32,661 bases of DNA from a virus. The number at the start of each line of letters is the position of its first letter. The stretch's first letter is position 1. The notes below the pieces were generated by a model. The model was not told the DNA's origin. It saw nothing but the letters and a program-made list of their open reading frames with translations, and did no database searches. Where the stretch lies: positions 1-32,661 of IMG/VR virus record IMGVR_UViG_3300025671_000270; one strand, written 5' to 3'. A program made the translations under genes and the position numbers. Shown piece after piece: positions 1-32,661 of this stretch.

Positions 1-1
1 A

Positions 2-178
2 AATCTAATGAAACTAGGTGGTTTTGTTGAATTGTTAATTAAAATAATTACCTTTGGACAAGGCCATCGAATTGCTTTATTCATAGCTAAAAAAATGGGC
101 TATGATGATTGTGGTTGTAAAGCAAGAAAAGACAAACTAGACTTGTTTTGGGATAAAGTTTTAAATAAATTAAAATAA
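2..178 (+). CDS. Hypothetical protein, probably 5'-truncated by the window edge
   Basis: An open frame runs from the window edge to a TAA at 176-178, with an in-frame ATG at 8 that could instead be the true start (56 residues). The protein has a hydrophobic stretch (GFVELLIKIITFGQG) followed by a small polar tail with a C-G-C motif and many lysines. The next gene starts two bases after the stop, so the two are probably co-transcribed. I do not recognise the family. It could be the C-terminus of a longer protein or a complete small one. Confidence 0.55.
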   Translation, partial: NLMKLGGFVELLIKIITFGQGHRIALFIAKKMGYDDCGCKARKDKLDLFWDKVLNKLK

Positions 179-179
179 T

Positions 180-677
180 ATGTTATTAAATTCAAATCAA
201 ATTTCAAATTATATCATTGAGTCAGATTTTTCAAAACGAGCTCAAATTGGTATTGACTTATCAGCAGCAAAAATTGAACGTATTGATGTAGGTTCTTCTG
301 TTTACACAGATAAAACTCATATTGATCCTACAGGTTATGTAGAAATGCCTACTTGGAGTATTGATGGTAAAGAATGTTGGCGCCTAGAAAAAGGTATTTA
401 CTCAGTTACTTTTAATGAAGGAATTAAAGTACCAGCTGATTGTGCTGCTAAAATTACTCACCGTTCTTCCTTATATCGTACAGGAACAATTATTGAATCA
501 CCTTGGTGGGACCCAGGTTTTCATTGCGAACAAATGAATACAACAATGATAGTAAACAGCATTATTATCATTGAAAAAAATGCTCGAGTTGCTCAAATTG
601 CTTTTTGGCGTGTTGAAGAAGTAGGTGAGCAGTATAATGGACAGTGGCAAGGTCTTAATACAGCTTATAAAAAATAA
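180..677 (+). CDS. dCTP deaminase / dUTPase-fold nucleotide enzyme
   Basis: A 165-residue protein of the trimeric dUTPase/dCTP deaminase fold. These enzymes remove dUTP or deaminate dCTP and so supply dUMP for thymidylate synthesis in the cytoplasm. Visible motifs are IGIDLSAA at about 23-30 (motif I-like), HRSSLYRTG at 94-102 (the RSSLxRxG motif), WWDPGF at 109-114 and VAQIAF at 137-142. The DPGF and AQ elements favour the deaminase branch, and many T4-like phages carry such genes for nucleotide supply. I cannot decide between deaminase, bifunctional enzyme and plain dUTPase by eye. The ATG follows the previous stop closely, and the stop overlaps the next ATG (TAATG). Confidence 0.8.
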   Translation: MLLNSNQISNYIIESDFSKRAQIGIDLSAAKIERIDVGSSVYTDKTHIDPTGYVEMPTWSIDGKECWRLEKGIYSVTFNEGIKVPADCAAKITHRSSLYRTGTIIESPWWDPGFHCEQMNTTMIVNSIIIIEKNARVAQIAFWRVEEVGEQYNGQWQGLNTAYKK

Positions 678-853
678 TGAAGTTTTGTATTAGTTGTAAT
701 ACAGAAAAACCACTTCATGAATTTTATAGAAATGTTCTTAATAAAGATGGACGTACTGAAAAATGCAAATACTGTTTAGATGGTGAAGCTATAGATAGGT
801 ATGTTTCTTTATTAGAAAAAGATCAAATTCGAAGAAAAAAAAGAAAAAAATAA
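677..853 (+). CDS. Small zinc-finger protein (CxxC...CxxC)
   Basis: A 58-residue ORF whose ATG overlaps the stop of the deaminase-like gene (TAATG). It has C4-x2-C7 and C30-x2-C33 with the spacing F-Y-x-N-x5-DGR between them, a pattern common in short phage zinc-ribbon proteins related to the zinc part of HNH nucleases. The C-terminus is extremely basic (RRKKRKK), which suggests nucleic-acid binding. No nuclease residues are present, so a regulatory or accessory binding role is more likely. Function is inferred from composition only. Confidence 0.7.
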   Translation: MKFCISCNTEKPLHEFYRNVLNKDGRTEKCKYCLDGEAIDRYVSLLEKDQIRRKKRKK

Positions 854-883
854 GTCCCTATATTTTAGACTTAATCTATATAA

Positions 884-956
884 GTTCCCCATTTTGGGTA
901 CATAAATAATATTATGTTCCCCATTTTGGGGAATCTTTAAAAAATTGGTTCCCCAA
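884..956 (+). repeat. Three GTTCCCCA direct repeats at 32-bp period
   Basis: GTTCCCCA begins at 884, 916 and 948, so the copies are exactly 32 bp apart, about three helical turns. The first two copies extend to GTTCCCCATTTTGGG. The second is part of a hairpin-capable inverted repeat, TTCCCC-ATTTT-GGGGAA (917-933). The third runs into the promoter-like box TTTGGCCC at 959. Same-face spacing suggests operator sites for a multimeric protein, or short iterons. No protein can be assigned. Confidence 0.7.
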
Positions 957-958
957 AG

Positions 959-990
959 TTTGGCCCTTGTATATATTTTTATTATATTTA
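959..990 (+). promoter_or_regulatory. Promoter TTTGGCCC-N-TATATTTA
   Basis: TTTG at 959-962 (within TTTGGCCC) and TATATTTA at 983-990 are separated by 20 bp. This resembles the Bacteroidota TTTG (-33) / TAnnTTTG (-7) layout. The same pair with the same spacing recurs at 29467, 31180 and 31341. It lies about 35 bp upstream of the secreted-protein gene and just downstream of the three GTTCCCCA repeats, which are well placed as operators. Confidence 0.65.
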
Positions 991-1024
991 TTACCATCAA
1001 ATCAATCAATTAATTAAACAAAAG

Positions 1025-1489
1025 ATGAAAAAATTATTATTTAGCTTGTTAGCAATCGGAATGATTGGATCAAGTGTAGCTCAAATGGCAATCCCAGGTG
1101 CAGTATTTGCAGACAATGCAGTACGTTTTAACGGACGTAAAGTAACTCTTAAAAACGTTCAAGTTGATATGACATCTCAAATGTCTGTAGCAACAGGAGC
1201 AATAGCACCAGCTCCATTAAATGGTCCAGCAACAGCTTTAACTCCAGGAACAATTGGACCTGTAGGACCAGTAGCAGTTCAAGCACCTTGTCGTCCACCA
1301 AGAGGATTTTCTCAAGTGGATATCAAGTTCTTAGAGAAACCAGAATTTAAAGCTTGTTTCTTTATGGCTGATGTAATGTTAAATGTTTTAAAGCGTGATG
1401 CTGGTGGACAGAGTGTAGATGCTCAAATTACTTTTAGAGGTGATGCACGTACTGGATACAATGTATCTTTTTATAAATTAGGTAAGTAA
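1025..1489 (+). CDS. Secreted protein with signal peptide, function unknown
   Basis: A 154-residue protein starting with a textbook type I signal peptide: MKK, a hydrophobic core (LLFSLLAIGMIGSS) and a likely cleavage after VA at about residues 18-19. The mature part has a FNGRKVTLKNVQVD segment that recalls small beta-barrel (OB-like) domains, a Pro/Ala/Gly-rich linker at about 60-92, and two cysteines (CRPPRGF and ACFF) that could form a disulfide. It has its own promoter and terminator, so it is a single-gene unit. Export from an infected cell suggests a periplasmic or envelope role such as superinfection exclusion, but that is inference. No family is recognised. Confidence 0.75.
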   Translation: MKKLLFSLLAIGMIGSSVAQMAIPGAVFADNAVRFNGRKVTLKNVQVDMTSQMSVATGAIAPAPLNGPATALTPGTIGPVGPVAVQAPCRPPRGFSQVDIKFLEKPEFKACFFMADVMLNVLKRDAGGQSVDAQITFRGDARTGYNVSFYKLGK

Positions 1490-1512
1490 TTATTTTTAAC
1501 TACAAATAAATT

Positions 1513-1537
1513 AGGCTTGGGCAACCAAGCCTTTTTT
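1513..1537 (+). terminator. Rho-independent terminator
   Basis: AGGCTTGG (1513-1520), loop GCAA (1521-1524) and CCAAGCCT (1525-1532) form a perfect 8-bp stem capped by a GNRA tetraloop, followed by a T run. It ends the secreted-protein unit. It also rules out the longer polymerase reading that would begin inside this hairpin at 1517. Confidence 0.92.
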
Positions 1538-1552
1538 GTTATGTTAACGCTA

Positions 1553-4147
1553 ATGTATCAGGCTTTATACTACGATAAAGAAGAAAGACAATATTATCTG
1601 AGAGATGATAGAAGTAAAAACTTTAAAACACTTCAATATTGGCCTACTTTCTATCAACCGGACCCAGATGGTGAATATGAAACATTAGAAGGTACTAGAG
1701 TTTCACCTACTAGAAAGATGCATGATTGGAAAGATCCTAAATATTTTGAAAAGGATGTAGATAAAATCACTCGTTTTTTAGTAGACCATTATTATGAATC
1801 AGATGAAACTCCTAAATATCATAACACAGTTTATTTAGATATTGAGTGTGAGGTAGCGGGAGCATTAACACCTGAAAATATCAGTGATCCAAAAGGTAAA
1901 ATAACAGCTGTTGCTTTATATGATGCTAACTCTAAAAAGTACTATTGTTTACTTTTAGATGAAAGCCAAACACTTAAAAGCATAACTGAAAAAGATAAAG
2001 AAGTTATTCCATTTGGTAGTGAAAAAGAATTATTACATGGTTTTCTAGATAAATGGTATGAATTAGACCCAACTATTATTACAGGTTGGAATAGTGGTTT
2101 CTTTGATATACCTTATCTTTATCATAGAATTTCTAAAGTACTAGGAGAATCAGTCGCCCAAACATTATCTCCTATTGGTAAAGTAAAAATTACACCTCAA
2201 TTTCCTGACCAACCTGTTAATTTAGGAGGTATTAATCACCTAGACTATATGCTTTTATTTAAAAAGTATATTATGAAACAGGAACCATCTTATCGTTTAG
2301 GTGACATAGGTAAAAAATATGCTAAACTAGAAAAGATTGAGTATGAAGGTTCACTTGATAAATTATTTAAAGAAGACATTCAGAAGTTTATTGAATACAA
2401 CTTACGAGATGTAGAGATTATTGTTGAACTAGAGAATAAACTTAAATTTATTGAGTTAACAGTCACCATTTGTCATTTATGTCATGTTGAATATGAAAAC
2501 ATTTATTTTTCAACTATGCTAAATGAAGGTGCTATTTTAACTTATTTGAAACGAAAAGGTATAGTTTCACCTAATAAACCTACTACTTATAATCCTTTAC
2601 TAAGAACAATAGAGGAAGAATATGCTGGTGGTTATTTAAAAGATCCTGTACCTGGTTTGTATGAATGGGTTATTGATTTGGACTTTACTTCATTGTATCC
2701 CTCCATTATACGTTCTTTAAACATGGGTATTGAAACTTTGGTTGGACGTGTTGTTAATAGAGGAAAATTTGATAATCAATGGTCTTTGAGAGAACTCAAA
2801 GAAATGAATCAAGACCAAGTACTTAGAATTGAAAAAATTAAAAAAGACAGGTCAATATCCACCTCTGAAATTACTGTAGCTGATTTAATTTCTATTATTG
2901 AAGAAAATGATTTAATTATTTCAGCACCAGGAGTAATATTCAGAAAAGATAAATCAAGTGTTGTTTGTGAAATTTTAACTGACTGGTTTGCTAAAAGACA
3001 AGAGTATAAAAAACTCATGAAAAAAGCATATAAGGAAGATAATGACCCTGTTATGGGAGAATTTTATAATAAACGACAACATGCTTATAAAATTAAGCTG
3101 AATGATGTTTATGGTGTATTTGCTATTAATGGTTGGAGATACACTGATGGTAATAAATTTATTAGTAAAGCAATTACTTTAACAGGTCAGCGTTTGACTC
3201 AAGAAAGTATTAAGTTTGTTAATAAATGGATGAATGAACAACTAGGTACAGAAGATAAAGACTATATTGTTACTTCAGATACTGACTCACTTTTTATTCA
3301 AGTAAAAGATCTAATTCTACAACGTAAACCAGAGTTAGAAGGTGCTGATAGAGAAACAATTGTAAAAGAAGTACTACAAGTAGCTACTGAGGTTCAAAGA
3401 GTAGCAAATGAAAACCTACATGTTCTAGTTCAAGAATTGTTTAATGTTAAATATCCTGACGAACCTCATTATTTTGAGTTGAAACAAGAAGTTGTACTTG
3501 ATAGAGGTTATTTTGCAGGTAAGAGGAGATACGCCCAACATATTGTTAATAAAGAAGGTGTACCAACAGATGAGCTAGATGTTAAAGGATTAGATTTGAT
3601 GAAATCAAACTTTCCACCTTTGTTTAGGAAGTTTGGAGAACATCTTATTAATGAAATTATGTTTGGTAAACCTAAAGTTGATATTGATAAACAAATATTA
3701 GACTTTAGAACTGAATTAAGAACTATTGATTGGAGGAAAATTCTTAAACCTACTGGTTTAAAGAAAATGAGTGAATATTTAGCTGCTCCTCCTCGTTCTG
3801 GGGAAATATTTTCTAAGTTAGGTTTAAAATGTCCTATCAATACTAAAGCAGCTATTATATATAATGACATTTTAAGATTTAAAAAATTAGATAAAAAATA
3901 CCCAACGTTTCAAATTGGTGATAAAATGTATATTGCTTATTTGAAAGCTAACCCTTACCGAGTTGATGTTATCGGATTTAATGGTTTTAATGATCCTCCT
4001 GAAATTATGGAATTAATTGAAAAATATATAGACAGAGATGGGTTATTTGATTCTGTATTAAAAAATAAACTAGAATCCTTATATTCAGATTTAGGATGGG
4101 GTGCAGTAGTACTTAATCAAAATATCAATAAATTCTTTAGTTTCTAG
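1553..4147 (+). CDS. 43: Family B DNA polymerase (T4 gp43-like)
   Basis: The replicative DNA polymerase with 3'-5' proofreading. Taking ATG 1553 gives 864 residues, against about 898 in T4. Exonuclease motifs are D96-I-E98 (LDIECE), NSGFFDIPY (Exo II) and YNLRDVE (Exo III). Polymerase motifs are D377 in LDFTSLYPSI (motif A), K513-x3-N517-x2-YG521 (motif B) and D576-T-D578-S (motif C), so all catalytic carboxylates are present. The open frame extends to 1517, but that start lies inside the terminator hairpin. ATG 1541 is a possible alternative to 1553; I prefer 1553 because the MYQALYYDKE start resembles related proteins. It works with the clamp and clamp loader encoded downstream. Confidence 0.97.
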   Translation: MYQALYYDKEERQYYLRDDRSKNFKTLQYWPTFYQPDPDGEYETLEGTRVSPTRKMHDWKDPKYFEKDVDKITRFLVDHYYESDETPKYHNTVYLDIECEVAGALTPENISDPKGKITAVALYDANSKKYYCLLLDESQTLKSITEKDKEVIPFGSEKELLHGFLDKWYELDPTIITGWNSGFFDIPYLYHRISKVLGESVAQTLSPIGKVKITPQFPDQPVNLGGINHLDYMLLFKKYIMKQEPSYRLGDIGKKYAKLEKIEYEGSLDKLFKEDIQKFIEYNLRDVEIIVELENKLKFIELTVTICHLCHVEYENIYFSTMLNEGAILTYLKRKGIVSPNKPTTYNPLLRTIEEEYAGGYLKDPVPGLYEWVIDLDFTSLYPSIIRSLNMGIETLVGRVVNRGKFDNQWSLRELKEMNQDQVLRIEKIKKDRSISTSEITVADLISIIEENDLIISAPGVIFRKDKSSVVCEILTDWFAKRQEYKKLMKKAYKEDNDPVMGEFYNKRQHAYKIKLNDVYGVFAINGWRYTDGNKFISKAITLTGQRLTQESIKFVNKWMNEQLGTEDKDYIVTSDTDSLFIQVKDLILQRKPELEGADRETIVKEVLQVATEVQRVANENLHVLVQELFNVKYPDEPHYFELKQEVVLDRGYFAGKRRYAQHIVNKEGVPTDELDVKGLDLMKSNFPPLFRKFGEHLINEIMFGKPKVDIDKQILDFRTELRTIDWRKILKPTGLKKMSEYLAAPPRSGEIFSKLGLKCPINTKAAIIYNDILRFKKLDKKYPTFQIGDKMYIAYLKANPYRVDVIGFNGFNDPPEIMELIEKYIDRDGLFDSVLKNKLESLYSDLGWGAVVLNQNINKFFSF

Positions 4148-4156
4148 TTTTTTAAC

Positions 4157-4166
4157 CATATTTATT
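4157..4166 (+). promoter_or_regulatory. Possible promoter -7 box (CATATTTATT)
   Basis: CATATTTA lies 8 bp before the ATG of the LamG-like gene and differs by one base from the TATATTTA box found before other genes. No TTTG lies at the expected 20-bp distance upstream, so it is weaker than the main promoter set. Confidence 0.3.
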
Positions 4167-4172
4167 CATGAT

Positions 4173-5156
4173 ATGGCCCTCGTAGATCAAGAAAGTTTAT
4201 TTACACCTTTCAAACCTAAAAAATACCAATCTGGAGATCCTTCAAAAGGATTAATCCAGGGTTATCAATCAAGTACATTAACTGCTCCTCGTACTCCAAG
4301 TTCCTATGCTAACCCAGAAGCTAGAGGTGTAAATGAAGCAGCAGATGGAGGACTCCCAGCACCTGCTACTCCTTCATACTCTCCACCTTCAAATTTTGAT
4401 CCAGATTATCAAGCTTTATTAAATTACGCTAACACTCAAGGTTATACACTCCCTACAGATGCTCAACAATTTGACCAAAATTATATGGTTCAGCAGTTAA
4501 AACAATTTGGTATCTGGAATAAATTAGATTTATTTTATGTATTTGCTACTGATGGAGATGAGGATTTTGCTACATTAAACTGGAAAGCTCCATCAACCTT
4601 TAAATTAATTCCTACTAATAGCCCAACATTTACTTCCAATATTGGATTTACAGGCAATGGAACAGACCAATATCTAGATTCAGAATGGGCAGCAACTTCA
4701 GGATCAAATTTCACAGCTAATAATGCTTCCCATGGTGTTTTCACAAATTCTCATCGAGGTGGAAATGCTACAGGTAATATAGGATATCATGGGCAAGGAG
4801 GAAGTGGTACTTATAATTTTATATCATATCAATTAAGTAATTTTACAAATTATAGCCAACTAAACGGATTATCAGATTCAACTCAACAAAATAATTTTAC
4901 CTCTTTTAGAGCTGTAACCTTTAACTCATCATTATTCAAAGTATGGCAAGGTTTTAAAGCATTTGTAACCTCCAAATCAGGTGGAAATATAAGTGATGAT
5001 CCTATGAGAATTATGCAACGATCAGTTTCTGGTACTGAATATTATGCTCCTAGTAGTGTAGAATTTAAAGCAGATTTTTGGGGTAGTTCTTTAAGTGACT
5101 ATGAAATAACGAATATTATAACAACTGTAACTGGTTATATTGGTAAATTGTCTTAA
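4173..5156 (+). CDS. Phage structural/adhesin-like protein with LamG-type beta domain
   Basis: A 327-residue protein. Residues 1-90 are rich in Pro, Ser, Ala and Gly and probably unstructured. Residues 110-327 look like a jelly-roll, concanavalin/LamG-like domain rich in Asn, Ser, Thr and aromatic residues, with segments such as LFYVFATDGDEDFA, IGFTGNGTDQYLDSEW and FWGSSLSDYEI. Similar repeats occur in tail-fibre or surface-decoration proteins of phages infecting Bacteroidota, so I infer a virion surface or host-attachment role. It sits between polymerase and clamp genes but is closed off by its own terminator, which fits separate, probably late, expression. The exact structural role is not visible. 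Confidence 0.6.
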   Translation: MALVDQESLFTPFKPKKYQSGDPSKGLIQGYQSSTLTAPRTPSSYANPEARGVNEAADGGLPAPATPSYSPPSNFDPDYQALLNYANTQGYTLPTDAQQFDQNYMVQQLKQFGIWNKLDLFYVFATDGDEDFATLNWKAPSTFKLIPTNSPTFTSNIGFTGNGTDQYLDSEWAATSGSNFTANNASHGVFTNSHRGGNATGNIGYHGQGGSGTYNFISYQLSNFTNYSQLNGLSDSTQQNNFTSFRAVTFNSSLFKVWQGFKAFVTSKSGGNISDDPMRIMQRSVSGTEYYAPSSVEFKADFWGSSLSDYEITNIITTVTGYIGKLS

Positions 5157-5181
5157 AAATTAATTTTTATATTTTTAAATT

Positions 5182-5207
5182 AAGCTTGGGAAACCAAGCT
5201 TTTTTTA
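5182..5207 (+). terminator. Rho-independent terminator
   Basis: AAGCTTGG (5182-5189), loop GAAA (5190-5193) and CCAAGCTT (5194-5201) with a T run form a perfect 8-bp stem with a GNRA tetraloop. It closely matches the terminator at 1513 in stem core (GCTTGG/CCAAGC) and loop class. It isolates the LamG-like gene from the clamp gene. Confidence 0.93.
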
Positions 5208-5220
5208 TTATGTTAATAAT

Positions 5221-5961
5221 GTGATAGAAAAATTAGACTTAGTATCAATCATCTCAAAATACTACCTAAATGGTATGATTGAAGCCGTTAAATGGGAAAT
5301 TAAAAATAACAAATTAACTATTAAGTTTACTGCTCCTGATAAAACAATGATTGGAGTTGTAACTTGTGATGATTTTAATTTAGAAGATTCAGACATTGGT
5401 ATTAGTAATACTACTCAATTAAATAAGTTACTTGCTATTACAAATGGTTATTTAACTTTAGAGTATCAAAAACAACATAAACTAATTACTAAACTTATTA
5501 TAGCAGACAATCAATTTACTCTAAATTATGCTTTAGCTGATACTATGATTATTCCTAAAGCAGGAGAATATGTTGGTGATGGTAAATACAATATTGAAGC
5601 TTTGTTAGATAACGAAAGTATAAGCGCTATAGTACGAGCAAAATCAGCACTCGCAGATACTGATACAGTTGTATTTAAGCCGTTTACTAACGATGATGGT
5701 GATTTACAGTTAGAAATGGAATTTGGAGGTAATATTGAATACTCAAATAAAGTATCATTTTACATACCAGACATTACAACTAATAATTTACCTGTTGATT
5801 TTAAAGTCAATTATAATTCTAATTTAATTAAAGAAATTATGTATTGTAATAAAGATGTTCCAACAGGAACTATGGAAATCAATTTAGATGGAATTATGAA
5901 ACTTTCATTTGATAATGATAAAGTTAAAAGTGAGTATTATATTGTTGCAAAGGAAATCTAA
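5221..5961 (+). CDS. 45: Sliding clamp (T4 gp45-like)
   Basis: A 246-residue processivity clamp, against 228 in T4. It forms a trimeric ring that tethers gp43 to DNA, and in T4 it also activates late transcription. The start is GTG 5221: the nearby ATG runs straight into TGA, and no other upstream start exists after the terminator. The sequence shows the clamp pattern of repeated beta strands (LTIKFTAPDKTMIGVV, FTLNYALADT, VSFYIPDI) and a C-terminal strand SEYYIVAKEI. Identification rests on overall pattern and on its place between polymerase and clamp-loader genes. The family has no catalytic motif. Confidence 0.85.
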   Translation: MIEKLDLVSIISKYYLNGMIEAVKWEIKNNKLTIKFTAPDKTMIGVVTCDDFNLEDSDIGISNTTQLNKLLAITNGYLTLEYQKQHKLITKLIIADNQFTLNYALADTMIIPKAGEYVGDGKYNIEALLDNESISAIVRAKSALADTDTVVFKPFTNDDGDLQLEMEFGGNIEYSNKVSFYIPDITTNNLPVDFKVNYNSNLIKEIMYCNKDVPTGTMEINLDGIMKLSFDNDKVKSEYYIVAKEI

Positions 5962-5974
5962 TTATGTATATTTA
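5945..5974 (+). promoter_or_regulatory. Probable promoter for hsp20 (TTG-N19-TATATTTA)
   Basis: TATATTTA occupies 5967-5974 and TTG 5945-5947 lies 19 bp upstream, at the end of the clamp gene. The box is followed by TAACA and then by the left arm of the inverted repeat that flanks hsp20. The upstream element is less complete than in the TTTGGCC promoters. Confidence 0.45.
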
Positions 5975-5980
5975 TAACAA

Positions 5981-5998
5981 AGTGAAACCTTAGGGAAC
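5981..5998 (+). repeat. Left arm of the inverted repeat flanking hsp20
   Basis: AGTGAAACCTTAGGGAAC. Its reverse complement, with one inserted base, occurs at 6466-6484 just after the hsp20 stop. The first 14 bases match perfectly. The arms sit outside the coding sequence on both sides, in non-coding gaps. Confidence 0.85.
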
Positions 5999-6009
5999 AC
6001 TAAAATCAT

Positions 6010-6018
6010 CTTAGGAGA
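6010..6018 (+). promoter_or_regulatory. Strong Shine-Dalgarno of hsp20, complementary to downstream repeat
   Basis: CTTAGGAGA contains AGGAG at 6013-6017, 9 bases before the hsp20 ATG. It is one of the few clear Shine-Dalgarno sequences in the window. It is perfectly complementary to TCTCCTAAG at 6468-6476 after the hsp20 stop, so the mRNA could fold the site shut. Confidence 0.7.
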
Positions 6019-6026
6019 TTAAAATT

Positions 6027-6461
6027 ATGACACATTTAAAAATTTTTGAAAATTCAATTACACCGTTTGACATCCTATTTAAGGATTTCTTCAAATCAGA
6101 ATTAAACTTCCAACCAGCCATTGAGGCTAAATTTCCCCATCCGGTAGACATTTATGAAAACAAGAATGGACTTCATTTTGAAGTTGCTTGTACTGGTCTA
6201 ACTAAAGAAGATATTGACCTAAGTTTAGAAGGTGATGTCTTAAAAATTGCTTACGACAAAAAAGAAGAAGATAAATGTTGTGATGTTAATGATTGCAACT
6301 ATATCAAAAAAGGTATTGCTCGTAGGTCCTTTAATTTAGGTTATAAAATCGTAAACAAGTTTGATTTGTCAAAAGCTGAGGCTGAGATGAATAATGGCTT
6401 ATTAAAAATTTCTATTCCATTTGCTGAAGAAGCAAAACCAAAAACATTAAAAATTAAGTAA
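6027..6461 (+). CDS. Hsp20 / alpha-crystallin small heat-shock protein
   Basis: A 144-residue small heat-shock protein, an ATP-independent holdase that keeps unfolding proteins soluble until GroEL can refold them. The alpha-crystallin domain spans about 35-130: it begins at PHPVDIYENKNGLHFEVA, includes LSLEGDVLKIAYDKK, and carries the signature AEMNNGLLKISIPF (A-x4-G-x-L). The C-terminal tail PKTLKIK resembles the I-x-I dimer-docking motif. A strong Shine-Dalgarno (AGGAG 6013-6017) and flanking inverted repeats mark it as separately controlled. It heads a chaperone block that continues with GroES and GroEL. T4-like cyanophages also carry hsp20, but next to GroEL/ES it is notable. Confidence 0.93.
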   Translation: MTHLKIFENSITPFDILFKDFFKSELNFQPAIEAKFPHPVDIYENKNGLHFEVACTGLTKEDIDLSLEGDVLKIAYDKKEEDKCCDVNDCNYIKKGIARRSFNLGYKIVNKFDLSKAEAEMNNGLLKISIPFAEEAKPKTLKIK

Positions 6462-6465
6462 AACC

Positions 6466-6484
6466 GTTCTCCTAAGGTTTCACT
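6466..6484 (+). repeat. Right arm of the inverted repeat flanking hsp20
   Basis: GTTCTCCTAAGGTTTCACT is the reverse complement of the left arm at 5981-5998, allowing for one extra base. Its TCTCCTAAG part (6468-6476) is also complementary to the hsp20 ribosome-binding region at 6010-6018. It overlaps the leader of the next gene. Confidence 0.85.
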
Positions 6485-6489
6485 AAGTT

Positions 6490-6687
6490 ATGAAAATGCA
6501 TTTAATCAAAACTAATAATGATATTCTTTATCAGGTAATTCATCAAGAACCTGAAACAAAACAAATTGACACTGAAAAGATGAGAATTAAACATCATTGT
6601 ACAGATGTATTTAGAAAAGATGGAATGTATTGGTTTGTTAGATTAATAGAAGAAGCTCAAATAATTGAGGAAAGTTTGGACAATTAA
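6490..6687 (+). CDS. Small hypothetical phage protein
   Basis: A 65-residue acidic and mixed-charge protein (MKMHLIKTNNDILYQVIHQ...). It starts in the recurrent context AAGTTATG, directly after the right arm of the hsp20 repeat. Two His-rich spots (KHHCTD) and a YWFVRLIEEA segment are visible, but no known domain. Its position between hsp20 and groES suggests co-expression with the chaperones. No function is assigned. Confidence 0.65.
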   Translation: MKMHLIKTNNDILYQVIHQEPETKQIDTEKMRIKHHCTDVFRKDGMYWFVRLIEEAQIIEESLDN

Positions 6688-6710
6688 AAAAATTATGTTA
6701 AATTATAGTT

Positions 6711-7004
6711 ATGGCTAAAGAAAAAGAATACACACGTACTATCACTGACCCTGAAATGGAACCTTATTTCCTTTCAGTTGATGACAACAATGTTACTGTT
6801 AATGTTAAAGTTACGCCTGATGCTCGTTACACTGACTCTACTACAGAGTATGTAAAAACTATAGGTCATTATAGTAGAGTAAGTACAGCTTTAAAAACAG
6901 TTATTAATGAAAAAGTAAATAGTCAATCATATGAGTCTTTAAGAGACTATATGGATGAGTATAATACTGTTACTGAAAAACTAAATAAAATATTAAATTT
7001 TTAA
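6711..7004 (+). CDS. Conserved phage protein of unknown function
   Basis: A 97-residue soluble protein with an N-terminal beta-rich part (DPEMEPYFLSVDDNNVTVNVKV, seen as strands at about 13-34) and a C-terminal helical part ending in EYNTVTEKLNKIL. The pattern resembles short proteins seen in many marine T4-like phages, but I cannot attach a function. It uses the AGTTATG start context and sits three bases before groES. It could be an accessory to the chaperonin or simply an operon passenger. Confidence 0.7.
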   Translation: MAKEKEYTRTITDPEMEPYFLSVDDNNVTVNVKVTPDARYTDSTTEYVKTIGHYSRVSTALKTVINEKVNSQSYESLRDYMDEYNTVTEKLNKILNF

Positions 7005-7007
7005 AAT

Positions 7008-7295
7008 ATGTTAGAAGCAATTTATAATGCAGTTATTGTAAAACCTGTTGAGGAAGAAGAAACCTCATATGGTGGAATTATTGTCCCTGACCTAGGGAAT
7101 GAAAAAAATAAATTAGCAGAAGTAGTAGCAGTTGGACCTGGTTACTATTCAGCTAATGGTACTTTAGTTGAAACTGTACTTAAAGTAGGAGATACAGTAG
7201 TATTACCTACTATGGGTTTTAGTAAAATGGAGTATGAAGGTGAAGAGTATTGGTTGGGTCCTGAAAATCAAGTTTTAGCAAAAATAAATAAGTAA
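7008..7295 (+). CDS. groES: Co-chaperonin GroES (functional counterpart of T4 gp31)
   Basis: A 95-residue co-chaperonin, the normal GroES length. The mobile loop that docks onto GroEL is at about 17-33, with the hydrophobic tripeptide region GGIIVPD. It is followed by the AEVVAVGPG core strand and VGDTVVLP, both hallmarks of Cpn10. It is clearly bacterial-GroES-like rather than the diverged T4 gp31. The stop is followed one base later by the groEL ATG, so both subunits are made from one message. Together they would form the ATP-driven folding chamber in the infected cell. Confidence 0.95.
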   Translation: MLEAIYNAVIVKPVEEEETSYGGIIVPDLGNEKNKLAEVVAVGPGYYSANGTLVETVLKVGDTVVLPTMGFSKMEYEGEEYWLGPENQVLAKINK

Positions 7296-7296
7296 T

Positions 7297-8910
7297 ATGA
7301 GTAAAATTATAGAATTTGGTCCCGATGCAAGGGAAAAAATGATTAATGGTATTGATAAACTAGCTAATGCTGTAACATCAACACTTGGTCCTAATGGACG
7401 AAATGTAGTTATTGCAAACGGAGGTATTCCACAATCAACTAAAGATGGTGTAACAGTAGCTAAATCAATTACCTTAGAAGATCCAATTGAAGAATTGGGT
7501 GTACAATTAGTTAAACAAGCAGCTATTAAGACTGCTGATAATGCTGGTGATGGTACTACAACTTCAACTTTGTTGGCTCGTGAAATGGCTAAACAAGGTC
7601 TTAAGTATCTTAACCATGGAGAAAATGCTGTTGAAATTAAACGTAGTATTGATAAAGCAGTAAAAGAAGTAGTTGAACATCTACGTCATGAAATTAAAGA
7701 AGATATTTCAGATGAGGAACAACTTAAACAAATTGCAACAATTTCAGCTAATAATGATTCTGAAGTAGGAGAATTAATTGCTACAGCAATGCAAAAAGTA
7801 GGTCGTGAGGGAGTTGTATTCATTGAAGAGTCTAAAAATGGTGAAACATATCTTGAAACAGTAGAAGGTATGCAGTTTGACAGAGGTTATAAATCACCTT
7901 ATTTTGTGACTGATAATAACTCAATGAGTACTACTTTAAATGATGCTTTGATTTTGATTGCCGATAAGCGTTTTACTCAAGTAAAAGAGTTGTTGCCTAT
8001 TTTAGAAGCTGTATCTAACCAAAATAAACCTTTAGTATTGATTGCTGAAGATATTGATGGTGAAGCATTAGCTACTTTAATTGTAAACAAAGCAAGAGGT
8101 ATTTTAAAAGTTGTAGCAGTTAAAGCCCCTGACTTTGGTGACCGTCGTAAATTGATTCTTGAAGACATTGCTACCATGACAGGTGGCCAAGTATTCAGTA
8201 CTGAAAAAGGTATGAAATTAGATAAATTTAGTTGGGATTGGTTTGGTCAAGCTCGAGTAGTTACTGTAGGTAAAGATGAAACTACTATTGTAGATGGTAA
8301 AGGTGATGCTGATAAAATTGCTGAACGTATTGAAGAACTTCAAACACAAATTGATAAATCTGTTTCTCCATATGAAAAAGAAAAATTACAAGAACGTTTA
8401 GCTAAGTTTATTGGTGGTGTTGCTGTTGTTCATGTAGGTGGATTTACAGAAGCTGAAATGAAAGAAAAGAAAGACCGAGTAGATGATGCTTTACAAGCTA
8501 CTAAAGCCGCTCTTGAAGAAGGTATTGTACCTGGTGGTGGAATGGCTTTGCTACACTCTCGAAATGGTATTAGTGATTTTAATACTATTGGTGGTCGAAT
8601 TGTTTATAATGCCTGTGCTGAACCATTTAAGAAAATTTTAGCCAATGCTGGTTATGAACAAGAAGATATATATAATGCCTTATCAGGAGCAACAGGAGGT
8701 GATTATTGGTATGGATTTAATTTGAATGATGAAGATTTCTGTGATATGAGAGAAATTGGAGTAATTGATCCAGCTAAAGTAACTCGTACAGCTCTTGAGA
8801 ACGCAGCTTCAGTAGCTGGTACTATCTTATTGACAGAAGCAGTTGTTGTTGACAAACCTGAGGATAAAAAAGATGATGCTGGGTTTGGAGACATGATGGG
8901 AATGATGTAA
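7297..8910 (+). CDS. groEL: Chaperonin GroEL
   Basis: A complete 537-residue chaperonin, close to the 548 of E. coli. The nucleotide-binding elements are present: TLGPNGRNV at about 29-37, DGVTVAKSI at 50-58 and DGTTT at 85-89. The hydrolysis aspartate lies in [16 protein letters not shown] near 391, followed by GGG. The apical substrate site keeps the GYKSPYF and ALATLIVNK hydrophobic elements. The C-terminal tail is short (GFGDMMGMM) and lacks the repeated GGM of many bacterial GroELs. Nothing suggests decay. It probably folds phage proteins, perhaps capsid, or replaces a limiting or mismatched host chaperonin. Confidence 0.97.
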
Positions 8911-8916
8911 TAAAGT

Positions 8917-9117
8917 ATGCAAGACGCAGTATCACTCATAGGAAAAAAATTAACAATAGGAGAAGAACTTTTTGAAATAAAAGGAGTACATTTTGTACCA
9001 CAAGCTACTCACCCTAAACATAATATCTACTTTAGTCTTAAAACAACAGATAAAGGTATTATAAATTATTCTTATGATGTGATACTGCCTTACTTTAAAA
9101 CACAAATTAAGTTATGA
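8917..9117 (+). CDS. Small hypothetical phage protein
   Basis: A 66-residue basic protein that looks mainly beta-stranded (KLTIGEELFEIKGVHFVP, then NIYFSLKTTDKGIINYSY). The leading KLTIGEELFEIKG phrase resembles small beta-barrel proteins, but there is no diagnostic motif. It begins six bases after the groEL stop, and its stop overlaps the next start (ATGA). No function is assigned. Confidence 0.6.
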   Translation: MQDAVSLIGKKLTIGEELFEIKGVHFVPQATHPKHNIYFSLKTTDKGIINYSYDVILPYFKTQIKL

Positions 9118-9377
9118 AAAAAGAAGTTATAGAAAACCTAATAGAGATTGCAGACCGAATGCCACCAGGTGATAGATGGAAAGTAAAGGGGGTTGAAGCA
9201 ATTCAACCCACCTTAACTGACGCTTTAGAAGCGTTTTATCAAGTGGCGAATAATAAACCTATTGCTTTTCGTTTAGATTTGGCTCAAGGAAAACTTTATG
9301 CTATCTTTACAGATGAAGTAGAAATTAAAGAACCTGAACCTAAAAAATATTCAATATATGGTGACTACCAGCTCTAA
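9114..9377 (+). CDS. Small hypothetical phage protein
   Basis: An 87-residue protein starting in the AAGTTATG context and overlapping the preceding gene by four bases. It has a helical N-terminus (EVIENLIEIADRM), a central ALEAFYQVANNKPIAFRL segment and an acidic C-terminus (EVEIKEPEPKK). Its last 20 bases overlap the start of the clamp-loader ATPase, which implies translational coupling. No known family is recognised. Confidence 0.65.
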   Translation: MKKEVIENLIEIADRMPPGDRWKVKGVEAIQPTLTDALEAFYQVANNKPIAFRLDLAQGKLYAIFTDEVEIKEPEPKKYSIYGDYQL

Positions 9378-10299
9378 ACAACATACCCTATGGGTTGAAA
9401 AGTATCGTTCTCAAGATCTTTCTACATATGTAGGAAACGAACAAATTAAAGGTACTATTTCTAAGTATCTAGAACAAAATGATATTCAAAATTTTATTTT
9501 CTACGGCACAGCCGGTACTGGTAAAACTACTCTTGCTAAACTTATTGTTAACAATCTTAATTGCGATTATCTCTATATTAATGCTTCCGATGAACGTGGT
9601 ATTGATACTATTAGGGATAAGGTCCAGGGTTTCTCGTCTGTGGCGTCTTTTAAGCCGCTCAAAGTTGTCATCTTGGATGAGGCTGATTTCCTTACTATAC
9701 AGGCTCAGGCGTCGTTAAGAAACATTATTGAGACATTTTCAAGAACAACTCGATTTATTTTAACTTGTAATTATATTGAGCGTATTATTGATCCGCTCCA
9801 GTCTCGTTGTCAAGTTTTAAAAATTGTTCCTCCATCTAAATCAGAAGTAGCTTCACATGTTAGTGATATTCTTAAACAAGAAGAAGTTGAAATTGGTTTA
9901 GATGATTTAAAACTAGTAGTTAATCAATTTTATCCTGACATTCGTAAAATGTTAAATACATTACAAATGAGTGTTAATAATGGTGAAATATCCATTGATA
10001 AAGACATATTAGTGTCTAGTAACTACAAAAATAAAGTCCTCATGGAATTATGTAAACCAAGTTCTAAGTCGTTTAATAACATTAGACAAATTATAGCTGA
10101 CTCTGGAGTTAATGATTATGAGGACTTATTTAGATTTTTATTTGATAATATAGATAAATATGCTTCTACTAATGCTGGTGAAGTAATTATTTATATTGAA
10201 GAGTATCAATATCATTCTAATTTTAGAATTGATAAAGAGATAAATGTAATGGCTTTAATTTCTCGAATATTAGCTGTTATTGAAAAAAGAGTATTATGA
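9358..10299 (+). CDS. 44: Clamp loader ATPase, large subunit (T4 gp44-like)
   Basis: A 313-residue AAA+ ATPase that opens the gp45 ring and loads it at primer-template junctions. It has Walker A GTAGTGKTT (50-58), Walker B VVILDEAD (103-110), a sensor-1 region (LTCNYIERI) and the SRC arginine-finger motif (149-151). The N-terminal LWVEKYRSQDL phrase is the standard start of clamp-loader subunits. Length matches T4 gp44 (319). It overlaps the previous gene by 20 bases and the next by four. A short GC-richer patch near 9620-9720 encodes the Walker B region, and the frame is intact across it. Confidence 0.96.
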   Translation: MVTTSSKQHTLWVEKYRSQDLSTYVGNEQIKGTISKYLEQNDIQNFIFYGTAGTGKTTLAKLIVNNLNCDYLYINASDERGIDTIRDKVQGFSSVASFKPLKVVILDEADFLTIQAQASLRNIIETFSRTTRFILTCNYIERIIDPLQSRCQVLKIVPPSKSEVASHVSDILKQEEVEIGLDDLKLVVNQFYPDIRKMLNTLQMSVNNGEISIDKDILVSSNYKNKVLMELCKPSSKSFNNIRQIIADSGVNDYEDLFRFLFDNIDKYASTNAGEVIIYIEEYQYHSNFRIDKEINVMALISRILAVIEKRVL

Positions 10300-10511
10300 G
10301 ACAATTCCTAAAGTTCCTATTAATTTGGATTAGTCAAAACTTAGCAATACCTTTCTGGATGGTAGGTCATGTTCATTTAATGACAACAATTTATCAAGAT
10401 ATACATGAAATTATTATGAGTATGGGTATGAACATTATAGTATTAATAGGATTTATTTTAGATTATAAACAACAAAAACAAAATGAAAAATCAACAACAA
10501 ATGAACATTAA
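10296..10511 (+). CDS. Small membrane protein
   Basis: A 71-residue protein with two likely membrane segments, at about 5-30 (FLLIWISQNLAIPFWMVG) and 42-58 (MGMNIIVLIGFIL), and a polar Gln/Lys/Asn-rich tail. It overlaps gp44 by four bases (ATGA). Its place inside the clamp-loader operon could mean membrane tethering of replication, but nothing in the sequence shows that. No family is recognised. Confidence 0.6.
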   Translation: MRQFLKFLLIWISQNLAIPFWMVGHVHLMTTIYQDIHEIIMSMGMNIIVLIGFILDYKQQKQNEKSTTNEH

Positions 10512-10728
10512 CATTGATTTGTCTAAGACAACATCAGTAGAAACTTCAACTGGTAAAAAAGTATGGAGTCAAGGAATTATTATTCGTAAAGTATCTAAAT
10601 TTATAGTAGGAGCTGAAGAAGATGCTTTAGTACCTATCCCAGTATTTTATGATGCTGAAACAGGAGAAATTTTGACTGAAACTTTACCTAAAGAATTAAG
10701 GGAAGAATATTCAAATGACAATCTTTGA
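10501..10728 (+). CDS. Conserved phage protein of unknown function
   Basis: I prefer ATG 10501 (75 residues). An upstream in-frame ATG at 10483 would add six residues and deepen the overlap with the membrane protein. The protein has a DLSKTTSVET start, a central RKVSKFIVGAEEDALVPIPVF stretch seen as a strand-loop-strand, and DAETGEILTETLP. This recalls short T4-like proteins with a C-x-C zinc site, but the cysteines are absent here. It lies between the two clamp-loader genes, as small ORFs often do in relatives. Function is unknown. Confidence 0.65.
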   Translation: MNINIDLSKTTSVETSTGKKVWSQGIIIRKVSKFIVGAEEDALVPIPVFYDAETGEILTETLPKELREEYSNDNL

Positions 10729-11134
10729 TTGGTTAAAACAAATCACAACAGATAAAAAACCTTGGTCATCTTTTACAGAAGGCCAGCGAGAATCATTTAA
10801 TTCTTACATGGTTCATAGATTTGTAAGTATGTATGAAGGATACACTGAGGTTGCAAATTACGGCCAAAGAATCCCTTATCCTGAAAAAGAAAAAACTTAT
10901 AAATATTACTGTACTATGTTACCTAAAAAGAATGTGTTCCTAAAATATATTAAATCATCTAAGAAGAGACCTAATATTGATTTATTAAAATACATAGCTG
11001 ATTATTATGTTGTTTCACTTGGAGAAGCTGAAGATTATATTTATCTTCTAAAACGAGAAGGGATAGAACATGTTCTTGAAAAATCAGGAGTTAATGAAAA
11101 AGAAATTAAAAAGTTATTAAAAGAAATAAAATGA
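10715..11134 (+). CDS. 62: Clamp loader small subunit (T4 gp62-like)
   Basis: A 139-residue helical protein directly downstream of gp44, which is where gp62 lies in T4-like genomes. Gp62 joins four gp44 subunits to make the loader. Recognisable features are the N-terminal FNSYMVHRF region, PKKNVFLKYIK, and a C-terminal helical bundle with YVVSLGEAEDY and NEKEIKKLLKEIK. It is shorter than T4 gp62 (187) but similar to shorter versions in marine T4-like phages. Assignment depends on position plus pattern and has no catalytic motif to confirm it. Confidence 0.78.
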   Translation: MTIFDWLKQITTDKKPWSSFTEGQRESFNSYMVHRFVSMYEGYTEVANYGQRIPYPEKEKTYKYYCTMLPKKNVFLKYIKSSKKRPNIDLLKYIADYYVVSLGEAEDYIYLLKREGIEHVLEKSGVNEKEIKKLLKEIK

Positions 11135-11334
11135 GAGGAAAAATTATTGACGCTGTAAAATCACATGCTCAAGGTCATGTTGACAAACATTTAGCCAATA
11201 TTGAAGTCTATCTTTCTAACCCAGTTGGGGTAGGAGAACATCCAGACATTATTGAAGCTATTGAAATGGAATTAGAACAAGTAGCTAAATATCAAGATCA
11301 ATTAGATATTATTAATAAGTATTTTCCAAGATAA
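11131..11334 (+). CDS. Small conserved phage protein
   Basis: A 67-residue helical protein with a distinctive phrase, NIEVYLSNPVGVGEHPDI, followed by an acidic amphipathic helix (EAIEMELEQVAKYQDQL). The same kind of short protein accompanies replication genes in many T4-like phages of aquatic bacteria. Its role is not known to me. Its start overlaps the gp62 stop by four bases. Confidence 0.7.
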   Translation: MRGKIIDAVKSHAQGHVDKHLANIEVYLSNPVGVGEHPDIIEAIEMELEQVAKYQDQLDIINKYFPR

Positions 11335-11337
11335 GTT

Positions 11338-11622
11338 ATGACAAAAAATAGTGATATTTATGGAGTCACACATAGTGATTCATTAATTGAAGCTTTAGAG
11401 AAATCTAAACGACAATATGAAGAAGCAACTTTTACTCCTGACTCTATTGTCCAGTCTGTTATGAATAAATTTCATACTAGAGCTGAAATGGGTTATAAAA
11501 AATACAACAATACTTTAGATAGAAATGATTTCACAGTATTAGAATGGATTGAGAATGCTCAAGAAGAACTAATGGATGGAATTTTATATCTTGAGAAGTT
11601 GAAAAAAACACTAGGTGGGTAA
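11338..11622 (+). CDS. Small helical phage protein, possibly MazG-like
   Basis: A 94-residue helical protein in the AAGTTATG start context. The C-terminal half (RAEMGYKKYNNTLDRND, then EWIENAQEELMDGILYLEKLK) has the E-E-x2-D spacing seen in small all-alpha MazG-type nucleotide pyrophosphohydrolases, which hydrolyse NTPs or dNTPs. The usual second metal-binding pair is not obvious, so the catalytic assignment is weak. Its end overlaps the GTG start of the nuclease gene by eight bases. Confidence 0.6.
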   Translation: MTKNSDIYGVTHSDSLIEALEKSKRQYEEATFTPDSIVQSVMNKFHTRAEMGYKKYNNTLDRNDFTVLEWIENAQEELMDGILYLEKLKKTLGG

Positions 11623-12568
11623 AAAGAAAAAAATACCAGCTATTGTAAAGCAAATCAAACAGCATACTCTTAAAGAAATCAATTACGCTTTTGAAAAGTC
11701 GATTTCTTATAGTCAGTTGTCAATGTTTAATGCTTGTCCACATAAATGGAGTCTTCAATATAAAGACGGCTATTATGTTTCTGAATCGTCTATCCATATG
11801 ACTTTTGGAACTGCGTTACATGAAGCATTACAGCATTATATAACAACTATATATGAGGTTAGTGGGGCTGAAGCTGACCGTATCAACATAGAAGAGTATT
11901 TTGAAGACCGTTTTAGAGAAGTTTATTTAAAAGACTATAAGTCTAATAAAAATGTTCATTTCTCTAACTCATTTGAAATGAGGGAGTTTTTTGAAGATGG
12001 TTTAGCTATTATAAACTACATCAAGAAAAACAGAGGTGGTTATTTTGGTAAACGAGGCTGGTATTTAGTAGGATGTGAAATTCCCATATCATTAAATCCT
12101 CATTCAGAATATAAAAATGTATTCTATAGAGGATATCTTGATGTAGTATTATATCATGAACCAACTAATAAATTTAAAATTTTAGATATTAAAACATCTA
12201 CTAAAGGTTGGGATGATTATGCTAAAAAAGATGAGATCAAACAAATGCAATTAATTTTATATAAAAAGTTTTTTGCTCAACAGTTTGGTGTTTCTGAAGA
12301 TAATATTGATATTGAATTTTTTATTGTCAAAAGAAAAGTATGGGAAGATTCACCTTACCCTATATCTAGAGTACAAGAATTTAAACCAGCAAGTGGTAAA
12401 GTAAAGATTAATAAAGCAACTAATACAATTAAAGGATTTATAGAGGAAGTATTTAACAATGATGGTTCTTATAAAAATAAACAATATGAACCAAATGCTA
12501 GTGATTGGAATTGTAGATTTTGTCCTTTTAAAGATCGCAAAGAATTATGTAATAAAGGCGTATCTTAG
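11615..12568 (+). CDS. RecB/Cas4-family PD-(D/E)XK nuclease, probably with an Fe-S cluster
   Basis: A 317-residue nuclease of the RecB/AddB/Cas4 type, which cuts or resects DNA ends. Visible motifs are YSQLSMFNACPHKW (32-45), FGTALHEAL (64-72), GYLDVVL with D176, and ILDIKTS with D191-x-K193, which is the PD-(D/E)XK core. A downstream MQLILYKKFF supplies the QhxxY motif. Four cysteines (C41, C300, C303, C312) sit where AddB and Cas4 bind a 4Fe-4S cluster. The start is GTG 11615, overlapping the preceding gene. In a replication neighbourhood it may serve recombination-dependent replication or degrade host DNA. It is a stand-alone nuclease, with no helicase domain. Confidence 0.88.
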   Translation: MGKKKKIPAIVKQIKQHTLKEINYAFEKSISYSQLSMFNACPHKWSLQYKDGYYVSESSIHMTFGTALHEALQHYITTIYEVSGAEADRINIEEYFEDRFREVYLKDYKSNKNVHFSNSFEMREFFEDGLAIINYIKKNRGGYFGKRGWYLVGCEIPISLNPHSEYKNVFYRGYLDVVLYHEPTNKFKILDIKTSTKGWDDYAKKDEIKQMQLILYKKFFAQQFGVSEDNIDIEFFIVKRKVWEDSPYPISRVQEFKPASGKVKINKATNTIKGFIEEVFNNDGSYKNKQYEPNASDWNCRFCPFKDRKELCNKGVS

Positions 12569-12578
12569 TAGATCCCAA

Positions 12579-12586
12579 TATATTTA
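12579..12586 (+). promoter_or_regulatory. Possible promoter -7 box TATATTTA
   Basis: TATATTTA lies in the only real gap between the nuclease and the carbohydrate block, 26 bp before the ribbon-helix-helix gene. No TTTG lies 20 bp upstream, so only half of the promoter pattern is present. It is a plausible entry point for transcription of the sugar cluster. Confidence 0.4.
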
Positions 12587-12612
12587 TATACGATATTAAA
12601 TTAATAAAAGCT

Positions 12613-12804
12613 ATGAGTAAAAAAGATATGACATTAACCTCTGTTAAAGTACAGAGTGAGTTATTTGACAATTTCAAGATTGCATGTGTTAAGTACAAAT
12701 TTTCTTTACAAAAACTTGCAGACCGCACTATTCATTTGTATCTTACAGATGAAGATTTTAGAAAAAAAGTACACTCACATAACAACTTAGAAATTAAAGA
12801 TTAA
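12613..12804 (+). CDS. Ribbon-helix-helix-like small DNA-binding protein
   Basis: A 63-residue protein whose layout fits an Arc/MetJ-type ribbon-helix-helix: a short strand (TLTSVKVQ), helix 1 (ELFDNFKIACVKY), a turn, and helix 2 (SLQKLADRTIHLYLTD). Such dimers bind DNA operators, often autoregulating. It lies two bases before the first glycosyltransferase and just after an isolated promoter-like box, so it is well placed to control the carbohydrate block. The regulatory role is inference. The fold match is by pattern only. Confidence 0.65.
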   Translation: MSKKDMTLTSVKVQSELFDNFKIACVKYKFSLQKLADRTIHLYLTDEDFRKKVHSHNNLEIKD

Positions 12805-12806
12805 AA

Positions 12807-14243
12807 ATGGAATCACGTTTTGAATATCTTCCTCCTGAGAAGAGGAAAAAAATTGTTTTTATCTCTGATGATTTAAGAGTTCACTCAGGAATTGCTACTG
12901 TAGCGAGAGAAATTGTAATTCATACAGCCCATCATTTTAATTGGGTAAGTGTAGGAGGAGCTGTTAAACATAATGAGGAAGGTAAAAGATTAGATTTATC
13001 TCAATCAACTAATGAAGTAAATGGCTTAAAAGATTCATCAGTTATAATGTATCCCGTTAGTGGATATGGTAATCCTGATTTTTTAAGACAATTAATTGAA
13101 TTTGAGAAACCAGATGCTATAATGATGATCACTGATCCTCGTTATTATATTTGGTTGTTCCAAATGGAAAATGAAATTAGAAGAAAAATTCCTATTGTTT
13201 ATTTAAACATTTGGGATGATTATCCTGCTCCACTTTATAATAAACCATATTATGAAGCTTGTGATTTATTAATGGGTATTTCAAAACAAACAGTAAACAT
13301 TAATAGACTTGTGTTAGGTGATAAAGCTGATAAAAAACTTCTTAAATATATTCCTCATGGATTAAATCATAATGTGTTTAAACCTTTAGATAAAAAAGAT
13401 CCTAAACTATTAGAGTTTAAAAACAAATTATTTAAAGGTAAAGAATATGATTTCGCTTTATTGTTTAATTCTAGAAACATTAGGCGTAAACAAATTCCTG
13501 ATACTATTTTGGCTTATAGATATTTCATTGATAACTTACCTAAAGAACAAGCTAAAAAATGTTGTTTGATTTTACATACTGAAAGATCATTAGAGCATGG
13601 TACTGATTTGGAAGCAGTGATTGAATTACTTTTAAATGAAGATCATTATAATGTAGAATTTACAGATGCTAAATTCAACCCAGAACAAATGAATTACTTA
13701 TATAATAGTACAGATGCTCAAATATTATTAACTTCAAATGAAGGATGGGGTTTGAGTATTACTGAAGCTATTTTAGCTGGTAATTTAATTATTGCTAATG
13801 TAACTGGTGGTATGCAAGATCAAATGAGATTTGAAGATGAGGAGGGTAATTGGTTTACTCCAAGTGCTGATGTACCATCAAACCATACTGGAAAATATAA
13901 AAAACATGGTGAGTGGGCATTTCCAGTTTATCCAACCTCAAGAACATTAGTTGGTTCACCACCAACACCTTATATTTGGGACGACACTTGTAGACCAGAA
14001 GATGCTGCTGAACAAATTATGAATGTTTATTCTTTAACTAAAGAAGAAAGACAATCAAAAGGTTTTAAAGGTAGAGAATGGGCCTTAAGTGATGAAGCAG
14101 GTTTTACCTCTTATCATCAAGCTGAAAGAGTGATGGACTCTATAAATGAATTATTTAATACTTGGGAACCAAGAGAAAAATATGAATTAATAAATGTAAA
14201 TACTTATCCTGATAGAGTTATAAATCATAAATTGTTATATTAA
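12807..14243 (+). CDS. GT4-family glycosyltransferase (GT-B fold)
   Basis: A 478-residue retaining GT-B transferase that moves a sugar from a nucleotide donor to a glycan acceptor. The N-terminal Rossmann domain starts with IVFISDDLRVHSGIATVARE (about 16-35). The C-terminal donor domain has LLFNSRNIRRKQIPDTILAY, then LLTSNEGWGLSITEAILAG with the E-x7-E motif, and a nearby TGGMQDQM loop. It opens a run of overlapping carbohydrate genes, and its stop overlaps the next ATG (TAATG). Donor and acceptor cannot be read from sequence. Confidence 0.9.
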   Translation: MESRFEYLPPEKRKKIVFISDDLRVHSGIATVAREIVIHTAHHFNWVSVGGAVKHNEEGKRLDLSQSTNEVNGLKDSSVIMYPVSGYGNPDFLRQLIEFEKPDAIMMITDPRYYIWLFQMENEIRRKIPIVYLNIWDDYPAPLYNKPYYEACDLLMGISKQTVNINRLVLGDKADKKLLKYIPHGLNHNVFKPLDKKDPKLLEFKNKLFKGKEYDFALLFNSRNIRRKQIPDTILAYRYFIDNLPKEQAKKCCLILHTERSLEHGTDLEAVIELLLNEDHYNVEFTDAKFNPEQMNYLYNSTDAQILLTSNEGWGLSITEAILAGNLIIANVTGGMQDQMRFEDEEGNWFTPSADVPSNHTGKYKKHGEWAFPVYPTSRTLVGSPPTPYIWDDTCRPEDAAEQIMNVYSLTKEERQSKGFKGREWALSDEAGFTSYHQAERVMDSINELFNTWEPREKYELINVNTYPDRVINHKLLY

Positions 14244-15550
14244 TGAAACCGTTATTTGTAATAAGTTCTCCTTTTGACACCTATAGTGGCTATGGCGCCA
14301 GAGCAAGAGATTTAGTTAAAGCCATTATTGAAACTGATAAATACGAAGTAATGTTAATGTCTCAGCGTTGGGGCAATACACCTTTTGGATTCTGTAAAGA
14401 CAATCCAGAATGGGAATTTCTTTTAGAAAAAACATTACCAGGTAATCAATTAACTAGACAGCCTGATATTTGGGCTCAAGTTACTGTACCTAATGAATTT
14501 CAAAGAGTAGGTAAATTTAATATTGGTTTTACAGCTGGTATTGAAACAACTGTTTGTGCAGGGGAATGGATTGATGGATGCAATAGAATGGATTTAAATA
14601 TTGTTTCTTCAGAACATTCTAAAAAAGTTTTCCAAAACTCTAAATTTGAAAAAAGAAATAAACAAACTAATGCTTTAGAAGGTGAGATTGAATTGTCAAA
14701 ACCAATGGAAGTATTGTTTGAAGGAGCAGATTTAGACATTTACAAACATCTTAGTTATGGTACTTATGAAGATAATTTATCTGAGTTAAGAAACATTAAA
14801 GAAAAATTCGCTTACTTATTTGTAGGTCATTGGATTCAAGGTGACTTAGGAGAGGATAGAAAAAATGTAGGTTTGTTAGTTAAAGCATTTTTTGAAGTAT
14901 TCAAAAATAAAACCAATAGACCAGCATTAATCTTAAAAACATCTCAAGTTGGTTCTTCATATCTTGATAGAGAAGAAGTAATTAAGAAAATTAAAAAAAT
15001 AGCTAAAACAGTAAATTCTAAAAATTTACCTAATGTTTATGTTTTAAATGGAGAATTAAGTGATGAAGAAATGAATGAACTTTATAATCATCCTAAAGTA
15101 AAAGCTATGGTTAGTTTAACTAAGGGTGAAGGTTTTGGTCGTCCATTACTTGAATTTACTTTAAGTAAAAAACCATTACTAACTACAGGATGGTCTGGTC
15201 ATATGGATTTTCTTGATCCTAAATTCGTTACTTTAGTTAAAGGACAATTAACTAATGTTCATCCAAGTGCAGCTAATCAATTCTTATTATCTGACTCTCA
15301 ATGGTTTAGTCCTGATCATACTGAAGTAGGATTTTACCTAAAAGATATTTTTGATAACTATAAAAAATATACTGAAGGAGCTAAAAAACAAGCTGAAAAA
15401 ACTAAAAATGAATTTAGTTGGGATAAGATGAAAGATAAAATAGATCAAATTTTAACTAATCATCTTCCTGAATTTCCAAAAGAAATAAAATTAGAAATAC
15501 CTAAATTAAATAAAATTCAATTACCTAAATTAGAAAAAATAGATGGATAA
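14243..15550 (+). CDS. GT4-family glycosyltransferase (GT-B fold)
   Basis: A 435-residue protein paired with the preceding GT4 and distantly similar to it. The start PLFVISSPFDTYSGYGARARD gives the glycine-rich N-terminal loop, and FVGHWIQGDLGEDRKNVGLL opens the donor domain. The E-x7-E motif is in TKGEGFGRPLLEFTLSKKP. The last 30 residues form a short Lys/Pro/Leu repeat (IPKLNK, LPKLEK), an unusual basic tail that may contact membrane or partner proteins. It overlaps the following zinc protein by eight bases. Confidence 0.88.
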   Translation: MKPLFVISSPFDTYSGYGARARDLVKAIIETDKYEVMLMSQRWGNTPFGFCKDNPEWEFLLEKTLPGNQLTRQPDIWAQVTVPNEFQRVGKFNIGFTAGIETTVCAGEWIDGCNRMDLNIVSSEHSKKVFQNSKFEKRNKQTNALEGEIELSKPMEVLFEGADLDIYKHLSYGTYEDNLSELRNIKEKFAYLFVGHWIQGDLGEDRKNVGLLVKAFFEVFKNKTNRPALILKTSQVGSSYLDREEVIKKIKKIAKTVNSKNLPNVYVLNGELSDEEMNELYNHPKVKAMVSLTKGEGFGRPLLEFTLSKKPLLTTGWSGHMDFLDPKFVTLVKGQLTNVHPSAANQFLLSDSQWFSPDHTEVGFYLKDIFDNYKKYTEGAKKQAEKTKNEFSWDKMKDKIDQILTNHLPEFPKEIKLEIPKLNKIQLPKLEKIDG

Positions 15551-15998
15551 TTTAATAACATGCGACCGTTGCCAATCAGATGCTTGTTATGTATCTGAAG
15601 TAAATGCAGACATTAAAACTTACTTTTGCTATGGATGTGGCTTTCAAACTAACTCTTTAATGATGGAAGGGGAAGAATTTTTAGAACAACAAAAAGAAAC
15701 TCTACCAGAACTTTATAAAGATTTATTTAGTAAAGATAAAAAAGGAAAAATTTGGATGCCATCAGCAGTAAATATTCCTAATCAAGGAATGATTTTTGCT
15801 AATGGAGCCAATATCAGAGATTGGAATTGGAGTGCTGTTAAAGCAGTTCCTGTAACAGAAGAAGAAAAAGAAAAATACCCTATACCAGGAAAGGAAGGTC
15901 AATACTATGAATGGAGAATGGATATGACCACACTTAAAAACTTCCCAGAACGTGAGTATATGGATGCTCTTTCTTACATTGGAGTATTACCCGAATGA
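15543..15998 (+). CDS. Zinc-ribbon phage protein of unknown function
   Basis: A 151-residue protein with a zinc ribbon at the N-terminus: C7-x2-C10 and C29-x2-C32 around a short beta hairpin. The rest is Trp/Pro-rich (KGKIWMPSAVNIPNQGMIF, NWSAVKAVPVTEEE) and looks like a compact domain. It is embedded between glycosyltransferases with overlaps on both sides, but no sugar-enzyme motif is visible. Similar zinc-ribbon proteins occur in aquatic T4-like phages without a known role. Confidence 0.7.
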   Translation: MDNLITCDRCQSDACYVSEVNADIKTYFCYGCGFQTNSLMMEGEEFLEQQKETLPELYKDLFSKDKKGKIWMPSAVNIPNQGMIFANGANIRDWNWSAVKAVPVTEEEKEKYPIPGKEGQYYEWRMDMTTLKNFPEREYMDALSYIGVLPE

Positions 15999-16603
15999 TT
16001 AGTTTAGCAATTACAGTTTGTAACGAACATAAAGAGTTAGAGACTCTATTGGATTATTTATCCGATAGAGCTCTCTTTCCTGATTATGAAGTTGTAATTC
16101 AAATTGATAAAGACAATTACACTGATGATGTTGTTAGTGTTATTGTTGGAAGGGGAATCAAACATTGGTTCTATCCATTAAATAAAGACTTTGCTAGTTA
16201 TAAAAATGAGCTAGCAAAACACTGTGAAGGAGAATATATCTTCCAAATCGATGCTGACGAATTACCCTCAGCAGATTTACTTAACATGCTCCCAAGCATA
16301 TTAGAAAGCAATCCCGAAGTGGATGTATACTTAGTTCCTCGAATTAATACTGTAAGTGGTATCACCGAGGAACATATCCTCAAGTGGGGCTGGAGATATG
16401 AAAACGATAGAGTAAATTTCCCTGACTATCAATGGAGAATTTATCGAAATGATAAATCAATTAAATGGAAAAATAAAGTTCATGAGGTGTTAGAAGGTTA
16501 TAAAGGTTATGCTGCTTTACCTGCTCAAGATGAATTTTGTTTATTACATCCAAAAACAATTGAACGCCAAGAAAAACAAAACCAGTTTTATAATACAATA
16601 TGA
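15995..16603 (+). CDS. GT2-family glycosyltransferase
   Basis: A 202-residue GT-A transferase of the GT2 type. ISLAITVCNEHKELETLLDY is the N-terminal nucleotide-binding strand and helix, FASYKNELAKHCEGEYIFQI is the helix before the metal site, and DADE replaces the classic DxD. A later segment (WRIYRNDKSIKWKNKVHEVL) is typical of the WaaE/KdtX-like subgroup used in LPS core building. It is short for GT2 but keeps both halves of the active site. It overlaps its neighbours at both ends. Confidence 0.87.
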   Translation: MISLAITVCNEHKELETLLDYLSDRALFPDYEVVIQIDKDNYTDDVVSVIVGRGIKHWFYPLNKDFASYKNELAKHCEGEYIFQIDADELPSADLLNMLPSILESNPEVDVYLVPRINTVSGITEEHILKWGWRYENDRVNFPDYQWRIYRNDKSIKWKNKVHEVLEGYKGYAALPAQDEFCLLHPKTIERQEKQNQFYNTI

Positions 16604-17412
16604 AAATAAAAGTAAATCATTTTGATAAAAAAGTTTTTGAAGATAAATTACAACATTTATCCCATATTGATTTTTCTTTATTTGTAGATGCCATTCCTGA
16701 AAGTCAAGAGGAATTATCTTCTGTTAATATTATTTCTTTTCAAGAACCAAATGAATACTTCGGTTTACATGATTGGGTTATAAAAAATAAAGATATATTT
16801 TCAGTTATATTAACTTGGGATGATAAAGTATTAAACCAATGTGATAATGCTATTTTTCAACCATTTGGACACACCTGGCTAAAACCAGACCAATATGAAA
16901 AAGAACATAAAAAAGAATTTAAATTAGCTCATTTACAAGGTAAACTACTTAAAACATACGGTCATTCTTTAAGACATGAAGTAACAGCTAGAGAAAATGA
17001 ATTTAAAATACCTACTAAATTCTATGAAACTTATGGAGATAGAAACAACATTGATGATGCTCGTTTAGGTAAAGAATTTATATTCAGTGATTCACAGTAT
17101 GGAGTAGTAATTGAAAATACTTCTCATAGAGGTTATTTTACTGAGAAAATATTAGATTGTTTTTTACTTAAAACTATTCCTTTATATTGGGGTTGTTCAA
17201 ACCTATGGGATTATTTTGATACAGACGGTATTATAAATATTAATAACATTGATGACTTAATTAATGTAGCAAATAATTTAACTGAAGATTTTTATGAATC
17301 TAAAAAAGAAGCTATTAATAAAAATTGGCAATTAGCTTTAAATTATGTACATTACGAACAAAACATAATTAATACAATAACTAAAATTTTTAAACACAAT
17401 AATCTTATATGA
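16600..17412 (+). CDS. GT10-like (fucosyltransferase-type) glycosyltransferase
   Basis: A 270-residue protein whose C-terminal half matches the alpha-1,3-fucosyltransferase (GT10) donor-site pattern: VVIENTSHRGYFTEKILD (about 169-186) followed by PLYWGCSNLWDYF. The family uses GDP-fucose or related GDP-deoxysugars. The N-terminal acceptor domain is diverged and short. A GDP-deoxysugar donor would fit the ColD-like dehydratase encoded next. Exact specificity is unknown. Four-base overlaps on both sides imply coupled translation. Confidence 0.8.
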   Translation: MKIKVNHFDKKVFEDKLQHLSHIDFSLFVDAIPESQEELSSVNIISFQEPNEYFGLHDWVIKNKDIFSVILTWDDKVLNQCDNAIFQPFGHTWLKPDQYEKEHKKEFKLAHLQGKLLKTYGHSLRHEVTARENEFKIPTKFYETYGDRNNIDDARLGKEFIFSDSQYGVVIENTSHRGYFTEKILDCFLLKTIPLYWGCSNLWDYFDTDGIININNIDDLINVANNLTEDFYESKKEAINKNWQLALNYVHYEQNIINTITKIFKHNNLI

Positions 17413-18551
17413 AAAAAATATGGTATGCCCCTTATAAGTTTGAGTCTTATGGGGAAGAAGAAATCAAAGCAGTAGAAGAATCACTCCGATCAGGTTGGTT
17501 AGGTGGACAAGGACCTAAATCTGTTGAATTTGAAGAAAAAATAGCTAAACACTTTGGTAAAAAGTATGGTGTATTTGTAAATTCAGGTTCATCAGCTTGT
17601 TTACTTGCTTTAGCTAGTTTACAACTGCCTAAAGGTACTAAAATTGTTACACCAGCATGTACCTTTTCAACTACATTAGCTCCTATTATTCAATTAGGAC
17701 TCAAACCAGTATTTGTTGATGTTGGAGTAAATGATTATGTAGCCCAAGTAGGTGAAGTGTTAGCTGCTATTGATGATGAAGTTAAAGTCCTCATGTTGCC
17801 TAATTTGATTGGTAATAAACCAAATTGGAAAGAAATCAAAGAAGGTTTAATAGCAATGGGTCGCGAAGATATTATTTTGATTGAAGACTCAGCAGACACA
17901 GTCACTCATACTCCAGAATCAGATATCGCCACTACTAGTTTTTATGCATCACATGTTATTACAGCAGGTGGTTCAGGTGGTATGGTAATGTTTAATGATA
18001 AGAAATTAGTAAATGTTTGTTTACAATTCCGAGATTGGGGACGAATGGGTAATGACTCAGAAATTATGTCTGATCGTTTTAACCATGATGTAGATGGTAT
18101 TGCTTATGACCATAAATTCTTATATAGTGTTTTAGGTTATAACTTTAAATCATCTGAAATGAATGCTGCTTTTGGATTGGTTCAATTGGATCGTTTTAAA
18201 GAATTTGAACAAATTCGTAGAGCAAATATTGAGCGTTATATTAAAAATCTTCAAGGTGTAGGTGATATTGTATTACCTGATGATTCAATTAAACCAAATT
18301 GGTTAGCAATTCCTTTACAAACTGAAAAACGTTTTGAACTATTGAATTTCTTGGAAGACAATAATATCCAAACTCGTGTGACATTTGCTGGTAACGTAAC
18401 TCGTCACCCTGTTTACAGAGAATATCTCCAACCATTCACTAATTCAGATCTTATTATGAAAAATGGTTTCTTATTAGGAGCACATCATGGTATGACTATT
18501 GAAGATGTAGATTATGTTTGTGATAAAATCAAAGAATTTTTTAATAAATAA
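17409..18551 (+). CDS. PLP-dependent sugar 3-dehydratase (ColD/RfbH-type, DegT fold)
   Basis: A 380-residue DegT/DnrJ/EryC1/StrS-fold protein. The usual catalytic Lys is replaced by His182 (CAT 17952-17954) in TTSFYASHVITAGGSGG. This marks the C3-dehydratase branch (GDP-4-keto-6-deoxymannose 3-dehydratase ColD, and E1 of the CDP-ascarylose/yersiniose pathway) rather than aminotransferases. Family phrases are present: RDWGR, YDHKFLYSVLGYNFKSSEM and TRVTFAGNVTRHP. The four cysteines that bind the 2Fe-2S cluster in E1 are absent between RDWGR and YDHKF, and the length (ColD about 388) is nearer ColD. Predicted role: removal of the 3-hydroxyl from an NDP-4-keto-6-deoxyhexose. Confidence 0.85.
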   Translation: MKKIWYAPYKFESYGEEEIKAVEESLRSGWLGGQGPKSVEFEEKIAKHFGKKYGVFVNSGSSACLLALASLQLPKGTKIVTPACTFSTTLAPIIQLGLKPVFVDVGVNDYVAQVGEVLAAIDDEVKVLMLPNLIGNKPNWKEIKEGLIAMGREDIILIEDSADTVTHTPESDIATTSFYASHVITAGGSGGMVMFNDKKLVNVCLQFRDWGRMGNDSEIMSDRFNHDVDGIAYDHKFLYSVLGYNFKSSEMNAAFGLVQLDRFKEFEQIRRANIERYIKNLQGVGDIVLPDDSIKPNWLAIPLQTEKRFELLNFLEDNNIQTRVTFAGNVTRHPVYREYLQPFTNSDLIMKNGFLLGAHHGMTIEDVDYVCDKIKEFFNK

Positions 18552-18554
18552 TTA

Positions 18555-20333
18555 GTGAAAAAAACATTAGAACATTTAGTTGACTCTTTAGTTTATAATA
18601 ATATAGATACCTTTTTTCTAGTTACTGGAGGTGCTATTGCTCCTATAGTAGATTATATAGGACAACATCCAAAAACTAAATATTACTGTTTTCAACATGA
18701 ACAATCAGCTGCTATGGCGGCTGAAACATATTTCAGAACATCAGGAAAATTAGGAGTAGTACTAAGTACTAGCGGCCCAGGAGCTCAAAATTTATTGAAT
18801 GGCATTTGTGGATGTTGGTATGAATCAATTCCTTGCTTATTTATAACAGGTCAGGTTAGTACTTATGAATCTATTGATTGTATAGAATCAAATCCAAGAC
18901 AACTAGGTTTTCAAGAAATGCCTGTTGTAGAATCTTTTAAACCATTTACTAAATTTATTAAAAAATTAACTTCAAATAATGATTTTAATCAAACTTTAAA
19001 ACAAGCAATTGAAACTTGTTTTATTGGAAGGTTTGGTCCTAGTCTATTAGATATCCCAATGGATATCCAAAATCGACTATTAGAAGATACTTCTTTAATT
19101 AAATTTAATACATATAGTCCTATTATTGATGAAAATTTAGAAAATAAAATAAAGAATATTAATATAAAAATCAAAGAAAGTAAAAGACCACTTTTATTAA
19201 TAGGTCATGGGGTTAGATTATCTAATTCAATGGATGAAGTATTAATGTTGATAAATAAATTAAATATTCCTTTTGTTGTTAGTTGGGGTGGTTTTGATTC
19301 TATTCCTCATAATCATCCTTTATTTATAGGAGACATAGGAGTTTATGGAAGTAGAGGAGGCAACTTCGCCATCCAAAATTGTGATTTACTGTTATCTATA
19401 GGTTCTAGATTAGATACAAGACAAACTGGAGGTGATTTAAAAACATTTTCAAGAGAATCATATAAAATTATGGTTGATATAGATGAAAATGAAATAAAAA
19501 AAGGTAGAGGATTAAATATAAACCTACCAGTAGTTTGCGATGCTAAGATCTTTATTAATCATTTATTTGGTTCTTGTGAACCTCAAGATAAAAAAGAATG
19601 GAACCAAAAATGTCAAGATTATAAAAATATAAAAGAAAATAGAACTTTAAAAGAAGATGTTTTAACTTCTTATGAATTTTTAGAACAACTAAATGATAAT
19701 CTTCCTGAAGACTCAGTTATTATTCCTGATGAGGGAGGTCATTTAGTGTGGGCTATGCAATCTTTAAAAACAAAATTTAAACAAAGAATATTTTCTAATT
19801 TTGGAAACTCATCAATGGGGTATGGATTACCAGCAGCGATAGGAGCAGCTATTGGGACTGATAAACCTGTAATTTGTATTGATGGAGATGGAGGTTTTCA
19901 AATGAATATTCAAGAACTCCAAACTGTTAAACATTATAATTTACCTATTAAGATTTTTATAATGAATAATAATTGTTACGGTATTATTAAACAATTTCAA
20001 GATTTAGTCTTCAACTCCAGATATATAGCTACTGAAAATAAAGATTATTCAGTTCCTGACTTTATTAAAGTGGCTCAAGCATATGGTATTAAAGCAGTAG
20101 AAGCTAACAAAAATAACTTTAAAGAAGTAATAAATTTGGCTTTACAAGAAGAAGGAAGTATATTAGTAAATGTTATTATTGATAGAGAACAAAAATTATT
20201 ACCAAAATTAGAATTTGGAAATCCTTTAGAAGATATGTTTCCTTATCTAGAAGAAGATATTTTAAATAAAAATATGATTATAAATAAAATTCCAAGAAAA
20301 GAAAAAATTAAAAGTTGGGTTACATTAAAATAA
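18555..20333 (+). CDS. Thiamine-diphosphate enzyme, acetolactate-synthase-like (possible YerE-type sugar-branching enzyme)
   Basis: A 592-residue ThDP enzyme starting at GTG 18555. The activating glutamate is E49 (FQHEQSAAMAAE). The central domain has IGSRLDTRQTGG, and the ThDP/Mg motif is D443-G-D-G-G followed about 25 residues later by NNN. These are features of the acetolactate synthase family. In yersiniose A synthesis a family member (YerE) transfers an acetyl unit from pyruvate to the C4 ketone of a 3,6-dideoxy sugar. The dehydratase directly upstream makes that kind of ketone, so a branching role is attractive. The alternative is acetolactate or another ketoacid product, which would link to PanB downstream. 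No decay is visible. Confidence 0.82.
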   Translation: MKKTLEHLVDSLVYNNIDTFFLVTGGAIAPIVDYIGQHPKTKYYCFQHEQSAAMAAETYFRTSGKLGVVLSTSGPGAQNLLNGICGCWYESIPCLFITGQVSTYESIDCIESNPRQLGFQEMPVVESFKPFTKFIKKLTSNNDFNQTLKQAIETCFIGRFGPSLLDIPMDIQNRLLEDTSLIKFNTYSPIIDENLENKIKNINIKIKESKRPLLLIGHGVRLSNSMDEVLMLINKLNIPFVVSWGGFDSIPHNHPLFIGDIGVYGSRGGNFAIQNCDLLLSIGSRLDTRQTGGDLKTFSRESYKIMVDIDENEIKKGRGLNINLPVVCDAKIFINHLFGSCEPQDKKEWNQKCQDYKNIKENRTLKEDVLTSYEFLEQLNDNLPEDSVIIPDEGGHLVWAMQSLKTKFKQRIFSNFGNSSMGYGLPAAIGAAIGTDKPVICIDGDGGFQMNIQELQTVKHYNLPIKIFIMNNNCYGIIKQFQDLVFNSRYIATENKDYSVPDFIKVAQAYGIKAVEANKNNFKEVINLALQEEGSILVNVIIDREQKLLPKLEFGNPLEDMFPYLEEDILNKNMIINKIPRKEKIKSWVTLK

Positions 20334-20337
20334 AATT

Positions 20338-21273
20338 ATGGCAGCAGATAGTAAAACTAAAAAAACAATTCTTACCCTTAATCAAAATAAGAGTAAAGGA
20401 AACAAAACTGTATTAGTCACTGCGTATGATTACCCTCAAGCACGTATGGCAGACGCCGCTGGGGTTGATTGTATTTTAGTAGGTGATTCATTAGGCATGA
20501 CTACATTAGGTCACAAAACAACTATTCCTGTAACTATGGATGATATGATTCGTTCGTGTGAAGCAGTAAGTAGAGGTAATGAAAATGCTCTCTTAATTGG
20601 TGATATGCCCTATATGTCCTACCAACCATCAGATCAAGTAGCAATTGAAAATGCAGGTCGTTTTATTGTTGCTGGGTGTGATATGGTTAAAGTAGAAGGC
20701 GCTATGGTTGACCGAGTTAAAGCCATTGCTAGCTCAGGTATTATGGTTATGAGTCATTTAGGTCTTACACCTCATACTCGCGCTAAATTAGGTGGTTATA
20801 AAGTTCAAGGCAAAACAGCAGCCCAAGCTGAAATTGTTTTAAAACAAGCTTTAGCTCTTCAAGAAGCAGGTTGTTCAGCCTTATTACTTGAGGCAATGCC
20901 TAAAGAACCAGCAGGAATGATTGCCCGTGCTTTAGATATCCCCGTTTATGGAATTGGCGCTGGTGATGAAGTAGATGGTCAGTTAGTTATTTTTCATGAT
21001 CTAATGGGACTATTTTGGGAATTCAAATCAAAATTTGTTAAACGTTATTGTGAAGCGGGTCAAATTATGACTCAAGCATTAACAGATTATGCTAATGAGG
21101 TTCGTAATGGTCAATTCCCATCACAAGAAAATTTCTATGAAATTAAAGAAGAAGAACTTGAAAAATTACTAGGAGATGAAAAATGGAAATATGAGTTAGA
21201 TAAAGATTATTATAACAATAATAACCATAGTGTGACTCCAATTACTAATAATCCTACAGTAGTAAAACGTTAA
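20338..21273 (+). CDS. panB: 3-methyl-2-oxobutanoate hydroxymethyltransferase (ketopantoate hydroxymethyltransferase)
   Basis: A 311-residue KPHMT, which makes ketopantoate from 2-oxoisovalerate and methylene-tetrahydrofolate in pantothenate/CoA synthesis. Metal and active-site residues match E. coli PanB: D50 (LVGDSLGMT), D89 (IGDMPYMSY), E120 (MVKVEGA) and E185 (LLLEAMPKE), with HLGLTPH, GGYKVQGK and YGIGAGDEVDGQ also intact. It is longer than E. coli PanB (264), with about 20 extra N-terminal residues and a low-complexity, Asn-rich C-terminus. Its base composition is visibly richer in G+C (roughly 40% in sampled lines, against about 20% in the next gene), which suggests later acquisition. 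In a sugar cluster its role is unclear. Confidence 0.92.
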   Translation: MAADSKTKKTILTLNQNKSKGNKTVLVTAYDYPQARMADAAGVDCILVGDSLGMTTLGHKTTIPVTMDDMIRSCEAVSRGNENALLIGDMPYMSYQPSDQVAIENAGRFIVAGCDMVKVEGAMVDRVKAIASSGIMVMSHLGLTPHTRAKLGGYKVQGKTAAQAEIVLKQALALQEAGCSALLLEAMPKEPAGMIARALDIPVYGIGAGDEVDGQLVIFHDLMGLFWEFKSKFVKRYCEAGQIMTQALTDYANEVRNGQFPSQENFYEIKEEELEKLLGDEKWKYELDKDYYNNNNHSVTPITNNPTVVKR

Positions 21274-22040
21274 TGAATATTTTAATTACAGGGGCGGGGG
21301 GGTATATTGGAAAAGTTTTTTATAATTATTTTAAAACTGAGTATAATATATCTCTTTTAACCCGAAAAGAAGCAGATTTAACTAATTTAAAACAAGTTAA
21401 AAGTTTTTTTCAAGACAAATATTTTGATATTGTAATACATTGTGCTATAGTAGGGGGAGGTAGATTAGATGAGGATACTCCTTCTGTATTAGATGACAAT
21501 TTAAAAATGTATTACAATTTATTAGAATGTGAAAATCACTTTAATAAATTAATCCATTTCGGTTCAGGAGCAGAATCACAAGAAAGTTTTTATGGATGGA
21601 GTAAAAAAATAATTCATAACTCAATTCAAGATAAAGATAAATTTTATAATATTAGAATTTTAAATGTATTTGATGAAAATGAGTTAGATTATAAATTTAT
21701 TAAAACTAACATTCAAAAATACATAAATAAACAAGATATAGAAATCTTTCAAAATAAGTTTATGGATTTCTTTTATATGGAAGACTTAGTTACTTTAATT
21801 AGATATTATATTAACAATGATGGTCCTAAAGTAATAGATTGTTGTTATGATTATTCTCCTACATTATATGATATAGCTCAAATTATAAATAATTTATCTG
21901 ATTATAAGGTCAATATAAATTTTAAAAATTGGAATATGGCTCCTCCCTTTAATGGAAAATTTACTAATTTAAATTTAAAATTTATTGGTTTAGAACAAGG
22001 TATAAAAAATGTATATAATATTTTAAAGAATGAATATTAA
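21273..22040 (+). CDS. NAD(P)-dependent sugar-nucleotide reductase/epimerase (extended SDR)
   Basis: A 255-residue extended short-chain dehydrogenase. The Rossmann motif is ITGAGGYIG (5-13), the catalytic serine is in HFGSGAES (S98), and the Tyr-Lys pair is Y107-G-W-S-K111. The family includes GDP-fucose synthase, ColC and the yersiniose reductase YerF, which reduce or epimerise 4-keto or branched keto sugars. In this operon it would naturally complete a route begun by the dehydratase and the ThDP enzyme. It is shorter than typical members (about 310). The ATG overlaps the panB stop, and the gene is strikingly AT-rich. Confidence 0.85.
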   Translation: MNILITGAGGYIGKVFYNYFKTEYNISLLTRKEADLTNLKQVKSFFQDKYFDIVIHCAIVGGGRLDEDTPSVLDDNLKMYYNLLECENHFNKLIHFGSGAESQESFYGWSKKIIHNSIQDKDKFYNIRILNVFDENELDYKFIKTNIQKYINKQDIEIFQNKFMDFFYMEDLVTLIRYYINNDGPKVIDCCYDYSPTLYDIAQIINNLSDYKVNINFKNWNMAPPFNGKFTNLNLKFIGLEQGIKNVYNILKNEY

Positions 22041-22944
22041 AATATCTTGTCATATAATGCCCTGGGATATAGATTATGCTTTATTAACTTTTACCCAATT
22101 AAAAAAATCATTTCCTTATATACCAAAAGATGTTAATATTACTTTAAATCCTGAATTAAATTTATCTAATTATCTAGTAGATTGGAATAATAGTAAATTA
22201 CCTAAAAATTATTTTATAGATAAATTCAATACTCTTCTCTATCTATTAGAAGACTACTCAGTCAATTCAAAAATCAATGAAGAAGATATTCTTTATGGCC
22301 ATTTAGACCAACAAAGAAACCTAATATCAGAGGAAGTAGATTATTATATGAGTATTTGTCCTGATGTTTATTTTAGTGAATATACTCTTTATTATTTAAT
22401 AGAATCAGCTAAACAAATAAAAAATAAATATTTTGTATTAAGTCCCCAACATAGAAAATTAACTGATAATAGTTGGGATCCAACTACTGATAAAGATTAT
22501 TTAAATATACCTTATGAAAAATGTGATGAAGTTAATATTTTTGATATAAGATATAATAGTAAACAAAAAAATGATTTAACAGTAGAACCAGTTCACACAC
22601 CTAAATTTGCTGGTTGGTGTGATTTATATAGTAAAGCATTTTATGAAGATTTAGTTCCTATACATGATGATTGGAGTGGTTATGGCCCTTGGGATTGGTA
22701 TAGTATGATTTTAATAAATTATGCTAAACAATTTAATCTTGACTTTCAACAGTATGTTTTAAGAGGACTTACAGTAGGAGACTATTGGACAGGTAATTGG
22801 AAAGAAAAAGATGGATTATCAGGTTACTATAAGAGTTTAATAGTTAAAAAAGATATACCTGACCAAAGAGCTAATTTTGAAGCTAATTTAGAAGAATATG
22901 TCAAGAAAGGTATTTTAATGTTAAAAGAAAAAGGAATCATATGA
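22030..22944 (+). CDS. Unrecognised protein, possibly a GT-A-type glycosyltransferase
   Basis: A 304-residue protein without a family I can name. Suggestive elements are GHLDQQ at about 94-99, in place of a DxD, and a late AGWCDLYSKAFYEDL followed by DDWSGYGPWDWYSM. The latter resembles the Gly-Trp-Glu-Asp loop that precedes the catalytic carboxylate in several GT-A enzymes. The layout, with strands first and a Trp/Gly-rich loop near two-thirds of the length, fits a transferase. It overlaps the reductase gene by 11 bases and the next gene by four, so it belongs to the same pathway unit. Assignment is inference. Confidence 0.5.
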   Translation: MNIKISCHIMPWDIDYALLTFTQLKKSFPYIPKDVNITLNPELNLSNYLVDWNNSKLPKNYFIDKFNTLLYLLEDYSVNSKINEEDILYGHLDQQRNLISEEVDYYMSICPDVYFSEYTLYYLIESAKQIKNKYFVLSPQHRKLTDNSWDPTTDKDYLNIPYEKCDEVNIFDIRYNSKQKNDLTVEPVHTPKFAGWCDLYSKAFYEDLVPIHDDWSGYGPWDWYSMILINYAKQFNLDFQQYVLRGLTVGDYWTGNWKEKDGLSGYYKSLIVKKDIPDQRANFEANLEEYVKKGILMLKEKGII

Positions 22945-24299
22945 TTAAATTAATTGTATTTGATTTGGATGGAGTTTTAGTAGAGGCTAAAAATATCCAT
23001 TTTGAAGCATTAAATAAAGCTTTAGGTAAATACGCTATTGATTGGAACGAGCATTTATCTACTTATGATGGTTTGAAAACAAATCAAAAACTAGAAATGC
23101 TTCATAAGAATAAAGGTTTACCTAAAGAGAAATTTGAAGAAGTATGGAATAATAAACAAAAATATACTCTAGAGGCATTAGCTAGTTTAAAAAAAGATGA
23201 TACTTTATATTCAACTATCCAAAATTTATCATCAGATGGATATAAATTAGCTGTTTGTTCTAATAGTATTCGTAAAACAGTATTAACTGTATTATCTAAA
23301 TTAGGTATTATTGAGTTTTTTGATTTGATATTATCAAATGAAGATGTTCAAAACAGTAAACCCCATCCAGAAATGTATTGGAAGGCTATCTCAAAAATGA
23401 GTTGTCTGCCTGAAGAAGCATTAATTATTGAAGATTCACCTTACGGATTGTTAGCTGCTTCTAGAAGTAAAGCTCATATACTTAGAGTTGGATCCCCTAA
23501 AGAAGTTAATTATATTAATATAGCTCAAAAAATTAAATCAATTAAAGAAGGATATATTATGAAATCACCCGCTTGGAGAGATGAAAAATTAAATATACTT
23601 ATACCAATGGCTGGTGCTGGTTCTAGATTTGAACAGGCTGGTTATACATTTCCTAAACCGCTTATTGATGTTAGGAATAAACCTATGATTCAAGTGGTAG
23701 TTGAAAACCTTAATATTAAAGCTAATTACGTTTATATTGTTCAAAAGAAACATAGAGAAAAATACAACCTAGATACTCTACTTAATCTAATTACTCCAGG
23801 TTGTAAAATAGTAGAGGTTGATGGTTTAACTGAAGGGGCTGCTTGTACAGCATTACTAGCTAAAGAATATATTAATAATGATGCTCCTTTATTCTTTGCC
23901 AATTCAGACCAGTTTGTTGAATGGGACTCAAATGAGTTTATGTATAAAATGAATGAAACAAATACTGATGGAGGTATTGTTACATTTGAAGCCACTCATC
24001 CTAAATGGTCATTTGCTAAAGTAAATGAATTAGGATTAGTAACTGAAGTAGCTGAGAAAAATCCTATATCAAATATTGCTACTGTTGGTTATTATTATTG
24101 GAAACATGGTTCTGACTTTGTAAAATATGCTGAACAGATGATTGATAAAAATATTAGAGTAAATAATGAGTTTTATGTTTGTCCTGTGTTTAATGAAGCT
24201 ATTCAAGACAATAAACAAATTAGAACATTTAATATAGATAAAATGTGGGGGTTGGGAACACCTGAAGATTTAAAATATTATCTAGAAAATTACAAATGA
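22941..24299 (+). CDS. Fusion of HAD phosphatase/phosphomutase and NDP-sugar pyrophosphorylase
   Basis: A 452-residue two-domain protein. Residues 1-205 are a beta-phosphoglucomutase-like HAD: D8-L-D10-G (motif I), CSNS (II), the SKPHPEMY lysine (III) and EDSPYG (IV). Having both aspartates in motif I permits mutase or phosphatase chemistry. Residues 207-452 are a nucleotidyltransferase: IPMAGAGSRF, FPKPLIDV, FFANSDQFV in place of LVxxGD, and KMWGLGTPEDL. The fusion could turn a sugar-6-phosphate into sugar-1-phosphate and then into an NDP-sugar. An internal ATG at 23559 with a GAAGG just upstream could also yield the second domain alone. Base specificity (CTP, GTP or dTTP) is not readable. 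Confidence 0.88.
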   Translation: MIKLIVFDLDGVLVEAKNIHFEALNKALGKYAIDWNEHLSTYDGLKTNQKLEMLHKNKGLPKEKFEEVWNNKQKYTLEALASLKKDDTLYSTIQNLSSDGYKLAVCSNSIRKTVLTVLSKLGIIEFFDLILSNEDVQNSKPHPEMYWKAISKMSCLPEEALIIEDSPYGLLAASRSKAHILRVGSPKEVNYINIAQKIKSIKEGYIMKSPAWRDEKLNILIPMAGAGSRFEQAGYTFPKPLIDVRNKPMIQVVVENLNIKANYVYIVQKKHREKYNLDTLLNLITPGCKIVEVDGLTEGAACTALLAKEYINNDAPLFFANSDQFVEWDSNEFMYKMNETNTDGGIVTFEATHPKWSFAKVNELGLVTEVAEKNPISNIATVGYYYWKHGSDFVKYAEQMIDKNIRVNNEFYVCPVFNEAIQDNKQIRTFNIDKMWGLGTPEDLKYYLENYK

Positions 24300-24724
24300 T
24301 ACTAATTAGCCATAGAGGAAATACCAATGGTCCTAACCCTGAAAAGGAAAACCATCCAGACTACATTATAAAAGCATTATCTGAAGGGTATGATGTTGAA
24401 GTTGACGTTTGGTATGTTAATGGTGAATTTTATTTAGGACATGATAAACCTCAATACAAAACTAATAAAATATTTTTAAGTAATAATCATCTATGGGTTC
24501 ATTGTAAAAATGTAGAAGCATTGAATCAATTTAGATTTGATTCCGGTATTAATTATTTTTGGCATGAAAATGATACAGTTGCTTTAACTTCACAAAAATA
24601 CATTTGGGCCTACCCAGGCAAACAACCTATTAAAAATAGTATAGCAGTTATGCCTGAACTTTATTTAGATGATGTAAATCAATGTGCAGGGATTTGTTCT
24701 GATTATATTCAAAATTATAAATGA
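24296..24724 (+). CDS. Short GDPD/PI-PLC-like phosphodiesterase-related protein
   Basis: A 142-residue protein carrying the N-terminal half of a glycerophosphodiester phosphodiesterase barrel: ISHRGN (4-9), EVDVW with E-x-D near 36-38, and LGHDKPQ giving the HD pair. These are the metal and acid-base positions of GDPD. Later family elements are missing and the protein is about half the usual 250 residues. It may be a compact variant, possibly acting on a glycan phosphodiester, or a remodelled binding protein. It overlaps genes on both sides inside the carbohydrate operon, and similar short GDPD-like genes are sometimes found in capsule clusters. Confidence 0.68.
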   Translation: MILISHRGNTNGPNPEKENHPDYIIKALSEGYDVEVDVWYVNGEFYLGHDKPQYKTNKIFLSNNHLWVHCKNVEALNQFRFDSGINYFWHENDTVALTSQKYIWAYPGKQPIKNSIAVMPELYLDDVNQCAGICSDYIQNYK

Positions 24725-25425
24725 GTCAAGGAATAATAATACAAGGACCAACAGATTATGCTTCCCATATAGTAGATTCATATGAGGGAATAGATAATGT
24801 TGTTTGGTCAACTTGGATAGATGAACCTTTAAGTAATATTGAATTAATTAAATCAAAAGGAATAGAAGTAGTACAAATTGATAAACCTACTATTGCAGGA
24901 CATATAAATGTTAATTTTCAAACATTAAGTACTTATTTTGGTATCAACCATTTAAAAAATAAAGGAGTAACTGAGGGATTAAAAGTAAGAGGAGATATGA
25001 AAATAAATAATCCTAAGTTACTTTTAGAAGTAATAAAAGGAAAGAAAATATCTTTTTTATCTATATGTAAACCTAATATTAGACCTTTATATTATGAATT
25101 AGTTTACCAACATACAAGTTTTGACTTCCCAGGAGATTTAGTTTTGTATGGTAGTTTGGATGAGTTAGAAAAATGTTTTAACTTCCAGGTTGAAGATAAT
25201 AATCCTATTCCTCCTGAGGCATTAATTGCTTATAGTTATTTAACACAATCAAATATAGAATTTAATTTTGACTATGACCATTTTATTAATTCAGGTATTA
25301 GTTTCTTTGCTCAAGAATGTTTAGATAATAATATAGAAATTGATTGGTTAAAGCGAAGTAATGAAGAACCGTTTTGGAAAAATATATTAAACCACTCAGC
25401 AGATAAAACTTTATATAATTATTAA
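24721..25425 (+). CDS. WavE-like lipopolysaccharide synthesis protein
   Basis: A 234-residue protein with the start GIIIQGPTDY, the VVWSTWIDEP strand, and the LKVRGDMKINNP site that stands where WavE-family proteins carry K-x-R-x-D-M. The family is tied to LPS core or O-antigen synthesis (named from Vibrio cholerae wavE) and is probably a glycosyltransferase. The DM within this motif is a likely donor or metal contact. It overlaps the GDPD-like gene by four bases (ATGA) and precedes a GT2 gene. Family call is by motif only. Confidence 0.72.
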   Translation: MSQGIIIQGPTDYASHIVDSYEGIDNVVWSTWIDEPLSNIELIKSKGIEVVQIDKPTIAGHINVNFQTLSTYFGINHLKNKGVTEGLKVRGDMKINNPKLLLEVIKGKKISFLSICKPNIRPLYYELVYQHTSFDFPGDLVLYGSLDELEKCFNFQVEDNNPIPPEALIAYSYLTQSNIEFNFDYDHFINSGISFFAQECLDNNIEIDWLKRSNEEPFWKNILNHSADKTLYNY

Positions 25426-25426
25426 A

Positions 25427-26341
25427 ATGATATCATTAATTATACCCACTAATAAAACTAACTCTAATTATACAAAATACCTTGTAAATAATATTAGGGA
25501 AATTTATCCTGATGAAAATCAAGTAGAAGTAATTGTATCTGAAGATGATACAGTGACTATGGGAATAAATTATAATAATGCTGTTGCTAAAGCTAAAGGT
25601 GAAAAAATTATTCTACTCCATAACGACATGGTTATTAAACCTGGTTTTGTAGAACAAATGGATAAAGACATCACTAAAGGTAGAATTACAGCATACACCA
25701 GAATTGAACCTCCTATCTACCCAGATACATTTCCTGGTAAAATGATTTTGGATTGTGGAACTGATTTAGATAATTTTAATTATCAAAAGTTTTTAGATTT
25801 TAAAATTGAAGACACTACTTTACTTGATGGTGGTGCCCAAATGTTTTTTGGTTGTATGAAAGAGGATTACTTAGGTATTGATGGAGTTACTTTTCAATTG
25901 TTTTGTGAAGATGATGATCTACATTTAAGACATAACATAGCTGGTTATGAACAAAAAGTTAGCTCAGCTCATGTTTATCATTTTGTTAGTAAATCATCTC
26001 GAGTAGGAAACTATCAAGAAATTGAACAACAATCAAATTATAATTTTGTTAAAAAATGGGGTTTTAGAAGATCTCATTACAATGTTGTGTATAATAAAAA
26101 ATATGTTATTAAAAACACTAATAGTAAGTTAGATGAAACTTTAAAATGGTGGTTTAATGATGGAGAGGATATTATTGTTGAAGTTGATGGAAATACATTC
26201 ACTAATCAAGATTATAATTATATCACTCAACTAAATGATATTATAAAAGAAACAAATGAAATAGGAACTTTCCAAATTGGAAATCTTAAAATAACAATAA
26301 ACAGTTTAGAAGAACAACAGAACAAACTAATTAGATTATGA
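25427..26341 (+). CDS. GT2-family glycosyltransferase, last gene of the carbohydrate block
   Basis: A 304-residue GT-A enzyme. ISLIIPTNK starts the nucleotide-binding fold, NNAVAKAKGEKIILLHNDMV gives the helix and the metal-site HND (a DxD variant), and FCEDDDLHLR is the downstream ED catalytic-base motif. The C-terminal 80 residues (from about 225) form an extra domain rich in Asn and Glu with a possible coiled segment, absent from minimal GT2 enzymes. Its stop overlaps the next small ORF. Confidence 0.87.
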   Translation: MISLIIPTNKTNSNYTKYLVNNIREIYPDENQVEVIVSEDDTVTMGINYNNAVAKAKGEKIILLHNDMVIKPGFVEQMDKDITKGRITAYTRIEPPIYPDTFPGKMILDCGTDLDNFNYQKFLDFKIEDTTLLDGGAQMFFGCMKEDYLGIDGVTFQLFCEDDDLHLRHNIAGYEQKVSSAHVYHFVSKSSRVGNYQEIEQQSNYNFVKKWGFRRSHYNVVYNKKYVIKNTNSKLDETLKWWFNDGEDIIVEVDGNTFTNQDYNYITQLNDIIKETNEIGTFQIGNLKITINSLEEQQNKLIRL

Positions 26342-26496
26342 TATTCGGATTTTATAACAGAAACGACAAAATGGAAGAAATCATTTCTCGCTCAGTAGGA
26401 ACATCTAGATTAGAAGCAGCTAAAAAATTCGCTGCTCGTAAACAATTATCTTTAAAAGAATTTTTAAAAATATTTGGAGTAAAAACAATAATATGA
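26338..26496 (+). CDS. Small hypothetical protein
   Basis: A 52-residue ORF that starts in an ATGA overlap with the GT2 stop and ends in another ATGA overlap with the following gene, so it fills the gap exactly. Reading: MIFGFYNRNDKM, then an alpha-helical EEIISRSVGTSRLEAAKKFAA and a basic tail. The helix-turn-helix-like spacing (VGTSRLEAAKKF) suggests DNA or RNA binding, but this is weak. The double overlap is the best evidence that it is translated. Confidence 0.6.
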   Translation: MIFGFYNRNDKMEEIISRSVGTSRLEAAKKFAARKQLSLKEFLKIFGVKTII

Positions 26497-26891
26497 TTAA
26501 TATGAAAGGTTTTGGAAAAAATTTAAATTTAAAACTACGTAGTGAAGATAAATCTTTTGGTAACAATAAAAAGACATTTATCAAACTAGTAGAAACTTTT
26601 GAACAACTAGTACAGCGTACTTACCATCTAGAAGAAGAAACAGGTATTATAATGGAACGTTATGAGGAACCTTTCTTTATATTAATTGAAAGTTTATTTT
26701 ACTTGAATTATGAGGATTGGAAGGCTGAATTAATTATGTGGTACGCTTATGATCGTTATGATGAAGATGGAGAAATACTTCCTCTTAGTTTGACAGATAT
26801 TGAAACTGAAACAGAGGAAGAAGTCTTTATAAAAACACCAGGTGAACTATATGACCTATTTAAACGTATAGACAAAAAAGGAAAAAAATAA
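26493..26891 (+). CDS. Conserved phage protein of unknown function
   Basis: A 132-residue acidic, helical protein. A central helical pair (FIKLVETFEQLVQRTYHLEEE and EEPFFILIESLFYLNYEDW) suggests a compact bundle, and the C-terminus is Glu/Thr-rich (IETETEEEVF). This type of protein occurs in marine T4-like phages near structural or regulatory genes. I see no catalytic motif. It overlaps the preceding small ORF by four bases. Confidence 0.68.
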   Translation: MINMKGFGKNLNLKLRSEDKSFGNNKKTFIKLVETFEQLVQRTYHLEEETGIIMERYEEPFFILIESLFYLNYEDWKAELIMWYAYDRYDEDGEILPLSLTDIETETEEEVFIKTPGELYDLFKRIDKKGKK

Positions 26892-26897
26892 AAGTTA

Positions 26898-26905
26898 TAT
26901 ATTTA
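26898..26905 (+). promoter_or_regulatory. Promoter-like TATATTTA box five bases before a start codon
   Basis: TATATTTA is followed by GAGTT and the ATG at 26911. If it acts as a -7 box, transcription would begin at or near the start codon, giving a leaderless message. No TTTG lies 20 bp upstream. Confidence 0.35.
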
Positions 26906-26910
26906 GAGTT

Positions 26911-27207
26911 ATGAAATGTATTAAATGTGGAGAGATCATTCCTGAAGGAAGATTAAAAGCAATGCCTGGAGCAAAAACATGCATTACTTGTTCAAATGTT
27001 AAAATGAAAGGTGTAGTAACAGTAATGAAAGGTGAGGGTGACCACACCTGGATTGAAACTATTCATTTAGAACATGACGAGCATAGAAAATATATGGAAG
27101 CTGAAAATAAACTTCGTAAAGGAGGACAAACATCATTTGATCCATCAGATGATGAAAAAGGGGTTCCATATGGTTTTAATGAAACAAAGTTAAAAAAAGA
27201 AGAATAG
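26911..27207 (+). CDS. DksA/TraR-type zinc-finger protein
   Basis: A 98-residue protein with a C4 zinc site: C3-x2-C6 and C24-x2-C27. The phrase IPEGRLKAMPGAKTC between them is the hallmark of the DksA/TraR finger. DksA-family proteins bind RNA polymerase through its secondary channel using a long coiled coil. That coiled coil is not present here, so this is a finger-only version. It may alter host transcription or be a structural zinc protein. The C-terminal half is polar and Lys/Glu-rich. The stop overlaps the GTG of the next gene by one base. Confidence 0.72.
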   Translation: MKCIKCGEIIPEGRLKAMPGAKTCITCSNVKMKGVVTVMKGEGDHTWIETIHLEHDEHRKYMEAENKLRKGGQTSFDPSDDEKGVPYGFNETKLKKEE

Positions 27208-27848
27208 TGCCTAAAGCTAGACCACTTACTAAAGAGGAAATTCTAGCAGCTATGTCTAAAACAAAATCAGTACGTAGCGCTGCTAGATATCTAAACTGTT
27301 CTTATCAACATCTTAAAAAATGGATGAAGTTATATGAGGGTAGTAATGGTAAGAGTCTATTTGAGGAACATAAAAACCAATCTGGTAAAGGCATTCCTAA
27401 ATTTTTAAGTCATTCTCCCTTTGGTAAAAAAGAACCTGCTATTTTAGATATTGTTAATGGAGTAGTAGACCCATCTAATTTTAATCCTCAAAAAATAAAA
27501 TATAGATTAATTGAAGGGGGTTATTTAAAAGAAGAATGTTACTCTTGTGGGTTCCATGAAAGAAGAGTATTAGATTATAAAATGCCTTTAATACTCCATT
27601 TTAAAAATGGTAACAAGCAGCATTATAGACTAGATAATTTAGAGATGCTATGTTATAATTGCTATTACCTTTCAGTTGGAGATTTATTTACTGATAAACA
27701 AGTTGAGATAATGGAAGACCATGTACCAAGTAAAGAAAAAGAACCAGATTGGGAGGTAGATGATTATACTCAACAACGTTTAAAAGAATTAGGTTTATAT
27801 GATTCTAAACCAGATGATGATCCTTATGATTTAGTATCTAAACTTTAA
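27207..27848 (+). CDS. HTH plus degenerate HNH-type zinc protein
   Basis: A 213-residue protein starting at GTG 27207, which overlaps the preceding TAG. An N-terminal helix-turn-helix (about 10-42: SVRSAARYLNCSYQHLKKWM) is followed by an HNH-like zinc fold: C111-x2-C114, LILHFKNGN with H131, LDNLEMLCYNC with N144, C149 and C152. The last histidine of the HNH motif is Y153, and the usual HH pair is H-F. Zinc ligands are kept but catalytic histidines are partly lost, so DNA binding rather than cutting is more likely. It could derive from a homing or packaging-type nuclease. Confidence 0.75.
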   Translation: MPKARPLTKEEILAAMSKTKSVRSAARYLNCSYQHLKKWMKLYEGSNGKSLFEEHKNQSGKGIPKFLSHSPFGKKEPAILDIVNGVVDPSNFNPQKIKYRLIEGGYLKEECYSCGFHERRVLDYKMPLILHFKNGNKQHYRLDNLEMLCYNCYYLSVGDLFTDKQVEIMEDHVPSKEKEPDWEVDDYTQQRLKELGLYDSKPDDDPYDLVSKL

Positions 27849-27860
27849 ATATTTATAACA

Positions 27861-28019
27861 GTGAGTAAGAAGAAGAAACATGATAAGTTGGTCAAGGATT
27901 ATGACAAGCAGAAAGAGAAACATCTTGAGAAATTAGCTACTAAAAAGTTAAAAGATCAAGATAAAATAGACCACTTACGAACAAAATATATTGATACAGA
28001 TTTTTTAAATTTATTCTAA
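27861..28019 (+). CDS. Small lysine-rich protein (GTG start)
   Basis: A 52-residue, highly charged protein (SKKKKHDKLVKDYDKQKEKH...) likely to be one long helix or coiled coil. It starts at GTG 27861, five bases after an AATATTTA box (27848-27855), and fills the gap between its neighbours. No ATG alternative exists in frame. Composition suggests nucleic-acid binding. Function is unknown. Confidence 0.55.
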   Translation: MSKKKKHDKLVKDYDKQKEKHLEKLATKKLKDQDKIDHLRTKYIDTDFLNLF

Positions 28020-28021
28020 TT

Positions 28022-28327
28022 ATGGCAGGCGAGATAACAGTCAACAATCAAGATGAGTTTCAAGAGATGATTGACAGAAAAGACTTTAGAATAGCTAAAG
28101 CAATTGTTGAATCTATTCTAGAAAACATGGACAATAAAAAACGTAATGTTCATATATTAACAGTAGCCTGTGTTGAAGATAGTGCTATTTATGATTTAAC
28201 CTTAGATAGAAAATTCTTTTCAGACACATTAGAAGAGAATTTAAGGTATTTCATTGAACAGGAACGTTATGAGGAATGTCAAAAAATAGTAGAAGCTATA
28301 GATAAGTTAAAAAAGAAAAAATCTTAA
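28022..28327 (+). CDS. Small helical hypothetical protein
   Basis: A 101-residue mainly helical protein starting two bases after the preceding stop. A repeated helix-turn pattern (FRIAKAIVESILENM and YEECQKIVEAIDKL) resembles a short TPR-like pair. It ends in a run of lysines. Its last codon lies just before the promoter that drives the lysin-like gene. No enzyme motif is visible. Confidence 0.65.
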   Translation: MAGEITVNNQDEFQEMIDRKDFRIAKAIVESILENMDNKKRNVHILTVACVEDSAIYDLTLDRKFFSDTLEENLRYFIEQERYEECQKIVEAIDKLKKKKS

Positions 28328-28359
28328 TTTGGCCTCATAATTTATTGATGTTATTTTAA
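28328..28359 (+). promoter_or_regulatory. Promoter TTTGGCCTC-N-TATTTTAA
   Basis: TTTG at 28328-28331 (in TTTGGCCTC) and TATTTTAA at 28352-28359 are 20 bp apart. This is the same layout as the other TTTGGCC promoters, with two changes in the -7 box. It lies 17 bp before the ATG of the glucosaminidase gene, in an otherwise non-coding gap. Confidence 0.55.
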
Positions 28360-28376
28360 TAACAAAAATAAAAGTT

Positions 28377-28949
28377 ATGTTTTACAAGTTTGATAAAGAA
28401 CAACTAGTGTTCAAAAAAGACTACAAAAAATTAAGCAAAATTTTATTGTTCTTCATAGTATTATTACTATGTACTTTTGCTATAGGACGTTACATGCAAT
28501 TCAAAGCATTAGACAAGTATGAGAAACAATTAATTGTACTTAATCTAGAAAAAGAAAAAAACAAATTCACTGAGGAAAAATTTATTGAACTAATTAAAGA
28601 ACTTAATATGAAATTTCCCCATATTGTTTATGCACAAGCCCGAATTGAATCTGGTAATTTCAAATCAGCAGTTTTCAAACAAAACTCAAATTTATTCGGT
28701 ATGAGAGAAGCTAGAGTACGAGTTAATACAGCTAGAGGAACTAATCTTAATCACGCCTACTACGATAATTGGAAAGAATCAGTTTATGACTATGCTTTTT
28801 ATCAATGCCGTTATATGAGTAATGCCGATACTGAGGCTGAATATTATGCCGCGTTGGATGCTTCATACGCTGAAGTAGGAGGTAGTTACTCAAAAGCATT
28901 AAAAAGTTTAATTAATAGAGAAAACGTTAAAAATAAATTTAAAAAATAA
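28377..28949 (+). CDS. Membrane-anchored glucosaminidase (GH73-like), probable peptidoglycan hydrolase
   Basis: A 190-residue protein with an N-terminal cytoplasmic stub, one transmembrane segment at about 21-38 (ILLFFIVLLLCTFAIG), a charged linker, and a glucosaminidase/lysozyme-like domain from about 65. The likely catalytic glutamate is E91 in YAQARIESGNF, followed by NSNLFGMR and the WKESVYDYAFYQCRY region, both typical of GH73-type domains in Bacteroidota and their phages. The signal-anchor places the enzyme in the periplasm facing peptidoglycan. It may be an endolysin of the signal-anchor type or a wall-remodelling enzyme. It has its own TTTGGCC promoter. Confidence 0.83.
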   Translation: MFYKFDKEQLVFKKDYKKLSKILLFFIVLLLCTFAIGRYMQFKALDKYEKQLIVLNLEKEKNKFTEEKFIELIKELNMKFPHIVYAQARIESGNFKSAVFKQNSNLFGMREARVRVNTARGTNLNHAYYDNWKESVYDYAFYQCRYMSNADTEAEYYAALDASYAEVGGSYSKALKSLINRENVKNKFKK

Positions 28950-28966
28950 GCCATGTATGTATTAGC

Positions 28967-29119
28967 ATGGCAGCTAAGAAAAAAACATCATCAATAAGTG
29001 CTTCATTATCTTATAAAGAAAAACCTAAGAGAAGAAGAAAAGGAATCCATGCTAAAACTAAGACCAGTAAAACAAAAACTAGTAAAAATTATATTAAATT
29101 ATCAGTTGGTCAAGGTTAA
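28967..29119 (+). CDS. Small basic protein (KRRRKGIHAK type)
   Basis: A 50-residue, strongly basic protein with PKRRRKGIHAKTKTSKTK and a Ser/Thr-rich head. Short proteins with this phrase are common in T4-like phages of aquatic bacteria. Basicity suggests DNA or RNA binding. The ATG sits inside a 6-bp stem (GCCATG 28950-28955 with CATGGC 28966-28971), which could mask the start codon. Function is unknown. Confidence 0.65.
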   Translation: MAAKKKTSSISASLSYKEKPKRRRKGIHAKTKTSKTKTSKNYIKLSVGQG

Positions 29120-29148
29120 TAGTAAAGTTTTATAAAAATTAAAAAGTA

Positions 29149-29295
29149 ATGAGTAAATCAAGTAATCAACAAAAACTATCAGTTTTGAATGTATGGTTGG
29201 AAGACAACAAGAAAAACAACAAGTACAGGAAACAACAGAAAAAACAACCTAAATGGCTTACACAAGCCCTTAAGGACTTAGATGATGAAGATTAA
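29149..29295 (+). CDS. Small hypothetical protein
   Basis: A 48-residue polar protein rich in Lys, Asn and Gln (NKKNNKYRKQQKKQ) with a hydrophobic WLTQALKDL segment and an acidic end (DLDDED). It lies between two better-supported small genes and overlaps the next start by 14 bases. It is shorter than a typical minimum ORF length. Support comes from clean spacing and codon use. Confidence 0.5.
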   Translation: MSKSSNQQKLSVLNVWLEDNKKNNKYRKQQKKQPKWLTQALKDLDDED

Positions 29296-29479
29296 TGGAA
29301 CAACTATAGAGTTCTTTGAAAGTCTCCCTGATGAATTATTAGTAAAAATAGCTCAATATGATTGGGAAGCTTTAGAAAGATTGTGTGTTGCTCTTACTTT
29401 AGATTTGGAATTGCTTAGGCAAGAACAAGAATATTTTAAGGAACGATTGAAGGAGGTCAAAAAGAATTTGGCCTCCTAA
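29282..29479 (+). CDS. Small hypothetical protein
   Basis: A 65-residue acidic helical protein with FFESLPDELLVKIAQYDWEALERL and a coiled-coil-like C-terminus (LRQEQEYFKERLKEVKKN). The start could be ATG 29282 or the adjacent ATG 29285. Its last codons (NLAS) coincide with the TTTGGCC box of the next promoter and with a hairpin. No family is recognised. Confidence 0.6.
   Translation: MMKINGTTIEFFESLPDELLVKIAQYDWEALERLCVALTLDLELLRQEQEYFKERLKEVKKNLAS
29451..29477 (+). terminator. Hairpin at gene end overlapping the next promoter box
   Basis: AGGAGGTC (about 29451-29458) can pair with GGCCTCCT (29470-29477) as an 8-bp stem with one U-G pair, around an A-rich loop. There is no T run. The 3' arm contains the TTTGGCC -33 box. 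It could be a weak terminator or an RNA processing signal at the junction of two units. Confidence 0.45.
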
Positions 29480-29498
29480 ATACCTTTACTTATATTTA
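29467..29498 (+). promoter_or_regulatory. Promoter TTTGGCCTC-N-TATATTTA
   Basis: TTTG at 29467-29470 and TATATTTA at 29491-29498 are exactly 20 bp apart. The ATG of the SWIM protein follows 15 bp later in the context AAAGGTTATG. The -33 box lies in the last codons of the preceding gene. Confidence 0.7.
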
Positions 29499-29513
29499 GG
29501 TATAATAAAGGTT

Positions 29514-29996
29514 ATGGCATTACATAAGGTAATAGAAAAACACAAAGTAAACATTTTAGGTCAAGAAATAAAATATACAAATAAGTATATTACCTACACT
29601 GAAGGTACTATTCGTAGCTTCAAACCAACTTCCAGCATGTACAGTTGTTCTGGTAGTTTATTTAAGTATGAGTTTGAACATGAATATATGTCTCCCGCTT
29701 TGTTTACTAATAATAAAGGTGAGAAATTTCTTGTTCCAAGTTGGCAAAAAGTTCATCCTAAAACTACTTTAAAAGATATTGAAGTAATTAGACCAACTAA
29801 AAAAGTTGAGGACAAAGTTGAAAAAGGTACTTGGAAATTTGAATCATCAAGTGAACCAGGACATTTTTATGTTGTTCGTCAAACTGGTTTAAAATTTACT
29901 TGTAATTGTAGTGGTTTTTTTAGAGTAAAAGATAAATTAAAAGGTTGCAAACATATTCAAGAAGCTAGAAAACAATCTCAAAATGATAAAAACTAA
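29514..29996 (+). CDS. SWIM-type zinc-finger protein
   Basis: A 160-residue protein with a C-terminal SWIM motif: C130-x-C132-x12-C145-x-H147 (FTCNCSGF then GCKHI), a zinc-binding motif that contacts DNA or proteins. The preceding WKFESSSEPGHFYVVRQ is the usual strand lead-in. The N-terminal 100 residues are beta-rich and unassigned. SWIM domains occur in recombination regulators and transposases, and in phages they appear as stand-alone proteins of unknown role. The gene has a strong TTTGGCC promoter and a 14-base overlap with the next gene. Confidence 0.78.
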   Translation: MALHKVIEKHKVNILGQEIKYTNKYITYTEGTIRSFKPTSSMYSCSGSLFKYEFEHEYMSPALFTNNKGEKFLVPSWQKVHPKTTLKDIEVIRPTKKVEDKVEKGTWKFESSSEPGHFYVVRQTGLKFTCNCSGFFRVKDKLKGCKHIQEARKQSQNDKN

Positions 29997-30198
29997 AAAA
30001 CAACCAAATCATATTGAAATTGATTTAACAGGCCCACAAGGTAATGCTTACTTCTTATTAGGTACTGCTAAAAAATTATGTTCCCAATTAGGTTTAGATT
30101 GGAAAGTAATAAAAACACAAATGACTGAAGCTGATTATGAATGGTTAGTTCAAACATTTGATTATCATTTTGGAGATTTTGTAATATTATATAGATAA
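29983..30198 (+). CDS. Small conserved phage protein
   Basis: A 71-residue protein with IEIDLTGPQGNAYFLLGTAKKL, a strand-turn-helix start, and YEWLVQTFDYHFGDFVILY at the end. This compact alpha/beta pattern recurs in T4-like phages near nucleic-acid genes, without known function. It overlaps the SWIM gene, and its stop overlaps the next ATG by one base. Confidence 0.68.
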   Translation: MIKTKKQPNHIEIDLTGPQGNAYFLLGTAKKLCSQLGLDWKVIKTQMTEADYEWLVQTFDYHFGDFVILYR

Positions 30199-30422
30199 TG
30201 GCTAGACAAAAATTATATGTAGATGAACCTGTAACAGTTGTGTTTAAAACTTCTAACAGGTCAAACGCTCAAACAAAAATTAAAACATTTAAAAATCGTA
30301 ACATTGATGAAGTGATTGATCCTAAAATTAAACTACCAGGCATACCAGAAACAGCTGTATTTCTTGAAGTAGGTTTAGGAGAAAGTTTTATTGAAAAATA
30401 TAAATTAAAATATAAACTGTAA
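30198..30422 (+). CDS. Small hypothetical protein
   Basis: A 74-residue basic protein, mostly beta-like (EPVTVVFKTSNR, AVFLEVGLGESF) with a polar middle (KIKTFKNRNIDEV). The start overlaps the preceding stop. No domain is recognised. Its end abuts an AATATTTATAACA element that precedes the next gene. Confidence 0.62.
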   Translation: MARQKLYVDEPVTVVFKTSNRSNAQTKIKTFKNRNIDEVIDPKIKLPGIPETAVFLEVGLGESFIEKYKLKYKL

Positions 30423-30428
30423 TATTTA
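30421..30428 (+). promoter_or_regulatory. AATATTTA box six bases before a start codon
   Basis: AATATTTATAACAT leads directly into the ATG at 30435. The same AATATTTATAACA string occurs at 27848 just before GTG 27861, and TATATTTATAACA occurs at 5967. No TTTG lies 20 bp upstream. It may be a near-leaderless promoter or a translation signal. Confidence 0.35.
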
Positions 30429-30434
30429 TAACAT

Positions 30435-30911
30435 ATGGCAACTAGAGGACAAATAGCTTATTTAGCAGATCCAAATACAATATTTTCAATCTACAATCAT
30501 TATGATGCTTATCCTCAATCTTTAGGTAAAGCATTAGAAAATCACTATAACACAGATACAGAAGTTGAGAATTTAATAATGGGTGGTAATGATATTGGAT
30601 TTATTGATGATGATGGGATGGTAGATCGTTTTGATAACGGTGGAGCTAAAATAATTAAAGGAGACGAACCTGAAAGTCTATTCAATAATCTTTATGACCA
30701 CTCAGATAGCGCCGCCGCTGATTATGTTTATGTTTGGTTAGAAGATAAATGGATTACTCTTCCAATAAATAAAGGCAGACAATACTTTGTAAGCACTTTA
30801 CTTGATCAAATTAGAAAAGTAGAACCAACTATGGAAGCTGATGATGCTAAAACTGAATTAGATGAAATATTTGTTCATCAAATGAAGTATAAAGCTGGTA
30901 TTATAAAATAA
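30435..30911 (+). CDS. Conserved phage protein of unknown function
   Basis: A 158-residue acidic protein beginning MATRGQIAYLADPNTIFSIYNHYDAYP and containing a Gly/Asp-rich middle (IGFIDDDGMVDRFDNGGAK) and DYVYVWLEDKWITLP. The opening resembles a family of small phage proteins in which a conserved N-terminal RGxI, an S-Y-N-H-Y-D segment and a G-L/x-L follow each other. The function of that family is not known to me. It stands alone after an AATATTTA box. Confidence 0.68.
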   Translation: MATRGQIAYLADPNTIFSIYNHYDAYPQSLGKALENHYNTDTEVENLIMGGNDIGFIDDDGMVDRFDNGGAKIIKGDEPESLFNNLYDHSDSAAADYVYVWLEDKWITLPINKGRQYFVSTLLDQIRKVEPTMEADDAKTELDEIFVHQMKYKAGIIK

Positions 30912-30921
30912 ATAAATAAAA

Positions 30922-31146
30922 ATGGATAATTTTGATTTAAAAAAATACTTAGTAGAAAATAAACTAAACGAAGGTAGATACACCGATGAAGGGTATGTAC
31001 AAATGATGGGTCCTGAATTTGCTGACGCTGTAAAAATGATTGAAAAGGCTTGGTTTGAATGGAAAAGTGCTCCTATGACTAATCCTAAAATGAAAATACC
31101 TGCTAAACAAGACCTATTGAATTACTTTGATATGATCTTAGATTAA
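30922..31146 (+). CDS. Small phage protein with FDLKKYLVENKLNEG head
   Basis: A 74-residue protein whose N-terminus (FDLKKYLVENKLNEG) is a short helix-linker module seen at the start of several proteins in aquatic phages. The remainder (MGPEFADAVKMIEKAWFEWKS, DLLNYFDMIL) is helical. It precedes a double hairpin that probably ends this unit. The role is unknown. Confidence 0.65.
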   Translation: MDNFDLKKYLVENKLNEGRYTDEGYVQMMGPEFADAVKMIEKAWFEWKSAPMTNPKMKIPAKQDLLNYFDMILD

Positions 31147-31150
31147 TATT

Positions 31151-31169
31151 ATTTAGAATTATTCTAAAT
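31151..31169 (+). repeat. Perfect 8-bp inverted repeat after the small gene
   Basis: ATTTAGAA-TTA-TTCTAAAT lies five bases after the stop of the preceding gene and just before the stronger hairpin at 31173. It could be an operator or part of a tandem termination structure. Confidence 0.6.
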
Positions 31170-31172
31170 GAA

Positions 31173-31201
31173 AAAGGGATTTGGCTTTGCCGGATCCCTT
31201 T
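31173..31201 (+). terminator. Strong terminator-like hairpin overlapping a promoter
   Basis: AAAGGGAT pairs with ATCCCTTT, and the inner TTGGC can pair with GCCGG through two U-G pairs, giving about 13 continuous pairs closed by TTT. Only a short T stretch follows. The 5' arm contains the -33 box of the next promoter (TTTGG 31180). It probably ends the upstream unit while the same bases start the next. Confidence 0.7.
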
Positions 31202-31211
31202 CATATATTTA
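31180..31211 (+). promoter_or_regulatory. Promoter TTTGGCTTT-N-TATATTTA
   Basis: TTTG at 31180-31183 and TATATTTA at 31204-31211 are 20 bp apart. The ATG at 31219 follows only seven bases later, so the message may be leaderless or nearly so. The promoter overlaps the terminator hairpin at 31173-31201. Confidence 0.65.
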
Positions 31212-31218
31212 TACCATA

Positions 31219-31359
31219 ATGAAAGAGGATAATTTTAATGGTTTGAGTAAAGGACAAGTGAAACAAATTATTAGGCGTAATATGATTACTAAAATTAAGC
31301 CTAGTAAAAAAGTTTACTCAAGAAAGTCTTTTAAAAGAGGTTTGGCCTCTCAAGATTGA
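31219..31359 (+). CDS. Small basic hypothetical protein
   Basis: A 46-residue, Lys/Arg-rich protein (MKEDNFNGLSKGQVKQIIRRN...). The open frame extends upstream to an ATG at 31168, but that stretch is the terminator and promoter, so ATG 31219 is the better start. A helix KGQVKQIIRRNMI and a basic tail suggest nucleic-acid binding. Its last codons carry the -33 box of the next promoter. Confidence 0.58.
   Translation: MKEDNFNGLSKGQVKQIIRRNMITKIKPSKKVYSRKSFKRGLASQD
31336..31350 (+). terminator. Small hairpin AGAGG-TTTGG-CCTCT
   Basis: A 5-bp GC-rich stem (31336-31340 with 31346-31350) has the promoter box TTTGG as its loop. This is the third junction where a hairpin and a TTTGGCC box coincide. 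No T run follows, so termination is uncertain. Confidence 0.4.
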
Positions 31360-31372
31360 TTCATTATATTTA
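31341..31372 (+). promoter_or_regulatory. Promoter TTTGGCCTC-N-TATATTTA
   Basis: TTTG at 31341-31344 and TATATTTA at 31365-31372 are 20 bp apart. The AAAGGTTATG start context follows, 16 bp from box to ATG 31389. It matches the promoter at 29467 in both boxes, spacing and leader (TATAATAAAGGTT). Confidence 0.7.
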
Positions 31373-31388
31373 TATTATAATAAAGGTT

Positions 31389-31553
31389 ATGAGATATATT
31401 TTGAAAGTTAATTGCGGTAATGGCCAGATTGAGAATATATGGTCTGGTAATGAAATGAGCGAGGCCATCCGATTGGAGGCTATTGCCATCAAGCATTGGG
31501 GTAAAGACAATGTTTGGATATGTGATTGTGTAATGGAAATGTTAGTAGGTTAA
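31389..31553 (+). CDS. Small hypothetical protein
   Basis: A 54-residue protein (MRYILKVNCGNGQIENI...) with three cysteines and an alpha/beta look. The frame stays open to an ATG at 31356, but that lies within the promoter and preceding gene. ATG 31389 follows the promoter and the AAAGGTT leader, so it is preferred. AIKHWGKDNVWICDC resembles no known domain. Confidence 0.6.
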   Translation: MRYILKVNCGNGQIENIWSGNEMSEAIRLEAIAIKHWGKDNVWICDCVMEMLVG

Positions 31554-31566
31554 TTAAATAAAGGTT

Positions 31567-31884
31567 ATGATAGAAAATAAAGAAATATTTCAAGAGTTGT
31601 TCAATGTGTTAGAGTCAAATAATATTGATATTGAACGTGAAACTAATTATGAAAATAGTGTTTGGTCATTGTTAAATTCACCTGATGTTAGAGAAGGTTG
31701 GTACAATGGTGTAGAAGGGTTTTATTTCAATAAATCCGATTATGGTTTCTTTGATCAAGAACAAGTTAAAGCATTATTCCCAATCCAAATCCAAGACAAA
31801 ACAATTGAATTGGTTGATGTTTCTGATATGGAAGTAGATGATGACCGTATGTGGAAATCAAGTATTAGTTTTATTATTAAATAA
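31567..31884 (+). CDS. Hypothetical phage protein
   Basis: A 105-residue acidic protein (IFQELFNVLESNNIDIERE..., GWYNGVEGFYFNKSDYGF) starting in the AAAGGTTATG context. It is rich in aromatic residues and Asp/Glu, which is typical of small host-takeover or DNA-mimic proteins, but that idea rests on composition only. No motif is recognised. Confidence 0.62.
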   Translation: MIENKEIFQELFNVLESNNIDIERETNYENSVWSLLNSPDVREGWYNGVEGFYFNKSDYGFFDQEQVKALFPIQIQDKTIELVDVSDMEVDDDRMWKSSISFIIK

Positions 31885-31887
31885 GTT

Positions 31888-32112
31888 ATGAAAAAAACAA
31901 ATGTTATAACACCTATGTGGCTACAATGCCAAGATGTTCTTAAGTCAGGAGATTTAGAAACGGCAGATGAGAAATTGATGAAATTGATTTTTAAACTAGC
32001 AGATTATACTATCAATGGTTATAAAGATGCTGATAAAATTGAAGGTGTAAAACTTGAAACATGGAAAGAACGAGCATGGTATGCTCTTGAGAATGCTGGT
32101 TTAATGGATTAA
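31888..32112 (+). CDS. Small hypothetical protein
   Basis: A 74-residue helical protein (WLQCQDVLKSGDLETADEKL, AWYALENAGLMD) in the AAGTTATG context, three bases after the previous stop. The helix pair could be a small TPR-like unit. Function is unknown. Confidence 0.6.
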   Translation: MKKTNVITPMWLQCQDVLKSGDLETADEKLMKLIFKLADYTINGYKDADKIEGVKLETWKERAWYALENAGLMD

Positions 32113-32113
32113 T

Positions 32114-32434
32114 ATGGCAGAGAAAAGAGGTCAAACAGAACAACTAAAGTATGATTTTAATACTGCTCGTGCTTCATATATTAGAATGAAAGCAATGGGT
32201 AAGTGGTCTAGAGTAAGTTGTAGAGAGTTTAGGTCATATTGTGGTGAGCGAAGTCTTTATTTAAAAGATGAGGAAACAGGAGAGTATGATTATGTACCTT
32301 ATGAAGGTCCTATTTACTATTATAACTCAAATAAAATATGTAAGGAACCAATTGAGGAACAAATTCAATATCTTCAAGACTCCCCTCGCCAAGTATTCGC
32401 AAGACCTCATGAAAAATACTTACTTAACACCTAA
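32114..32434 (+). CDS. Hypothetical phage protein
   Basis: A 106-residue basic protein with an N-terminal helix (LKYDFNTARASYIRMKAMG), two cysteines around SCREFRSYCGER, and a Tyr-rich segment (YDYVPYEGPIYYYNSN). It starts one base after the previous stop. No domain is recognised. Confidence 0.62.
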   Translation: MAEKRGQTEQLKYDFNTARASYIRMKAMGKWSRVSCREFRSYCGERSLYLKDEETGEYDYVPYEGPIYYYNSNKICKEPIEEQIQYLQDSPRQVFARPHEKYLLNT

Positions 32435-32451
32435 TGGGAATATTTATTTAT

Positions 32452-32637
32452 ATGACTAATGAGGAGTTAATTGAAGAATTATATTACAAAGCTCATACAA
32501 AGGGTTTCTTTAATGAGTTACATGAAAAAGTAAATGAATTAAAAACAAAAAATACATTTAAGTGTAGACATGAAATGGTCAAAACAGCTTATGATGAAAT
32601 AAAAAAACTAAAGCTTGCTCGACCAACCCACACCTAA
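32452..32637 (+). CDS. Small hypothetical protein
   Basis: A 61-residue helical, Lys/Glu-rich protein (MTNEELIEELYYKAHTKG...). The frame is open from an ATG at 32434, but a TATTTATTTATATG element directly precedes ATG 32452, so the shorter start is preferred. After its stop, the last bases of the window hold only a 10-bp palindrome, CGTATATACG (32643-32652). Confidence 0.55.
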   Translation: MTNEELIEELYYKAHTKGFFNELHEKVNELKTKNTFKCRHEMVKTAYDEIKKLKLARPTHT

Positions 32638-32661
32638 CCCTACGTATATACGAATTAAATT

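Follow-up and report, generated by a model that had tools for sequence, protein, structure and literature searches.

In bacterial lipopolysaccharide (LPS) and in antibiotics, ThDP enzymes are known to give rise to branched deoxysugars. Genes for a DegT-fold enzyme, a ThDP enzyme, a PanB homolog, and an SDR lie side by side in the 32,661-nucleotide viral sequence studied here (IMG/VR record IMGVR_UViG_3300025671_000270, referred to as the window). A preliminary description of this DNA had proposed that these genes specify a 3,6-dideoxy, C4-branched sugar. Our analysis makes it likely that the four genes form a branched-chain deoxysugar module within a phage glycosylation island.

Organization and recurrence of the locus

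The four adjacent open reading frames all lie on the plus strand, and their positions, families, and order are those given in the preliminary description (Table 1). They are tightly packed: 3 bases separate the DegT and ThDP genes and 4 bases the ThDP and PanB genes, while the PanB and SDR genes overlap by 1 base. In addition, the DegT gene shares its first 4 bases with the upstream gene, and the SDR gene its last 11 with the next one. The same arrangement was found again at 100% in two other contigs (L002 and L003), and the ThDP-PanB pair was seen again in many diverged viral contigs, indicating that the arrangement is neither a chance association nor a chimera and that the gene order is kept in relatives.

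Table 1. Features of the island and their positions in the window
Feature	Position	Strand	Details
Second phrog_2170-type (GT4-like) glycosyltransferase	12807..14243	+	PHROGs, 59 bits
GT4-like glycosyltransferase	14243..15550	+	phrog_2170, 89 bits
GT2 glycosyltransferase	15995..16603	+	Above cut-off
GT10-like protein	16600..17412	+	20.9 vs Pfam cut-off of 23.9 bits (below)
DegT-fold C3-dehydratase, His182 for Lys, without [2Fe-2S] cysteines	17409..18551	+	380 aa; PF01041, 234 bits
YerE/JanthE-like ThDP carboligase (predicted)	18555..20333	+	592 aa, GTG start; TPP_enzyme N/M/C
PanB homolog, phage-only clade	20338..21273	+	311 aa; PF02548, 329 bits
RmlD-like SDR, proposed branch-ketone reductase	21273..22040	+	255 aa; Epimerase/RmlD
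GT-A fold glycosyltransferase, candidate for transfer of the branched sugar	22030..22944	+	AlphaFold2, Foldseek
HAD phosphatase/nucleotidyltransferase fusion, possible sugar activation	22941..24299	+	–
Protein called WavE-like in the preliminary description	24721..25425	+	No family match
GT2-family protein at island end	25427..26341	+	25.8 vs cut-off of 23.3

The DegT-fold protein groups with C3-dehydratases

His182, which replaces the catalytic lysine of the DegT fold, aligns with the catalytic histidine of E1 (3bcx), and a histidine is present at this position in all 96 close homologs. Among PDB matches, E1 scored best (206 bits), followed by ColD (about 132 bits) and, lower, by aminotransferases. 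In a tree obtained, like the others with SH-aLRT support, by a quick search without bootstrap, the protein grouped with the histidine-bearing dehydratases (ColD/E1), apart from the lysine-bearing aminotransferases (SH-aLRT 99), and on this basis an aminotransferase identity was rejected. The preliminary description had compared the protein with ColD and E1; the C3-dehydratase family holds, but an E1/E3-like mechanism is not expected. Indeed, none of the 96 homologs has a cysteine at the positions of the [2Fe-2S] cysteines of E1, and the protein also misses the E1/RfbH equivalog cut-off (RfbH model, 260 versus 423 bits). Since all these cysteines are lacking, the enzyme should act in a ColD-like rather than an E1/E3-like manner.

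The ThDP enzyme groups with YerE-like carboligases

The best PDB matches of the ThDP enzyme were JanthE (8rph, 321 bits) and 5ahk (300 bits), while true acetolactate synthases (AHAS) reached 245 bits or less. Its best NCBIfam models are AHAS models, all below cut-off (TIGR00118, 402 versus 538 bits). In the tree, it was placed with YerE-like, RfbH-linked enzymes and not with AHAS, and a clade uniting it with true AHAS was rejected (p-AU 3e-53). The ThDP motif is kept, with the catalytic Glu49, G444-D445-G446, and N471/N472 invariant in 12 relatives. The gene is linked in the genome to that of the C3-dehydratase, and in bacterial relatives RfbH is paired directly with a YerE-like ThDP enzyme of this type. 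No IlvN-like regulatory-subunit gene follows the ThDP gene, and IlvN, IlvC, PanC, and PanE were all absent from the vicinity of the ThDP and PanB genes. Tree, AU test, and gene context led us to reject a true acetolactate synthase, and the protein is most likely a YerE/JanthE-like carboligase, predicted to join a 2-oxo acid to a ketosugar. Phage ThDP enzymes lacking a gene for a donor-making enzyme (L004 and L007) are sister to JanthE, which accepts ordinary 2-oxo acids. In a collection of 50,697 phage records, neither the ThDP enzyme nor PanB had a close relative, taken as 60% identity or more.

PanB as a putative donor-making enzyme

The phage PanB passes the TIGR00222 cut-off and keeps all the catalytic and metal-binding residues tested (E. 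coli D45, S46, D84, K112, E114, H136, and E181). It also carries a C-terminal extension of about 43 residues and is substituted at pocket positions 212 and 214 (E. coli numbering). In the PanB tree, the phage copies cluster as a single clade separate from the housekeeping enzymes, while their ThDP partners are polyphyletic. A ThDP gene lies within two genes of PanB in 79 of 80 viral copies (immediately before it in 53, up to two genes after it in 25, and two genes before it in 1); in the remaining locus (L260), it lies three genes after. In bacteria, we detected no ThDP-PanB pair in the 80 top cellular ThDP loci, and the 795 genomes sampled from two phyla contained no phage-type PanB (best identity, 46%); the loci were short in both searches.

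In the erwiniose pathway, ErwE uses hydroxylated 2-oxo acids and requires 4-hydroxy-2-oxo acids (PMC12247030), and E. coli PanB and the aldolase YfaU each convert 2-oxo acids and formaldehyde to 4-hydroxy-2-oxo acids in vitro (PMC7611260, PMC10127515). In other phages that lack PanB, an HpcH/HpaI aldolase or a NeuB gene accompanies the ThDP gene. Because these enzymes take its place, PanB probably makes a hydroxymethylated 2-oxo acid donor for the ThDP enzyme. Ketoisovalerate may be a substrate, given that the housekeeping PanB model is still passed.

Related phages exchange the module that follows the C3-dehydratase

Among the nonredundant DegT loci of related contigs, 33 carry a ThDP module, 24 carry c7 (a short RmlD-like reductase downstream of DegT), 1 carries both, and none carries neither. 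As these contigs are related to one another, the Fisher value for the split exaggerates how independent the loci are. Moreover, c7 is absent from all 147 loci with a transketolase or PDH-E1-like module. The ThDP modules found after DegT come from three superfamilies, namely, YerE-like, split transketolase (TK), and split PDH-E1-like (E1-type), and these are the same three ThDP classes that have been reviewed as branching ketosugars (PMC12247030). Module type is scattered over the DegT tree, whose 65 sequences require at least 25 changes, and an RmlD-like SDR comes after DC-, TK-, and E1-type modules alike. Within the flanks retrieved, a C3-dehydratase was present in only 30 of 74 split-TK loci, so that the TK may not always act on a 3-deoxysugar.

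The side-arm enzyme is swapped among relatives as a cassette, suggesting that the viruses diversify a sugar coat or mark by exchange of parts. Such swapping strongly supports the branched-sugar reading and, together with the grouping of the DegT and ThDP proteins and the recurring neighborhood, backs the order originally put forward, from C3-dehydratase through YerE-like branching to SDR reduction, toward a C4-branched 3-deoxy sugar. We lean slightly toward a broader hypothesis, in which large aquatic phages would build branched sugars combinatorially: one 3-deoxy-4-ketosugar, delivered by a conserved C3-dehydratase, would receive a different branch in each phage from exchangeable cassettes (a plain reductase or a ThDP enzyme of the YerE-, TK-, or E1-like type, with special 2-oxo acid donors provided by PanB, HpcH/HpaI, or NeuB), and the PanB-fed branch would yield a sugar for which no bacterial counterpart has been described.

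Proposed pathway and origin of the substrate

Family placement, conserved catalytic residues, ThDP-PanB pairing, and module exchange in related phages are direct observations; the route itself would run as follows. Based on its family and on His182, the DegT protein would, like ColD, dispense with an Fe-S partner and use PMP to remove the C3 hydroxyl of an NDP-4-keto-6-deoxyhexose, giving a 3-deoxy-4-ketosugar. With methylene-THF or formaldehyde as cosubstrate, PanB would hydroxymethylate a 2-oxo acid of the host. The YerE-like enzyme would decarboxylate the resulting 2-oxo acid and add the acyl group to C4, giving an acyl-branched tertiary alcohol. The SDR, which we propose from gene linkage to be the branch-ketone reductase, would reduce the branch ketone, and the adjacent GT-A enzyme would transfer the sugar.

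We found no 4,6-dehydratase in the window, nor in its sister contig of 65 kb or two large relatives of 128 and 171 kb, and no CDP-specific enzyme in the window or the sister contig. The host or an unsequenced part would therefore have to supply the substrate. In many relatives, an NDP-hexose 4,6-dehydratase gene adjoins ThDP-PanB, and it is from these that we infer the 6-deoxy state and the nucleotide.

Glycosyltransferases of the island

The preliminary description had assigned the attachment of the sugar to nearby GT4, GT2, GT10-like, and WavE-like enzymes, with a host surface glycan or phage components as possible targets. The GT2 and GT4-like assignments were borne out by profile and PHROGs matches, respectively, but the GT10-like protein falls below cut-off and the WavE-like one matches no Pfam, NCBIfam, or PHROG family. 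A GT10-like gene is found immediately 5' of DegT in many relatives. Two further glycosyltransferases were noticed, the GT-A fold protein after the SDR and the GT2-family protein at the island end. The former was modeled with high confidence (AlphaFold2 pLDDT 94), its Foldseek matches are almost all GT-A enzymes, and its gene directly follows the SDR gene in 36 of 43 loci. None of the island proteins shows an evident transmembrane segment (maximum mean hydropathy over 19 residues, 1.74), and no Wzx or Wzy was seen; lipid-linked LPS assembly is therefore not favored. Three large relatives carry a thymidylate synthase-family gene, which is uninformative on DNA hypermodification as a target.

Alternative explanations

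IlvB-like acetolactate synthase and PanB could instead serve branched-chain amino acid or pantothenate/CoA metabolism and raise host CoA. PanB does pass its housekeeping model with catalytic residues intact, AHAS models are the best, if subthreshold, matches of the ThDP enzyme, and one phage record (MaAM05) has panB near panC. Against this, the clade with true AHAS is rejected, the accompanying ilv and pan genes are missing, and the phage PanB stands in its own clade. Furthermore, the two genes are flanked by those of a C3-dehydratase and a sugar SDR and stand amid glycosyltransferases, in a slot shared with TK and E1-type modules. The PanB tree and gene context led us to reject a CoA/pantothenate role for PanB, and we regard this explanation as very improbable. 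Even less credible is a phosphonate-type pathway made of PEP mutase, phosphonopyruvate decarboxylase, and aminotransferase look-alikes. PanB and PEP mutase belong to one fold superfamily, the trio of folds is superficially similar, and an NTP-transferase is nearby, but family placement contradicts this pathway: PanB is a real PanB, the ThDP enzyme a full three-domain YerE-like enzyme, and DegT has a histidine instead of the lysine.

Two other alternatives concern the way the enzymes are connected. PanB might act after the ThDP step and hydroxymethylate the acyl branch once this is in place on the nucleotide sugar. Its chemistry needs an enolizable carbonyl, which an acetyl branch has, and its tight linkage to the ThDP gene is compatible with either order. 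We nevertheless consider this order rather unlikely, as every catalytic and metal-binding residue tested in the 2-oxo-acid site is retained and the enzymes found beside ThDP genes in its stead are makers of 2-oxo acids. It is unlikely, too, that DegT yields a plain 3,6-dideoxysugar while ThDP and PanB serve a different glycan decoration by making an acyl group or keto acid that has nothing to do with this sugar. In many relatives DegT is followed by c7 only, and often no C3-dehydratase is found near the TK genes, as such a separation would have it; yet the absence of c7 coincides exactly with the presence of ThDP modules, which would leave the SDR as the sole reducer of the ketone, and the direct pairing of RfbH with this ThDP type in bacteria also speaks against a separation.

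Significance and comparison with known systems

The preliminary description knew of no phage with this combination, and we likewise found no direct description of ThDP-branched deoxysugars in phages in the literature searched. One marine survey drew up its catalog of auxiliary genes only after dropping contigs that carried lipopolysaccharide islands (PMC11360552), and phage sugar clusters of this kind may thus be underreported. If our branched-sugar reading is true, viruses diversify a sugar through cassette exchange, and the locus offers a natural case of PanB recruited to supply carboligase donors. It would also provide many carboligases as candidates for the synthesis of chiral tertiary alcohols; among them are split transketolases, for which activity on ketones has yet to be proven.

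The closest parallel is the yersiniose A/erwiniose pathway of bacterial LPS, which likewise links a C3-dehydratase, a YerE-like ThDP enzyme, and an SDR. Here, however, the genes are phage encoded, the DegT protein lacks the Fe-S cluster, PanB is linked, and the module is exchanged with TK and E1-type modules. The DegT protein resembles ColD (GDP-4-keto-6-deoxymannose 3-dehydratase) in its histidine for lysine, lack of an Fe-S cluster, and similar length, but its bit scores put it nearer in sequence to E1. JanthE is the closest solved relative of the ThDP enzyme by score and lies on the same side of the tree against AHAS, but it has a CDG motif and broad donors, whereas the window enzyme has GDG and a dedicated PanB partner. 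PanB itself shares fold, metal, and catalytic residues with the housekeeping ketopantoate hydroxymethyltransferase and differs from it in its phage clade, substituted pocket, C-terminal extension, and ThDP partner instead of panC. Finally, the phage TK and E1-type modules are two-gene ThDP enzymes like the split-gene transketolases and alpha-KADH2 of antibiotic clusters, for which ketosugar branching has been proposed or shown, but unlike these, they occupy the slot of the YerE-like enzyme, next to a C3-dehydratase.

A compact four-gene set with a dehydratase and a YerE-like enzyme

The window, a 32,661-base virus record, has T4-like genes for replication, with PHROG matches to DNA polymerase (phrog_262) and clamp loader (phrog_168), and carries, between about 12.8 and 26.3 kb, a plus-strand series of glycosyltransferase-type genes. 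Within this series, the DegT, ThDP, PanB, and SDR genes were found at the coordinates given in the preliminary description. Two of the junctions have short gaps (3 and 4 bases) and the others are overlaps, as expected of one operon.

Features of the window discussed in the text
Feature	Coordinates	Strand	Remark
GroEL-like chaperonin	7297-8910		phage-encoded, amid replication genes (phrog_5725, 528 bits)
Small zinc-ribbon-like protein	15543-15998		between GT4 and GT2 genes; kept in most relatives
DegT	17409-18551	+	four-gene set
ThDP enzyme	18555-20333	+	four-gene set
PanB	20338-21273	+	four-gene set
SDR	21273-22040	+	four-gene set
GT-A-like glycosyltransferase, candidate	22030-22944	+	from predicted structure
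HAD/beta-phosphoglucomutase-like domain fused to nucleotidyltransferase	22941-24299		recurs in several relatives
Small ORF	24296-24724		usually follows the HAD/nucleotidyltransferase fusion

All trees were built by a quick method, with SH-aLRT values as support. Among PDB structures, DegT ranked the DegT-fold C3-dehydratase E1 highest (3bcx; 206 bits), then ColD (about 132 bits), with all aminotransferases below, and His182 aligned with the catalytic histidine of E1. The ColD row (3b8x), an H188N mutant, has asparagine at this position. In a 60-sequence tree, DegT joined the His enzymes, across a split (SH-aLRT 99) from Lys enzymes such as ArnB and WecE, a placement that rejects an aminotransferase identity and upholds the grouping with dehydratases proposed earlier. 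Its closest cellular sister is a Doudnabacteria protein, whose gene adjoins that of a ThDP enzyme 43% identical to the one in the window. The histidine was kept in 96/96 close phage homologues. None of the iron-sulphur cysteines of E1 was present in any of these 96 proteins; longer phage RfbH-like proteins retain 4 or 5 of them. DegT also fell below the RfbH model cut-off (260 versus 423 bits). Because of the His grouping, the lack of these cysteines, and the missed cut-off, DegT is, as judged from sequence, a C3-dehydratase, and its mode of action is expected to be ColD-like, with no need for an E3 reductase.

The ThDP enzyme contains three TPP domains (Pfam) and the invariant Glu49, GDG motif, and Asn471/472. 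Its best PDB matches were 8rph (321 bits) and 5ahk (300 bits), the latter being YerE of Pseudomonas protegens, while acetolactate synthases (AHAS) reached at most 245 bits. In an 80-row tree, one branch split the AHAS rows (E. coli IlvI, IlvB, and cellular rows trailed by an IlvN-sized gene) from the window enzyme, JanthE, 5ahk, and RfbH-linked bacterial enzymes; 8rph is JanthE (PMC12188165). Forced placement as a true AHAS was rejected (p-AU 3e-53), leaving the enzyme outside the IlvB/AHAS group, in line with the carboligase assignment made before. At four loci (L097-L100, about 9.9 to 11.7 kb), the YerE-like enzyme is encoded in two ORFs (about 335 and 250 aa), with PanB adjoining each time.

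PanB as a putative donor-supplying enzyme

PanB, left unexplained in the preliminary description, scored above the TIGR00222 cut-off (280 versus 208 bits), and D45, S46, D84, K112, E114, H136, and E181 (E. coli numbering) are kept in it and in all phage relatives. Of 93 viral relatives recovered in a scan, 80 were retained. A ThDP gene lies directly before PanB in 53/80 loci, at most two genes after it in 25, two genes before it in 1, and three genes after it in the last (L260); a C3-dehydratase is located within seven genes in 64/80. The ThDP-linked phage PanBs form a single clade (support 100) that excludes the 28 bacterial PanBs, whereas the ThDP tree requires five or more changes of PanB partnership; bacterial sampling for PanB spanned two phyla. 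By these trees, one PanB lineage is thus joined to several ThDP lineages. Consistent differences in the phage PanBs include Ec 212, Ec 214, and about 43 extra residues at the C terminus; I212 of E. coli PanB has been mutated to broaden its 2-oxo-acid range (PMC7611260). A search of a phage collection returned no close ThDP or PanB relative among isolates, and many of the matches, with bacterial gene names or on small unannotated contigs, look like bacterial sequence. In a Microcystis phage MaAM05 record (L101; MW495066.1 255360-272139), panB lies near panC and a suf cluster, an arrangement suggestive of either bacterial sequence or a separate, metabolic role for PanB.

PanB-free phage ThDP modules harbor, in the same stretch, an HpcH/HpaI-family aldolase (the family of YfaU) at five loci and a NeuB homologue at three. 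With support 100, JanthE, which accepts simple 2-oxo acids, is sister to the YerE-like phage enzymes that have no PanB, HpcH, or NeuB helper (L004, L007, L033). In vitro, both PanB of E. coli and YfaU, an aldolase, convert 2-oxo acids and formaldehyde to 4-hydroxy-2-oxo acids (PMC7611260, PMC10127515), and ErwE, the YerE-like enzyme for erwiniose, favours 2-oxo acids that bear a hydroxyl group, for example 4-hydroxy-2-oxobutanoate (PMC12247030). Because of this donor preference, the in vitro products, the alternative helpers, and the helper-free enzymes near JanthE, the simplest reading is that PanB would make a special donor for the ThDP enzyme by hydroxymethylating some 2-oxo acid. NeuB-ThDP gene pairs are also present in bacteria, with YerE-like ThDP genes in L114, L115, L120, L121, L131, L139, L140, and L142, and this pairing suggests that a nonulosonate-like 2-oxo acid is the donor in cells too.

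Substrate source and sugar transfer

In many relatives, a gene for a 4,6-dehydratase similar to dTDP-glucose 4,6-dehydratase (298 bits against a cut-off of 365) directly precedes ThDP-PanB. Since neither the 65-kb sister of the window nor two further large contigs encode such an enzyme, the 4-keto-6-deoxy substrate would come from the host; the 6-deoxy state and the nucleotide identity of the sugar are what we infer. The gene directly after SDR holds that position in 36/43 loci, and its model (pLDDT 94) matches almost exclusively GT-A glycosyltransferases, with modest TM-scores (0.28 to 0.49 by query). Hydropathy gave no clear membrane span in any island protein (highest mean over 19 residues, 1.74), so lipid-linked LPS assembly is not favoured. 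Phage proteins, DNA, or host glycan may be the target.

An exchangeable module downstream of DegT

In a set of 58 non-redundant loci where six or more genes follow this DegT, 33 had ThDP only, 24 only c7 (a short gene, RmlD-like reductase by family, expected where the 4-ketone is merely reduced), 1 both, and 0 neither. The Fisher value for this exclusion (2e-15) overstates independence, as the loci are related contigs. Repeated switching is the better argument: the DegT tree (65 phage sequences) requires no fewer than 25 changes of module type, and sister pairs carry different superfamilies (L009 PDH-E1-like and L017 transketolase; L065 transketolase and L078 YerE-like). Transketolase-anchored loci contained an SDR in 37/74, a C3-dehydratase in 30/74, and c7 in 0/74; the corresponding counts for E1-anchored loci were 66/73, 57/73, and 0/73.

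At around 10 kb in two loci (L248, L258), genes for E1-alpha, E1-beta, PanB, YerE-like ThDP, and transketolase N and C adjoin one another, bringing the three branching ThDP superfamilies together in a single locus. In another (L014:10008-11105), a sugar C-methyltransferase gene (Methyltransf_14), located between a 4,6-dehydratase and a split transketolase, possibly adds a second carbon branch.

Overall, the ThDP module occurs as a three-domain YerE-like enzyme, a split transketolase (Transketolase_N and Transket_pyr), or a split PDH-E1-like enzyme (E1_dh and Transket_pyr). These three kinds compare with the ketosugar-branching groups of a 2025 review, namely, YerE-like decarboxylases, alpha-KADH2, and split-gene transketolases, the last unproven in vitro as ketosugar branchers (PMC12247030).
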